Source: Thermodesulfobacteriota bacterium (GTDB taxonomy: Bacteria > Desulfobacterota > Syntrophorhabdia > Syntrophorhabdales > JANXAF01). From it: a DNA stretch of 56,632 nucleotides. The stretch spans positions 1-56,632 of the forward strand of contig JANXAF010000011.1 in the NCBI GenBank assembly GCA_025062045.1, read 5' to 3'. A model generated the notes under the pieces. It was not told the origin of the DNA and made no database searches. It saw only the letters and a list, made by a program, of their open reading frames with translations. This document shows, one piece after another, positions 1 to 56,632 of the stretch (position 1 is its first letter; each line of letters opens with the position of its first letter). The position numbers were made by a program, and so were the translations under genes.

Positions 1-1
1 C

Positions 2-175
2 GATCCTAACCCTGCACTGAAATTCACCTTCGATTGGGAGAGGGAGAAGGTGAAGTTTGCGGGAGTTGGTTTAGCGAAGTCTTCAGTACGTGACCAGGAC
101 ATAGCAAGCACAGATAAACTAAAGAAGAGAGGCGTCAATAACATCTACAGATTCGGAGCCTACTACTTCTTCTAA
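2..175 (+). CDS. C-terminal end of a probable outer-membrane beta-barrel protein (partial)
   Basis: The frame is open from the window edge and encodes the last 57 residues of a protein that ends Tyr-Tyr-Phe-Phe at a TAA stop (173-175). A terminal Phe preceded by alternating aromatic and hydrophobic residues (YRFGAYYFF) is the usual last strand of an outer-membrane beta-barrel recognised by the Bam complex. The preceding stretch, with KFTFDWE and VKFAGVGLAKSS, also alternates polar and hydrophobic residues as barrel strands do. The family cannot be named from so short a piece. It is followed by a strong terminator, so it is the last gene of its transcript. Confidence 0.55.
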   Translation, partial: DPNPALKFTFDWEREKVKFAGVGLAKSSVRDQDIASTDKLKKRGVNNIYRFGAYYFF

Positions 176-184
176 AAGCCATCC

Positions 185-212
185 AAAAGGGGGCTTAAAG
201 CCCCCTTTTTTT
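185..212 (+). terminator. Rho-independent terminator
   Basis: A perfect 11-bp stem (185-195 with 199-209, core GGGGGCT/AGCCCCC), a TAA loop and a T-run to 212. It closes the outer-membrane protein gene and separates it from carD. Confidence 0.9.
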
Positions 213-226
213 ATTTCCCCCCTCCC

Positions 227-255
227 TTGATGGTAATCGAAAAAAGTTGTATAAT
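227..255 (+). promoter_or_regulatory. Sigma-70-type promoter of carD
   Basis: TTGATG at 227-232, a 17-base spacer and a perfect TATAAT at 250-255. The predicted transcription start (about 261-264) falls on or next to the carD ATG at 264. No Shine-Dalgarno sequence lies between them, so the mRNA would be leaderless or nearly so. Confidence 0.75.
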
Positions 256-263
256 TTTTATCC

Positions 264-788
264 ATGTCAGGAAAGAACCCCCAGAGTAAAAAGAAGTTCT
301 CAGTTGGAGAGGTTGCCGTATATCCAGGACATGGAGTAGGAAGGATAGAGTCTATTGAGGAGAGGGAGTTTTCTGGGACAAGGAAGGCTTTCTACATTAT
401 GAGGATCCTAGATACTGATATGACGATTATGGTTCCTGTTGATGGTGCTGAAAATTCTGGCTTAAGATGCATAATAGGGGAAGAAGAGGTAAAGAAGGTT
501 TACGAGATCCTAAAAGAGAAAGACGTAATCCCTGACACATCTCCGTGGAATAGAAGATACAAAGAATACATGGAAAAGATAAAGAGTGGCTCCATATTTG
601 AAGTGGCATCCGTCCTAAGGGAGCTTTACGGTCTAAAACTCTTAAAAGAGCTATCCTTTGGAGAAAAAAAGATGTTTGAGATGGCAAAAAACCTCTTAAA
701 AAAGGAGCTTTCTTTTGCCTTAAACAAGGAAGAAGACGTAATTGAGGCTGAAATAGAAAGCATATTCAAAAAGAACCACAGAGGATAA
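264..788 (+). CDS. carD: CarD-family RNA polymerase-binding transcription regulator
   Basis: CarD proteins bind the RNA polymerase beta subunit and stabilise open promoter complexes. Residues 12-70 form the Tudor-like RNAP-interaction domain, with the family motif VYPGHGVGRIE at 19-29. The C-terminal half is the helical DNA-binding domain. The SPWNRRY segment places Trp95 where family members insert a Trp into the minor groove at the -10 upstream edge. At 174 residues it is typical of the family. It is the first gene of a carD-yacL-ispD-ispF-gltX order that is widespread in bacteria. The start is the only reasonable one, yet it lacks a ribosome-binding site and sits 9 bases after the -10 element. 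Confidence 0.93.
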   Translation: MSGKNPQSKKKFSVGEVAVYPGHGVGRIESIEEREFSGTRKAFYIMRILDTDMTIMVPVDGAENSGLRCIIGEEEVKKVYEILKEKDVIPDTSPWNRRYKEYMEKIKSGSIFEVASVLRELYGLKLLKELSFGEKKMFEMAKNLLKKELSFALNKEEDVIEAEIESIFKKNHRG

Positions 789-790
789 CT

Positions 791-1837
791 GTGGATCTCA
801 TAGTCCAGATATTCCTCCTTCTTGTCACAGCCCTTTCCGGATACTTCATATTCAAAGAGATCTTCCAGAGTTTCATCCTCTCTTTAGTTGGTGCAATAGC
901 GGGTATAATTTTCGGCTATATTATCGTAAAGCTAGAAAGAAGGCTAAAGGATATACCCCTAAAGGTGATAGTCGGTTCCCTTCTTGGAATTATAGTTGGC
1001 CTTGTGATTGCAAACCTATTCATATCGAAGCTTCTATTCAGCATATCCGAGAAGATGCCAATTACCCTTCCAATATACGTCCTTATCTACTTCGTTATGG
1101 GTTACCTCGGTTTTAGGATCGGGGTCGAAAAGAGTAAAAGTCTAGATCTTTCAAAGCTTCCCGTATTTGAGAAATTCCAGGAGCTAGAGGGAGCAAAGAT
1201 ATTAGATACGAGCGCAATCATAGATGGAAGGATCGCTGATGTGGTAGAGACTGGATTTATAGAGGGAACACTAGTCATTCCCCAGTTTGTGCTATACGAG
1301 ATCCAGCATATAGCTGACTCGCCCGACCATATAAAGAGGGTGAAAGGAAGAAGGGGTTTAGAGATTCTCCATAGGCTTCAAAAGCAGAACATAATCCCAG
1401 TAAAGATAGTCGATTATGATTTTCCAAAATTAAAAGATGTGGATATGAAGCTTATCGCCATTGCCAAGAGATTTTCGGGAAAGATAGTGACTAATGACTA
1501 CAATTTGAATAAGGTTGCCGAATTACAGGGAATAGAGGTTTTAAATATCAATCAACTCGCATACGCCCTAAAACCACCGATTTTGCCGGGTGAGCCGCTA
1601 AATATTAGGGTTGTAAAAGAGGGGAAGGAGTTCGGTCAGGGCATAGGTTACCTTGAAGATGGAACTATGGTTGTGATCGAAGATGGAAGAAGACACATAG
1701 GAAAAAACGTGGATATAATAGTTACCAGTGTTTTGCAGACACCGTCCGGAAGGATGGTGTTCGGAAAATTAAAAGAGCATGCGGAGAGGGAATTTTACTT
1801 TCCCGACGAGTATAGATACGAGGAGCAAATAAGATAG
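791..1837 (+). CDS. yacL: YacL-type membrane-anchored PIN/TRAM-domain protein
   Basis: The protein has 348 residues and a GTG start two bases after carD. About four hydrophobic segments (roughly 4-22, 28-47, 59-80, 91-111) are followed by a PIN nuclease-fold domain starting at KILDTSAIIDGR, with the first acidic active-site residue at Asp139 and further acids at IVTND. The last ~65 residues look like a TRAM RNA-binding domain. This is the YacL architecture of B. subtilis and cyanobacteria; its function is not settled, although PIN domains generally cleave RNA. The membrane anchor, TRAM domain and conserved position between carD and ispD argue against a VapC toxin, and no antitoxin is adjacent. 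It is co-transcribed with carD and abuts ispD without a gap. Confidence 0.85.
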   Translation: MDLIVQIFLLLVTALSGYFIFKEIFQSFILSLVGAIAGIIFGYIIVKLERRLKDIPLKVIVGSLLGIIVGLVIANLFISKLLFSISEKMPITLPIYVLIYFVMGYLGFRIGVEKSKSLDLSKLPVFEKFQELEGAKILDTSAIIDGRIADVVETGFIEGTLVIPQFVLYEIQHIADSPDHIKRVKGRRGLEILHRLQKQNIIPVKIVDYDFPKLKDVDMKLIAIAKRFSGKIVTNDYNLNKVAELQGIEVLNINQLAYALKPPILPGEPLNIRVVKEGKEFGQGIGYLEDGTMVVIEDGRRHIGKNVDIIVTSVLQTPSGRMVFGKLKEHAEREFYFPDEYRYEEQIR

Positions 1838-2536
1838 ATGAGGGTAATAGCGATAATCCTTGCCGGTGGGACTGGAAAAAGGATGGGTGCTCCAACGAAT
1901 AAGCAGTTTCTCTTACTCGATGGAAAACCGATAATTGTGAATACCCTTGAGATATTCGAGGAATGTAGGGCTATCCACGATATATATCTGGTTGTGAACC
2001 AAAAGGATCTTCCGATTTTCCAGGAAGAGGTCTTAGAGCAGTATAAGTTTAGCAAACTATCAAAGATAGTGATCGGAGGAAGGCTAAGGCAGGACTCCGT
2101 AAGAAACGGTCTTGAGGCGATAGACTGTAAGTGCGATATTGTTGTCATACACGATGGAGCAAGGCCCTTTGTCTCCCCTTCATTCATAGAGAAATCCGTA
2201 GCCCTTATGGAGTTATACGATGCTATAATCCCTGGGCTTCCTGTAAAAGAGACGATAAAGGTCGTATCGAAAGAGGGGTTTGTGCAAAAGACCTTGGAGA
2301 GGAGTTCGCTCTGGTCGGTTCAGACACCTCAGACATTCAAATACGACCTTATAATCAAGGCATATAGGGACGGGATGGAAAAGAAGCTCTTTGGCTACGA
2401 TGATTCAACGTTTATCGAATATCTTGGAAAGAAAGTAAAAGTTATTGAAGGTTCACCCTTTAACATAAAGATAACCACACCAGAAGATCTCATAATAGCC
2501 CAAGGTCTTCTCTCCCATTTAAAAAGCATGGTATAA
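1838..2536 (+). CDS. ispD: 2-C-methyl-D-erythritol 4-phosphate cytidylyltransferase
   Basis: IspD couples CTP to methylerythritol phosphate, the third step of the non-mevalonate isoprenoid pathway. The N-terminal nucleotide-binding loop (LAGGTGKRMG) and the NKQFL lysine segment are present, as are VIHDGARPFV near the middle and the C-terminal NIKITTPEDL. The length of 232 residues is normal. The ATG follows the yacL stop directly. A TATAAT-like string at 2532-2537 overlaps the stop codon, but no -35 partner is visible. Confidence 0.95.
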   Translation: MRVIAIILAGGTGKRMGAPTNKQFLLLDGKPIIVNTLEIFEECRAIHDIYLVVNQKDLPIFQEEVLEQYKFSKLSKIVIGGRLRQDSVRNGLEAIDCKCDIVVIHDGARPFVSPSFIEKSVALMELYDAIIPGLPVKETIKVVSKEGFVQKTLERSSLWSVQTPQTFKYDLIIKAYRDGMEKKLFGYDDSTFIEYLGKKVKVIEGSPFNIKITTPEDLIIAQGLLSHLKSMV

Positions 2537-2555
2537 TGCCTTATAAATCCGAGCG

Positions 2556-3032
2556 ATGAAAGTAGGTTTAGGTTATGACTGCCACAGGCTTGTGCCTGGC
2601 AGGAGATTTGTGCTCGGAGGAATCGAGATACCCTACGAGAAAGGGCCTCTTGGCCATTCTGACGGAGATGTTCTAATCCATGCCATATGCGATGCAATCT
2701 TAGGGGCTATATCATCAAAAGACATAGGTAGCCATTTTCCGGATACGGACCCAGAGTACTTGGGTCTTGAAAGTGAAAGAATCCTTCTCGAGTGTATGTG
2801 GATGTTAAAAGAGAAGGGGTTTCGCATACTGAACATAGATTCGGTTGTGATTCTTGAAGAACCTAAAATTTCGCCTTTTAGGGAAAGGATAGTAAAGAAC
2901 CTATCGAGGATCACTGGCCTTTCCGAAGAAAGCATTTCCGTAAAAGCAAAGACTAAGGAAGGTTTTGGATTTGTGGGGAAGAAAGAGGGGATTGAGGCTT
3001 ACGCGGTAGTCCTTATTGAAAAAGATGGTTAG
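2556..3032 (+). CDS. ispF: 2-C-methyl-D-erythritol 2,4-cyclodiphosphate synthase
   Basis: IspF makes the cyclic diphosphate two steps after IspD. It starts with the motif GLGYDCHRLVPGR, whose Asp-x-His binds the metal. The HSDGDVLIHAICDAILGA segment supplies the third metal ligand, and TKEGFGFVG near the C terminus matches the family. It has 158 residues, as expected. It lies 19 bases after ispD and overlaps gltX by eight. The cytosolic homotrimer is inferred from the family. Confidence 0.96.
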   Translation: MKVGLGYDCHRLVPGRRFVLGGIEIPYEKGPLGHSDGDVLIHAICDAILGAISSKDIGSHFPDTDPEYLGLESERILLECMWMLKEKGFRILNIDSVVILEEPKISPFRERIVKNLSRITGLSEESISVKAKTKEGFGFVGKKEGIEAYAVVLIEKDG

Positions 3033-4374
3033 AGTGAGATTTGCGCCAAGCCCAACAGGATACCTTCACGTAGGAAACGCAAGGACTGCGATTTTAAACT
3101 TTCTTTTTGCGAAAAAGAACGGGGGTCACTTTCTTTTGCGAATAGAGGATACGGATCGGGCACGCTCGGATCCACATTTTGAATCTTCGATCCTTGAAGA
3201 CCTTTTATGGCTCGGAGTAAAATGGGATGAAAAGATCTATAGGCAGTCCCAAAGGCTCCATATCTACCATGAGTATGCGAAGACCTTAATAGATAAGGGA
3301 TACGCGTATAAGTGCTTCTGTTCTAAGGAGAGGCTACGAAAACTAAAGGAAGAATGTGAAAAAAGGAAAGAGCCTCCAAGGTACGATAAAAGGTGTAAGA
3401 ATCTTAGCGATTCTGAAAGAAAAAGACTTGAATCGGAAGGCATACCTTCAGTTATAAGATTTTCTACGCCGGAAAGAACCGTAGAGTTTTTAGACTCAGT
3501 ATTTGGGCGTATAACCTTTCCTAAAGATTACCTTGACGACTTCATAATCATGAAGGCCGATGGAACCCCATCGTATAATTTCGCTGCCGCAGTGGATGAT
3601 ATGCTTATGGGCATAACCCACGTAATAAGGGGAAAGGACCACATCCCTAACACGCCAAAACAGATCCTCATATTCGAGGCACTAGGAAGGCCCCATCCGG
3701 TGTATGCCCACCATTCTCTTCTTTTGGGAAAAGATGGAAAACCCTTAAGCAAAAGGGAAGGTTCTAATAAGATAAGGACATTGAGGGAGATGGGGATACT
3801 TCCTTCTGCCGTATTTAACTATCTTACAGTTCTTGGAAGAAAAACGGAAAAAGAGATCATGGATCTTCCAGAAATGGTTGAATCTTTCTCAATAGAATCC
3901 ATATCTAGATCGGATGCGGTATTCGATTTCGATAAGCTCTTGTGGTTCAATAGAAATTACATAAAAAAACTCCCGTCAGATGAGCTTACAGCACTTTTGG
4001 GTCTTAAAGACGAAGAAAAAGAAGTTATAGATGCTCTAAAAGAGAACGCGGAGACCTTAAATGATCTAAAAGAGTCTATCCGGCTTTTCAAAGAACCGAT
4101 GATATCGGAAGAGGGTTTTGAGTTTTTAAAAACGGTAGAGACCTCAGAAAAGATCGCATGTGCGCTCAAAGATGTCTTAGAGGCTAAAGAAGGCTTTTCT
4201 TTCGCATCCATAGTTGAAAGACTAAAAAGGCTTGGGGTCCTTCGCACAAAGGAAGAGATTTTGGCCTTGAGGGTCCTTTTGACTGGAAAGAAGACAGGCC
4301 CCCCAATAGATTCCATACTGAGGTTCATTCCGGAAGAGACCATAAAAGGAAGGCTAAAATGGTTAAAAGCTTAA
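3025..4374 (+). CDS. gltX: Glutamyl-tRNA synthetase
   Basis: This enzyme charges tRNA-Glu, which also supplies HemA (20763-22049) for tetrapyrroles. The HIGH-type signature is in FAPSPTGYLHVGNART at the N terminus, and the KMSKS-type loop is PLSKREG. The C-terminal third is the helical anticodon-binding region. I chose the ATG at 3025, which overlaps the ispF stop; a TTG at 3016 would add three residues. The protein is about 449 residues, slightly short for the family. The discriminating type makes Glu-tRNA-Glu only, and the non-discriminating type also charges tRNA-Gln; this cannot be decided from sequence inspection. Confidence 0.95.
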   Translation: MVRVRFAPSPTGYLHVGNARTAILNFLFAKKNGGHFLLRIEDTDRARSDPHFESSILEDLLWLGVKWDEKIYRQSQRLHIYHEYAKTLIDKGYAYKCFCSKERLRKLKEECEKRKEPPRYDKRCKNLSDSERKRLESEGIPSVIRFSTPERTVEFLDSVFGRITFPKDYLDDFIIMKADGTPSYNFAAAVDDMLMGITHVIRGKDHIPNTPKQILIFEALGRPHPVYAHHSLLLGKDGKPLSKREGSNKIRTLREMGILPSAVFNYLTVLGRKTEKEIMDLPEMVESFSIESISRSDAVFDFDKLLWFNRNYIKKLPSDELTALLGLKDEEKEVIDALKENAETLNDLKESIRLFKEPMISEEGFEFLKTVETSEKIACALKDVLEAKEGFSFASIVERLKRLGVLRTKEEILALRVLLTGKKTGPPIDSILRFIPEETIKGRLKWLKA

Positions 4375-6140
4375 AATCGAAATTTATGAGCTTTTCATTG
4401 AAGACCCAACTCTTACTTATCCTTTTTTTTCTCCTTATCGGATCTTTAACATCCCTTACGATCATATATTCCAGAACTGAGGATCTCATCATCCAGAAGA
4501 TAACTGAAAATATAGACGACCTAACTAAGGCGATCCAGATAAGCGTTGAAGAATTGACATATAGAGGCGATTCTACAACGAGGCTTAAAGCTTACGTGGA
4601 TACGCTCAATAAGAAAGGTATAAAAGAGATAAGCATAATAAGTGACAGGTCAGAGGTCATAGCCTCTTCGAATCCAAAAAAGGTAGGGCATAAGGAGACG
4701 ATAGACGAAAAGATCGCTCTTGCCGATTTTTCACCTTTAGAATTCAAAAGTAGACAGGAGATAGAGAGACTTTGTATTGAGATTTCTAATCTCAACCTTC
4801 CATACCAGCTCAGTTCGCAGGCTAACACGATAGACTGGTTAAATGAGCTTTTACGGATCCCCGATCTTTGGAGTTTCGTGCTATCTAAAGAAGGATTCGC
4901 AAAGATACCAAAAGAGACGAAAGATTACATCGAGAAACTTAAAAAATCTTACGAAGAATCGAAAAGCGAAAGGGATCTTGTAAGGTTAAATAGGTTCGTT
5001 CTTGAGGAGTTCTTTCCTAATGTTGTGCCAAAAAGGGTAAGAGTGGAAAAGAAGTTGAAAAAAGATTTATTTATAGTTGCGAGACTTGGAGAGGAAGGGA
5101 AAAAGGAGACCCAAAGGCCCTATAACGTCATAATGCCTGTATCTGTTAAGGGAAAACACCTTGGATACATACATATTAGCATGGTGCTCGACGACTATAA
5201 ACTCATCCAAAAAAGAAACCACATAAAAAGGGTAATCGCAACTTTATCTATCTTTGCCATTGGAGCCATTCTCTGTCTTTTTCTTGCTGAAAAGTACACT
5301 CGACCGATAAAAGAGATTGCCGAGGCAAGCAAAAGCATAATCGAGGGAAATTTAAAAAAGATAGAGAGAACGGAAAGGAAAGACGAGATAGGAACGCTAA
5401 TCGAAAGCTATAACGAGATGATAGAAAAGATGACTGAGAGGAAAAGGCTGGAAGAAAGGCTAAAAGAATCTGAGAGGCTATCCCTTATAGGACAGATATC
5501 GTCCGGGATAGCCCACGAGATAAGAAACCCCTTAAATTTCATTTCCCTTTCTGTAAGCCACGTGAAAGAAACGATACTGGAAAAAGAATTCAAAGAAAAG
5601 GATGAGATTGTGTACCTTCTAGAGAGTGTAATGAACGAGATAAAAAAGGTAAATGAGCTCATCCACAATTTCCTCTTCCTCGGAAAAGGAATAACCCTAA
5701 AGAAGGAAAGGATAGAGATTAAAACGCTTGTGGAAGAGGCCCTGTATCTCCTAAAAGACAAGTTTAAAAATGGGATAGAGGTGAAAGTTGCAGAAAAGGA
5801 AGAGACTGTGCTCTGTGATAAAGAGTATATGAGACTTTCCCTTCTAAACCTCATCCTAAATGCAATTGAGGCCTTAGAAGAGAAAGGAGCAATATCGATA
5901 GACTATGGCAGAGAAGATAGTATGAAATACATAACTATCTGCGACAATGGCGTAGGTATAGATAAGGATTCCCTAGAGAAAGTTTTTGAACCTTATTTTT
6001 CGACGAAGAAATTTGGAATAGGTCTCGGTCTTACTCTGGCAAAAAGATTCGTAAATGAGCACGGCGGTGAGATAAAGATAGAATCGGAACCAAAAAAGGG
6101 AACGAAAGTTATGATCCTTTTGCCGGACTATGAAGGCTAA
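4359..6140 (+). CDS. Membrane sensor histidine kinase (HAMP-HisKA-HATPase)
   Basis: The 593-residue kinase has one transmembrane segment near residues 17-38, a large extracytoplasmic region (about 40-285), a second membrane segment (about 288-308), a HAMP linker and a transmitter. The H-box is SSGIAHEIRNPLNF with phospho-acceptor His386; the N-box is LNLILNAIEAL, and the G-boxes are DNGVGID and GIGLGLTLAK. The sensory domain is not recognisable, so the signal is unknown. It overlaps gltX by 16 bases (ATG at 4386 is an alternative start) and overlaps the next gene, a sigma-54 response regulator, by 11 bases, so the two form a cognate pair. Confidence 0.92.
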   Translation: MVKSLKSKFMSFSLKTQLLLILFFLLIGSLTSLTIIYSRTEDLIIQKITENIDDLTKAIQISVEELTYRGDSTTRLKAYVDTLNKKGIKEISIISDRSEVIASSNPKKVGHKETIDEKIALADFSPLEFKSRQEIERLCIEISNLNLPYQLSSQANTIDWLNELLRIPDLWSFVLSKEGFAKIPKETKDYIEKLKKSYEESKSERDLVRLNRFVLEEFFPNVVPKRVRVEKKLKKDLFIVARLGEEGKKETQRPYNVIMPVSVKGKHLGYIHISMVLDDYKLIQKRNHIKRVIATLSIFAIGAILCLFLAEKYTRPIKEIAEASKSIIEGNLKKIERTERKDEIGTLIESYNEMIEKMTERKRLEERLKESERLSLIGQISSGIAHEIRNPLNFISLSVSHVKETILEKEFKEKDEIVYLLESVMNEIKKVNELIHNFLFLGKGITLKKERIEIKTLVEEALYLLKDKFKNGIEVKVAEKEETVLCDKEYMRLSLLNLILNAIEALEEKGAISIDYGREDSMKYITICDNGVGIDKDSLEKVFEPYFSTKKFGIGLGLTLAKRFVNEHGGEIKIESEPKKGTKVMILLPDYEG

Positions 6141-7506
6141 GATACTTCTTGTGGAAGACGATCCAAAACAGAGGCAGATCATAAAGACGATCCTTCTTAA
6201 GGAAGGATTCTACGTGGAAGATGTGGGAGAGGGGAAAAAGGCTATCGAGATGATAAAAGAGAACGGTTTCGATCTTGTTATCACTGATCTAAAACTTCCT
6301 GATATAGACGGTATTGAGGTTGTAAAGGTTGCGAAGATGGAAAAAGCCCCATGCCACGTAATAATAATCACTGCGTATGGTTCGATACCTTCTGCCGTTG
6401 AAGCGACAAAAATGGGAGCCTTCTACTACTTGGAGAAGCCTTTCGATAAGGGAGAGTTACTCATCCACGTAAATAACGCCATATCCCAGGTAAGACTTGC
6501 AAAGGATAATATTCTCCTTAAAACGCAGCTTAAAGAGAAATTCAGTCTCGACAACATAGTTGGCGAACATCAAAAGATGCAGGAACTCTTTAGACTTGTA
6601 AAGAAGATCGCACCCACAAATTCGACTGTCCTAATTTACGGGGAAAGTGGAACAGGAAAGGAACTCTTCGCAAGAAGCATACACTATAATAGCCAAAGGA
6701 GGGAAAAACCGTTTTTTGCCATAAACTGTGCTTCGATTCCAGAGACCTTGCTTGAAAGCGAGCTTTTCGGATACGAAAAAGGAGCCTTCACAGGCGCCTA
6801 TACAAGACACATAGGACTTTTGGAGCAGGCAAACGGAAGCACGCTTTTCCTCGATGAGGTTGCGGATCTATCGCTTTCCACTCAGGCAAAGCTTCTGCGG
6901 GCAATACAGGAAAAAGAGATAAGGAGGATCGGAGGGGAAGAGGTCATAAAACTAGATGTTCGCATAATTGCGGCAACGAACAAACGCCTGGAGGAGGAGA
7001 TAAAAAAGGGTCGTTTCCGGGAGGACCTCTTCTACAGGCTCAATGTGATATCTTTTACAATCCCTCCTTTGAGGGAAAGGGTAACCGATATTCCACTCCT
7101 TGTGGAACACTTCCTTAAGAAACTCAACCAGGCAAGCTCAGAGAAAAAGGTGATGTCGAAAGAGGCATTAAAAATTCTTATGGAATATCACTGGCCTGGA
7201 AATGTAAGGCAGCTTCAGTCGGTTGTGGAGAGGGCTTACATCCTCTGCGATGGTGAAAGAATAGGAGTCGAGCACTTACCAGATGAGGTAAAAAAAACAA
7301 AAGTCTCATTCGAGCGTCTTATCGAGATTCCGGATGAAGGGATAGATCTTGCGAAGCTAGAAAAAGAGCTAATTAAGAAGGCCATAGTCAAAGCTAATGG
7401 AAGACTCACACAGGCGGCAAAACTTCTTTCTATGCCTTACGATACATTCTGGCTTAAGGTAAAAAGGATGAGGGAAAAGGGAGAGATACCGGAAGACCTA
7501 AGTTAG
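6130..7506 (+). CDS. NtrC-family sigma-54-dependent response regulator
   Basis: The 458 residues contain a receiver domain (1-120) with the acidic pair at Asp10/Asp11, phospho-acceptor Asp53 and Lys in the EKPF motif. The AAA+ domain follows, with Walker A GESGTGKE near 171-178, the sigma-54 contact loop GAFTGA at 218-223 and Walker B TLFLDEV near 238-244. A Fis-type helix-turn-helix lies at the C terminus (GRLTQAAKLLSMPYDTFWLKVKR). All residues needed for ATP-driven open-complex formation are visible. It is the partner of the upstream kinase. A -24/-12 promoter lies 105 bases after its stop, making the next gene a plausible target. Confidence 0.95.
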   Translation: MKAKILLVEDDPKQRQIIKTILLKEGFYVEDVGEGKKAIEMIKENGFDLVITDLKLPDIDGIEVVKVAKMEKAPCHVIIITAYGSIPSAVEATKMGAFYYLEKPFDKGELLIHVNNAISQVRLAKDNILLKTQLKEKFSLDNIVGEHQKMQELFRLVKKIAPTNSTVLIYGESGTGKELFARSIHYNSQRREKPFFAINCASIPETLLESELFGYEKGAFTGAYTRHIGLLEQANGSTLFLDEVADLSLSTQAKLLRAIQEKEIRRIGGEEVIKLDVRIIAATNKRLEEEIKKGRFREDLFYRLNVISFTIPPLRERVTDIPLLVEHFLKKLNQASSEKKVMSKEALKILMEYHWPGNVRQLQSVVERAYILCDGERIGVEHLPDEVKKTKVSFERLIEIPDEGIDLAKLEKELIKKAIVKANGRLTQAAKLLSMPYDTFWLKVKRMREKGEIPEDLS

Positions 7507-7568
7507 ATGTAATTTTCGTTAATTTTACGAACCGAAAGGGCTAATTATCTTAAAAATTACGAAGTTTT

Positions 7569-7612
7569 CCTGCCTCTATTTAAAAAAAACGCAAAAATAG
7601 CAGGTTTTTTTT
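7569..7612 (+). terminator. Probable terminator after the two-component operon
   Basis: CCTGC plus TATTT (with a CTC bulge) pair with AAATA-GCAGG across an A-rich loop, followed by eight T. The bulge makes it weaker than the other terminators in the window. The T-run merges into the -24 element of the next promoter. Confidence 0.5.
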
Positions 7613-7627
7613 GGCATAGAGAGTGCA
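7612..7627 (+). promoter_or_regulatory. Sigma-54 (-24/-12) promoter
   Basis: TGGCAT, five bases, then GTGCA, with GG (7613-7614) and GC (7625-7626) at the exact 12-base offset of the consensus TGGCAC-N5-TTGCA. There are two mismatches in the outer positions. Transcription would start near 7638, giving a ~40-base leader with a strong AAGGAGGTGA ribosome-binding site before the GTG at 7678. Repeats of TTACGAA at 7525-7531 and 7557-7563, 32 bases apart, and a TTCGT-N7-ACGAA inverted repeat at 7515-7531 lie upstream and could bind the activator. Confidence 0.65.
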
Positions 7628-7677
7628 AATATGGTAAATAAGATGAGTGACATAAAAAAGAAAGGAGGTGAATTGGT

Positions 7678-8103
7678 GTGAAAAGGCTAGTTCTCGTTGC
7701 TTTAGCAATCCTTGTGAGCTTTGCCTTTGCTTTGGGTGTATTTGCTCAGGCAGAAAAGGCAAAGGCTCCTGAGAAGCCAGCTCCTCCTGAGAAGCCTGCG
7801 GCTGAGAAAGTGGAAAAGCCGAAGGCCAGACAGTTCACAGGGGAGGTTGTGAGGGTTGACGCCACAACTCTTGTCGTAAAGAAGGACAAGGAGGAGAAGA
7901 CCTTCGACGTCTCGGGAGTTAAAGGCTTTAAGCCTGAGGACTTCAAGGCAGGCGACAAGGTCGTTGTGAAGTACACGGAAAAGGAAGGTAAGCTAGTTGC
8001 TTCCTCGGTGAAGAAGCCGGCCCCAAAAAAGAAAGAGGAAAAACCAGCAGAAAAGCCTGCAGCAGAGAAGCCAGCCGAAAAACCAGCTCCACCTAAGAAG
8101 TGA
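7678..8103 (+). CDS. Small exported protein, Lys/Glu/Pro/Ala-rich repeats flanking a small beta domain
   Basis: The protein has 141 residues and starts at a GTG after a near-perfect Shine-Dalgarno sequence. Residues 1-23 are a Sec signal peptide (MKRLVLV start, hydrophobic core, cleavage after AQA or nearby). Residues ~24-50 and ~110-141 are low-complexity repeats of the KPAPPEKPAAEK type. The middle (QFTGEVVRVDATTLVV ... FKAGDKVVVKYTEKEGKL) resembles the small OB-like domains of DUF5666 proteins. The function is unknown; a periplasmic or envelope-bound linker-type protein is an inference from composition. Its promoter suggests control by the adjacent sigma-54 activator. Confidence 0.8.
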   Translation: MKRLVLVALAILVSFAFALGVFAQAEKAKAPEKPAPPEKPAAEKVEKPKARQFTGEVVRVDATTLVVKKDKEEKTFDVSGVKGFKPEDFKAGDKVVVKYTEKEGKLVASSVKKPAPKKKEEKPAEKPAAEKPAEKPAPPKK

Positions 8104-8108
8104 GAATG

Positions 8109-8135
8109 AAAAAAGGGGGACTTTTTAGTCCCCCT
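8109..8135 (-). terminator. Terminator of the trpS-murI-priA operon
   Basis: A nine-bp stem (AGGGGGACT/AGTCCCCCT) with a four-base loop, followed on the minus strand by six T (8109-8114). It overlaps the stop codon of the PriA-like gene. Read rightwards the hairpin also closes the 7678-8103 transcript, though with a poor T-run. Confidence 0.8.
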
Positions 8136-10074
8136 AAATTGTGTCAGGATCTACCCTGATTTTGACTCCGTAAAGATCGAAAAGCGGGAATATTTTGGAT
8201 GAAAGTTCTTTGGGCGCGCTAAGTATGATTCTGAGGGTAAAACCGGTTTTCTGTCTATATAGCCTTTCACCGTAAAGATAAGGTTTGAGCCCCTCATTGG
8301 AGAGGTACTCTTCTATCTTAAGCCTTATCTTTTCGAGTCTTTCTCTTTCTTTTCTTGAAACTTCAATGAGGATCAGCCTCTTTGAAGGTGGAAAACCGAG
8401 TTCCTCCCTTTTTTTCAGTTCCTCCTCGTAGAACCTTTCGGGCTCCCTGATATATAGAATCTCCAGATCGTCAGGTTTTGCTCCAAAAAAGTAAACCTTT
8501 TTCGGTTTTAGTGAGTCGAAAAGGTTGTAAAAGAGTTGAAAGAATTTTTCGTAGGCAGAGTAACCCCAGATTTTTTTTAGTTCTTTCCATCCGGCAAGGA
8601 TGAGGTTATGGGTCGGAAAATAAAGATAAGAGAGTGTTTTAGTGCCTAAAATAACGGCGGGTTTTTCCTTTTTTTCTTTTAGGTCTCTTAACTCATCTTG
8701 TTTGTCCTCATCCAAAAGAAGGATTTTGGCATCAAAACTCTCTTTTTCAATGAGTTCCTTTAGGAATTCAATTCCAAAAGAACGCAAAGCCACATAGGGA
8801 CTTTTGCAAAAAGGGCAATTCCCTTCGTAATTTACCGATTGTTCGCATCTTTGGCAGAAGGCGCATCTCTTTTCCTTGCTGAATGAGAGGTTTTTTTTGC
8901 ATTTGGGACAGAAAAGCACCCTTTTACAGTTTAAACATTCCATTTTTCCTGCGTAATATCTTCTGGGAAAAAAGATGGCAGTATCCTCCCCTTTTCCAAT
9001 TGAGACAATCAATTTCTCTTTGATAGCGAAAAGGGAGGATGCCTCGTCATATCTTCTTTCCCTTTCTTGTATTTCCATTTTAAAGCTGAAAAAATCTGCC
9101 ATATCCTTTATGACTTCAAACGAATCGATGCTCTTTTTGAGGGAAAGAGGTGGTGAGATAGTGCCAATAAGCAATGGTACACCTTCGATTTTCGATCTTT
9201 CGATCACAGAATCGAGCAAACTTAAACCAAAATCAGTATCTATTGGAAAATAAGAGTCTTCCGGTCTTTCCAAGATAAGAAGCCCAAGGTGGGAGACAGG
9301 CAAAAAAAGACCTAGAACGTTCGACAAAATTACGTATCCATGAAGGCTCCGTAAAGTTAGAAAGATTTTCATCCTTTCTCTCTTTTTTGTTTCGTGGCCT
9401 AACCAGAAAACCCTATCTTTAAACCTCTCCTTTAAGATCTCGAAAAAGAACTTGCCGCTGAAACCATACGGAGGGACAAAAAAGAGGCAGCTTTTACCGT
9501 TTTTGAGGAGAGTATCGATCTCAGAGATGTACATACCTACTCTTTTCTCAAAGGGACCAACAAAAATCGTTCCTTTCGATTTAAGATTCTTTGCAATTTC
9601 CACATAAGGTCCAATAGCTCTCATGTGAAATATTTCTTGGAAACTTATCCTACCCGATTTGAAAAGAAAAAAGAGGGTCTCTTTTCCGTATTTCTTTATG
9701 GCTTTCTTCAGGGTAAGACCATCGATATCACTTTTCTCTTCGGTTCTTACGATTACAAAATCTTCTAATCCAACTTTATCCGAGAGAGCATACTTCATAA
9801 GGATTCCCTGCGGGATCAAAAAGTTATCCTTTATCCAGGAGATGAGTTTTAAGATGTTTGGGGTAAGGAGGGGAAAAAGATCTATGGGTTCAAAGATCTC
9901 CTTTAGGGCTGGGTCCTCCCCTTCCCTTAATCCTACTACGTATCCTTTTTTTTGTCTTTCCTTAAATGGAACTATCACCCTTTGGGATTCAAAAATGTAG
10001 GGTTTCCAATTTGGGGGTACATTGTATGAGAAGGAATGGGATAAAGGATACGGTAAAGCAATATCGACAATCAT
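8134..10074 (-). CDS. priA: PriA-like primosomal protein with degenerate helicase motifs
   Basis: The 646-residue protein has the PriA layout: an N-terminal DNA-binding domain beginning DIALPYPLSHSFSYNVP, a helicase-like core, a zinc-binding insert with four paired cysteines (CLNC, CPKC, CAFC, CPFC) and a C-terminal domain. The catalytic residues are gone. Where PriA has the Walker A loop GSGKT, this protein has GPFEKRV (9539-9559). The DEEH box is replaced by LERPEDSY (about 9243-9287), and the C-terminal GRAGR arginine-finger region is absent. It should bind forked DNA and zinc but not hydrolyse ATP, as predicted for actinobacterial PriA. The ATG at 10074 overlaps the murI stop as ATGA, so I prefer it to a start 42 bases upstream. 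Confidence 0.82.
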   Translation of the reverse strand: MIVDIALPYPLSHSFSYNVPPNWKPYIFESQRVIVPFKERQKKGYVVGLREGEDPALKEIFEPIDLFPLLTPNILKLISWIKDNFLIPQGILMKYALSDKVGLEDFVIVRTEEKSDIDGLTLKKAIKKYGKETLFFLFKSGRISFQEIFHMRAIGPYVEIAKNLKSKGTIFVGPFEKRVGMYISEIDTLLKNGKSCLFFVPPYGFSGKFFFEILKERFKDRVFWLGHETKKRERMKIFLTLRSLHGYVILSNVLGLFLPVSHLGLLILERPEDSYFPIDTDFGLSLLDSVIERSKIEGVPLLIGTISPPLSLKKSIDSFEVIKDMADFFSFKMEIQERERRYDEASSLFAIKEKLIVSIGKGEDTAIFFPRRYYAGKMECLNCKRVLFCPKCKKNLSFSKEKRCAFCQRCEQSVNYEGNCPFCKSPYVALRSFGIEFLKELIEKESFDAKILLLDEDKQDELRDLKEKKEKPAVILGTKTLSYLYFPTHNLILAGWKELKKIWGYSAYEKFFQLFYNLFDSLKPKKVYFFGAKPDDLEILYIREPERFYEEELKKREELGFPPSKRLILIEVSRKERERLEKIRLKIEEYLSNEGLKPYLYGERLYRQKTGFTLRIILSAPKELSSKIFPLFDLYGVKIRVDPDTI

Positions 10075-10895
10075 GAAGAAAAGAAGATGTTCCGGAAATC
10101 CATCTGTCTTACCCACCTTACTGACGTTATGGGTTCTCCCATGATCCTCGATCCTATCTCTATAAATGAACCGGGAAGGTCGGTTACGAAGTACTTCAAA
10201 GTACCGGATCTGTTTTTTGCAAGTAAATTCTTTTTTTCGAGCAGATCCCTTACAGCTTTGGCAACTTCCTGACCACTGTGAACTATTCTTATTTCATCTC
10301 CAAGAACAGCCTTTATGACATTTTCTAAAACAGGATAGTGGGTGCAGCCCAAAACGAGAGTGTCGACGTCAGCATCCTTTAGCTCATAAAGGTACTTTTT
10401 TGCAGAAAGATAGGCTATCTCGTCATTTTCTAAGCCTTCTTCGACAATTGGAACAAAAAGTGGACAGGCCTTAGAGAAGACTAGGATTTGTGGATCGATC
10501 TTCTTTATGTACCTCTCATAGACTCCGCTCCTTATCGTTCCCTTTGTTCCTATAATTCCTACCCTCTTTTTTCTCGTTACCCTGATTGCCTCCTTCACAC
10601 CGGGCTCTATTACACCGAGAACAGGGATTGGAAATTTTCTTTTTATGATCGGTAAAGCGTATGCGGAGGAGACGTTGCAAGCTATAACTAAGAGTTTTAT
10701 GCCCTTAGTTAATAAAAAAAGTGCACACTCTAAGGCGTACCTCGTTATTGCCTGGGGTGATCTTCCACCGTAGGGAACTCGGGCAGTATCACCCAAGTAG
10801 ATGAGATTCTCAGAAGGGAGGAGCTTTTTTATCTCTTTTAGAACAGTTAAACCGCCAACCCCAGAATCGAATATTCCGATAGAGAGAGCTTTCAT
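10071..10895 (-). CDS. murI: Glutamate racemase
   Basis: MurI interconverts L- and D-glutamate for peptidoglycan. It begins with the family motif GIFDSGVGGLTVLKE. The two catalytic cysteines are present: Cys73 in VIACNVSSA and the later one in VLGCTHYPVL. The length of 274 residues is normal. The start codon overlaps the trpS stop by four bases, and the gene overlaps the PriA-like gene by four, so the three are translationally coupled. A second racemase of the related aspartate/glutamate family lies at 49409-50146. Confidence 0.95.
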   Translation of the reverse strand: MKALSIGIFDSGVGGLTVLKEIKKLLPSENLIYLGDTARVPYGGRSPQAITRYALECALFLLTKGIKLLVIACNVSSAYALPIIKRKFPIPVLGVIEPGVKEAIRVTRKKRVGIIGTKGTIRSGVYERYIKKIDPQILVFSKACPLFVPIVEEGLENDEIAYLSAKKYLYELKDADVDTLVLGCTHYPVLENVIKAVLGDEIRIVHSGQEVAKAVRDLLEKKNLLAKNRSGTLKYFVTDLPGSFIEIGSRIMGEPITSVRWVRQMDFRNIFFSS

Positions 10896-11896
10896 GAAGA
10901 GGGACTAAAGTTTTTTTTGGCATCGTAGAGTCCTATGGCTTCCCTTACCTCATCTATAGTCTCTTTAGCGATCCTTCGCACATCCTTCGCACAACTATTT
11001 ACCACATCCAAAACGTACCCAATATCCCTTTTTAGTCTTTCCGCCCTTTCTTTTATAGGGGAGAGCTCTCTTTGAATCCTCTCGAAGAGAATCTTTTTAC
11101 AATCTATACAGCCTATTTGAGCTGTCCTGCATCCCTTTTCGACTTCCCCAAGGATGTCCTCTTCTGAAAAGGCAGTGTGTATTGTAAATACGTTACAAAG
11201 CTCTGGGTTGCCTTTGTCGTAACGCCTAACTCTACTCGTATCTGTTACTGCAACCCTCAGTTTTTCCCAAATCGAATCTTCATTCTCAAGAATTCCTATG
11301 TAATTGTTCTGGCTCTTTGACATCTTTGACTTGCCGTCGATTCCTAGAATTCTCGGAGCCCGAGAAAGGATGACTTTCGGTTCTGGAAAGATCGGCTTAA
11401 ACCTAGAGTTGAATCTTCTCGCTATCTCTCTCGAAAGTTCTATGTGCTGGATTTGGTCTTCTCCTACGGGCACGAGCTCCGCTTTATAGATGAGAATGTC
11501 TGCGGCTTGTAAGACTGGGTAATCCATAAGACCCATATTCACGTTCCTTTTATGCTGTCTCGACTTTTCCTTAAATTGGGTCATCCTCTCTAAATCGCCA
11601 ACAGGTGTGACGCAGTTGAATATCCATGTGAGTTCTGTATGCTCTGGAACCTGGGACTGGATAAAAAGCTTGCATTTATCTGGGGTTAGTCCACAGGCGA
11701 TGAGAGCTAGAGCCGTATCTATGGTTCTTTTTGCCAACTCTCCGACATTGTACTCAACCGTTATGGCATGGTAATCGACAACGCAGTAAATACAGTCATA
11801 ACTCCCCGTGAGTTTTACCCACTCCCTTATGGCGCCTACGTAATTTCCTATGTGGATTTCGCCTGTTGGCTGAATCCCGCTAAATATCCTTTTCAT
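10892..11896 (-). CDS. trpS: Tryptophanyl-tRNA synthetase
   Basis: This class Ic synthetase has 334 residues. The HIGH-type motif is in SGIQPTGEIHIGNYVGA, and KSKMSKSQNN is the KMSKS loop. PVGEDQIQHIELSREIARRFN is a hallmark of TrpRS. It is the first gene of the leftward trpS-murI-priA operon and diverges from tatA. A CIDC motif near residue 260 is unusual but lies in the variable C-terminal part. Confidence 0.97.
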   Translation of the reverse strand: MKRIFSGIQPTGEIHIGNYVGAIREWVKLTGSYDCIYCVVDYHAITVEYNVGELAKRTIDTALALIACGLTPDKCKLFIQSQVPEHTELTWIFNCVTPVGDLERMTQFKEKSRQHKRNVNMGLMDYPVLQAADILIYKAELVPVGEDQIQHIELSREIARRFNSRFKPIFPEPKVILSRAPRILGIDGKSKMSKSQNNYIGILENEDSIWEKLRVAVTDTSRVRRYDKGNPELCNVFTIHTAFSEEDILGEVEKGCRTAQIGCIDCKKILFERIQRELSPIKERAERLKRDIGYVLDVVNSCAKDVRRIAKETIDEVREAIGLYDAKKNFSPSS

Positions 11897-11910
11897 TTAG
11901 AAAACACGAA

Positions 11911-11940
11911 AATTTACATCAAAAGAGACAGTCTTTTCAA
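11911..11940 (-). promoter_or_regulatory. Candidate promoter of trpS
   Basis: On the minus strand TTGAAA (11940-11935), an 18-base spacer and TAAATT (11916-11911) precede the trpS ATG at 11896 by 14 bases. Confidence 0.4.
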
Positions 11941-11956
11941 CGGTTCTATTCCATTT

Positions 11957-11972
11957 TGGCAAGGGGTGTGCT
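11957..11972 (+). promoter_or_regulatory. -24/-12-like element upstream of tatA
   Basis: TGGCAA, five bases, GTGCT, with GG and GC at the sigma-54 spacing (12-base offset). Transcription would begin at about 11983, almost at the tatA ATG (11985), which leaves no leader and is odd for a sigma-54 promoter. A sigma-70 reading (TTGGCA at 11956-11961, TAATCT at 11977-11982, 15-base spacer) also ends at the start codon. Confidence 0.35.
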
Positions 11973-11984
11973 AATCTAATCTTA

Positions 11985-12224
11985 ATGTTCGGACTGGGTC
12001 TACCAGAAATAATAGTTATACTAGTTGTTGCACTCCTTCTTTTTGGTCCTTCGAAACTGCCGGAGGTGGCTAAATCGATCGGAAGGACATTAGACGAACT
12101 AAGAAGGATGGCCGATGACGTCAAAGAGACGATAAAGGAAGAGATGGTGGTCATAGATAGAGAAATCGAAGAAAAGGGTCAAAAAGAGAGAGACTCGAAA
12201 GAAGATAGAGAACCCCAGTCTTAA
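11985..12224 (+). CDS. tatA: Sec-independent translocase protein TatA/TatB type
   Basis: The 79-residue protein has one N-terminal membrane helix (GLPEIIVILVVALLLFGPSKLPEVAKSIG), the Phe-Gly hinge, an amphipathic helix and a charged tail. These are the features of the pore-forming subunit of twin-arginine export. No separate TatB is present here, so this may be a minimal TatAC system or TatB may be elsewhere. The stop overlaps the tatC start by one base. Confidence 0.92.
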   Translation: MFGLGLPEIIVILVVALLLFGPSKLPEVAKSIGRTLDELRRMADDVKETIKEEMVVIDREIEEKGQKERDSKEDREPQS

Positions 12225-12958
12225 TGTCTCACCAAAGAGAAAACGGAGACAAAAAGCCGTTTCTTGCCCATCTTGAAGAGCTAAGGAGAAGACTTATCGT
12301 ATGTCTTTCGGGTATCGGTTTTTCTTTCATCATTACCTACAGCTTCAAAGAGAGAATATTCGAATTCTTAATGAAGCCATACCTTAAGGTTATGCCAGAT
12401 CAAAGCGGCTTTATATTCACCTACATTACCGAGGCCTTCGTTACGTACCTTAAAGTCGCTTTTGTTGCCGCAATCTTTCTTGCGTCCCCTCTCATCCTCT
12501 ACGAGATCTGGATGTTTGTTGCACCAGGGCTTTACGAGCACGAAAAAAGATACGTCTATCCCTTCATCTTTTTTGGGTCTATCTTATTCGTTTCGGGAGC
12601 TTTATTCTCTTATTTTGTTGTCATTCCGTATGTTTATAGATTCTTTGTGAGTTTTGCACAGGAGTTTGTCGTGCCCATGCCTGACTTAAAAGGATACATG
12701 GGCCTCACACTTAAGATGCTCATCCTATTTGGTTTTGTCTTCGAACTTCCTCTTGTTATGTACTATCTCGGTAAAGCAGGAGTAATCTCCTCCGAGACAC
12801 TAAAAAGGAAAAGAAAATTTGCAATTCTTGGGATATTCATAGTTTCAGCCTTTCTCACCCCCCCTGATGTGACAAGCCAGATTCTTCTTGCTTTCCCACT
12901 TATAGGCCTTTATGAAATAAGTATACTGATACTTAAAGTCTTTGGGAAAAAAAGATGA
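12224..12958 (+). CDS. tatC: Sec-independent translocase protein TatC
   Basis: TatC is the twin-arginine signal-peptide receptor in the inner membrane. The 244-residue protein has the conserved N-terminal PFLAHLEELRRRL, six hydrophobic helices, and the FLTPPDVTSQILLAFPL segment typical of the C-terminal helices. The ATG shares a base with the tatA stop, and its end overlaps the GlmU-like gene by four bases. Likely Tat clients include cofactor-loaded redox enzymes, but none with a twin-arginine signal was recognised in this window. Confidence 0.96.
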   Translation: MSHQRENGDKKPFLAHLEELRRRLIVCLSGIGFSFIITYSFKERIFEFLMKPYLKVMPDQSGFIFTYITEAFVTYLKVAFVAAIFLASPLILYEIWMFVAPGLYEHEKRYVYPFIFFGSILFVSGALFSYFVVIPYVYRFFVSFAQEFVVPMPDLKGYMGLTLKMLILFGFVFELPLVMYYLGKAGVISSETLKRKRKFAILGIFIVSAFLTPPDVTSQILLAFPLIGLYEISILILKVFGKKR

Positions 12959-13980
12959 CGGATCGATTGAACGTCGTTATCCTTGCCGCTGGAGAAGGAA
13001 AGAGGATGAGATCAAAAATTCCCAAGGTGATGCACGAGATACTCTTTGAGCCTATGATCCGATATGTGATCCGTATAGCAAAGGGGATAAATCCCAAAAA
13101 GATAGTTGTAGTTTTGGGTTTTGGAAAAGACGAGGTGATCGATTGCATAAAAGACGAGGATATTAGGATATGCATCCAAGAAGAACAGAAAGGGACAGCC
13201 CATGCGCTTCTATGTGCGGAAGAAGAGGTGAAAGATGGGGACGTTCTTGTCCTTTATGGTGATGTGCCGCTAATTAAAGAAGAGACGTTAAAAAATTTCA
13301 TTGGCTTTTTTGAAAAAACAAAAGATATCACCTTTCTCGTGACGAAGCTAAAAGACCCAAAGGGTTATGGAAGGGTTATACTTAAAGGGGATTCGATTGA
13401 AAAAATAGTTGAAGAAAAGGAGGCAATAAGTTCGGAACTAAAGATAAAGATGGTAAATACGGGGGTCTGTGTCATACCTTCTTTTGCCTTTCCTTTAATT
13501 AGGCGGATTTCGAACAAAAATAAAAGTCAAGAATTCTATCTCACAGATATATGTCTTTTGGCTAAAGAAGCTGGAAAGAAAGTAAAGGCCTTTATACATC
13601 ATGACCCTTTGGAGGTTTTGGGCATAAACACAAAGGAGGACCTCTTTTTCGCAAACTGTGTAATGAGGGAGAGGATCATAAAAAAGCATTTAGAAAACGG
13701 GGTTATAATTTTTGAAAAAAGTGTCACGATCGGCCCTAATGTGTCGATAGGGAAGGATACGAAGATTTGGGGAAACTCTTTAATCATCGGAAACACAACC
13801 ATTGGAGAGAGGGTTGAGATAGGCTCCTTTGTGGTGATAAAAGATTCTATCATTGAGGGGGGTGCAAAGATAGGATCCTTCGTTTACCTAGATGGATTTA
13901 AAGTAGGGCGTGGTGAGAAAATACCCAATTTCTTTTCAAGTGAAGGAGGGAGGCCGTGTGTGGGATCGTGGGATACATAG
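12955..13980 (+). CDS. GlmU-type UDP-GlcNAc pyrophosphorylase, acetyltransferase domain truncated
   Basis: The N-terminal ~225 residues are a GlmU uridyltransferase domain: LAAGEGKRMRSKIPKVMH at the active site, EEQKGTAHAL, VLYGDVPLI, GYGRVI, and NTGV and FYLTD further on. A left-handed beta-helix follows, but it has only about five hexapeptide coils. The protein stops at residue 341, whereas GlmU usually has about 450 residues and its acetyltransferase His lies near 363. The protein can therefore make UDP-GlcNAc from GlcNAc-1-P but probably cannot acetylate GlcN-1-P. The last 25 bases overlap glmS, and the rest of the missing domain is not found in another frame. Confidence 0.88.
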   Translation: MTDRLNVVILAAGEGKRMRSKIPKVMHEILFEPMIRYVIRIAKGINPKKIVVVLGFGKDEVIDCIKDEDIRICIQEEQKGTAHALLCAEEEVKDGDVLVLYGDVPLIKEETLKNFIGFFEKTKDITFLVTKLKDPKGYGRVILKGDSIEKIVEEKEAISSELKIKMVNTGVCVIPSFAFPLIRRISNKNKSQEFYLTDICLLAKEAGKKVKAFIHHDPLEVLGINTKEDLFFANCVMRERIIKKHLENGVIIFEKSVTIGPNVSIGKDTKIWGNSLIIGNTTIGERVEIGSFVVIKDSIIEGGAKIGSFVYLDGFKVGRGEKIPNFFSSEGGRPCVGSWDT

Positions 13981-15776
13981 GTAGAGGAGAAGCGAAGGAG
14001 ATAGTTTTGGATGCTCTAAAAAGACTTGAGTACAGAGGTTACGATTCGGCAGGCATCGCAATTTTAGAGAGAGATACTATAAAGGTGATCAAAAAGAAGG
14101 GAAAGGTAGATGAACTTAAAGAGCTCGTCTTTATGGATGCACCATCCGGGACGATAGGGATCGGTCACACAAGATGGGCAACCCACGGGATTCCTTCTGA
14201 TCAGAATGCTCATCCTCACAGGGCCTACGATATAGTTGTCGTTCACAATGGCATCATAGAGAACTATCTGGAGTTAAAGGAGAAACTAAAAAGGCGTGGC
14301 CATAGATTCTTATCTGACACAGATACAGAGGTTATAGCCCATCTCGTTGCCTTCTATTTAAGGCAGGGAAACAGTTTTATAGACTCTGTAAGGTTTGCCC
14401 TCTCAGAGCTTAAAGGTTCTTGGGCTATTGCCCTAATGAGGGAAAGAGAGAGAGTCCTAATAGGAGCAAAAAGAGAAAGCCCATTACTTGTCGGACTTGG
14501 CCAAAACGAATACTTTTTGGCATCCGATGCACCGGCAGTTATCTCAAGGACGAACCGTTTTATATTTCTCGAAGACGGCGACGTAGTGGTCCTTACAGAT
14601 GAGGGGGTCAAAATCTTAAACGAGAAAGGAGAAATTGTCCAAAGAAAAATACACACAGTCAATTGGTCGCCTATGATGGCGGAAAAAGGCGGCTTTAAAC
14701 ATTTCATGCTCAAAGAGATCTACGAGCAACCCCGTGCAATATCGGATACTATGATAGGAAGGCTCAAAGAGGAGAGGGGAGAAATCCATTTCGAAGAATG
14801 GACGTGGAGAAAAAATAAACCGATACGGAGATTCTGGATGGTCGCCTGTGGAACTTCCTATCACGCATGCCTAATCGGGAAGTACATTTTTGAGAAGAAC
14901 TTGAGGATCCCTGTTGAAGTGGACATTGCATCTGAGTTTCGCTACAGGGAACCACCGATGGACAAGGACGATTTACTTATACTCCTTTCCCAGTCAGGAG
15001 AGACCGCAGACACAATTGCCGCAATGAGGGAAGGAAAAAAAAGGGGAATCTACACTCTCTCCATATGCAATGTTCTGGGGAGTACTCTTTCGAGGGAATC
15101 GGATGGAACGATATTTACCCATGCGGGACCCGAGATTGGGGTAGCCTCAACAAAGTCTTTCGTTACGCAGATAGTCGTTCTTTTTATGCTTATGCTCCAC
15201 TTTTCGGCCATACTAAGGACAAAAACGGAAGAAGAAGTAAAAAACATGATTTTAGAGCTGAGAAAAATACCGCACAAGGTAAACGAGATCCTAGAAAGGT
15301 CAAGCCATATAGAGGAGATTGCAAAAAAATACTACAAGTATAGAGACTTTCTCTACATAGGAAGGGGAATAAACTACCCAACTATTTTGGAGGGGGCACT
15401 GAAACTCAAAGAAATCTCATACATACACGCGGAAGGCTACGCTGCAGGCGAGATGAAACATGGTCCCATCGCGCTAATCGATGAAAATATGCCAGTTATT
15501 TGTCTATCCCCTAACGATATCACATATGCAAAAACTTGTGCTAATATAGAAGAGGTGATTTCAAGAAGGGGGAAGGTCATCCTTTTGACAGATACTGAGT
15601 ACCACGACATGGCAAAAAAAGTGAACGAAGTAATAACGATTCCCCAAACTATATACGAACTCCAGCCCATAACCGGGATTGTCCCGTTACAGCTTTTTGC
15701 CTATTACGTTGCAAACTTTCTAGGAACTGACGTTGATCAACCGAGAAACTTAGCAAAGAGTGTGACGGTTGAATAG
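13956..15776 (+). CDS. glmS: Glutamine--fructose-6-phosphate aminotransferase (isomerizing)
   Basis: GlmS makes glucosamine-6-phosphate, the entry to UDP-GlcNAc. It starts at a GTG preceded by GGAGGGAGG, giving Met-Cys-Gly-Ile; the Cys becomes the N-terminal nucleophile for glutamine hydrolysis. The glutaminase domain (HTRWATHG, HNGIIEN) is followed by two SIS sugar-isomerase domains (ACGTSYHA, LSQSGETADT, ASTKSF). The C-terminal QPRNLAKSVTVE is the family signature. The length of 606 residues is standard. It overlaps the GlmU-like gene by 25 bases and the next gene by eight. Confidence 0.98.
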   Translation: MCGIVGYIGRGEAKEIVLDALKRLEYRGYDSAGIAILERDTIKVIKKKGKVDELKELVFMDAPSGTIGIGHTRWATHGIPSDQNAHPHRAYDIVVVHNGIIENYLELKEKLKRRGHRFLSDTDTEVIAHLVAFYLRQGNSFIDSVRFALSELKGSWAIALMRERERVLIGAKRESPLLVGLGQNEYFLASDAPAVISRTNRFIFLEDGDVVVLTDEGVKILNEKGEIVQRKIHTVNWSPMMAEKGGFKHFMLKEIYEQPRAISDTMIGRLKEERGEIHFEEWTWRKNKPIRRFWMVACGTSYHACLIGKYIFEKNLRIPVEVDIASEFRYREPPMDKDDLLILLSQSGETADTIAAMREGKKRGIYTLSICNVLGSTLSRESDGTIFTHAGPEIGVASTKSFVTQIVVLFMLMLHFSAILRTKTEEEVKNMILELRKIPHKVNEILERSSHIEEIAKKYYKYRDFLYIGRGINYPTILEGALKLKEISYIHAEGYAAGEMKHGPIALIDENMPVICLSPNDITYAKTCANIEEVISRRGKVILLTDTEYHDMAKKVNEVITIPQTIYELQPITGIVPLQLFAYYVANFLGTDVDQPRNLAKSVTVE

Positions 15777-17409
15777 CCTTAGGCTTGAAGATGGCATTAT
15801 AAGTTCTGGGCTTGATTGTCTTCCTTTACCTATTCTTATCGTAGAAGAGAGTGGAAAGATAAGGTACGCCAATAGAGAAGCTGCGAAGTTTTTCTCATTC
15901 GCAGAGGAAGAATTCGGAAAAAGTATAGAAGAGAATGAAAAGCTTAGATCTTTAGGTCTATCTCAGGTAATAAACGCCGCCATAACGAAAGACGAACTCT
16001 ACATAGACTCTCTTCATAGTTCTTCGCCCCCAAAAAGGGTCATAAAGCTCATGGCAGTACCCCTAAGAAAAGAAAAACCTTCCCTCTTTTTGTTGGTCTT
16101 TTTGGATCCTGCTCATGGGTACATCAGATGGGAAAGTCTGAGCCCCTTTTTAGTCTATGATACTCTTCCTCTCGGGATAGTTGTCACCGAAAGGGATGGT
16201 AGAATCCTTATGATAAACCGGGAGTTTACAAAAATAACAGGGTACGCGCAAGAAGAGATACCGCATGTTAAGATCCTTATAAGGAAGGTTATTCCCGACT
16301 CAGAAAGAAGACGCAATTTTTTCGATTTGTTAAAGAGCACAATAAAAAAGGGTGAGGATAAGGCTATTGTCTTTCCACTTGTATGTAAAGACGGGAGTGT
16401 CAAAGAGGTTGAGATTAAAGTTGAAGTCTTAGACGAAAGAAGAGTAATCACATCAAGGGATGTAACCCCTTTTAAAGCCATGGAGAGGGAACTTGTTGAG
16501 AGCGAAAGAAGATACAGATCGCTTTTTGAAAACTCCAGGGACGCAATATACATAACTTCATCCGACGGAAGATTTCTGGATGTGAATCCTGCCTTCTGTG
16601 ATCTTTTCGGGGAAAAGAAGGAGGAGATTTTAAAGAAATCTGCAAAGGACGCATACGTAACCGACGACGAGAAATTGAGACTTAAATCAGCCATAGGGAG
16701 GCACGGCTTTGTAAAGGACTTCGAAATAAGGCTGAGAAAGGCGAACGGAGAGGTACTACACTGTCTAGTTACTGTTACGGCCATAAGGGACGAGACGGGA
16801 AAGATCGCACAGTACCAGGGGATTGTGCGAGACATAACCGAGAAAAAGAGGACCGAAGAGAAGATGAGGTACATGGCATTCCACGATTTACTGACAGGTC
16901 TGCCAAATAGATCACTTTTTGTTGACAGACTTGAGATCGCCATAGCCTACGCAAAAAGGATGAAGACCATGGTGGCTGTTATGATGCTCGACCTTGACAG
17001 GTTCAAGGAAATAAACGATTTTTACGGCCACACAGTTGGGGATATGGTACTTAAGGAGGTGGCAGAGAGGCTTAAAAGTGTGATTAGGAGGACTGACACA
17101 ATCGCAAGGATGGGGGGAGACGAATTTATTGGAATATTTACCAACATCAAGAACTTAGAGGATGTGGCAACGATAGGAAATAAAGTACATGGCCAGTTCA
17201 AGAGTCCGATTGTAGTCCGGGACCAAAAATTTTTGATCAGTGTAAGCATCGGTTTTGCACTCTACCCAATTCACGGAACCGATATAGAAACACTTTTGAG
17301 GAAGGCAGATTTGGCCATGTATCAAGTGAAACAGGCAAGTAGGGACGGTTTTAAGATATACGAGGAAGGGACGCTTGCTTCCCTTGACGGTGAGGCTGAG
17401 CTGGATTAG
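15769..17409 (+). CDS. PAS-domain diguanylate cyclase
   Basis: This 546-residue cytosolic protein carries three PAS-like sensor domains (about 15-100, 125-240, 245-365; the last begins RYRSLFENSRDAIY) and a C-terminal GGDEF domain that makes cyclic-di-GMP. The active site is intact, reading MGGDEF at about 448-453. An RRTD inhibitory site lies exactly five residues before it, so product feedback inhibition is expected. No transmembrane helix or EAL domain is seen. The start is a TTG inside the glmS stop region. The ligand or redox signal sensed by the PAS domains is unknown. Confidence 0.9.
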   Translation: MNSLRLEDGIISSGLDCLPLPILIVEESGKIRYANREAAKFFSFAEEEFGKSIEENEKLRSLGLSQVINAAITKDELYIDSLHSSSPPKRVIKLMAVPLRKEKPSLFLLVFLDPAHGYIRWESLSPFLVYDTLPLGIVVTERDGRILMINREFTKITGYAQEEIPHVKILIRKVIPDSERRRNFFDLLKSTIKKGEDKAIVFPLVCKDGSVKEVEIKVEVLDERRVITSRDVTPFKAMERELVESERRYRSLFENSRDAIYITSSDGRFLDVNPAFCDLFGEKKEEILKKSAKDAYVTDDEKLRLKSAIGRHGFVKDFEIRLRKANGEVLHCLVTVTAIRDETGKIAQYQGIVRDITEKKRTEEKMRYMAFHDLLTGLPNRSLFVDRLEIAIAYAKRMKTMVAVMMLDLDRFKEINDFYGHTVGDMVLKEVAERLKSVIRRTDTIARMGGDEFIGIFTNIKNLEDVATIGNKVHGQFKSPIVVRDQKFLISVSIGFALYPIHGTDIETLLRKADLAMYQVKQASRDGFKIYEEGTLASLDGEAELD

Positions 17410-17412
17410 ATT

Positions 17413-17661
17413 ATGATTGTGACGGAGAAAGAGAAGAAGATTCTCGCAAAATACATGGAAGAAGCTTTCCGGGGAACATTCATTAGACAGGAGATGCCGG
17501 TATGTTCCTGCGGGAAGATCTTCACCGAAAAAGATATATACGATGCCCCGGGTGTGTATTTCAGAAAGGTTGAAACTCTGGGAAAGGTCGTAACCCTAAT
17601 CGAACCCATCTGTCCTGTCTGTAAGAAAAAGGTTCCAACTACCTTCAACATCCTAAATTAG
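17413..17661 (+). CDS. Small zinc-ribbon-like protein of unknown function
   Basis: The protein has 82 residues, with Cys-Ser-Cys-Gly near residue 31 and Cys-Pro-Val-Cys near residue 69, arranged like a treble-clef or zinc-ribbon metal site. It has no signal peptide or membrane helix. It begins three bases after the diguanylate cyclase stop and ends nine bases before the desulfurase gene, so it belongs to this transcript. I do not recognise the family. A small partner of the desulfurase, such as a sulfur or metal carrier, is only a guess from position. Confidence 0.7.
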   Translation: MIVTEKEKKILAKYMEEAFRGTFIRQEMPVCSCGKIFTEKDIYDAPGVYFRKVETLGKVVTLIEPICPVCKKKVPTTFNILN

Positions 17662-17669
17662 GAGAGCTT

Positions 17670-18854
17670 GTGCATCTCTTTCCTATTTCAACTAATCCCC
17701 CGAGAAATGTGGTATACCTCGATAATGCAGCCACCTCATGGCCGAAACCCCAAACGGTGATTGAGGCCATGGTGTCTTTTATGGAAAGGATAGGCGCAAA
17801 TCCAGGTAGATCCGGCCATAGACTCTCTTTGGAGGCCGCAAGGATCATATTCGAGGCAAGGGAGCTTTTGGCCAATATTTTTGGGGTTTCGGACCCAAAC
17901 CGGATTGTTTTTACGAAGAACGCAACAGAAGCGATAAACATCGTCTTAAAAGGGTTACTTAAACCTGGAGATCATGTGATAACCTCAAGCATGGAGCATA
18001 ATTCTGTTATGAGACCACTTAGGAGTCTGGAAAGAAAGGGAGTTTCGGTCTCTGTTGTTAGGTGTTTTCAGGATGGATCGATAAGGGTCGAAGATATCGA
18101 AAGGGAGATCAAATTTAACACAAAAGCCGTGATCGTGACACACGCATCAAATGTGACAGGAACATTAATGCCGATAAAAGAGATATCAGAAAGGATAAAG
18201 AGAAACGGTTTAATCTTCTGTGTTGATGCGGCCCAAACCGCAGGAAGCCTAACGATAGATGTGGAAAAATTGGGTATCGATGTCCTTTTTTTCACAGGTC
18301 ACAAATCCCTCTTTGGCCCGCAAGGTACAGGAGGTCTCTACATAAGGAAGGGACTGGAGTATGAAATAGAGCCTCAAGAAGAGGGAGGAACGGGAAGCAG
18401 ATCAGAATTCGAAGAGCATCCAGATTTTATGCCTGACCGTTTTGAGGCAGGAACACCAAATACAGTTGGAATCGCTGGACTTTTGGCATCGTTGAAATTT
18501 TTAAAGGATCACGGGATAGAAAAGATAAGGGAAAAGGAGCTAAAACTCACAGATAAGATACTAGCAAAGTTGAGTGCTATTAGAGGCGTAAAGATATACG
18601 GCCCAAAAGACCCAGAAAGGATGATACCTATAATCTCCTTTAGCGTAGAGGGCATCTCTCCTTCCGATATCTCTTTAAGACTGGATGAAGAGTTCAACAT
18701 AATGACAAGACCTGGACTTCATTGCTCGCCATCTGCCCACAAAACTATAGGGACCTTTCCTCAAGGAACCGTAAGACTCTCTTTGGGTCTTTTCACAGAC
18801 GAAGGAGAGATTGATTTTGTGGTAGAGGCCATAAAGAAGATCGTGAAAGGCTAG
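17670..18854 (+). CDS. Class V aminotransferase-fold cysteine desulfurase/selenocysteine lyase-like
   Basis: This PLP enzyme (394 residues, GTG start after AGGAGAG) begins VVYLDNAATSWPKP, as do NifS/CsdB relatives. The PLP lysine is Lys212 in TGHKSLFGPQG, and the catalytic cysteine is Cys352 in GLHCSPSAHKT. Those features and its length match the cysteine desulfurase subfamily that includes the Enterococcus EF2568 type, which has been linked to selenium-dependent molybdenum hydroxylases. It would release sulfur or selenium from cysteine or selenocysteine. No IscU or SufBCD partner is adjacent. It ends convergently, overlapping the protease gene by four bases. Confidence 0.85.
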   Translation: MHLFPISTNPPRNVVYLDNAATSWPKPQTVIEAMVSFMERIGANPGRSGHRLSLEAARIIFEARELLANIFGVSDPNRIVFTKNATEAINIVLKGLLKPGDHVITSSMEHNSVMRPLRSLERKGVSVSVVRCFQDGSIRVEDIEREIKFNTKAVIVTHASNVTGTLMPIKEISERIKRNGLIFCVDAAQTAGSLTIDVEKLGIDVLFFTGHKSLFGPQGTGGLYIRKGLEYEIEPQEEGGTGSRSEFEEHPDFMPDRFEAGTPNTVGIAGLLASLKFLKDHGIEKIREKELKLTDKILAKLSAIRGVKIYGPKDPERMIPIISFSVEGISPSDISLRLDEEFNIMTRPGLHCSPSAHKTIGTFPQGTVRLSLGLFTDEGEIDFVVEAIKKIVKG

Positions 18855-19471
18855 GAGACGATAAGTTCCAAAAGCGCAACAATAAGCGACCTTATCGATT
18901 CCACAATAGGATCGAGTACTCCGAGGAGCAGAAGTGCGATTATTATGTAGAAACCGTATGGTTCCAACTTGATGAGCGTGTATTTTAGATCTCCAGAGAC
19001 AAATCCCATAAGGATCTTTGAGCCATCAAGTGGTGGAATAGGGATGAGGTTAAAAGAGGCAAGAATGATATTGACCCGCGCAAAGTATGAGAGAACCAAA
19101 TAAGGGACGGATCCAAAAGAAAAAGCCAGAACTTTTATGAGAAACAATGAGAAAAAGGCAAGTAGGATGTTTGTGAGTATTCCTGATGCGGAAACAAAGA
19201 TCGTTGCCCATTTCGTGTCTCTAAGGCTATAAAAATTCACAGGAACCGGCTTTGCCCATCCGAATCCAAAAAGAAACAGAGTCAAAGTCCCTATTGGATC
19301 GAGATGTTTTAGCGGATTAAGCGTCAACCTTCCATACCACCTTTGGCTTCTGTCTCCCAGAACGTAGGCTGAATAGGCGTGGGCAACCTCGTGAAAGACG
19401 ATCGCGTAGATAAGTGGGATTGAGAGGCAGAAGAAGGCTAGAGGGTTCTCGAAAAGCAGTTCTATAAGCAC
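18851..19471 (-). CDS. Site-2 protease family zinc metalloprotease (M50)
   Basis: The 206-residue polytopic membrane protein has the zinc-binding HEVAH (His27-Glu28-His31) in its first helix. The third ligand region is IPIPPLDGSKIL, near residue 147. It has no PDZ or CBS domain, so it belongs to the small site-2 protease group rather than RseP. Intramembrane proteolysis is inferred from the family; the substrate is unknown. It stands alone on the minus strand, between the desulfurase and HU genes. Confidence 0.9.
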   Translation of the reverse strand: MLIELLFENPLAFFCLSIPLIYAIVFHEVAHAYSAYVLGDRSQRWYGRLTLNPLKHLDPIGTLTLFLFGFGWAKPVPVNFYSLRDTKWATIFVSASGILTNILLAFFSLFLIKVLAFSFGSVPYLVLSYFARVNIILASFNLIPIPPLDGSKILMGFVSGDLKYTLIKLEPYGFYIIIALLLLGVLDPIVESIRSLIVALLELIVS

Positions 19472-19542
19472 GCGTACTTTTGTACCACAGTACGGTTTTT
19501 CGTATCAAGTCGATTTTTTTAAGAAAAATCAACGAAAAAGAC

Positions 19543-19570
19543 TTGCATATTTTGCAAAATTAGCTATATT
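19543..19570 (+). promoter_or_regulatory. Promoter of the HU gene with overlapping inverted repeat
   Basis: TTGCAT (19543-19548), a 16-base spacer and TATATT (19565-19570). The -35 element is part of a perfect inverted repeat TTGCA-N5-TGCAA (19543-19557), a possible operator. The leader contains a six-bp hairpin (19585-19590 with 19594-19599) just before the AAAGGAGGGGG ribosome-binding site. Confidence 0.6.
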
Positions 19571-19625
19571 AAGTGTTTACAGAGTGTGGCAAAGCCACAA
19601 AAAAAATGGATAAAGGAGGGGGTCT

Positions 19626-19895
19626 ATGACAAAGGCAGAACTCGTAAGCAAAATGGCAGAAAGTGCAGGAATTACAAAAGCCGCTGCGAGTAAAGCCCTG
19701 GATGCATTTGTTGAGGCTGTAAAGTCGGCTTTAAAGAAGGAGGAAAAGGTTACTCTTGTCGGGTTTGGGACATTTAGCGTGGTAAAGAGGAAGGCAAGGA
19801 AGGGTAGAAACCCAAGAACCGGTAAGGAGATCAAAATACCTGCGCGGACTGTTCCTAAGTTCACAGCAGGAAAAGCTCTAAGAGAGGCTGTTTAG
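19626..19895 (+). CDS. hup: HU-family DNA-binding protein
   Basis: The protein has 89 residues, starts [12 protein letters not shown], and contains the dimer core [12 protein letters not shown]. The beta-arm has the [13 protein letters not shown] sequence that inserts into the DNA minor groove. It is the typical nucleoid histone-like HU, not IHF, although the two are not always separable. It is monocistronic, with a strong Shine-Dalgarno sequence and its own promoter and terminator, as expected for an abundant protein. Confidence 0.96.
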
Positions 19896-20809
19896 ATGGT
19901 ATCGGCCCCCCTTCGGGGGGCTTTGAGTTTCTCTACTAGTTGCCTTGCCAACTCGTCAGCGGATTCCCATGATCCTTTTTCTTTGATTTTCCCAAAAGTA
20001 CTTCCATCCTGAGAACCAAAAAAAACGTAAAGGGTAAAAAAATCACCTTCCGATTCCACGTTAACTCCCAAAGGAACGTGACAACCTCCTCCTATGAGTT
20101 TCTGGATCTTTCTTTCAAGCTCAACTTCCTTCCACGTCTTTTCGTGGTTAATTCTACTTACAATGTCGAAAAACTCGGAATCTTCTCTCACTTCTATGCC
20201 GATTGCCCCTTGGCCAGCACACGGCACAAGAAGATCTTGGGGAATGATGGATTTGGCGTATCTTTCGAGTCCCAACCTTTTAAGTCCACAGTAGGCGAGG
20301 ATAATTCCGTGTAAATTTTCGGTAGCTATTTTTTTTATCCTGGTTTCAACGTTACCCCTGATCGGTACAAATTGAACCTTGCCCAGAAGTCCAAGAAGTT
20401 GTACGGTTCGTCTTACACTGCTTGTGCCTATCTTCGAGTCTTCAGGAAGCTCAAAAAGGGTCTCGTAATTAAAGGAAACAAAGGCATCACGGGGATCATC
20501 CCTCTCTAAAACGGCTGCGATCTTTAAGCCATCTTTTAACTCTGTTGGAACGTCTTTCATACTATGTACAGCTATGTCTATTTCTTTGGCGATAAGAGCC
20601 TCTTCTATCTCCTTTATGAAGAAACCCTTTCCTTTTATTTCGTGCAATGGTTTGTCCCAGATAGTATCCCCTGTAGTCTTTATAACTTTTACCCTAACTT
20701 CTATGTCAGGATTTAGAGACTTTAGGGCTTCTATGGCGATTTCTGTCTGCTTTAAGGCAAGCCTACTCCCTCTCGTTCCTACAATAAGCCTCTTCTTCAT
20801 TTTTTTCAA
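19892..20809 (-). CDS. hemC: Hydroxymethylbilane synthase (porphobilinogen deaminase)
   Basis: HemC joins four porphobilinogens into hydroxymethylbilane. The N-terminal motif [22 protein letters not shown] and the dipyrromethane cofactor-binding Cys243 in GGGCHVPLG are all present. The length of 305 residues is typical. Its start overlaps the end of hemA by 46 bases; a second ATG at 20800 is possible. The C-terminal tail (APRRGADTI) is encoded by the hup terminator hairpin. It is the last gene of the acyP-cysG-ccsA-hemA-hemC operon. Confidence 0.97.
19905..19924 (+). terminator. Terminator of hup, embedded in the 3' end of hemC
   Basis: A seven-bp GC stem, GCCCCCC/GGGGGGC, with a TTC loop and a short CTTT tail. 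It lies inside the last codons of the convergent hemC gene. Confidence 0.6.
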
Positions 20810-22049
20810 ACCTAAAAAGCTTTTTTACCCTTTCTATCGTCTCAAAGTCCGGATTCCTCTTTACTAGCTCTATATAGGGATGCAAAAGCTTTTTTACTAT
20901 GGACCGAGTAAGATAATCTAGAGTTTCGTAAAGAGCTTCGTTAGGGCTCTCAATTTTTTTTAGGGCCTTTTTAACCTCGTTCTTCCTCATAGTTTCTGCG
21001 TAATTTATCATATGGATTATTAAAGGCTTAGTATCGAAGTGGTCCAAAATGAGGGGAAGTTTTTTTGTTTCCTCCTCGATTATCTCTTTAGCCCTTTGAG
21101 CCTCATTCATCCTGTCCTTTAAATGTTTTTCCGAAAGTTCTTTAAGATCGTCTATGTTAAAAAGGTATACATTCTCGATATCATTCACATCCGGGTCAAC
21201 ATCCCTAGGCAGAGCTATGTCGATTATGAAGAGGGGCTTAAATTTCCTAATTCTCATAGCCTTAAGGACAGTCTCCTTTTTTAGGATAAACTCCTGGCTT
21301 CCGGTAGATGTGAGGATAAGATCAACCTCCGTAAGTAATCTTTCCATTTCGGAAAAAGGCAAAGCTTCTCCCACTATCTCTTCTGCGAGCTTTTTCGCAT
21401 TTGAAAATGTCCTGTTAACGATGTAGACCTTTGCGATCCCTTCTTTTTTGAAATGCTTTAGCGCTATCTTTGTCATCTCTCCAGCGCCTATCGTCAGTAT
21501 CTTTTTTTCCTTCAGATTTCCGAATATCTTTTTTGCCATCTCGCATGCCATGGAACTTACAGAAAGGGGATTATAACCGATCTTTGTTTCTGTTCTTACT
21601 CTTTTTGCCACACTAAATACCCGATGGAAGATTTTATTGGAGAAAAAACCAGTCGAATTGTTAAAAGTGGCAATCCTATAAGCTTCCTTGACCTGACCTA
21701 GAATCTGGGGTTCCCCTATTACCATGGAATCGAGTCCGCATGCGACAAATAAAAGATGCCTATACGCGTCTTCCCCATAAAGACGATACGTATGGTCGTT
21801 GAGAATCGATTCATCCACTTTTAAAAACTCCCTTAAAGAGTCTTTCACGAGGGCAAGCTCAACTTCCGGTTCTTCCGAAAAAAGGTAGACCTCCGTTCTG
21901 TTACAAGTTGAAAGAAAAACGACTTCCCTAATTCCCCTTCTTTTCAATTCGCTTGTAAGATCGCTTATTTTTTCTTCGTTAAGGTAAAACTTCTCCCTTA
22001 TCTCTAGGGGTGCCGTTTTATGGTTGAGACCCAAAACTACTATCTGCAT
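20763..22049 (-). CDS. hemA: Glutamyl-tRNA reductase
   Basis: HemA reduces Glu-tRNA to glutamate-1-semialdehyde, the first step of the C5 tetrapyrrole route. It starts VLGLNHKTAPLEIREK and carries the nucleophile Cys49 in LSTCNRTEVY. An NADPH-binding GAGEMTKIAL segment and the C-terminal dimerisation helices follow. The length of 428 residues is normal. The start overlaps the ccsA stop by one base. Confidence 0.97.
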   Translation of the reverse strand: MQIVVLGLNHKTAPLEIREKFYLNEEKISDLTSELKRRGIREVVFLSTCNRTEVYLFSEEPEVELALVKDSLREFLKVDESILNDHTYRLYGEDAYRHLLFVACGLDSMVIGEPQILGQVKEAYRIATFNNSTGFFSNKIFHRVFSVAKRVRTETKIGYNPLSVSSMACEMAKKIFGNLKEKKILTIGAGEMTKIALKHFKKEGIAKVYIVNRTFSNAKKLAEEIVGEALPFSEMERLLTEVDLILTSTGSQEFILKKETVLKAMRIRKFKPLFIIDIALPRDVDPDVNDIENVYLFNIDDLKELSEKHLKDRMNEAQRAKEIIEEETKKLPLILDHFDTKPLIIHMINYAETMRKNEVKKALKKIESPNEALYETLDYLTRSIVKKLLHPYIELVKRNPDFETIERVKKLFRFEKNEEEAYCRNERE

Positions 22050-22864
22050 CAGAGGTACGAGTGCCTCCCTCCCATTAAGTAGTTAACCCCTAAAAAAGTT
22101 ATGAGTATGCAGAGAAAGCCCAAGATCATAACGTAGGCAGTCTTTCTTCCCATCCAGCCCACTAGAAGCCTCCTGTGGATTAAAATTGCGTAAATAAGCC
22201 ACGTAATAAGGGACCAGACCTCCTTTGGGTCCCAGCTCCAGTAGGAACCCCAGGCTAAACTAGCCCAAAGAGAACCCGTAATTATTCCGGTTGTTAGGAA
22301 AGGAAAACCTATCGATATGCACCTCACATTTATCCGATCAAGAAGTTCAAGGGAGGGTAGTTTTTTTATAAAGGGGGGAAGCCTTTTCTTTTTTATGTAG
22401 CTTTCAGTTATGAGGTAGAGAACAGAGACCATAAAGCTTGTGAAAAATACCGCGTGTCCAATAAATGAGAATATCGTGTGGATCGGTAGATAGTGACTTC
22501 TAAGGATGGGAGGGAGGGGTTTTATCTCGTGGGGAAGGAAGGTGGATATAATGAGGATTATAGAGATTGCGGGAAGAATAAAAGAACCAAGAACTTTCGC
22601 ACTATAAGCATCCCTCAAAAAGATGAAGAAAGACCCAACTAAAAAGGCTAAAAAGGATAATGACTCATAAAGGTTAGTTATTGGAGTATAACCTGCTTCG
22701 ATGTATCTCACAATGAGACTTAAAAAATGGACCGAAACCCCTCCCAAAAGGAAAAAGAACCCTTTTTTTTCTAGTGCCTCCCTTCCTAAAGCGAAGTATA
22801 AAAGGTAAAAAAATGTGGAGATGAGGTAAAAGACGAGAGAAGCGTAAAAAATGTAGATATTCAT
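22049..22864 (-). CDS. ccsA: Cytochrome c biogenesis protein CcsA/ResC (HemX-like)
   Basis: This 271-residue protein has about eight membrane helices. It carries the tryptophan-rich heme-handling motif WGSYWSWDPKEVWSL (near 206-220), flanked by conserved histidines. That motif defines the CcsA half of the system II heme lyase that attaches heme to periplasmic cytochromes c. The partner ResB/Ccs1 is not in this window. HemX-type proteins next to hemA are close relatives, and the two labels overlap. It is translationally coupled to the siroheme gene (ATGA) and to hemA. Confidence 0.88.
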   Translation of the reverse strand: MNIYIFYASLVFYLISTFFYLLYFALGREALEKKGFFFLLGGVSVHFLSLIVRYIEAGYTPITNLYESLSFLAFLVGSFFIFLRDAYSAKVLGSFILPAISIILIISTFLPHEIKPLPPILRSHYLPIHTIFSFIGHAVFFTSFMVSVLYLITESYIKKKRLPPFIKKLPSLELLDRINVRCISIGFPFLTTGIITGSLWASLAWGSYWSWDPKEVWSLITWLIYAILIHRRLLVGWMGRKTAYVMILGFLCILITFLGVNYLMGGRHSYL

Positions 22865-23505
22865 TCCTTATCCAACCCTGCTATTAACTCTTTTATCTTT
22901 TTCGTGCTCATATTTGCCAGTTCCTCGACAGTAAAGCCAGAAATCTTTTCGAATAGAAGCTTCCGCTTTTCTTCCTCCTTTACTTTACTTATGAGTTCTG
23001 CCCTCAATTTTCCTATCTTTGATAGGTATTTAACGTAATCTTTCGTTAAAAATTTTCCGATCTCTCGTTTTAGCCTTTTGGAGAGATGAGGAAGTTTACC
23101 CTGCGTAGATATAGCAATTACGATCGAGCCCCTCTTTACTATGGAAGGCATAATAAAATCGCAAAGGGATGGGTCATCAACTGAACTTACAAGAAGACCT
23201 CTTTCTTTCGCATCAAAGACCACCTTTTTATTAATTTCATTATCATTAGTTGCGGAAATCACAAAATCAACACCGTCCAAATCCTGAGGATCGTATTTTT
23301 TCTCTATAACCTCTATAAGTCCTTTGTTACCAAGTAGTCTGAGCCCTTTTCTTAGGTTGGGACTAACGACTTTTATTTTAGCTTTAAAACGTAATAGCAT
23401 GCGTATCTTTCTTTCAGCAACTTTTCCTCCACCGACAATAAGAAATCTTTTACGTGAAAGGTCAAGAAAAAGAGGGAAGTACTTGAGCTCAGTATCTGAT
23501 CTCAA
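22861..23505 (-). CDS. Precorrin-2 dehydrogenase / sirohydrochlorin ferrochelatase (CysG N-domain, Met8-like)
   Basis: This 214-residue protein is an NAD-dependent precorrin-2 dehydrogenase: the Rossmann loop VGGGKVAERKIRML lies near residues 19-32, ISATND follows, and DDPSLCDFIMPSI is a family hallmark. No uroporphyrinogen methyltransferase domain is attached. It supplies sirohydrochlorin or siroheme, which many anaerobes also use as the route to heme. The likely start is a TTG at 23505, inside the end of acyP. Confidence 0.9.
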   Translation of the reverse strand: MRSDTELKYFPLFLDLSRKRFLIVGGGKVAERKIRMLLRFKAKIKVVSPNLRKGLRLLGNKGLIEVIEKKYDPQDLDGVDFVISATNDNEINKKVVFDAKERGLLVSSVDDPSLCDFIMPSIVKRGSIVIAISTQGKLPHLSKRLKREIGKFLTKDYVKYLSKIGKLRAELISKVKEEEKRKLLFEKISGFTVEELANMSTKKIKELIAGLDKE

Positions 23506-23764
23506 AAGTGTTAAATTCTCCCTTGTACTCTTCCTTTTTTACCTCCACACTGTCAACAGATGCACCTGGCGGCCCTATCCAGCACCATTTTACGAGTTCA
23601 TCTATGTCTTTGCTTTCTCCCTCGCATACGATCTCTACACTTCCGTCCCTTAAGTTTCTAACCCATCCTGTTATTTTGAGCTTTTGTGCCATCTTCATCG
23701 TGTTGTGCCTGAAAAAGACCCCTTGGACTATCCCTTTTACAATGATGTGGGCCCTCTCTTTCAT
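23489..23764 (-). CDS. acyP: Acylphosphatase
   Basis: The 91-residue enzyme hydrolyses acyl phosphates. The catalytic Arg19 lies in VQGVFFRHNT and Asn37 in GWVRNLRDGSVE. It starts the leftward tetrapyrrole operon and overlaps the siroheme gene by 17 bases. Its link to tetrapyrroles is not obvious; co-transcription may be incidental. Confidence 0.94.
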   Translation of the reverse strand: MKERAHIIVKGIVQGVFFRHNTMKMAQKLKITGWVRNLRDGSVEIVCEGESKDIDELVKWCWIGPPGASVDSVEVKKEEYKGEFNTFEIRY

Positions 23765-23778
23765 TTGTTCTCGTCCAA

Positions 23779-23807
23779 TTGATTTAAGAAGGGCGTTTCA
23801 TTATAAA
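23779..23807 (+). promoter_or_regulatory. Promoter of the activase gene
   Basis: TTGATT (23779-23784), 17 bases, TATAAA (23802-23807). A seven-bp A/T-rich hairpin (23817-23823 with 23833-23839) follows in the leader, just before the GGGAGGAGAG ribosome-binding site. Confidence 0.6.
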
Positions 23808-23850
23808 TAACATAAAGGTTTTTCCAAAATCAAAAAACCGGGAGGAGAGC

Positions 23851-26800
23851 ATGTACTTGGGTCTCGATATCGGTTCCATAAGCGTAAATGTGGTTGTGAT
23901 GGACGACAAAAACGATATCGTATTCGAAAGGTACATTAGACATAAAGGAAGACCTTTGGAAGTCGCAAAAGAAGTAGTAAAACAAGCTATGAAAGATTAC
24001 GATATAGACTTTATCTCCACAACGGGCACAGGCGCAAAGATCTTTGCCCAAAAGATAGGAGCCACATTCGTAAACGAAATTGTGGCTCTTTCCAAGTCTT
24101 TTAGCCGTCTATACCCACACATAAAGACGGTTATAGACATAGGCGGGGAGGATTCAAAACTGATAATTTTTGAAAGCGTAGATGGAAAGTTAAAGATAAA
24201 AGACTTTTCAATGAACACTTTATGTGCCGCCGGGACCGGTTCATTTTTAGACCAGCAGGCATCGAGACTTAAGCTTACGATAGAAGAGTTCGGAGATATA
24301 GCCCTAAAGTCGAAAAATCCTCCGAGGATAGCAGGAAGGTGTACAGTTTTTGCTAAAACTGACATGATCCACCTTCAACAGATCGCAACACCCGACTACG
24401 AGATCGTGGCCGGTCTTTGTTACGCATTGGCACGCAATTTCAAAGGTAACATAGCCAAAGGAAAGGACGTTGAAAAGCCTGTTGCGTTTGTTGGTGGAGT
24501 TGCGGCAAACAAGGGGATGATAAAAGCTATAAAGGACGTATTTTCACTTGAAGACGGAGATCTAATAATCCCTCAACACTTCACATCTATGGGTGCCATA
24601 GGAGCGGTTTTTGCGGTACTCGAAAATCTGTCCTTGAGGCAAGATTTTAAGGGTTTCGATGAGCTAGATGAGTATCTTAGATTGGAAATGGAAGGTGAGA
24701 CCCAGGAAAGACTTTCAATATCTCAAGAGAATCTCAATGTCTCGTATGAGATAAAGCCAATTACGGAAAAGACAGAAGCTTACCTCGGTGTTGATGTGGG
24801 CTCAATAAGTACAAATCTTGTCGTAATAGACAAAGATAAAAACGTTCTAGCGAAAAGGTACCTTATGACTGAAGGAAGGCCCCTTGAGGCCGTAAAGAGG
24901 GGATTAAAAGAGATAGGCGAGGAGATAGGAGACAAGGTGATAATAGTTGGAGCTGGTACGACAGGTTCAGGAAGGTACCTTACCGCAGATTTTATCGGAG
25001 CGGACATAGTGAGAAACGAAATAACAGCACAAGCGGAGGCAGCGATAAACATAGACCCCGAGGTCGATACGATATTCGAGATTGGTGGTCAGGATTCAAA
25101 GTACATAAGCATAGACAGAGGGGTAATCGTAGACTTTGAAATGAATAAGGCCTGTGCTGCCGGAACAGGATCCTTCCTTGAAGAACAGGCAGAAAGGCTT
25201 GGCATATCGATAAAAGAGGAGTTTGGGAAACTAGCCTTAGAATCGAAAAATCCGGTAAAAATGGGTGAACGGTGCACGGTCTTTATTGAGTCCGATCTTG
25301 TCCATCATCAGCAGAAAGGAGCAAAAACGGAAGACCTAGTAAGCGGTCTTTCGTACTCAATAGTAAAGAACTACATAAACAAGGTCGTTGGGGATAGAAA
25401 AATAGGAAATAGGATATTCTTTCAGGGAGGGACAGCCTTTAACAAAGGGGTTGTGGCTGCCTTTGAGACTGTGCTTAAAAGGCCCATAAGGGTTCCCCCT
25501 CACCATGACGTGACAGGAGCAATAGGAGTTGCAATCCTTGCCATGAAAGAGCGTACATGGGAAAAGAGTTCATTTAAAGGGTTCGATTTGAGCAAAAGGA
25601 ACTACGAGATCGAGACCTTCGAGTGTAAAGGATGTGAAAATCTCTGTGAGATAAGGAAGGTCAAGGTGGAGGGAGAATCACCTCTCTATTACGGAAGTAG
25701 GTGTGAGAAGTACGATGTTGTAAGAAGGACAAAAAAAGTGGAGATGAAGGACTACTTTAAGATCAGGGAGGAGCTACTCATAAAAACTTATGACAGAGAA
25801 AGTAGTGGAGAGCCTATCGGTGTTCCTTTGATTCTCTACTCTCACGAGTTCTTTCCTTTCTGGAAGGCTTTTCTCTCAGAGCTTGGGTTTTCGGTTGTTC
25901 CATCAGATCCGACAAACAAAAGGATAATAAGAGAAGGCGTGGAAAACGTGATCGTCGAGAGTTGTTTTCCGGTTAAACTTGCGCATGGACATGTCCTAAA
26001 CCTCATAGAAAAAGGTGTAAAGACCATATTTTTGCCCAGTGTGATAAATATCAAGAGTCCTTCAAGAATAGTATCGAATACTTTTGTATGTCCGTACGCA
26101 CAGTCCTTCCCTTACACTGTGAAAGGTTCCATCGATTTTGATGAAAAAGGGGTAAAGGTTCTAACTCCAGTTGTGTATTTCGGCCAGGGTGAGGATTTGA
26201 CCCTTAAAAACCTCATCGATTTTGGAAAGAAGATAAAAAGATCAAAGAAAGATGTGAAGAGAGCATACGAAGTGGCAAAAAAAGTTCAGGATGAGTTTTA
26301 TAAAAGATGCCTCAAGCTCGGTATGGAGTATCTCGAAATGCTAGGCGATGAAAAGATGGGAATGGTAATAATTGGAAGGCCGTACAATAGCTTCGATCCG
26401 GGAGCTAACCTGAATATCCATAGGAAGCTTATGGATCTTGGAGTTTTTCCGGTCCCGTATGATATGCTACCTATCCTTGAAGGTGCTGAAGATGATGAGG
26501 ATCTCAAAGACATGTACTGGGGATACGGACAGAAGATCTTGAGGGCAGCAAAGTTTGTAAAAGAAAGGCAGAACCTTTACCCCATCTACATAACGAACTT
26601 CGGATGTGGCCCTGACTCATTCATCACCCATTTCTTCAAAAGGATCGTAGGTTCAAAGCCTTTTTTACAGCTGGAGATAGACGAACACAGCGCAGATGCG
26701 GGTATTATTACGAGACTGGAAGCTTTTTTGGATAGTATAAGGCACGCAAAGAGAAAAGAGAGTCAAACTGTGAAAAAGATTAGAGTATTTACGACCAATG

Positions 26801-28002
26801 GGAAAAGAAAGATATACATCCCCCATATGTGTGACCATTCTTATCCGTTTGCAAGTGCTTTTAGGGCTTGTGGGGTCGATGCAGAGGTTATGGAACCGTC
26901 CAATGAGGATACTTTGGTTTTAGGTAGGAAATTCACGTCTGGCAGGGAATGTTATCCATGCATTTTAACAACCGGTGATATGGTAAAAACCGCCTTAAGG
27001 GAAGACTTTGACCCCAAAAGGAGCGCGTTTTTTATGCCCTCGGGAGGTGGTCCGTGCAGGTTCGGTCAGTACCATAGATTCCATAGGCTTGTCTTAGACG
27101 AGTTAGGCTTTGAAGATGTTCCTATCTACGCTCCAAATCAGGATCATAGGTTTTACCAGGAATTGAACATAATGGGAAAGAAGTTCAAAAGGCTAGGCTG
27201 GAAGGCAATTGTTTCTGTGGATCTTATGACAAAACTTCTTCATGAGATAAGGCCTAGAGAGATAAATAAAGGAGAGGCGGACAGGGTTTATAAGGAATGC
27301 CTTGAGAAGGTTTGCCGCTCCATAGAAAGGGACGCCATAGACTTTATGGAGGTTTTACAAGATGTTCTAAGAGCCATGCTTTCAGTCCCAAGATACAATG
27401 ACGAAAGGCCGATCGTTGGAATAGTCGGAGAGATATACGTAAGACAGAACGCTTTCAGTAACAGCGAGATAGTGAAGAAGGTGGAAGAATATGGAGGAAT
27501 AGCTTGGCTTGCCCCGATTACAGAATGGATCTCCTACATAAACCACATGGGAAAGAAGAAGGCTTTAAGGTTTAAAAGTTATTCGAGCCTTTTTAGCATC
27601 CTACTTACCGAGTATTTCCAGAAAAAGGATGAACATGAGATGGAAAGGATCTTCCTAGAGCATATAAGCTATGGGAAAGAGCCCGAAATAGAGAGCATCC
27701 TAAAGAAGGCGAGTCCGTACATACACGAGAGTTTTGAGGGTGAGGCTATCCTTACGGTTGGAAAATCGATAGACTTTATAGAGAAGGGTGTTTCCGGAAT
27801 AATCAATGCAATGCCTTTTACGTGTATGCCAGGCACTATATCGAGTGCGATTATGAGACTTATTCAGAAAAGATACGGAGTTCCAGTTTTGAACATAGCT
27901 TTTGATGGTCAAGGCCTGTCAAACATAAATACGAGGATTGAAGCATTCATGTATCAGGTTTGGGAACACTTCGAAAGAAAGAAGCTCAAAACGAGACTTT
28001 AA
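23851..28002 (+). CDS. Giant tandem acyl-CoA dehydratase activase (BadF/BcrA-type ATPases plus DUF2229)
   Basis: The 1383-residue protein contains two complete BcrAD/BadFG-type ASKHA ATPase domains. The first (about 1-265) begins GLDIGSIS and has cysteines 125 (LCAAGTGS) and 164 (AGRCTVF). The second (about 310-565) begins GVDVGSIS and has cysteines 435 and 475 in the same motifs. In the homologous 2-hydroxyacyl-CoA dehydratase and benzoyl-CoA reductase activators these cysteines hold a [4Fe-4S] cluster between two subunits. Here the tandem could form it within one chain. The remaining ~800 residues match DUF2229 and a region resembling the dehydratase fold, with several conserved cysteines. 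ATP-driven low-potential electron transfer is inferred; the client enzyme is unknown, and no dehydratase subunits are adjacent. Confidence 0.9.
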   Translation: MYLGLDIGSISVNVVVMDDKNDIVFERYIRHKGRPLEVAKEVVKQAMKDYDIDFISTTGTGAKIFAQKIGATFVNEIVALSKSFSRLYPHIKTVIDIGGEDSKLIIFESVDGKLKIKDFSMNTLCAAGTGSFLDQQASRLKLTIEEFGDIALKSKNPPRIAGRCTVFAKTDMIHLQQIATPDYEIVAGLCYALARNFKGNIAKGKDVEKPVAFVGGVAANKGMIKAIKDVFSLEDGDLIIPQHFTSMGAIGAVFAVLENLSLRQDFKGFDELDEYLRLEMEGETQERLSISQENLNVSYEIKPITEKTEAYLGVDVGSISTNLVVIDKDKNVLAKRYLMTEGRPLEAVKRGLKEIGEEIGDKVIIVGAGTTGSGRYLTADFIGADIVRNEITAQAEAAINIDPEVDTIFEIGGQDSKYISIDRGVIVDFEMNKACAAGTGSFLEEQAERLGISIKEEFGKLALESKNPVKMGERCTVFIESDLVHHQQKGAKTEDLVSGLSYSIVKNYINKVVGDRKIGNRIFFQGGTAFNKGVVAAFETVLKRPIRVPPHHDVTGAIGVAILAMKERTWEKSSFKGFDLSKRNYEIETFECKGCENLCEIRKVKVEGESPLYYGSRCEKYDVVRRTKKVEMKDYFKIREELLIKTYDRESSGEPIGVPLILYSHEFFPFWKAFLSELGFSVVPSDPTNKRIIREGVENVIVESCFPVKLAHGHVLNLIEKGVKTIFLPSVINIKSPSRIVSNTFVCPYAQSFPYTVKGSIDFDEKGVKVLTPVVYFGQGEDLTLKNLIDFGKKIKRSKKDVKRAYEVAKKVQDEFYKRCLKLGMEYLEMLGDEKMGMVIIGRPYNSFDPGANLNIHRKLMDLGVFPVPYDMLPILEGAEDDEDLKDMYWGYGQKILRAAKFVKERQNLYPIYITNFGCGPDSFITHFFKRIVGSKPFLQLEIDEHSADAGIITRLEAFLDSIRHAKRKESQTVKKIRVFTTNGKRKIYIPHMCDHSYPFASAFRACGVDAEVMEPSNEDTLVLGRKFTSGRECYPCILTTGDMVKTALREDFDPKRSAFFMPSGGGPCRFGQYHRFHRLVLDELGFEDVPIYAPNQDHRFYQELNIMGKKFKRLGWKAIVSVDLMTKLLHEIRPREINKGEADRVYKECLEKVCRSIERDAIDFMEVLQDVLRAMLSVPRYNDERPIVGIVGEIYVRQNAFSNSEIVKKVEEYGGIAWLAPITEWISYINHMGKKKALRFKSYSSLFSILLTEYFQKKDEHEMERIFLEHISYGKEPEIESILKKASPYIHESFEGEAILTVGKSIDFIEKGVSGIINAMPFTCMPGTISSAIMRLIQKRYGVPVLNIAFDGQGLSNINTRIEAFMYQVWEHFERKKLKTRL

Positions 28003-29314
28003 ATTCTTCTAGGCCTTCTTGAGCTTTAAGTTGTGAAAGTAAATCACTGTAGCTAGGAGAGCCCATAAAGGCCTTTGTGTAGATCTTTCCTTTTTCAACT
28101 CCGGGCTGATCGAAGGGGTTAATTCCTAAAAGTTCGCCGAAAAGTACGATCGCCATCTCGAAAAGGTAAAATAAAGCGCCGATTGTCTCGCAAGATACAT
28201 TATCGAGATCTATCTCTAATACTGGTACTCCTGCCTCACTGGCAGAGAGTTTTGTGGCCTTAAATTCAGAGAGAAAGAGTTGGCCAAATGTTCTACCGGA
28301 AAGATAATTAAGCTCATCCACGTAGGGGAAACTCATAGGAATGGGCAGATCTATAGACGGTGCAAAGATAAAGATCAAGAATTTATCTTTGGGTCCTCCC
28401 ACGTAGAGTTGAAGCTGGGAATGTTGGTCAGTCACACCCCTTGCCAAAAGTGGGGTGGGCCCTTTTCCGTCTTTACCTAAGCTTTCGGCCTCAAGCTGCC
28501 TAAACCACTCTGAAAAACCGTAAAGCCTGTCACAGTAAGGCATCATCACGTGGATCTTCTTCCCCTTTTTATCCATGAGGTAAAGAAGAGCGCAAAGGAG
28601 AAGGCCAATATTCTTTTCCCCATTTGACCCTTTTATATGTTCGGCCATCTTTTTTGCACCGAGAAGAATGCTTTCGACATCTAGACCCAAAAGTAAAGAA
28701 GGAAACATACCAACGGGACTTAGAACGGAAAACCTACCACCCACATCTTCCGGAACAGAAAGGGTAAAAAGTCTTTCTTCATCGGCGATTCTCTTTAAAG
28801 ATCCCCTTTTTTTGTCTGTTATCACGACTATCCTATTTTTTAGATCGGGAAGATCCTCAAGCAGCTTAAAAAAGAACATAAATTGAGTTAGTGTCTCCGG
28901 GGTTTCTCCCGACTTACTGATCACAATAAGGATCGTTTTTTCTTTATTTAGGAGTTCTGCAACCGTTTTTATCGTGAGAGGGTCTATGTTGTCCAAAATC
29001 CAGTATCTTGGTTTTTTTAAATAATTGTGATAAGGACTCAGAAGGGCATTGAATATAGCGTAGGCACCTAGGGCAGAACCTCCTATCCCCAAAAGAAGAA
29101 TATCTTCTATTTGTCCATTTTTAATCTCATCTGCCTTCTGCTTCATCTCGTAGAGCTCGTATTTCTCAAAGGGAAGCCTCATAAAGGGATAGGGATTTTC
29201 GTGTAGTTTTTCGTTTAGGATTTCAAGTCTACTTATCGTTTGTGCAAGCTCCTCCTCCGAGACTCCAGAAGGGTTTTTTCTTTTTAGGCAGTAAGTGTAG
29301 TCTAGATGAATCAT
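27986..29314 (-). CDS. pgi: Glucose-6-phosphate isomerase
   Basis: Pgi interconverts glucose-6-phosphate and fructose-6-phosphate, the latter being the GlmS substrate. The 442-residue protein has LGIGGSALGAYA, VISKSGETPETL and the C-terminal QPGVEKGK motif. It is the shorter type found in Gram-positives and many anaerobes. It is the last gene of the leftward guaB-guaA-dnaE-accA-pgi set and overlaps the activase gene tail-to-tail by 17 bases. Confidence 0.95.
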   Translation of the reverse strand: MIHLDYTYCLKRKNPSGVSEEELAQTISRLEILNEKLHENPYPFMRLPFEKYELYEMKQKADEIKNGQIEDILLLGIGGSALGAYAIFNALLSPYHNYLKKPRYWILDNIDPLTIKTVAELLNKEKTILIVISKSGETPETLTQFMFFFKLLEDLPDLKNRIVVITDKKRGSLKRIADEERLFTLSVPEDVGGRFSVLSPVGMFPSLLLGLDVESILLGAKKMAEHIKGSNGEKNIGLLLCALLYLMDKKGKKIHVMMPYCDRLYGFSEWFRQLEAESLGKDGKGPTPLLARGVTDQHSQLQLYVGGPKDKFLIFIFAPSIDLPIPMSFPYVDELNYLSGRTFGQLFLSEFKATKLSASEAGVPVLEIDLDNVSCETIGALFYLFEMAIVLFGELLGINPFDQPGVEKGKIYTKAFMGSPSYSDLLSQLKAQEGLEEFKVSF

Positions 29315-29315
29315 G

Positions 29316-30269
29316 TTACTCGAGAAATATTCCCATTCTTTTAAATTTCTCGTATCTTCTTTCCTTTAGCTCTTCAGGTGGAATGTTCGTCAATTCTTGA
29401 AGGTGGGCCTGGATAGCCTCTTTTGTGTTCATAAAAGTTTCACTCCAATTTCTGTGGGCTCCTCCAAAAGGTTCTTTGACTATTTGATCCACGACTTTAA
29501 GTTCGTAAAGGTCCTGGGCGGTCAACTTTAAAGATGAAGCAGCCTGGTGTGCTTTTGTCCCGTCCCTCCAAAGGATGGCAGCACACCCTTCAGGGGATAT
29601 AACGGAGTAAATCGAGTTTTCGAGCATAAGAATCCTATCGGCGACCCCAATAGCCAATGCTCCACCGCTTCCTCCCTCACCTATAACTACGCTAACTATG
29701 GGTATCTCGAGGGTAAACATGAAATATATGCTTGAGGCGATCGCCTCTGCCTGTCCCCTTTCCTCTGCCCCCACACCCGGATAAGCTCCCGGTGTATCGA
29801 TAAACGTGATGAGAGGTTTCTTCCACCTGTTTGCCAAATCCATTATTCTTATCGCTTTTCTATATCCTTCTGGGTGGGCCATTCCGAAATTCCTATAGGC
29901 CATCTCTTTTATGTCCCTTCCCTTTTGGTGTCCGAGAAAAGCAACAGATCTTCCGTTAAACTTCCCAAAACCACCTACTAGTGCGGGATCGTCTTTAAAC
30001 TTTCTATCTCCATGAATTTCGAAATAATCGTTAAAAAGGTTACTTACGTAATCGAGAGTTCTTGGTCTATTGAGATGTCTTGAAATCTGGGTCTTCTGCC
30101 AGGGAGAGAGATCACTGTAAATCTCTTTTTCGAGTTTTGCTATTTTCCGCTCTAAGCTCCTTATCTCTTTTGCAAAGTGAGGATCGTTAGGGTCGTGAAA
30201 CTTTCTTATCTCCTCTAGCCTGGCCTCAAGCGGTTTTAATTTCATCTCAAAATCGAGGTAGTGTTTCAT
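29316..30269 (-). CDS. accA: Acetyl-CoA carboxylase carboxyltransferase subunit alpha
   Basis: AccA forms the carboxyltransferase with AccD to make malonyl-CoA for fatty acids. The protein has 317 residues. GAYPGVGAEERGQAEAIA and IGEGGSGGALAIG are the biotin/CoA-binding signatures, and the N-terminal coiled coil of ~80 residues is typical. AccD is not in the window. The start overlaps the dnaE stop by four bases. Confidence 0.97.
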   Translation of the reverse strand: MKHYLDFEMKLKPLEARLEEIRKFHDPNDPHFAKEIRSLERKIAKLEKEIYSDLSPWQKTQISRHLNRPRTLDYVSNLFNDYFEIHGDRKFKDDPALVGGFGKFNGRSVAFLGHQKGRDIKEMAYRNFGMAHPEGYRKAIRIMDLANRWKKPLITFIDTPGAYPGVGAEERGQAEAIASSIYFMFTLEIPIVSVVIGEGGSGGALAIGVADRILMLENSIYSVISPEGCAAILWRDGTKAHQAASSLKLTAQDLYELKVVDQIVKEPFGGAHRNWSETFMNTKEAIQAHLQELTNIPPEELKERRYEKFKRMGIFLE

Positions 30270-33200
30270 GGAGAAACCTTATATGTTACACCAAAAGGAA
30301 AATATCTTTTTAAGATTTCAAGTCGCTCAGGATTTATCTTCAAATTTTCTACTCTTATGCTTCTTTCTTCTCCATTTTCAAGAAAGTGAATGTGAAGCTC
30401 AGAATCGCCTCTGATTGTAAAAAGGACATCTTTAAGCCTTTTTAGATCTTCTTTTTTTACAAAATTGCAATCGATAGATATATGCACCTTTTTGGTGGGA
30501 CCGTTCCGTGGAAGTTCAAAAGAGCTCACGTTCTTGGCCCTTAACTTTACCACATCGTTTTCGCCTTTTTCTACTGTTCCCAGAACCACGATTGGTTTAT
30601 CATCCCTCAAAAGATGGGAAACTTTTTGCAAAAGGTCAGGAAAGACTACAACTTCCACCATCCCCTTGGTGTCTTCCAAGGTAATGTATGCCATCTTTTC
30701 ACCTTTTTTCGTCTTTATCTCCCTTAAAGTATTGACTATACCCACAAGTTTCACCTCATGGTCCTCTAATTCCTCGATCTCCTTAAGTTTCTGAGTATCG
30801 TAAGGCGTGATGTTTTTTATGAGTTCTGTGTAGGAACTCAAAGGATGTTCGGAAAAGTAAAATCCAAAAGCCTCTTTTTCGCCAAATAGTATCTCCTCTC
30901 TAGAGAGTTCCTCTATGTCCGGGATCGGCATAAAATGCATATCCCGCATATCGTCAAATATGGAGGGCTGTTTTTGCTTTTCGCTCTCCCTCTGGGATAG
31001 CTCGGACCTCTGGCTCAAAATGTAAAGTATTTGGGAGCGCCTAAGCCCAAAGGAATCAAAACATCCTGCCTTTGCAAGACTTTCCAAAACTTTTTTGTTT
31101 ACCTTTCTCGAATCAACAATTGCGAGAAACTGCATAAGGGACTCAAACCTTCCAACCTTCTTTCTCGTCTCCAAAATGTTCTCTATTGCCGCATCTCCGA
31201 CATTTTTGATACCTTCAAGTCCATATCTTATCATCCCGTCCTTTACGGTAAACGATCTATCACTCTCATTTATGTCAGGCGGTAGGACCTTGATACCCTG
31301 TTCTCGACACTCCGTTATGTACCTTAGCATGTTATCCGTGTTCGTGACCTCGCTTGTGAGAAGGGCAGCCATAAAGTATGTTGGATAATGGGCCTTAAGG
31401 TACGCGGTCTGATAAGCCACAAGTGCATAAGCTGCACTGTGAGACTTGTTAAATCCGTATTCTCCGAATCTCAAAATAACGTCGTATATTCTTTCTGCCA
31501 CATCCTTTTGAACCCCGTTTCTAAGACAGCCCTCTAGAAAACTTTCCCTGTAGTTCTTTAATTCTTCCGGAATCTTCTTGCTTATAGCCTTCCTTAAAGC
31601 GTCGGCCTCCTTCATTGAAAAGCCGGCAAGCTCGGAAGCCATCCTCATTATCTGTTCCTGGTAGACTATAACTCCGTAGGTGTCGCTCAGAATAGGTCTT
31701 AGCTTTTCCACCTCAAAAGTGATAAGGGCAGGGTTATTCTTCCTCTTTATGAACTCTTCGATCATTCCGCTTGTAAGGGGGCCTGGTCTGTATAAGGCTA
31801 TAAGCGCTATTATGTCTTCAAACTTTGAAGGCCTGAGTCTCACAAGAAGCTCCCTCATCCCTCTACTTTCAAGCTGGAACACCCCTGATGTGTTTCCCGA
31901 CGATAGTAACTCGTATGTCTTTTTATCATCAAGGGGGATCTTGGAGATGTCAAGGTCTATGCCGTTTTCTTTTAACATTTTAACTACTGTGTCTATTATC
32001 GTGAGGGTCTTAAGTCCTAAAAAGTCGAACTTAACAAGCCCTATCTTTTCGATCATTTTCATCGGGTACTGGGTTACTGTCTCGCCATTGGTTCCTCTGT
32101 AGAGAGGAAGGTATTCCGTCAATGGCTTATTAGATATAACGATACCTGCCGCGTGGGTGGAGGCGTGTCTTGCAAGGCCCTCAAGGGAGATAGCTGTATC
32201 GAGGAGTTCTTTTACCCTTTCGTCTCTCTCGTATAGCTCTTTCAGGGCAGGTTCAGTAGACAAAGCAGCCTCTATGCTTTTTGCAAAAGGAGGGACAAGT
32301 TTTGCTATCCTGTCTACCTCTCCGTACGATAGTCCTAGAGCCCTTCCCACATCCCTTATAGCAGCCCTAGACTGCATAGTCCCGAAGGTGATGATCTGAG
32401 CAACGTTTTCTTTTCCGTATTTGTTCATAACATACTCGATTACTTTCTCCCTTCCTTCCATGCAGAAGTCTACATCTATGTCAGGAGGTGAGACACGATC
32501 GGGATTCAAGAACCTCTCGAACAAAAGATCATACCTTATAGGGTCTATGTCTGTTATGTTTAAGCAGTAAGCAACCAAACTGCCAGCTGCAGAACCCCTG
32601 CCTGGACCGACAGGTATACCGTTTTTTTTGGCAAAGTCTATAAAGTCAGAGACGATAAGGAAGTAACCGACAAAACCGGTCTTCTTTATGACATCTATTT
32701 CGTAGTTCAGACGTCCCTCGTACTTTTTTAAAATCTCTTCCGAAAAATTCTCGTAATTCTTTTTTATTTCCTCTATTTTCTTTTCAAAACCTCTCCTTGT
32801 TACCTGCTCGAAATACTCCTCAAGACTTATATTTTCCGAAATTTTGAATTCTGGAAAGTGATAGGTTCCGGATTCGATCTCCAAATTGCACATCTCCGAG
32901 ATTTCGAGTGTACTTTTTATAGCCTCTTTGCAATCTGAAAAGATACTTTCCATCTCTTTGGCCGATTTGAAGTAAAACTGATCAGTTTTGAATGAAAGCC
33001 TGTCTTTATCCGAAACTTTTTTTCCGGTCTGGATCGAAAGGAGAATTTCATGCGATTTGTACTCCTCTCTTCTCAAATAATGACAATCGTTTGTAGCGAC
33101 AAGAGGAATACCAAAGTATTTTGCAAGTTTAATTAAAGATTCGTTGACCTTTTTCTGTTCCTCAAGCCCGTTATACTGAAGTTCGAAATAAAGCCGATTT

Positions 33201-33703
33201 TCAAAGATGGAGATGTAATCCTCGATCGCCTTTTTTAAAGCGGTTTCGTCTTCTTTGAGTATGAGGTAAGGAATCTCCCCTTTGAGGCAGGCTGTAAGGC
33301 ATATCAGACCTTCGTTATACTTTACAAGTAGCTCCTTGTCTATACGGGGTACGTAATAAAAACCTTCGAACTGGGCTAGAGTCACAAGTTTAATAAGGTT
33401 TTTGTACCCTGTATTATCCATCGCTAAAAGCACAAGGTGATAGGCGTTCTCCTCCCCTTTAATTTTTTTCTGTTCAAACCTTGATTTTGGAGCGATATAA
33501 GCTTCACATCCTATTATGGGCTTTATGCCTCTTTCTTTTGCCGAAAAGTAAAATTCGGCTGCCCCAAACATGCAGCCATGGTCTGTCAAGGCGCAAGAGG
33601 TCATCCCGAACTCTCTCATCCTTTCAAAAAGGTTTTCAAATCTTATGGCACCATCTAGAAGGCTGTACTGGGAATGGACATGTAGATGCACAAATTCACT
33701 CAT
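30266..33703 (-). CDS. dnaE: DNA polymerase III subunit alpha
   Basis: This replicative polymerase has 1145 residues. An N-terminal PHP domain (HVHSQYSLLDG, LTDHG, GCEAY, ATNDCHYLRR) precedes the palm, where PGRGSAAGSLVAY and SPPDIDVDF supply catalytic aspartates. Fingers and tandem HhH follow, then an OB-fold near residues 985-1065 (HEVKLVGIVNTLRE). The likely metal ligands of the PHP domain appear intact, unlike E. coli. There is no intein or split. It is coupled to accA and six bases from guaA. Confidence 0.97.
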   Translation of the reverse strand: MSEFVHLHVHSQYSLLDGAIRFENLFERMREFGMTSCALTDHGCMFGAAEFYFSAKERGIKPIIGCEAYIAPKSRFEQKKIKGEENAYHLVLLAMDNTGYKNLIKLVTLAQFEGFYYVPRIDKELLVKYNEGLICLTACLKGEIPYLILKEDETALKKAIEDYISIFENRLYFELQYNGLEEQKKVNESLIKLAKYFGIPLVATNDCHYLRREEYKSHEILLSIQTGKKVSDKDRLSFKTDQFYFKSAKEMESIFSDCKEAIKSTLEISEMCNLEIESGTYHFPEFKISENISLEEYFEQVTRRGFEKKIEEIKKNYENFSEEILKKYEGRLNYEIDVIKKTGFVGYFLIVSDFIDFAKKNGIPVGPGRGSAAGSLVAYCLNITDIDPIRYDLLFERFLNPDRVSPPDIDVDFCMEGREKVIEYVMNKYGKENVAQIITFGTMQSRAAIRDVGRALGLSYGEVDRIAKLVPPFAKSIEAALSTEPALKELYERDERVKELLDTAISLEGLARHASTHAAGIVISNKPLTEYLPLYRGTNGETVTQYPMKMIEKIGLVKFDFLGLKTLTIIDTVVKMLKENGIDLDISKIPLDDKKTYELLSSGNTSGVFQLESRGMRELLVRLRPSKFEDIIALIALYRPGPLTSGMIEEFIKRKNNPALITFEVEKLRPILSDTYGVIVYQEQIMRMASELAGFSMKEADALRKAISKKIPEELKNYRESFLEGCLRNGVQKDVAERIYDVILRFGEYGFNKSHSAAYALVAYQTAYLKAHYPTYFMAALLTSEVTNTDNMLRYITECREQGIKVLPPDINESDRSFTVKDGMIRYGLEGIKNVGDAAIENILETRKKVGRFESLMQFLAIVDSRKVNKKVLESLAKAGCFDSFGLRRSQILYILSQRSELSQRESEKQKQPSIFDDMRDMHFMPIPDIEELSREEILFGEKEAFGFYFSEHPLSSYTELIKNITPYDTQKLKEIEELEDHEVKLVGIVNTLREIKTKKGEKMAYITLEDTKGMVEVVVFPDLLQKVSHLLRDDKPIVVLGTVEKGENDVVKLRAKNVSSFELPRNGPTKKVHISIDCNFVKKEDLKRLKDVLFTIRGDSELHIHFLENGEERSIRVENLKINPERLEILKRYFPFGVTYKVSP

Positions 33704-33709
33704 GGCTCA

Positions 33710-36741
<3,032 letters not shown>

Positions 36742-36773
36742 TTACGATTTCTTAAGGGACTTAAAAAAGTGCA

Positions 36774-36801
36774 TTGATAGGGCTTGTCATTTTCTTTGCA
36801 A
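36774..36801 (-). promoter_or_regulatory. Candidate guaB promoter
   Basis: On the minus strand TTGCAA (36801-36796), 16 bases, TATCAA (36779-36774). It interleaves with the rightward promoter at 36784-36811. Confidence 0.45.
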
Positions 36802-36811
36802 GTAGTATAAT
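36784..36811 (+). promoter_or_regulatory. Promoter of the oligopeptide-type ABC ATPase genes
   Basis: TTGTCA (36784-36789), 16 bases, perfect TATAAT (36806-36811). The leader of about 30 bases has no clear Shine-Dalgarno sequence before the ATG at 36850. Confidence 0.65.
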
Positions 36812-36849
36812 TCATAGGGTCCAAATAATCAAATCATAAAGTCTTCTAC

Positions 36850-37800
36850 ATGCTACTCGAGATCAGAAACCTCTCAGTTAGCGTTCTCACAGATTTAGGA
36901 TACTTAGATGTGATAGAGGATGTGAGTTTTGGGATAAACGAAGGAGAGATATACGGACTTGTTGGGGAGAGCGGATGCGGAAAAACAGTAACCGCACTTT
37001 CTATTTTGAAACTTCTTGGCGATGGATTTAAGATAAAGACGGGTAGTATCATCTTCAAGGGACAGAATCTTTTATCTCTCGAAGAGAAAGAAATACAAAA
37101 AATAAGAGGAAGACAGATATCCATCGTCTTTCAGGAGCCCATGACATCGCTAAACCCTGTTATAAAGGTAGGTGAACAGATAGGAGAGATGCTTAAAATC
37201 CATCTAGGATTAGACAAAAAAACCTCTAAAGAGCGGGCGATAGAGCTTTTAAGGAGGGTGGGATTCGAAAATCCCGAAAAGAGGTACCACCAGTATCCAC
37301 ATCAGCTAAGTGGGGGCCAGAGACAGAGGGTATTAATTGCTATTGCGATATCTTTAAGACCAAGTCTTATCATCTGTGATGAGCCAACGACAGCCCTCGA
37401 TGTGGCCTCAGAGTGGGAAGTGCTAAGCATTCTTCTCAGCCTGGTTAAAGAAGAGAAAATGGCGATGCTCTTTATAACCCACGATCTTCACCTAATAGAA
37501 AAGATATGCGATAGGATAGGAATAATGTATCTCGGAAGGATAGTTGAGGAACAGAAAAAAGAAGATTTCTTTAGAAATCCTCTCCATCCGTACAGTCAGG
37601 GCCTTCTAAATTCAGCCCTTATAAAAGGTGAAGAATTGAAACCGATAAGAGGTAGCGTGCCTGACCTAAGAAACATACCTCACGGGTGTAAATTCCATCC
37701 AAGATGTGACTTTTCAAGAGATGTCTGCTTACGGAAGGAGCCGGAACTTTTAAATCAGGGAGATGGTAGATGGGTACGGTGCTTTTTGTACGGAATCTAA
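36850..37800 (+). CDS. Oligopeptide/dipeptide-type ABC transporter ATPase (OppD/DppD-like)
   Basis: The 316-residue protein has Walker A GESGCGKT (39-46), signature LSGGQRQRV (near 155) and Walker B IICDEPTTALDV. The C-terminal extension (HPRCDF, then Cys) is the oligo-HPY domain found only in oligopeptide, dipeptide and nickel importer ATPases. It would power an inner-membrane importer. No permease or binding-protein gene is next to it; its only partner is the following OppF-like ATPase, which it overlaps by 31 bases. Confidence 0.9.
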   Translation: MLLEIRNLSVSVLTDLGYLDVIEDVSFGINEGEIYGLVGESGCGKTVTALSILKLLGDGFKIKTGSIIFKGQNLLSLEEKEIQKIRGRQISIVFQEPMTSLNPVIKVGEQIGEMLKIHLGLDKKTSKERAIELLRRVGFENPEKRYHQYPHQLSGGQRQRVLIAIAISLRPSLIICDEPTTALDVASEWEVLSILLSLVKEEKMAMLFITHDLHLIEKICDRIGIMYLGRIVEEQKKEDFFRNPLHPYSQGLLNSALIKGEELKPIRGSVPDLRNIPHGCKFHPRCDFSRDVCLRKEPELLNQGDGRWVRCFLYGI

Positions 37801-38702
37801 AAAAGACCTACGAAGTTAAAAAGACTGTCTTTTCCATATCGAGTACCAAAATAAAAGCTCTGGATGATGTTTCTTTCGAACTGCAAGAAGGCGATACGCT
37901 CGGGATTGTGGGCGAGAGTGGTTCTGGAAAAAGCACGCTTGCTAGATGTATCCTTTTACTCGAAAGACCAGATTCTGGATCGATAAATTTTATGGGCTTC
38001 GATCTTTTAAATCTAAAGGAAAAAGACCTTAAACCTTTCCGAAAACAGATTCAGATCGTCTTTCAGGATCCGTATTCTTCCCTTAACCCCAGAAAAAGGG
38101 TTATCGACATAATCTCAGAACCGATAATGAATTTTAAGTTAAAAAATAAATCGGAAGCGAAAGACGCTGTCATCGATATACTCCAGGATGTTGGACTTGA
38201 TGAAAGCTTTTTGTACAAGTATCCCCACGAGATGAGCGGCGGTCAGAGACAAAGGGTAGCGATAGCGAGGGCTCTCGCCACCAATCCTTCCCTTATCGTT
38301 GCGGATGAGCCGGTCTCCTCTCTGGACGTATCGATACAAGCCCAAATTTTAAGCCTTTTTCTAAAGATAAAGGAGGCCAAAAGACTATCCTTGATCTTCA
38401 TCTCCCACGATCTAAATGTCGTAAAGTTTATCTCCCACAGGGTTATCGTGATGTTCCGCGGAAGAATCGTGGAAGAAGGAAAGAAAGAAGAGGTCTTTTC
38501 CAACCCAATGCACCCTTACACGAGGATGCTCCTTAACTACTCAAAGGGATTGTTTTTTGCAAAAAGGAGCGGAAACGGAACCCAAAAAGGCTGCGTCTAT
38601 TACGATAGATGTGCTGAAAGAAAGACAAGATGCTACTTTGAGTCGCCAATTCTCGTAGGAGAAACAACACATAGGGTTGCCTGCTTCTCTTTTTCCTTAT
38701 AG
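37770..38702 (+). CDS. Oligopeptide/dipeptide-type ABC transporter ATPase (OppF/DppF-like)
   Basis: The 310-residue protein has Walker A GESGSGKS (48-55), signature MSGGQRQRV, Walker B IVADEPVSSLDV and switch His in FISHDL. The C-terminal oligo-HPY region has the YYDRCAERKTRC cysteines. It pairs with the preceding ATPase as the second half of a heterodimer. The permeases and binding protein must be encoded elsewhere, or the pair serves several importers. Confidence 0.9.
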   Translation: MGTVLFVRNLKKTYEVKKTVFSISSTKIKALDDVSFELQEGDTLGIVGESGSGKSTLARCILLLERPDSGSINFMGFDLLNLKEKDLKPFRKQIQIVFQDPYSSLNPRKRVIDIISEPIMNFKLKNKSEAKDAVIDILQDVGLDESFLYKYPHEMSGGQRQRVAIARALATNPSLIVADEPVSSLDVSIQAQILSLFLKIKEAKRLSLIFISHDLNVVKFISHRVIVMFRGRIVEEGKKEEVFSNPMHPYTRMLLNYSKGLFFAKRSGNGTQKGCVYYDRCAERKTRCYFESPILVGETTHRVACFSFSL

Positions 38703-38727
38703 CTAGATAGTGTTTTAATTATGGCTC

Positions 38728-38757
38728 TTGCCCTTTGTTTTCAAATTTTCCTAAAAT
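38728..38757 (+). promoter_or_regulatory. Candidate promoter of the AOR gene
   Basis: TTGCCC (38728-38733), 18 bases, TAAAAT (38752-38757). An AAAGGGGGT ribosome-binding site precedes the ATG at 38784. Confidence 0.4.
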
Positions 38758-38783
38758 TGCAAAAAAACTAAAAGGGGGTAACT

Positions 38784-40496
38784 ATGGGCAAAATTCTGCG
38801 CGTCAATTTATCAAAGAAAAAGGTAGAATACGAAGAACTTCCTGAAAAATACGCAGGTTTCGGTGGTAGGGGGCTTACTTCAAAGATCGTTCTTGATGAA
38901 GTACCTCCTCTTGCTCACCCCCTAGGAGACGAAAATAAGCTTATATTCGCACATGGACTCCTCGCAGGGACTCTTGTTCCCAATAATGGGAGACTTTCGA
39001 TTGGTGCAAAAAGCCCTCTCACACGTACGATCAAAGAGGCAAATTCAGGAGGAAGCGCGGCTCAAAAGCTTGCAAGGCTTGGAATTTCGGCATTGATTGT
39101 GGAAGGAAGGTCGGAAGAAATGGTGACAGTGAAAATAAACAAAGATGGATGTTTTATATCGGAGGCTCATTCGCTCAAAGGGCTTGGAAATTACGACTGC
39201 ATAGAAAGGCTAAGAAGAGAGCACGGAGAAAATGTCTCAATAATAAGCATAGGGTTAGCAGGCGAAATGCAGCTTTTGGCCTCAAGCATCGCAGTCACTA
39301 CTCCTGACTTTAAGATAAGGATGGCTTCAAGGGGTGGTCTTGGCGCAGTTATGGGTTCCAAGAATTTGAAAGCTATAATCATAGACGATTCCGATACGTC
39401 GCCTGTTGAAGTTAAGGATCAGGAAAAACTAAAAATTGCTGTTTCTCAGCTCACGAAGGGGATCCTTTCCCATCCTCTGGCAGAAGGTTTGAAACTTTTC
39501 GGCACACCACTTCTTGTTATGATGATAAACAACGCCGGAGCATTACCAACTAAAAACTATTCGATGGGGAGTTTTGAATATGCTGAGAAAATATCTGGCG
39601 AGAGCTTAGCTCAGATTCTTGATGAGAGACCGAAAGGCGTAAAGACTCACAGGTGCATGAGCGGCTGTATCATCAGTTGTTCAAACATCTATACAGACGA
39701 AAACGGAAATGAAATAGTCTCAGGACTCGAATACGAAACGATAGGGATGATAGGTTCAAACTGCATGATAGGAAGTCTTGACGAAATTGCCATGATCAAT
39801 AGACTTCTTAACGATCTAGGACTTGACACCATGGAAGTTGGTGCGGCTTTAGGGTGTGCGATGGAAGCTGGTTTTATCGGATGGGGAGAGGGGAAAAAAG
39901 TACTGAGTCTCCTTGAAGGCATAAGAAAAGGATCGAAGGACGGGATAATGCTTGCCAATGGATGCTTAGTTACGGGAAAAAGTCTAGGTGTTAAAAGGAT
40001 ACCCCAAGTTAAGGGGCAGTCTTTAGCCGCATACGATCCGAGGGTGCTTAAAGGTACTGGCGTTACTTACGCAACATCTCCCATGGGAGCGGATCACACG
40101 TGTGGAAACGCTCTGCCGAGCCCGGCAAATCCCGATTACAATCCCACATCGAGTACTGGCCAGGGTCAAATCTCTTCTTTCCTCCAGAGGTATTTTGCAG
40201 CAATAGATACTTTGGGTCTGTGCCTATTCGCATCTTTGCCCCTTTTGGATAGTCCGGAGCTTCAAAAACATCTTGTAGATTGCGTATCCGCTATCACAGG
40301 CAGGACTCTCGAAGAAAACTATTTACTTGAGCTTGGAAAGGAAGTCCTAAAGACGGAGAGGAAGTTCAACGAACTTGCGGGTTTTACAAGGAAGGATGAC
40401 AGACTCCCGGAGTTTTTCTTAAAAGAAAGACTTCCTGGCGCAGAAACGGTCTTTGACGTTCCAGAAGAAGAGTTAGACATGGTTTTCGATTTCTGA
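38784..40496 (+). CDS. Aldehyde:ferredoxin oxidoreductase family tungsto/molybdopterin enzyme
   Basis: The 570-residue protein starts GKILRVNLSKKKVEYEELP and contains the pterin-binding segment GRGLTSKIVLDEVPP. Its [4Fe-4S] ligands would be Cys291, Cys295 and Cys299 (CMSGCIISC), with Cys480 as the distant fourth. The Cys-x3-Cys-x3-Cys spacing differs by one residue from the Cys-x2-Cys-x3-Cys of the Pyrococcus enzyme. Family members oxidise aldehydes to acids with ferredoxin, or run in reverse, in the cytosol. The substrate cannot be told, and no ferredoxin or partner subunit is adjacent. Confidence 0.92.
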   Translation: MGKILRVNLSKKKVEYEELPEKYAGFGGRGLTSKIVLDEVPPLAHPLGDENKLIFAHGLLAGTLVPNNGRLSIGAKSPLTRTIKEANSGGSAAQKLARLGISALIVEGRSEEMVTVKINKDGCFISEAHSLKGLGNYDCIERLRREHGENVSIISIGLAGEMQLLASSIAVTTPDFKIRMASRGGLGAVMGSKNLKAIIIDDSDTSPVEVKDQEKLKIAVSQLTKGILSHPLAEGLKLFGTPLLVMMINNAGALPTKNYSMGSFEYAEKISGESLAQILDERPKGVKTHRCMSGCIISCSNIYTDENGNEIVSGLEYETIGMIGSNCMIGSLDEIAMINRLLNDLGLDTMEVGAALGCAMEAGFIGWGEGKKVLSLLEGIRKGSKDGIMLANGCLVTGKSLGVKRIPQVKGQSLAAYDPRVLKGTGVTYATSPMGADHTCGNALPSPANPDYNPTSSTGQGQISSFLQRYFAAIDTLGLCLFASLPLLDSPELQKHLVDCVSAITGRTLEENYLLELGKEVLKTERKFNELAGFTRKDDRLPEFFLKERLPGAETVFDVPEEELDMVFDF

Positions 40497-40550
40497 AAGA
40501 TTTTTTTAAAAATAAAAGCGGCTGTGCTATAAATTGAGCCGGAGGAAATT

Positions 40551-41351
40551 ATGGTAAGTTTCGGAATAGTTGGTGTAGGAAATATGGGAGAGGCTATAGT
40601 AGGTGGGTTGCTTGAAATAGGCGTAAAAAAAGAAAATATCCTTTTTAAGGAGATATCGGATAAGAGAAAGGAGTATGTGAAAGAAAAGTATGGAATCAGG
40701 GAGTGTCTCTCAGCAGAGGAACTTTTAAGACACGCAAAATACATACTTATTGCTGTCAAGCCCTTTGACGCAAAAGGGGTCTTTGAAGATTTTTTGCCCT
40801 ATATAAAAGAGAGCCACGTCATCATATCTGTCATGGCAGGGGTTTCTATATCGAAGATCCTTTCTTACTTGGGAGGGAGTGGAAAAGTAATAAGGGTAAT
40901 GCCCAATCTGGGCGTTAAGGTGAAAGAAGGGGTAATCGGAATCACAAGGAATGACTCCGTAAGTTTTGAGGAATTCGAGTTCGTTAAAGGAGTCTTTTCA
41001 GGTCTTGGAGTAGTTCTAGAGATAAAAGAAGACCTGTTCGACGCACTAACCGCCTATTCCGGAAGCGGGCCAGCCTTTTTCCTTCTCTTTTTAGAGGCAA
41101 TGATAGATGCGGGTGTGAAGATCGGTTTTACTAGAAACGATGCCATAATGATATCGGAAAAAGTCATAGAAGGTACGTTAAGACTTATGAGGACCGAAAG
41201 AGTGCATCCAACGATTCTAAGGGAGAGGATAAGTTCTCCTGCCGGTACAACAATTGCAGGACTCTTTGAACTTGAAGACAGAGCTTTTAAAGCCTCCATC
41301 GTCAGAGCGTTTGAAGCTTCCTTTAGGAGGGCGAGAGAACTTTGCGCATAA
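40551..41351 (+). CDS. proC: Pyrroline-5-carboxylate reductase
   Basis: ProC makes proline from pyrroline-5-carboxylate with NAD(P)H. The 266-residue protein has the Rossmann loop [20 protein letters not shown] and the C-terminal signature [15 protein letters not shown]. The ATG follows a GGAGGAAAT ribosome-binding site. It overlaps the next gene by ten bases. Confidence 0.96.
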
Positions 41352-42001
41352 ATTCGAACGAATTCAAAACAAAAAGAGAACATATGGTGGAGACACAGAT
41401 TGTGGCAAGAGGGATAAAGGATGAGAGAGTGATTAGGGCAATGCGGAAGGTTCCAAGGCATCTCTTTCTTGATGAAGCTCTTTGGCCACAGGCTTATGAA
41501 GATTACCCTCTTCCGATAGGGGAAAGACAGACGATCTCCCAGCCATACATTGTGGCCCTTATGACTGAGAAGCTGAACCTTAAAGGGCATGAGAGTGTAC
41601 TTGAAGTGGGAACGGGCTCTGGGTATCAGGCCGCCATTCTGGCTGAACTTGCGGAAAAGGTTTACTCTATTGAGAGGATCCCATCAATTGCAAAAAGGGC
41701 AAGAAAGATTCTGGATGAGCTCAATTACACTAATGTCCTAATTAAGATTGGGGATGGTACACTTGGCTGGAAAGAGTACGCCCCCTTCGACGGTATTATA
41801 GTTACCGCCGCGTCTCCTTACGTTCCGAAACCCCTTCTTGAACAGTTGAAAATAGGTGGTAGGCTTGTGATCCCTATTGGGGGTGAATTTTCCCAAGACC
41901 TAATAGTTTATACGAAGGTTGGAGAGAATGATTATGAAGAAGAAAATTACGGAGGCTGCCGTTTCGTGAAGCTGATAGGGGAATATGGCTGGAAAGAATG
42001 A
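41342..42001 (+). CDS. pcm: Protein-L-isoaspartate O-methyltransferase
   Basis: Pcm methylates isoaspartyl residues so that damaged proteins can be repaired. The 219-residue protein has [18 protein letters not shown] (SAM site), [11 protein letters not shown] and DGIIVTAA. The start is a TTG overlapping proC, which keeps the [17 protein letters not shown] segment shared by relatives; an ATG at 41384 is the alternative. Its stop overlaps the murJ start (ATGA). Confidence 0.95.
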
Positions 42002-43503
42002 GGGAAGAAGATGCAAAACACATCCTAAAAAAAGGTTACGTAATAACCGCCATCACACTCGTAAGTAGACCCCTTGGCTACCTTCGAGAAGCCATTCAGG
42101 CTTATGTATTCGGAGCAACGGTTCTCGTTGATGCTTTCATTGTGGCTTTTAACTTCCCTGAACTTATTCAGACAATAATCTTTACTGGAGCGAGTAGTGC
42201 GATTCTCGTTCCAATCTGCACAAAATACCTAAAAGACGAGAAAGAATTCTCTCTCGTTTACTCTACATTTTTAAACATCAGTCTTCTCATTACGCTTTTA
42301 TTTTCCGTCTTGGCTTTTTTCTTTTCGGAAAGCATCGTAAAGATTATAGCCCCTGGATTTTCCCCATCCGCTAAGGCTTTGACCAAAAACCTTTTCGTTT
42401 TGATGCTACCTACTATTGTGGCCCATGGGATGCTTTCTGTCATAAAATCGTTCCTGAACGCCAAAGACCACTTTGCCGCTCCCGAACTTTCGGGAATTCT
42501 ATGGAACGTTGTATTTATTCTCTTTTGTTTGTTTTTAAGCAGCTCATTTGGGATATACAGTTTGGCAATTGGGGTGAGTTTCGGTTCTTTCCTACAGGTC
42601 GCCATGCAGTACCCTTTTCTTAGAAAAAATGGGATCAGGTACACGTGGAAGATTGACTTTTCGCACGACTCTCTACGGGAGGCCAAAAGACTCTTTATCG
42701 GAGCTCTCATTGGAGCATCCATCCTACCTATAAACGGCTTTGTAGACAGGCTTATTGCGTCATTTCTTCCCGAGGGACATGTGGCCTCTTTGGCTTACGC
42801 TTTTAGAGTCTTTATTCTTCCTTTCAGTCTCTTTGCGGTACCGGTTTACACAGTTGCTTTTTCCAGTGTGTCAAGGCTTTATCACGAAAGAAACTTAAAC
42901 GGGCTCTTCTCTCACATTGATAATGCCATTATTTTACTCACAATTACCCTTATTCCCTCTTTGGGTCTTATGTGCGGGCTAAGCACTGAAATCGTGAAAA
43001 TTCTGTACGAGCGGGGTGCCTTTTCAGCCTTTGAGACTGAACTTACTGCACGGGCTCTTTTAGGCTACGCAATTGGCCTTCTTTTTTACGGATCGTCAGT
43101 ACTTTTTACTCGAATCTTCTATGCGATGCATGATACTAAGACACCTGCCATTGTAGGGCTCGTAAGCGTGGTCAGTAATGCCATACTTGACGTTCTGCTT
43201 ATGATCCCATATAAAAACTTCGGTATTTCCCTTGCAACATCGATCGTTTCCTTTTCAAATACAATAATCCTCTTTTTGATTTTGAAAAGGAAGGTTAGCT
43301 ACCGCTTAGAAAGAAAAACGGTTACTTTTTTAGCTCAGGGGCTCGTGTGCGGTATCATTATCTGGTTTTTCACCTTTTTGACGAAGTTTGTGACGAAAAA
43401 CCCCGTATTTTTGATTTTTGTTAACGTTCTTTTCGCAGGGGCTTTAATGTATGGATGCTTTGGAAGATTCTTTCGAGAGATTTTAAGGTCGGAAGTTCGA
43501 TAA
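41998..43503 (+). CDS. murJ: Lipid II flippase MurJ (MviN)
   Basis: The protein has 501 residues with about 14 hydrophobic helices, as in the MOP exporter superfamily. The conserved N-terminal region ([19 protein letters not shown], then [12 protein letters not shown]) carries the arginine of the lipid II cavity. MurJ moves lipid II to the periplasmic side of the inner membrane. It is coupled to pcm by the ATGA overlap. With MurI, GlmS and PgeF it belongs to the cell-wall genes scattered through the window. Confidence 0.94.
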
Positions 43504-43567
43504 AAGAACGGTTTATTTGTAAGTTTTGTGTGCTTCGTTCACTTGACATAAGGCGAAAAAAAGCGTT

Positions 43568-44098
43568 ATGTTTCCATACGTTATGGACAAGACACTCCTT
43601 CTTAACACTTCCTACGAGCCACTAAGTATAGTCTCATGGAAAAAAGCTATCACTTTGCTATTTTTGGGGAAAGTGGAAGTTTTGAAGGAGTACGATAGAA
43701 CCATAAAAGGGGTTTCGGTTGAGTTGAAACAGCCCGCTGTTATAAGGCTCCTTAAGTTTGTGAAGAACGCTAACCATAGAAACGTTAAGTTTTCGAGGAA
43801 GAACATCTTCCTGAGGGATGGATACACGTGCCAGTACTGTGGAAGAAAACTCGAACCGAAGTATCTAACCTGTGATCATATAGTACCCAAGTCTAGGGGC
43901 GGTATCACTGAGTGGTCGAATATCGTCACCTCCTGTATAGAGTGCAACATGAAAAAAGGTGATAAACTCCCAGAAGAAGCAGGAATGTCACTTAAGAAAA
44001 GACCATCCAGACCTACTACTTTTTATATGATAATGCTTCACACCGGCATAAGGACCCTCCCGGAAGATTGGAAAGAATACGTCTTCATGAAGGACTGA
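43568..44098 (+). CDS. HNH endonuclease-family protein
   Basis: This 176-residue protein has an N-terminal segment LLLNTSYEPLSIVSWKKA, common to a widespread chromosomal HNH family. The HNH module has zinc cysteines CQYC and CIEC, the catalytic TCDHIVPKSRGG and WSNIVTSC. The family's role is not established; no partner methylase is present, so a restriction enzyme is not indicated. A TTGACA at 43543 with a poor -10 (TTATGT at 43566-43571) overlaps the annotated start. The second Met (43583) may be the real one. It is followed three bases later by the HIT gene. Confidence 0.88.
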   Translation: MFPYVMDKTLLLNTSYEPLSIVSWKKAITLLFLGKVEVLKEYDRTIKGVSVELKQPAVIRLLKFVKNANHRNVKFSRKNIFLRDGYTCQYCGRKLEPKYLTCDHIVPKSRGGITEWSNIVTSCIECNMKKGDKLPEEAGMSLKKRPSRPTTFYMIMLHTGIRTLPEDWKEYVFMKD

Positions 44099-44101
44099 AA
44101 G

Positions 44102-44590
44102 ATGGAAAGACTTTGGGCTCCTTGGAGAGTGGAGTATATAACGACTCCTCAGAAGGCGGATAGTCCGTGTTTCTTGTGTATAGACGGGATTGAAGAAGAA
44201 AAGGCTCTCATTGTGGCGAAATTAAAAAAGGCCTTCGTCATCATGAACCGATACCCTTATTCTAGCGGACACGTAATGATCGCACCGATTAGGCATGTGG
44301 GTCTAATAGAGGACCTAACTGAGGAGGAAGCCTTAGAGATTTTGAGGCTATTGAAAATCGCAAGCACAATATTCAAAGAGGATTTTAAAGCTCAGGGACT
44401 TAATATAGGGTTAAACATAGGTAGGGCAGCTGGTGCAGGGTTAGAAGACCACATCCATGTACATGTTGTCCCAAGATGGTTTGGGGACACGAATTTCATG
44501 CCAGTTATAGCGGAAACTAAGGTAATCTCAGAACACCTCTATTCTACGTATGAAAAACTCAGAGCCAGATTTTCCGAAAAACTCAAATGA
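44102..44590 (+). CDS. HIT-family nucleotide hydrolase/phosphorylase
   Basis: The 162-residue protein starts ERLWAPWRVEYI and has two metal-site cysteines in SPCFLC. The histidine triad is DHIHVHVVPRW. The N-terminal sequence resembles bacterial Ap4A phosphorylase-like HIT proteins. It would cleave dinucleoside polyphosphates or nucleotidyl adducts. It overlaps the following gene by 41 bases. Confidence 0.92.
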   Translation: MERLWAPWRVEYITTPQKADSPCFLCIDGIEEEKALIVAKLKKAFVIMNRYPYSSGHVMIAPIRHVGLIEDLTEEEALEILRLLKIASTIFKEDFKAQGLNIGLNIGRAAGAGLEDHIHVHVVPRWFGDTNFMPVIAETKVISEHLYSTYEKLRARFSEKLK

Positions 44591-45320
44591 CGAAGAAAAA
44601 CCGATTATTTCTCCGAAAGAATTGGTCTGCTCATTTACCCGGAGGAATCCTTTTCATCTCCAACTAAAAAAAAGAGCCATAATAACCTTCGACAGGGGAA
44701 CGATAGAATTTTTAAAGAAAAAGACAAAGGCAAATCTAAACAGGTTTTGGTATCCTTACAGAAAGATCTATGAAGTGCCAGAAAGAGACACCGTTTTTAC
44801 TAGGTCTTACCCTTCGGGCACAAACATTTCTATACTCATAGAGGAACTGGCTCAATTCGGAGTCAAAGAGATAATAGTATTCGGTTTTTGTGGCTCAATC
44901 GTAGATGATTTCTCTATAGGAGATACAATTATGGCAAAATGTGCTTTAGGGGATGGAGATTTTACCTCCGAGTCGTTTTCAGAGAATGAGCATTTGATCT
45001 ATTCGAACTGGTTTATGGAGTGGCAAGAAAAAACTGAAAAAATGAGAATCATTCCAGCATGCGTTTGGAGTACGGACGAACTATATAGGGAAACTAAAAA
45101 GAAGATCAGACATTTTTTGATGAGGGGAGCCTACGCAGTCGATATGGAAACATACCGGTTCTACAAAACTTGCACTGAGCTTAAGTTGAAGGGAATAGCC
45201 TTTCTTTTGGTCTCTGACGAGTTAAAGGAGGATAGATGGATCTTTGGCTTTCATTCGGAGAACTTCAAAAAAGGAATTATCCGAATGTTAGACTTTCTAC
45301 TCCAAGAATGTGTTCTTTAG
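44550..45320 (+). CDS. Nucleoside phosphorylase-like protein (PNP/UDP family)
   Basis: The 256-residue protein carries the phosphorylase-fold features: a glycine-rich FGFCGSIVDDFSIGDTIM strand-loop and the ribose-binding DMETYRFYKTC. VSDELKED follows, with the Asp that protonates purines. It is divergent from characterised enzymes, and substrate specificity cannot be called; MTA, SAH, guanosine or uridine are all possible. It overlaps the HIT gene by 41 bases and meets bioB tail-to-tail. Confidence 0.8.
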   Translation: MKNSEPDFPKNSNDEEKPIISPKELVCSFTRRNPFHLQLKKRAIITFDRGTIEFLKKKTKANLNRFWYPYRKIYEVPERDTVFTRSYPSGTNISILIEELAQFGVKEIIVFGFCGSIVDDFSIGDTIMAKCALGDGDFTSESFSENEHLIYSNWFMEWQEKTEKMRIIPACVWSTDELYRETKKKIRHFLMRGAYAVDMETYRFYKTCTELKLKGIAFLLVSDELKEDRWIFGFHSENFKKGIIRMLDFLLQECVL

Positions 45321-46283
45321 TCTAAGGCCAAGGTCTTCGATGAGTTCCTTGTCCAGTGCAGGATTCCTACCACGGGTTGTGAGGTAATTACCTGTCATCA
45401 TTGCGTTTAGGCCAGAAGCTACCGCAAGGGGCAGAAGTTGCCTAAGCCTCAGTTCCTTCCCTGCACATAACCTTATGTCCTTATCCGGTAACATGAACCG
45501 AAATATTGCTATCGTCAGAATCACATCGAAAGCTGAAATTGGAGGGACATTTGCTAAAGGTGTGAAAGGTCGCGGATTGAGGATATTTATGGGTACGGAG
45601 TCGACCCCAAGTTCCCTAAGCTCTATGGCAAGCTTTATCCTATCTATAATAGTCTCACCCATTCCTATTATCCCTCCAGAACAGACAGAAAGCCCAGCAC
45701 TTTTTACATCCTTTATAGTTTTCAACTTATCATCGTACGTATGGGTCGAGCATATCTCCCTAAAGTATTCCCTTGAAGTTTCGAGATTGTGATGGTACCG
45801 AAAAAGGCCTGCCTTTTTTAATGCTTCTGCTCGCGTTTTGTCTATCATGCCCAAAGATGCACATGGTTTAATCCCAAGTTTACTGATCTCGGTTATTGAA
45901 CTTAGGATCGTCTCCCACTCATCGTCCCTCTCGATTGTTGGTCCACTTGTTACTATGCTGAAAAAGAATGCACCCTCCTTTAGGGCCTCTTTAGCTTTTT
46001 CAACAATCCTCTCTTTATCTATAAGGGGGTATACATCTATTGGTGAACTATAATGGACGGACTGAGCACAGAACTTGCAATCTTCAGGGCAAAGCCCTGA
46101 CTTTGCATTTACGATCATGCACAGCTCGAAAGAGTCTCCCTTAAAATGATGGGTTATCTCTCGAGCGTAAGCTATAAGCAGATAGGGATTCTTTTTGCCC
46201 TCTTCATATAGGACAAGCCCATCGTCTAAGGTTAAATCTTTTTTTTCGAGAGCCTTTTTCTTGAGAAGGAGAAGGGAATCCAT
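45297..46283 (-). CDS. bioB: Biotin synthase
   Basis: This radical SAM enzyme has 328 residues and inserts sulfur into dethiobiotin. The SAM-cluster motif is CPEDCKFCAQS. The [2Fe-2S] ligands include the cysteines of LGVCS-type segments, and the LNPRPFTPLA and RLCAGKELRLR stretches are typical. The gene follows an Rrf2-type regulator by 33 bases on the same strand, so its expression may respond to iron-sulfur status. No other bio genes are nearby. Confidence 0.95.
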   Translation of the reverse strand: MDSLLLLKKKALEKKDLTLDDGLVLYEEGKKNPYLLIAYAREITHHFKGDSFELCMIVNAKSGLCPEDCKFCAQSVHYSSPIDVYPLIDKERIVEKAKEALKEGAFFFSIVTSGPTIERDDEWETILSSITEISKLGIKPCASLGMIDKTRAEALKKAGLFRYHHNLETSREYFREICSTHTYDDKLKTIKDVKSAGLSVCSGGIIGMGETIIDRIKLAIELRELGVDSVPINILNPRPFTPLANVPPISAFDVILTIAIFRFMLPDKDIRLCAGKELRLRQLLPLAVASGLNAMMTGNYLTTRGRNPALDKELIEDLGLRLKNTFLE

Positions 46284-46316
46284 AAGGTCAATTTTTCAGC
46301 TTACTGGAAGAGCTAT

Positions 46317-46781
46317 CTAGATGTAGTATATGAGACTTTTTTCTATTTCTCTTTCGAGCCCCATCTCCTTTGCTCTCTCACACATGTCCTTTAGGGTAAT
46401 GGAATTGAAGTAGTCCATTACTATGTTCGATGCCGTTCTCCATATTTCAGCCGCAACACATCTATCTTTCCTTTGACAAGAGCTCTTCGTCTTTTTTCCA
46501 TCACAGGGCACAAGTTCCAAATCTGTCCCCAGGATAGCTCTGACAATGTCACCTATCGTTATTTCCTCAGGTCTCTTAATAAGGTAATAGCCACCAGTGG
46601 GCCCTCTCATGCTTCCCACAATCCCTGCCTTTTTGAACCTTTGAAAAATCTGCTCCATGTATCTCGCTGGGATTCCTTCCTTCTCGGCAATCTCCTTTGT
46701 CTGAGTGAATCCTCCACCCCTTTGGAAGGCCATGTAAAAAAGCGCCCTTGTGCCGTATCGGATTTGGGTTGGAAGTTTCAT
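46317..46781 (-). CDS. Rrf2/IscR-like transcription regulator
   Basis: The protein has about 154 residues and starts KLPTQIRYGTRALFYMA, followed by a winged helix. GGYYLIKRPEEITIGDIVRA is the family signature. Cys93, Cys102 and Cys108 (PCDGKK..SSCQRKDRC) match the position, though not the exact spacing, of the three [2Fe-2S] ligands of IscR. I chose the ATG at 46781; a GTG at 46805 would add eight residues. It likely senses iron-sulfur supply or redox state and regulates bioB or itself. No isc or suf operon is adjacent. Confidence 0.9.
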   Translation of the reverse strand: MKLPTQIRYGTRALFYMAFQRGGGFTQTKEIAEKEGIPARYMEQIFQRFKKAGIVGSMRGPTGGYYLIKRPEEITIGDIVRAILGTDLELVPCDGKKTKSSCQRKDRCVAAEIWRTASNIVMDYFNSITLKDMCERAKEMGLEREIEKSLIYYI

Positions 46782-46970
46782 GTAAAAAAACGTACCATTT
46801 GTCACTTACAAAATCAAGATTAAGACTATTTTCTTGACAAGACATTCGCACCAAACTTTTAAATATGCTTACGGCTAGACGCATTTAAAAAATATAAATG
46901 GCATATTTCGGAAAAGATCGAGAGACATAAGTTAAAATAACTTGCGACAGAGAAAAAGAAAAAACTGAAA

Positions 46971-47999
46971 TCATTCAACAGCTAAAACCTTTGCTCCCCT
47001 TATCTTTTTTTCAACTATATCTATGATCACTTGATTTGCTTCTACCAATGGGTATACCTGAAACTCTGGCTTTATCCTTATCCTATCTGCCAGGTCTAAA
47101 AATTCCTTTATGTCGGCTACTGACACATTGGCCACACTCTTTATCTCCTTTTCGTGCCACAAGTGTTCTTCGTAGCTCAATTTTAGAAGCTCGGATCTAT
47201 CCTTATCCTCCTTCCTTATGGCGTTTATGACTAGTCTTCCCCCTTTGGCGAGATTTTTAAGTCCGTATATTACAGGTCTCCAGACTGGCGTTGTATCTAT
47301 GGCAACGTTTAATTTTTCGGGAGGCTTTTCATCGATATCTCCTGCCCAAAAGGCTCCGAGTTCCAAAGAAAAGTTCCTTTCGCTTTCACTTCTTGCAAAA
47401 ACAAAAACCCTTGATGCGGGATACAAAAAGGTTATCATCTGGATCACGAGATGATTCGAAGCTCCAAAGCCGATAAGACCGATCGTATCTCCGTTCTTTG
47501 GATTTGCCAATCTTAGAGATCGGTATCCTATGGCCCCTGCGCAAAGAAGTGGACAAGCCTCGTAGTCGGCAAAGGTTTCGGGTATTCTAAAAGCATATTC
47601 CTCCTTTACCTTAGTGTACTCAGCATATCCTCCGTCTACGTCTTTACCTGTGGCTACAAAGAAATCGCAAAGGTTTTCCCTCCCTTCCAGGCAATACTTA
47701 CAATTTCCACAGGCAGAATTAATCCATCCCACACCGACTCTTTCCCCAACCTTTAGATTTTTTACCTTTTTGCCAATCTTTTCAATCCTACCAACGATCT
47801 GGTGCCCTGGAATTATTGGAAATTTTTTAGGTTTGGCCCTTCCCTCAATCTCATCAATCTCTGTATGGCACACCCCGCATGCTGAAACTTTTATCAAAAC
47901 CTCGTCATCTTGTGGCTCAGGCACAGGAACTTCGGCGAGTTTCAAAGGGTTCTTCGTGATCCTAAGATCGTACGTTCCATCTAGAATCATGGCTTTCAT
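46971..47999 (-). CDS. Zinc-dependent alcohol dehydrogenase (MDR superfamily)
   Basis: The 342-residue protein has catalytic-zinc ligands at Cys41 (CGVCHTE) and His in PGHQIVG. Its structural-zinc cysteines are CGNCKYC...LC. The NAD(P) loop is LIGFGASNHL. The gene stands alone between the Rrf2 regulator and the symporter. A GAGAGGAGTT ribosome-binding site and a perfect palindrome precede it. Alcohol or aldehyde interconversion is inferred; it could pair physiologically with the AOR at 38784. Confidence 0.93.
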   Translation of the reverse strand: MKAMILDGTYDLRITKNPLKLAEVPVPEPQDDEVLIKVSACGVCHTEIDEIEGRAKPKKFPIIPGHQIVGRIEKIGKKVKNLKVGERVGVGWINSACGNCKYCLEGRENLCDFFVATGKDVDGGYAEYTKVKEEYAFRIPETFADYEACPLLCAGAIGYRSLRLANPKNGDTIGLIGFGASNHLVIQMITFLYPASRVFVFARSESERNFSLELGAFWAGDIDEKPPEKLNVAIDTTPVWRPVIYGLKNLAKGGRLVINAIRKEDKDRSELLKLSYEEHLWHEKEIKSVANVSVADIKEFLDLADRIRIKPEFQVYPLVEANQVIIDIVEKKIRGAKVLAVE

Positions 48000-48015
48000 A
48001 TTCCAACTCCTCTCA

Positions 48016-48030
48016 GTGCTATTTTAGCAC
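48016..48030 (-). promoter_or_regulatory. Palindromic operator candidate overlapping the adh -10 region
   Basis: The perfect inverted repeat GTGCTA-TTT-TAGCAC lies 17 bases upstream of the alcohol dehydrogenase start. On the minus strand it contains TGCTAAAAT, an extended -10 element. A repressor bound here would block that promoter. Confidence 0.5.
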
Positions 48031-48089
48031 GAAAAAGTTGGCAAAAAAATCGCGTCTCTACGGCTGTTATGGATAAAAGCTATTCATTA

Positions 48090-48118
48090 TTGACAATGTA
48101 TCATGAGCCCTGTAAAAT
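48090..48118 (+). promoter_or_regulatory. Promoter of the symporter gene
   Basis: Perfect TTGACA (48090-48095), 17 bases, TAAAAT (48113-48118). This is one of the best sigma-70 matches in the window. A GGGGGG-rich ribosome-binding site follows, before the ATG at 48154. Confidence 0.75.
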
Positions 48119-48153
48119 TTGCGAAAGGTCAGTAATAAAATCAGGGGGGTCTT

Positions 48154-49362
48154 ATGAAAAAAATAGGCGTACTAGGGTGGATTCTAATAGGTTTCGTATT
48201 GGGTATTATCGTTGGAGCGATAGTTGGGAAGCCAATTACGGTTATCCGTCCTCTTGGAACACTATTTATTAATCTTCTTCGCATGCTTGTCGTTCCATTA
48301 GTTTTTTCAACTCTAGCTGTTGGAGTTTCCACCTTCTCTGGGAGAAAATTTGGAAGGATGTTCGGCAAGACGTACTTCTTTTACTATTTCACCGGAGCCA
48401 TAGCGATGATCGTGGCATTAATTATTGCGGGAGTGGCTGACCCTGGTCACGGATTCCCTGTGGGAGAGTTGAAAAAAGTCGAGGTAAAACCGCCTCCAAA
48501 GCTCGTTGATATTGGACTTGCGATTGTTCCAACGAACCCGTTCGAGTCATTGGCAAAAGGGGATATGCTTCCTATTATCTTCTTTGCAATAGTTTTGGGT
48601 ATGTCGATGGCCGCTGCTGGAAGTCAAGGAGAATCTCTAAGAAACGTTCTTAGCTCTCTTGCCGAGACTATGTATAAGCTTGTGGGGTACGTGTTATGGT
48701 TTGGTCCGATAGGCGTCTTTGCGCTTATGGCCTCCACTGTTGGTACCCACGGTCTTTCCGTGCTAAAACCCTATGCGTACTTGATCTTTCTTGTTTATCT
48801 TGCCACAGCCATCCAAGTTTTCGGTGTTTATACAGTTCTCCTTAGACTTTTCAAGATCAGACCTTTCCGTTACTTAAACAAGATAAAGGAGGCTCCTCTT
48901 TTTGCCTTTACAACCTGCAGCAGCTCTGCAACCTTACCTGTGACAATGAAAGTGACGAGGGCAGCTGGTGTATCGGACGGGACAACAAGCTTCGTACTTC
49001 CTATGGGAGCGACCCTTAACATGGATGGGACTGGTATGTATCAGGCAATCTGTGCTGTGTTTTTGGCAAATGCCTTCGGAGTCCAACTCTCTTTTGAACA
49101 CTACGTTTTGATAGGGATAGTTGCCCTCCTTGCTTCGATCGGAACAGCTGGGGTACCCGGAGCGGGGTTAATAATGTTAGGAATGGTTCTCGGCTCAGTT
49201 GGAATCCCTCTTGAGGGGATCGCGCTACTTGCCGGGATAGACAGGATTTTAGACATGGCACGAACTGCCGTGAACGTTACTGATGATGCAGTTGCAGCTG
49301 TTTTAGTTGGGAAAACTGAGAAAGAAAGCTTACCCGAGGACATCCTAGTAACGGGAAGGTAA
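48154..49362 (+). CDS. Dicarboxylate/amino acid:cation symporter (GltP/GltT family)
   Basis: The 402-residue membrane protein has about eight helices and two re-entrant loops. FTTCSSSATLPVTMK is the first re-entrant serine-rich loop; the NMDGT motif and AGVPGAGLIML are further family hallmarks. Members import glutamate, aspartate or C4-dicarboxylates with Na+ or H+. The next gene, an Asp/Glu racemase, suggests an acidic amino acid substrate. Confidence 0.94.
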   Translation: MKKIGVLGWILIGFVLGIIVGAIVGKPITVIRPLGTLFINLLRMLVVPLVFSTLAVGVSTFSGRKFGRMFGKTYFFYYFTGAIAMIVALIIAGVADPGHGFPVGELKKVEVKPPPKLVDIGLAIVPTNPFESLAKGDMLPIIFFAIVLGMSMAAAGSQGESLRNVLSSLAETMYKLVGYVLWFGPIGVFALMASTVGTHGLSVLKPYAYLIFLVYLATAIQVFGVYTVLLRLFKIRPFRYLNKIKEAPLFAFTTCSSSATLPVTMKVTRAAGVSDGTTSFVLPMGATLNMDGTGMYQAICAVFLANAFGVQLSFEHYVLIGIVALLASIGTAGVPGAGLIMLGMVLGSVGIPLEGIALLAGIDRILDMARTAVNVTDDAVAAVLVGKTEKESLPEDILVTGR

Positions 49363-49367
49363 AAACG

Positions 49368-49405
49368 GTGCCCCTTCTACGCTTAGAAGGGGCACGCATC
49401 TTTTT
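49368..49405 (+). terminator. Strong terminator after the symporter gene
   Basis: A perfect 12-bp stem (49368-49379 with 49384-49395, core GCCCCTTCTA), a CGCT loop and a T-run at 49400-49404. It ends four bases before the ATG of the racemase. Confidence 0.85.
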
Positions 49406-49408
49406 GCC

Positions 49409-50146
49409 ATGAAAGAAAAGATAGTCGGGATTCTAGGAGGTATGGGGCCTTTTGCAACAGTTTATTTCTTTTCAAAAATTCTTGAACTTACGGGAGCGAA
49501 AAAAGATCAGGACCATTTAAGGATCATAATAGACAATAATCCCAAAATACCGGATAGAACGCTCTCGATAAAAAAGGAAGCTGAAGATCCTTTACCGTTC
49601 TTAATTGAAAGTGCGAAGCTACTCGAAAAAGCCGGGGCAGATTTCATAGTGATTCCTTGTGTCACCGCCCATTACTTTTTGCCAGATTTAAAAAAGGCAG
49701 TGAAAATCCCGATTCTTAGCATAATAGAGGAAACTGTAAGATACATAAAAAAGCAGGAATTTGAGAAATTTGGGCTTTTGGCTACAACAGGAACGATCAA
49801 TGCGAAACTTTTTGATGAGCCCTTAAAGAGGCTAAAAAGAAAGATCATCACGCCAGATGCCTCTGACCAGGAAAGACTGGTTATGGAGGCAATTTACGGA
49901 GAAAACGGAATAAAGAGAGTAGGAGCGAATGAAAAGGCCAAAAATCTTATATTGGAAGCGGTAAAAAAACTTATAGATAAAGGGGCCCAGGCGATAATCG
50001 AGGGTTGTACAGAGATCCCTCTTGTCCTTAAAGAAGATGACGTTTCCGTCCCTATTATCGATGTCCTTACTGTTCTGGCTAGGGCAACAGTGGATGTTGC
50101 CAAAGGACGGATGTCCGCCCCCGAGTGTCCTTTCCCGGGAGATTAA
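49409..50146 (+). CDS. Aspartate/glutamate racemase family protein
   Basis: The 245-residue protein starts KIVGILGGMGPFATVYF, the family N terminus. Both catalytic cysteines are present (IPCVTAHYF and EGCTEIPL). It is closer to aspartate racemase/YgeA-type enzymes than to MurI, which is separately encoded at 10071. No Shine-Dalgarno sequence precedes the ATG, which lies directly after a terminator hairpin. How it is transcribed and translated is therefore unclear. Confidence 0.88.
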   Translation: MKEKIVGILGGMGPFATVYFFSKILELTGAKKDQDHLRIIIDNNPKIPDRTLSIKKEAEDPLPFLIESAKLLEKAGADFIVIPCVTAHYFLPDLKKAVKIPILSIIEETVRYIKKQEFEKFGLLATTGTINAKLFDEPLKRLKRKIITPDASDQERLVMEAIYGENGIKRVGANEKAKNLILEAVKKLIDKGAQAIIEGCTEIPLVLKEDDVSVPIIDVLTVLARATVDVAKGRMSAPECPFPGD

Positions 50147-50205
50147 GAAAATACAGGGCTTTTTCGATTGATAAGGTAAACCCTTTGTGATACTTATACA
50201 AGCGG

Positions 50206-51621
50206 ATGAAAAATTCAAAGGAAGAGGCCTTAAGGAAGATCCCAAAGATCGATACACTAATGAAGAACGAAGGATGGATGCGCATAGTACGAAATTACCC
50301 GCCTGAGCTTTCAAAGAAGGTCTTAAAAGAAGTAGTTGCAGAGATACGGGAGAAAATTAAACTCGAAAAACTCTCATTACCTCCCACACCGGATGAGATC
50401 TTATCAGAAACGGAAAAAAGGCTTAAAGGAATTTTATCATTTGGACTTAAAAGAGTTATCAACGCAACAGGTATAATTGTGCATACGAATCTGGGTAGAT
50501 CCCTTCTTGCGGAAAAAGCGGTTGAGGCTCTGATTCGTACCTCCAGGTATTACACAAATCTAGAGTATGATCTCAAAGAGGGTAGAAGGGGAGATAGATA
50601 CGAACACTGCTCACATATTCTAAAAACGCTAACAGGTGTAGAAGATGCAGTTATCGTTAATAATAACGCAGCAGCTGTTTATCTTGTGCTCAATACTTTG
50701 GCGGAAAATAGAGAAGTAATAGTCTCAAGAGGTGAGCTTGTGGAAATAGGAGGCTCTTTTAGGATACCTGACGTTATGAAAAGAAGCGGGGCCAGAATAA
50801 AAGAAGTTGGAACAACTAACAGGACCCGTCTTAAAGATTACGAAGATGCTATATCTCCTGATACAGCTCTCATCATGAAGGTACACACGAGCAATTTCGT
50901 GATAAAAGGCTTCACGGAGACCGTAAAGAGCGAAGATCTAAAGTTACTCTCAGATAAGTACGGTATCCCCTTCTACTACGATACGGGAAGCGGACTTTTA
51001 TCTTCAATTAACGTTTTCTCAGAGAATTCCGAGCCTAATGTGATTGAAGAGGCAAAAAAAGGTATAAGCGTTATCTCGTTCAGTGGGGACAAACTTCTTG
51101 GCGGACCGCAAGCGGGGGTCATCATCGGAAAAAAAGAGTACATCGAAAGAATGAAAAAAAACCCGCTCATAAGAGCGCTTAGACCCGATAAAATGACCCT
51201 TGCCGCCCTGGAGGCAACACTCTATCTCTATCTTGACGAAAATACCGCAAAAAATGAAATTCCAACGCTAAGAATGATCACATACGATCTTAATCTGCTA
51301 AAAAAAAGGGTAAAAAAGGTAATAAGGGGTATAAAAAGCGCTTATCCCACGGCGGAGTTAAGGGTAGAGGAAGTCTATTCCGAAGTTGGAGGGGGTTCCC
51401 TTCCTGAAGTTAAGATTCCATCTGTAGGATTCTCCGTAACACCCAAAAAAATAGGCGTTAATGTGTTGTACGAGGCAATAAGGAGCTTAGAGACGCCTAT
51501 TGTTGCAAGGATAGAAAAAGAGAAGTTGATCTTCGATATGAGAACGGTTCAGGAAGAGGAAGATACCTTACTCGTCTCCGAGATAGTGGAGGTGCTAAAA
51601 AGATACGAAAAAGATGGGTGA
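50206..51621 (+). CDS. selA: L-seryl-tRNA(Sec) selenium transferase
   Basis: SelA converts Ser-tRNA(Sec) to Sec-tRNA(Sec) using selenophosphate. The 471-residue PLP protein has NATGIIVHTNLGRS, the region around RRGDRYEHC, and the PLP Lys296 in FSGDKLLGGPQAG. It implies that the organism makes selenoproteins. selB, selC and selD are not visible here; the next gene is a pseudouridine synthase that overlaps it by eight bases. Confidence 0.96.
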   Translation: MKNSKEEALRKIPKIDTLMKNEGWMRIVRNYPPELSKKVLKEVVAEIREKIKLEKLSLPPTPDEILSETEKRLKGILSFGLKRVINATGIIVHTNLGRSLLAEKAVEALIRTSRYYTNLEYDLKEGRRGDRYEHCSHILKTLTGVEDAVIVNNNAAAVYLVLNTLAENREVIVSRGELVEIGGSFRIPDVMKRSGARIKEVGTTNRTRLKDYEDAISPDTALIMKVHTSNFVIKGFTETVKSEDLKLLSDKYGIPFYYDTGSGLLSSINVFSENSEPNVIEEAKKGISVISFSGDKLLGGPQAGVIIGKKEYIERMKKNPLIRALRPDKMTLAALEATLYLYLDENTAKNEIPTLRMITYDLNLLKKRVKKVIRGIKSAYPTAELRVEEVYSEVGGGSLPEVKIPSVGFSVTPKKIGVNVLYEAIRSLETPIVARIEKEKLIFDMRTVQEEEDTLLVSEIVEVLKRYEKDG

Positions 51622-52534
51622 GAAGTTCATAATAGAAGCAGATACGGACGGGTTAAGGCTCGATGTTTTTCTCTCCCAAAAGCTTTCTCTTACAAGGTCC
51701 AAAGTTAAGCACATGATAGATTCCGGCTACGTGAGGATAAGAGATAGAAAGGCAAAGCCTTCGCTAATAATCAAAAAGAACTTGGTCATTGAAGGCGAGA
51801 TCCCCGAAGGACCTTTACCCGCACTGGAACCTCAAAACATTCCCCTCCACATACTCTACGAGGATGAGTTTTTAATGCTAATAAATAAACCCAAAGGCAT
51901 GGTTGTCCACCCCTCCTTTGGGCACAAAAATGGCACACTTGTCAATGCCATAATGGGTTATCTTGGTTTGTCCGTTCCTTTCTGCTCCGGGGAAAACATA
52001 AGGCCGGGAATAGTCCATAGGCTAGATAAAGACACAACCGGTGTGATCCTTGTAGCAAAAAACTTCAAAGTTCAGGAGAGGCTCTCGCAGATGTTCAAAG
52101 AGAGAAAGGTAAAGAAGGTTTATAGAGCAATCGTCTGGGGCTCGCTAAAAAATGAGAGAGGAGTTATAGAGGGAAACATAGGCCGCCATCCAAAAGAAAG
52201 GAAGAAAATGGCTGTTTTGAAAACGGGTGGGAAAGAGGCATTGACGGAGTATAGACTACTCGAGCCCCTTGGAAGTTATAGCTATGTGGAAGTGTATCCT
52301 CATACGGGGAGAACTCACCAGATACGGGTACATTTCGCCTCGATCGGCCATCCAATCGTAGGAGACAGCGTATACGGGAAAAAGATAAAAGGTCTTGCCG
52401 AGAGACCTCTGCTTCACGCATTTAGCCTTGAGTTTTTACACCCATATACGGAAAAGTTAATATCAGTGATTGCCCCAGAGCCAGAAGATATAAAGGAGTT
52501 TGTTAGAATACATATGCAAAAGGTCGAAAGATGA
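51614..52534 (+). CDS. Ribosomal large-subunit pseudouridine synthase (RluD/RluC family)
   Basis: The 306-residue protein has an N-terminal S4 RNA-binding domain (RLDVFLSQKLSLTRSKVKHMI) and a synthase domain with the catalytic Asp in GIVHRLDKDTTGVILVAK. TGRTHQIRVH is near the end. RluD modifies the 23S rRNA helix 69 loop; RluC-type specificity cannot be excluded. It is coupled to selA and to pgeF by short overlaps. Confidence 0.94.
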   Translation: MGEKFIIEADTDGLRLDVFLSQKLSLTRSKVKHMIDSGYVRIRDRKAKPSLIIKKNLVIEGEIPEGPLPALEPQNIPLHILYEDEFLMLINKPKGMVVHPSFGHKNGTLVNAIMGYLGLSVPFCSGENIRPGIVHRLDKDTTGVILVAKNFKVQERLSQMFKERKVKKVYRAIVWGSLKNERGVIEGNIGRHPKERKKMAVLKTGGKEALTEYRLLEPLGSYSYVEVYPHTGRTHQIRVHFASIGHPIVGDSVYGKKIKGLAERPLLHAFSLEFLHPYTEKLISVIAPEPEDIKEFVRIHMQKVER

Positions 52535-53235
52535 GTTATTCCTCCTTTAATGCCGGTCCGTGGGAGTATCTAAGCGTACCCTGCGAACTTAGTCCTCATT
52601 TTGTTTATGGATTTTTCACAAAAAGAGGACCGGATCTAAAAGACCCGAAAGATGCGAGTTTTTTTCTTGAGGTATTTTCGCTTAAAAGGTTCGTAGTTAT
52701 GAATCAGGAACACTCAGATCGGATAAACATCATAAAAAACGGGGAAAACCCCCAAACCGGAGACGCGCTTGTCGTACTTGAAAGAAACGTTGCGGCTTTA
52801 GTAAAGAGTGCGGACTGTTGCCCAATCGTTCTTATGGATCCTAAGCATGAAATTGCTGCAGTGATACATGCCGGTTATAAGGGTACCCTAAAGAGAATAG
52901 CTGAAAAGACGGTAAAAGTTATGGAGGATCTGGGTTCAGAACCGAAAGACCTATACGCAGTAGTTGGACCCTCCATTGGAAGATGTTGCTACAACGTAGG
53001 AGATGAGGTCTTCTCACTCTTTTTGAATGAGTTCGGTTATAAAGACTATTTCAGTTTCTTTGGAGGAAGGATCTATCTCGATCTTAGGAAGTTAAACATT
53101 TTTCTCCTTTCAAGAGTGGGCGTAAGCAAAATCGAGGTTATAGATCTTTGCACTTTTTGCAACTCCGACACGTTTTATTCGCATAGACGGGGAGACAAAG
53201 ACAAAAGACAGATAAGCTTTGTAATTATAAAATGA
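52531..53235 (+). CDS. pgeF: Peptidoglycan editing factor PgeF / YfiH (multicopper polyphenol oxidase-like)
   Basis: The 234-residue protein has the DUF152 motifs SADCCPIVLMD, VIHAGYKGTLKRI and GPSIGRCCYNVGDEV. The metal-binding His and Cys residues are in place; the usual N-terminal QVHG is QEHS here. E. coli YfiH removes L-Ser misincorporated in peptidoglycan precursors. It follows an RluD-type gene, as in many proteobacteria. Confidence 0.92.
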   Translation: MSYSSFNAGPWEYLSVPCELSPHFVYGFFTKRGPDLKDPKDASFFLEVFSLKRFVVMNQEHSDRINIIKNGENPQTGDALVVLERNVAALVKSADCCPIVLMDPKHEIAAVIHAGYKGTLKRIAEKTVKVMEDLGSEPKDLYAVVGPSIGRCCYNVGDEVFSLFLNEFGYKDYFSFFGGRIYLDLRKLNIFLLSRVGVSKIEVIDLCTFCNSDTFYSHRRGDKDKRQISFVIIK

Positions 53236-55355
53236 GAGGAAAAAAAGGACTCAAGGCCGCTATTTTTTTCGCTATTGCATTTGTTGCCCTCTTTTACCTT
53301 GAGACACAGCTTCCCTATTTTAAAAAATTCCTCCCTGTGGAGGAGAATAAACTCGTTCTGGTACTCCTTAATGTAAATCTGCTCCTTATTCTTCTACTTG
53401 TCTTTCTCATAACTAGAACGTTCATGAAGGCGTACATCGAAAAGAAAAGAGGCATATGGGGCTCCGGCCTGAAACTAAAGCTCATCTCTACCCTTCTTTT
53501 CATTTCGATTGTTCCCTCCTTTACCTTATTCGTACTGGCGTCGGGATTTTTTCAGGTGAGTATGGACAAGTGGTTCGGGCAGAAAATTGAAGACGCCATT
53601 GACTCCGCGTATGAAGTTTACGAAACATACAAAGAAGAAATTTTTGAAAGGCAAGAAAGGGTATTAAAGTATCTAAAAGCATCTTACGAGAAAAATAGTC
53701 CTCTAAATACCTCTCTCATAGAAAGCGTTCTTAGGGAGGAGAAAAAGAAAGGGGCCTTCGATTACTTTCTGGTTGTCGATGGGGATGGAAAAAAAATATG
53801 TGGAAACTTTCCGCCAAATATTGAGGAAAGCCTTGTACGAAACATGGCTGAATTAAAGGGAAGAGAGAACAAAGCTAGATACGTTTTAAAAGACGAAAAA
53901 GGGGAGGTTCATGTAGCCGGAGATGGAATCCGGTCGAAAAATGACACATTGGAACTCGCCATATTTTTAGGAGAATCTTCGAAGATTCGGGCATCTGAGA
54001 AGTTCAAGGAGATGACAGTTTTCCAGAAGGAATTCAAAAAATCGAGGGCCTATAAGAAACTTGTAAAGTACAGCTTTTTTATACCGCTTTCTATCGTCAC
54101 GATTATAACCGTATTTTTTTCAATCTGGGTAGGCATGAAGCTCGCAACAGCTATAAGTGTTCCTATTGAACGGGTCAAGGAGGGAGCTTCAATAATTGCC
54201 AAGGGCAAATTCGACATAAATCTTGAGGACAAAACGAAAGACGAGATCGGTACTCTGGTCTCCGCTTTCAACGCCATGGCGAGGCAGCTCAAAATAGTTA
54301 CCGACGAACTAGAAGAAAAGAGGAGATACATGGAGGTTATCCTCGATAACGTGGCAACCGGTATCATAAGTACAGATAGGAACGGAAACGTTCTGCTATT
54401 AAACAGAGCTGCCAAAAGCATTCTGGGTGTTGAAGGGGAAAGTTGGAAGAATAGACCCATTATGCAAATAGTGGGTGAGGATTTGAGGCCATTCGTTAGG
54501 CTTTTTCTAAGAGAGCTAAAGAGAGAAAGTGGAAAAACCGTAATGAGGGACTTAAAACTCAATCTCAAAAATAAAGTGACGCACGTCAGAGCGTCTATCA
54601 CTGCCCTATGTGGAGATCAAGGGTCGCCCGAGGGATTCATCATAGCAATTGATGATATAACTCACGTTATCCAAGCCGAAAGACTCTCTCTCTGGCAAGA
54701 AGTGGCAAAGAAGCTCACTCACGAGATAAAGAATCCTCTAACACCGATTTTGCTTTCAGCAGAAAGGCTGAGGCGCAAGTTTCTAAAGTCGCTTTCAGGA
54801 AAGGATAAGGAGGTACTGGATGAGTCCACAAGGGTCATAATCAACTCCGCCGATGTTATAAAGGGAATAGTTAACGATCTTACAAGAATTGCTCCTTATC
54901 CAGCTTCAAAGAAAGAGGAAGATTTAAACGGGATCGTTGAAGAGGCAATAGATTTATACAAAAACGTAGTCCCTAATGTTTTAATAAAATTTGAAAAAGG
55001 AGAAATACCGCCAGTTTTTTGCGACAGAGAAGGGATAAAGAGGGTACTTCTAAATCTCGTAACGAATTCGTTAAAAGCCATAGACAGTGAGGAAGGAATC
55101 ATCGAGATTAGGACGCATAAGGACACCGAATCCGGTTATATAACCCTGGAAGTCGCTGACAATGGTAAAGGCATAGCGGATGAAGATAAGCCGAGAATTT
55201 TTGATCCCTATTTCACAAAAGACAAGGAAGGAACGGGCCTTGGCCTTGCCATAGTAAATTCAATCGTTCTCGAACACCACGGTTCAATCGAGGTAAAAGA
55301 TAATCATCCTAAGGGGACCAGGTTCATTATTAGGTTGCCCATAGCCCATACCTGA
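53232..55355 (+). CDS. NtrY-like membrane sensor histidine kinase
   Basis: The 707-residue protein has three N-terminal membrane helices (about 8-25, 44-67, 84-108), an extracytoplasmic loop and a fourth helix near 283-303. HAMP, PAS and transmitter domains follow. The H-box is KKLTHEIKNPLTPILLS, and the G-boxes are DNGKGIADED and GTGLGLAIV. This is the NtrY layout, but no NtrX-type response regulator follows. It overlaps pgeF by four bases. Confidence 0.92.
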   Translation: MRGKKGLKAAIFFAIAFVALFYLETQLPYFKKFLPVEENKLVLVLLNVNLLLILLLVFLITRTFMKAYIEKKRGIWGSGLKLKLISTLLFISIVPSFTLFVLASGFFQVSMDKWFGQKIEDAIDSAYEVYETYKEEIFERQERVLKYLKASYEKNSPLNTSLIESVLREEKKKGAFDYFLVVDGDGKKICGNFPPNIEESLVRNMAELKGRENKARYVLKDEKGEVHVAGDGIRSKNDTLELAIFLGESSKIRASEKFKEMTVFQKEFKKSRAYKKLVKYSFFIPLSIVTIITVFFSIWVGMKLATAISVPIERVKEGASIIAKGKFDINLEDKTKDEIGTLVSAFNAMARQLKIVTDELEEKRRYMEVILDNVATGIISTDRNGNVLLLNRAAKSILGVEGESWKNRPIMQIVGEDLRPFVRLFLRELKRESGKTVMRDLKLNLKNKVTHVRASITALCGDQGSPEGFIIAIDDITHVIQAERLSLWQEVAKKLTHEIKNPLTPILLSAERLRRKFLKSLSGKDKEVLDESTRVIINSADVIKGIVNDLTRIAPYPASKKEEDLNGIVEEAIDLYKNVVPNVLIKFEKGEIPPVFCDREGIKRVLLNLVTNSLKAIDSEEGIIEIRTHKDTESGYITLEVADNGKGIADEDKPRIFDPYFTKDKEGTGLGLAIVNSIVLEHHGSIEVKDNHPKGTRFIIRLPIAHT

Positions 55356-55380
55356 AAAAGTCTCCATTATGTGTTATAAT
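55352..55380 (+). promoter_or_regulatory. Promoter of smpB
   Basis: CTGAAA (55352-55357, four of six), 17 bases, perfect TATAAT (55375-55380). The predicted start coincides with the ATG at 55387, giving a leaderless mRNA, as for carD. Confidence 0.6.
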
Positions 55381-55386
55381 TAGTCC

Positions 55387-55833
55387 ATGAAAGTCGTTTG
55401 CATGAATAGAAAAGCAAGACACGATTATGAAATATTAGAGACTTATGAGGCCGGTATAGTACTTAAAGGTACAGAAGTGAAGGCCCTAAGAGAGGGGAGG
55501 GCGAACATAAAGGACAGCTACGCGAAGATAAGAAATGGTGAGATTTTCCTCATAAATTCGCACATAAGTCCGTATTCATATGGGAATGTGAATAACCACG
55601 ATCCCGAAAGAGAAAGAAAGCTGCTTATGCACAAAAGAGAAATTATGAAGCTTCTAGGGAAGGTTAAAGAAAGGGGATACACACTTGTTCCCCTTTCCAT
55701 ATACTTTGACAAGAACAATAGGGCTAAAGTGGAATTAGCTTTGGCTAAAGGAAAATCAAAATACGATAAACGGGAAGCAATAAAGAAAAGAGACGAAAAA
55801 AGGATCGAGGAGTTGGAGAGAAAATACTTATGA
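55387..55833 (+). CDS. smpB: SsrA-binding protein SmpB
   Basis: SmpB brings tmRNA to stalled ribosomes. The 148-residue protein has the OB-fold core ([27 protein letters not shown]). Its basic C-terminal tail ([21 protein letters not shown]) fills the empty mRNA channel. It sits ten bases before ssrA, an arrangement that couples the two partners. Confidence 0.97.
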
Positions 55834-55843
55834 TGTACAAAAT

Positions 55844-56194
55844 GGGGGCGACAGGTTTCGACAGGGAAGAAGGGGGCAGAGAGGCATGCCGGGTTTCTGC
55901 CTTCCCGTATTTAGGCAGAGATAAACATAACCGCAGACTCTTACGAGTATGCGATGGCCGCTTAATGCGGCCACATCACCTGGACTTTCCTCCTGCTTTA
56001 AGTCCAGAGTGGTGTAAACCAAGCAGGATAGCCAGTCCAGACGCCTATACGGACTGGCGAAAAAAGATAGGCTTTGGAAGGGAAAAACCTGTCAGTGGGT
56101 GTTTCCCTATCCGAGACTAAAACACTGACTAAGCATGTAGTCTCTTATGTCTCCTCTTTTCTGGACGCGGGTTCGATTCCCGCCGCCTCCACCA
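55844..56194 (+). ncRNA. ssrA: Transfer-messenger RNA (tmRNA)
   Basis: The acceptor stem pairs 55844-55850 (GGGGGCG) with CGCCTCC before an encoded ACCA (56191-56194). The T-arm reads GGGTTCGATTCCC. The resume codon GCA at 55933 is the 90th base of the RNA. The tag frame (55933-55962) encodes ADSYEYAMAA, followed by TAA at 55963-55965. The tag ends in the usual Ala-Ala protease signal, with Met where most have Leu or Val. Total length is 351 bases, within the normal range. The 3' end is a common integration site, and an integrase remnant lies just downstream. Confidence 0.96.
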
Positions 56195-56240
56195 TGTAAG
56201 TTATTGAAATTATTAGATTTCGTTTTCGAACCCCCCTAAA

Positions 56241-56262
56241 AAACTGTCCCCAAACTGTCCCC
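56241..56262 (+). repeat. Two tandem copies of an 11-base repeat downstream of ssrA
   Basis: AAACTGTCCCC occurs at 56241-56251 and again at 56252-56262 with no spacer. It lies between the tmRNA 3' end and the recombinase remnant. Short direct repeats there often serve as arm-type integrase sites; this is an inference. The surrounding 56195-56351 has no gene. Confidence 0.6.
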
Positions 56263-56351
56263 AGATAAAAAATCGGATTTACCATGTCCTTGTGGATAGA
56301 AAATTGTATAGAAATGTTTTGTAAGGAATTTTTTTTTAACGAGACTGCTTT

Positions 56352-56632
56352 TCAGTTTTTTTCTTTTTCCTTTTTGAACTGCAAAATTGAAACTTTATTT
56401 AAATCAGCTTTCAAACTGTTTATATCGACATGGGCGTATCTTTCGGTTGTTTTAATATTGGTCTGTCCCAGAAGTTTTGACACTTTGAAATAGGCACGTT
56501 CTGATTTATTAGATTACTTGCGAAGGGATGTCTCGTTGCGTCATATGACCTGAAGCTTTTGTCAAGATTGAACTTTTTCCTTATCGAATCCCATATCCTC
56601 CGAAGTGCATCTGAGTTTAAAATCTCTTCGTT
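56352..56632 (-). pseudogene. Frameshifted 3' end of a phage-type tyrosine recombinase (integrase)
   Basis: Read leftward from the window edge, one frame gives IRKKFNLDKSFRSY, then TRHPFASNLINQNVPISK. The motif then continues in another frame as SKLLGQTNIKTTERYAHVD and a tail ending at TGA (56354-56352). Joined, these are the C-terminal catalytic boxes of phage integrases: Arg-His box, LLGQ box and nucleophile Tyr in ERYAH. One base is missing near 56481-56483, where a Val codon (GTG) has become TG, so the product would end early. The 5' part lies beyond the window. The gene points away from the window edge toward ssrA, as expected for an element inserted at its 3' end. Confidence 0.82.

Follow-up and report, generated by a model that had tools for sequence, protein, structure and literature searches.

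The last 440 bases of the window raise the question of what adjoins the 3' end of its tmRNA gene. The window, a stretch of 56,632 bp, makes up all of contig C11; the assembly has 29 contigs, is 97% complete and represents a 1.76-Mb genome. It contains an intact ssrA gene on the plus strand (55844-56194; tag ADSYEYAMAA, ARAGORN), which Rfam RF00023 matches over its full length with 203 bits and whose 3' end is intact with CCA; the sequence stops at 56632, 438 bp past ssrA. Tyrosine integrases are well known to insert elements at the 3' ends of tRNA and tmRNA genes, with the target restored and a fragment of it displaced. The Islander catalogue of Hudson, Lau and Williams (PMC4383910) gives tmRNA as the most enriched target, and a first-pass annotation of this DNA regarded ssrA as a classic integrase target. 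We consider it highly probable that these bases form the integrase-proximal end of a mobile element that inserted at the end of ssrA and then decayed, and that a tandem repeat within them is a former docking site of the integrase. The ssrA edge is that of an ordinary kind of genomic island.

The gene convergent to ssrA encodes the C-terminus of a tyrosine integrase on the minus strand, split over two frames by one missing base. The catalytic domain (NEEILNSDALRRIWDSIRKKF...DATRHPFAS; frame 1, 56477-56632) ends at the contig end, and the C-terminal part with the stop codon (VSKLLGQTNIKTTERYAHVD...; frame 2, 56352-56483) terminates about 157 bp from the ssrA end, close to the 160 bases given in the first-pass annotation. 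The one-base deletion that it reported is seen near 56480, both as the change of frame and when the DNA is set side by side with a related copy on contig C13. The frame-1 part (56632-56423) matches PF00589 at 3.8e-4, as a fragment below the model cut-off, and the C13 sister integrase does so at 8.9e-20. The proposed comparison of the recombinase frames with other integrases gives matches for both parts, to a full-length Nitrospirae integrase (L014; 56617-56477, E=5.4e-7, 45%; 56483-56358, E=5.4e-6, 40%) and to the C13 sister (57% and 86% amino acid identity). Alignment with intact relatives shows that the Arg-His and the active-site Tyr are kept, and that LGH has become LGQ and RHS has become RHP, such that the integrase looks decayed even without the frameshift, which could be an assembly error; its catalytic residues are neither all intact nor in one frame. 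The window gene is a decayed copy of a tyrosine integrase and not a working member, and the two kinds of damage (frameshift and His to Gln) make it likely that the product is dead. Searches of viral contigs yielded no close relatives (one motif match and one distant integrase), a plasmid search gave no match, and phage records held only integrases of less than 60% identity, with nothing close.

The sequence between the two genes has a simple order. Reading rightwards from ssrA there are 2 nt, the 19-mer TAAGTTATTGAAATTATTA (56197-56215, plus strand; referred to here as the core-flanking motif), 25 bp, AAACTGTCCCCAAACTGTCCCCA, and then the minus-strand stop codon at 56352-56354. Two tandem 11-bp repeats (AAACTGTCCCC twice; 56241-56263, plus strand) are predicted to be arm-type sites for the integrase, on the P' arm. 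The sequence AAACTGTCCCC AAACTGTCCCC A forms a 12-base exact run at an offset of 11, which was reached by none of 500 shuffles of the flank, and the tandem 11-base repeat noted in the first reading is there. Only one other run of equal length occurs in the 56.6-kb window (ATCCTTCGCAC twice, at 10971-10993); it falls within a trpS-like coding region and probably arose by chance. Allowing up to 3 mismatches, the tandem is present three times in the 1.76-Mb genome, at the ssrA edge and at both ends of an island on C13, and the reversed pattern is absent. The core-flanking motif likewise has three copies in this genome, one at ssrA and two at the C13 island, and neither a further copy of it for the ssrA element nor a further tandem marking the other island end was found in the assembly. 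A search of the order with TAACTTATTGAAATYATTA (up to 2 mismatches) gave 68 matches in 46 genomes and two with a reversed control; many of the matches are directly at tRNA or tmRNA ends, and at several loci the motif begins 2 nt past the 3' end.

The C13 island was identified by a search of the genome with the end of the window, which finds a stretch of 67% DNA identity directly after a tRNA-Leu(GAG) gene. The island is bounded on both sides by a 25-bp att repeat with 0 mismatches, corresponding to the last 25 bp before the tRNA end, whose copies are 8.2 kb apart (L004:8638-8662 and 415-439). The CTGTCCCC tandem is present on both arms in the same orientation, 54 and 56 bp from the core, the 13-mer AACTTATTGAAAT is inverted about the core, and an inverted core-flanking copy lies across the core. 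The C13 integrase is cut short beside IS3-type transposase genes, and the interior codes for decayed GNAT- and ABC-ATPase-like ORFs, a pilin-like protein and two membrane proteins. The M48-peptidase neighbour of the island is absent from the other loci compared, and no empty tRNA-Leu site was identified that way.

By homology, the attachment core at ssrA is predicted to be GCGGGTTCGATTCCCGCCGCCTCCA (56167-56191, plus strand), extending from the T-arm to the 3' end of the gene: the equivalent 25 bp of tRNA-Leu are the exact att repeat of the sister island, and islands in two relatives, G065 and G059, contain a repeat of the ssrA 3' end. A displaced 3' tDNA fragment in direct orientation is present for all three of these islands. 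A search of the whole assembly, in which 438 bp past ssrA are visible before contig C11 stops, found no second ssrA 3' end (up to 3 mismatches), attR, second arm or integrase N-terminus belonging to the ssrA element. Copies of the C13 IS3-type transposase were ruled out as the cause of the contig break, as the gene is single-copy. Synteny with the relative G027, in which bioB and ruvCAB come after ssrA, gives no position for the junction either: contig C5 of the window genome has the ruv genes in its interior, a decayed bioB copy is near the start of contig C22, and the neighbour in G028 is different. This degenerate bioB-like gene is at about 476-1310 of L135 (G000 contig C22, 3.6 kb), and an intact bioB-like gene is present at 45297-46283 of the window; C22 might once have adjoined the island, as bioB follows ssrA in G027.

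The arrangement recurs at ssrA in other members of the order. We surveyed the ssrA 3' flank in 29 genomes, including that of the window, with two of the flanks being short. An exact tandem with a period of 11 (run of at least 8) starts 40-49 bp past ssrA in six flanks, and an integrase convergent to ssrA lies within 1.5 kb in four; all four are among the six with a tandem (hypergeometric P = 6e-4, a guide only, as the genomes are related and shared ancestry is uncorrected). The tandem sequences differ (CTGTCCCCAAA, CTGGTTCTATT, TTGGTTCTAAA and TCACTTCTATA), and the period and position are constant. In G065 and G059 a displaced ssrA 3' end is found 5-7 kb downstream, and the tandem of the near arm recurs there, so that each of these islands carries its own tandem, unlike that of the window, on both arms. 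We note that at ssrA the G065 locus (L106:1216-9450) contains a tandem of two integrase genes, each of which follows a separate copy of the ssrA 3' end; the first element has genes for phage replication-O and capsid proteins, and the second has a different 11-bp tandem.

These comparisons, with the C13 sister and both of its att ends and with the homologous ssrA islands of the order, strongly support the presence of a decayed element, carrying an integrase gene, at the 3' end of ssrA. The first-pass annotation had placed the edge of a decayed element here, and this part holds, whereas it had not recognised the tandem as part of the attachment site. In the scenario we favor, the integrase would have recombined the T-arm and 3' end of ssrA with a matching fragment carried on attP, the insertion restoring ssrA and leaving the integrase gene pointing toward it. 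The 19-bp motif beside the restored core is probably an extended core-type site, and the two direct repeats of 11 bp, spaced by about one turn of the helix, would be gripped by the N-terminal domain of the integrase as arm-type (P') sites. As judged from position and recurrence, the tandem is best explained as such sites, because the flanks with a convergent integrase all carry one, with different sequences and the same period and position. Pairs on both arms, placement beside the core, integrase-specific sequence and one-turn spacing also favor the arm-type reading; repeats on both arms of attP are seen in C13, G065 and G059, and one arm is visible in the window element. Phage P2 has direct-repeat pairs in both arms. 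We infer that the repeats bind the integrase, that the integrase no longer functions, and that past the contig end there is more of an island or of what is left of one; the first-pass annotation expected an island or prophage there, possibly with accessory systems.

A different role for the tandem would be as binding sites for a recombination directionality factor (Xis/RDF), or as an operator controlling the integrase gene. RDFs too bind within att arms next to the integrase gene and may oligomerise there (PMC11963761), but an RDF site would more often be one-sided, whereas in C13 the repeats of the two arms share one orientation and are almost equally far from the core, and both arms of the G059 and G065 islands have them; moreover, no RDF candidate was identified. 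We therefore think this role unlikely, and prefer that of arm-type sites. Less easily dismissed, though still not the reading we would choose, is that we may be seeing a scar and little more, the body of the island having been deleted and chromosomal DNA resuming soon past the contig end. The damaged integrase and the lack of attR in a 97%-complete assembly are consistent with this, and in the relative G040 (L111) the motif lies beside tRNA-Leu(GAG) in scar-like form, with neither an integrase nor clear island genes, so that some relatives seem to retain no more than a scar bearing the junction motif. However, the integrase homology extends almost to the contig end, and at least part of the element thus continues; an assembly break at this point is also what a strain-variable island would be expected to produce.

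That the recombinase is instead a host gene of the XerC/XerD type, with no relation to insertion at ssrA, is exceedingly improbable. PF00589 is common to such genes and to integrases, but apart from the C13 fragment the only other PF00589 genes in the genome are two full-length ones elsewhere (on C1 and C3), which from their sequences look like XerC and XerD. The window copy, by contrast, shares 57-86% amino acid identity with the C13 island integrase, and is convergent to ssrA behind an att-like junction.

The element resembles the Islander islands (PMC4383910) in that a tyrosine integrase gene adjoins the restored 3' end of ssrA or a tRNA gene, with intact tDNA at one end of the ssrA element and the (broken) integrase inside, and in that a displaced 3' fragment is present at the far end in C13, G065 and G059. 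It differs in that the window copy has no visible displaced fragment and a broken integrase, and the Islander filters would probably miss it. Integrases of this type use the N-terminal domain to contact short arm sites that flank the core on either side (PMC11963761), and as with lambda Int and IntS of ICEMlSymR7A (PMC11963761), there is an attP core with short, repeated, predicted arm sites, which integration divides between attL and attR. For IntS there are five such sites, of the consensus TGKTGGTATC (PMC11963761), whereas the predicted sites here are an 11-bp head-to-tail pair per arm with the sequence CTGTCCCCAAA. The ssrA islands of Dehalococcoides likewise occupy the 3' end of that gene, form tandem arrays and include members without an integrase, which are proposed to be cis-mobilizable (PMC3146451). 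Their integrase is the CcrB-type serine recombinase DsiB (PMC3146451), whereas the window recombinase is a PF00589 tyrosine integrase and not a large serine recombinase.

A further lead comes from G055 (JAKORG01), a deltaproteobacterial MAG of the same order. It has three CTGTCCCC junctions, at ssrA, tRNA-Leu(GAG) and tRNA-Ala(CGC) (L101 C101, L103 C86 and L104 C34), with arms of 86-88% identity to that at ssrA. Each is beside a different restriction-modification locus: one encodes a TdeIII-type endonuclease and a methyltransferase, another an R.PabI-type endonuclease accompanied by methyltransferases, and a third a methyltransferase set of the Eco57I/MmeI type together with DUF1016 and a ResIII/GIY-YIG protein. 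Of the three N6_N4_Mtase genes in G055, two are at these junctions. No integrase was detected near the ssrA and tRNA-Ala junctions with a profile built in this analysis, in the ORF list at tRNA-Leu, or in the genome with the C13 query at E<=1e-20, and the far end of the G055 islands was not found. Restriction-modification cargo does not appear to be a general rule, as inspection by eye of the ORF lists of other motif-bearing relatives (L111, L167, L169 and L171) revealed none, and we keep the association as a lead since it involves three loci in one genome. It is conceivable, if rather doubtful, that the att arms define widespread small, often integrase-less islands, at several tRNA and tmRNA sites per genome and favoring restriction-modification cargo, which are moved in trans by related integrases and of which the window ssrA element is a member. 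If the G055 islands are mobilised through shared arms, this would be defence cargo moving without its own integrase.

Although the single locus is ordinary, the junction signature, a core-flanking 19-mer together with an 11-bp-period tandem 40-49 bp past a tRNA or tmRNA 3' end, is the useful part. It marks island edges and old scars even where there is no integrase or displaced tRNA fragment and would aid in locating island ends where assemblies are fragmented, and with it the predicted arm sites of these integrases become directly testable. The exact pattern CTGTCCCCANACTGTCCCCA occurs in 29 stretches among 84,980 species genomes, where simple arithmetic predicts about two; 17 of the 29 are within 150 bp of a tRNA or tmRNA 3' end, and integrase ORFs adjoin several. 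In the distant genomes of L018, L020, L021, L024, L025, L030 and L036 the CTGTCCCC tandem beside a tRNA is opposite in orientation relative to it, so that different integrases may use a similar repeat differently. An Oxalobacteraceae MAG (L013, about 742-915) contains a long array of many copies of an 11-bp CTGTCCCCRAA unit, near which type I restriction-modification-like ORFs are apparent by eye.
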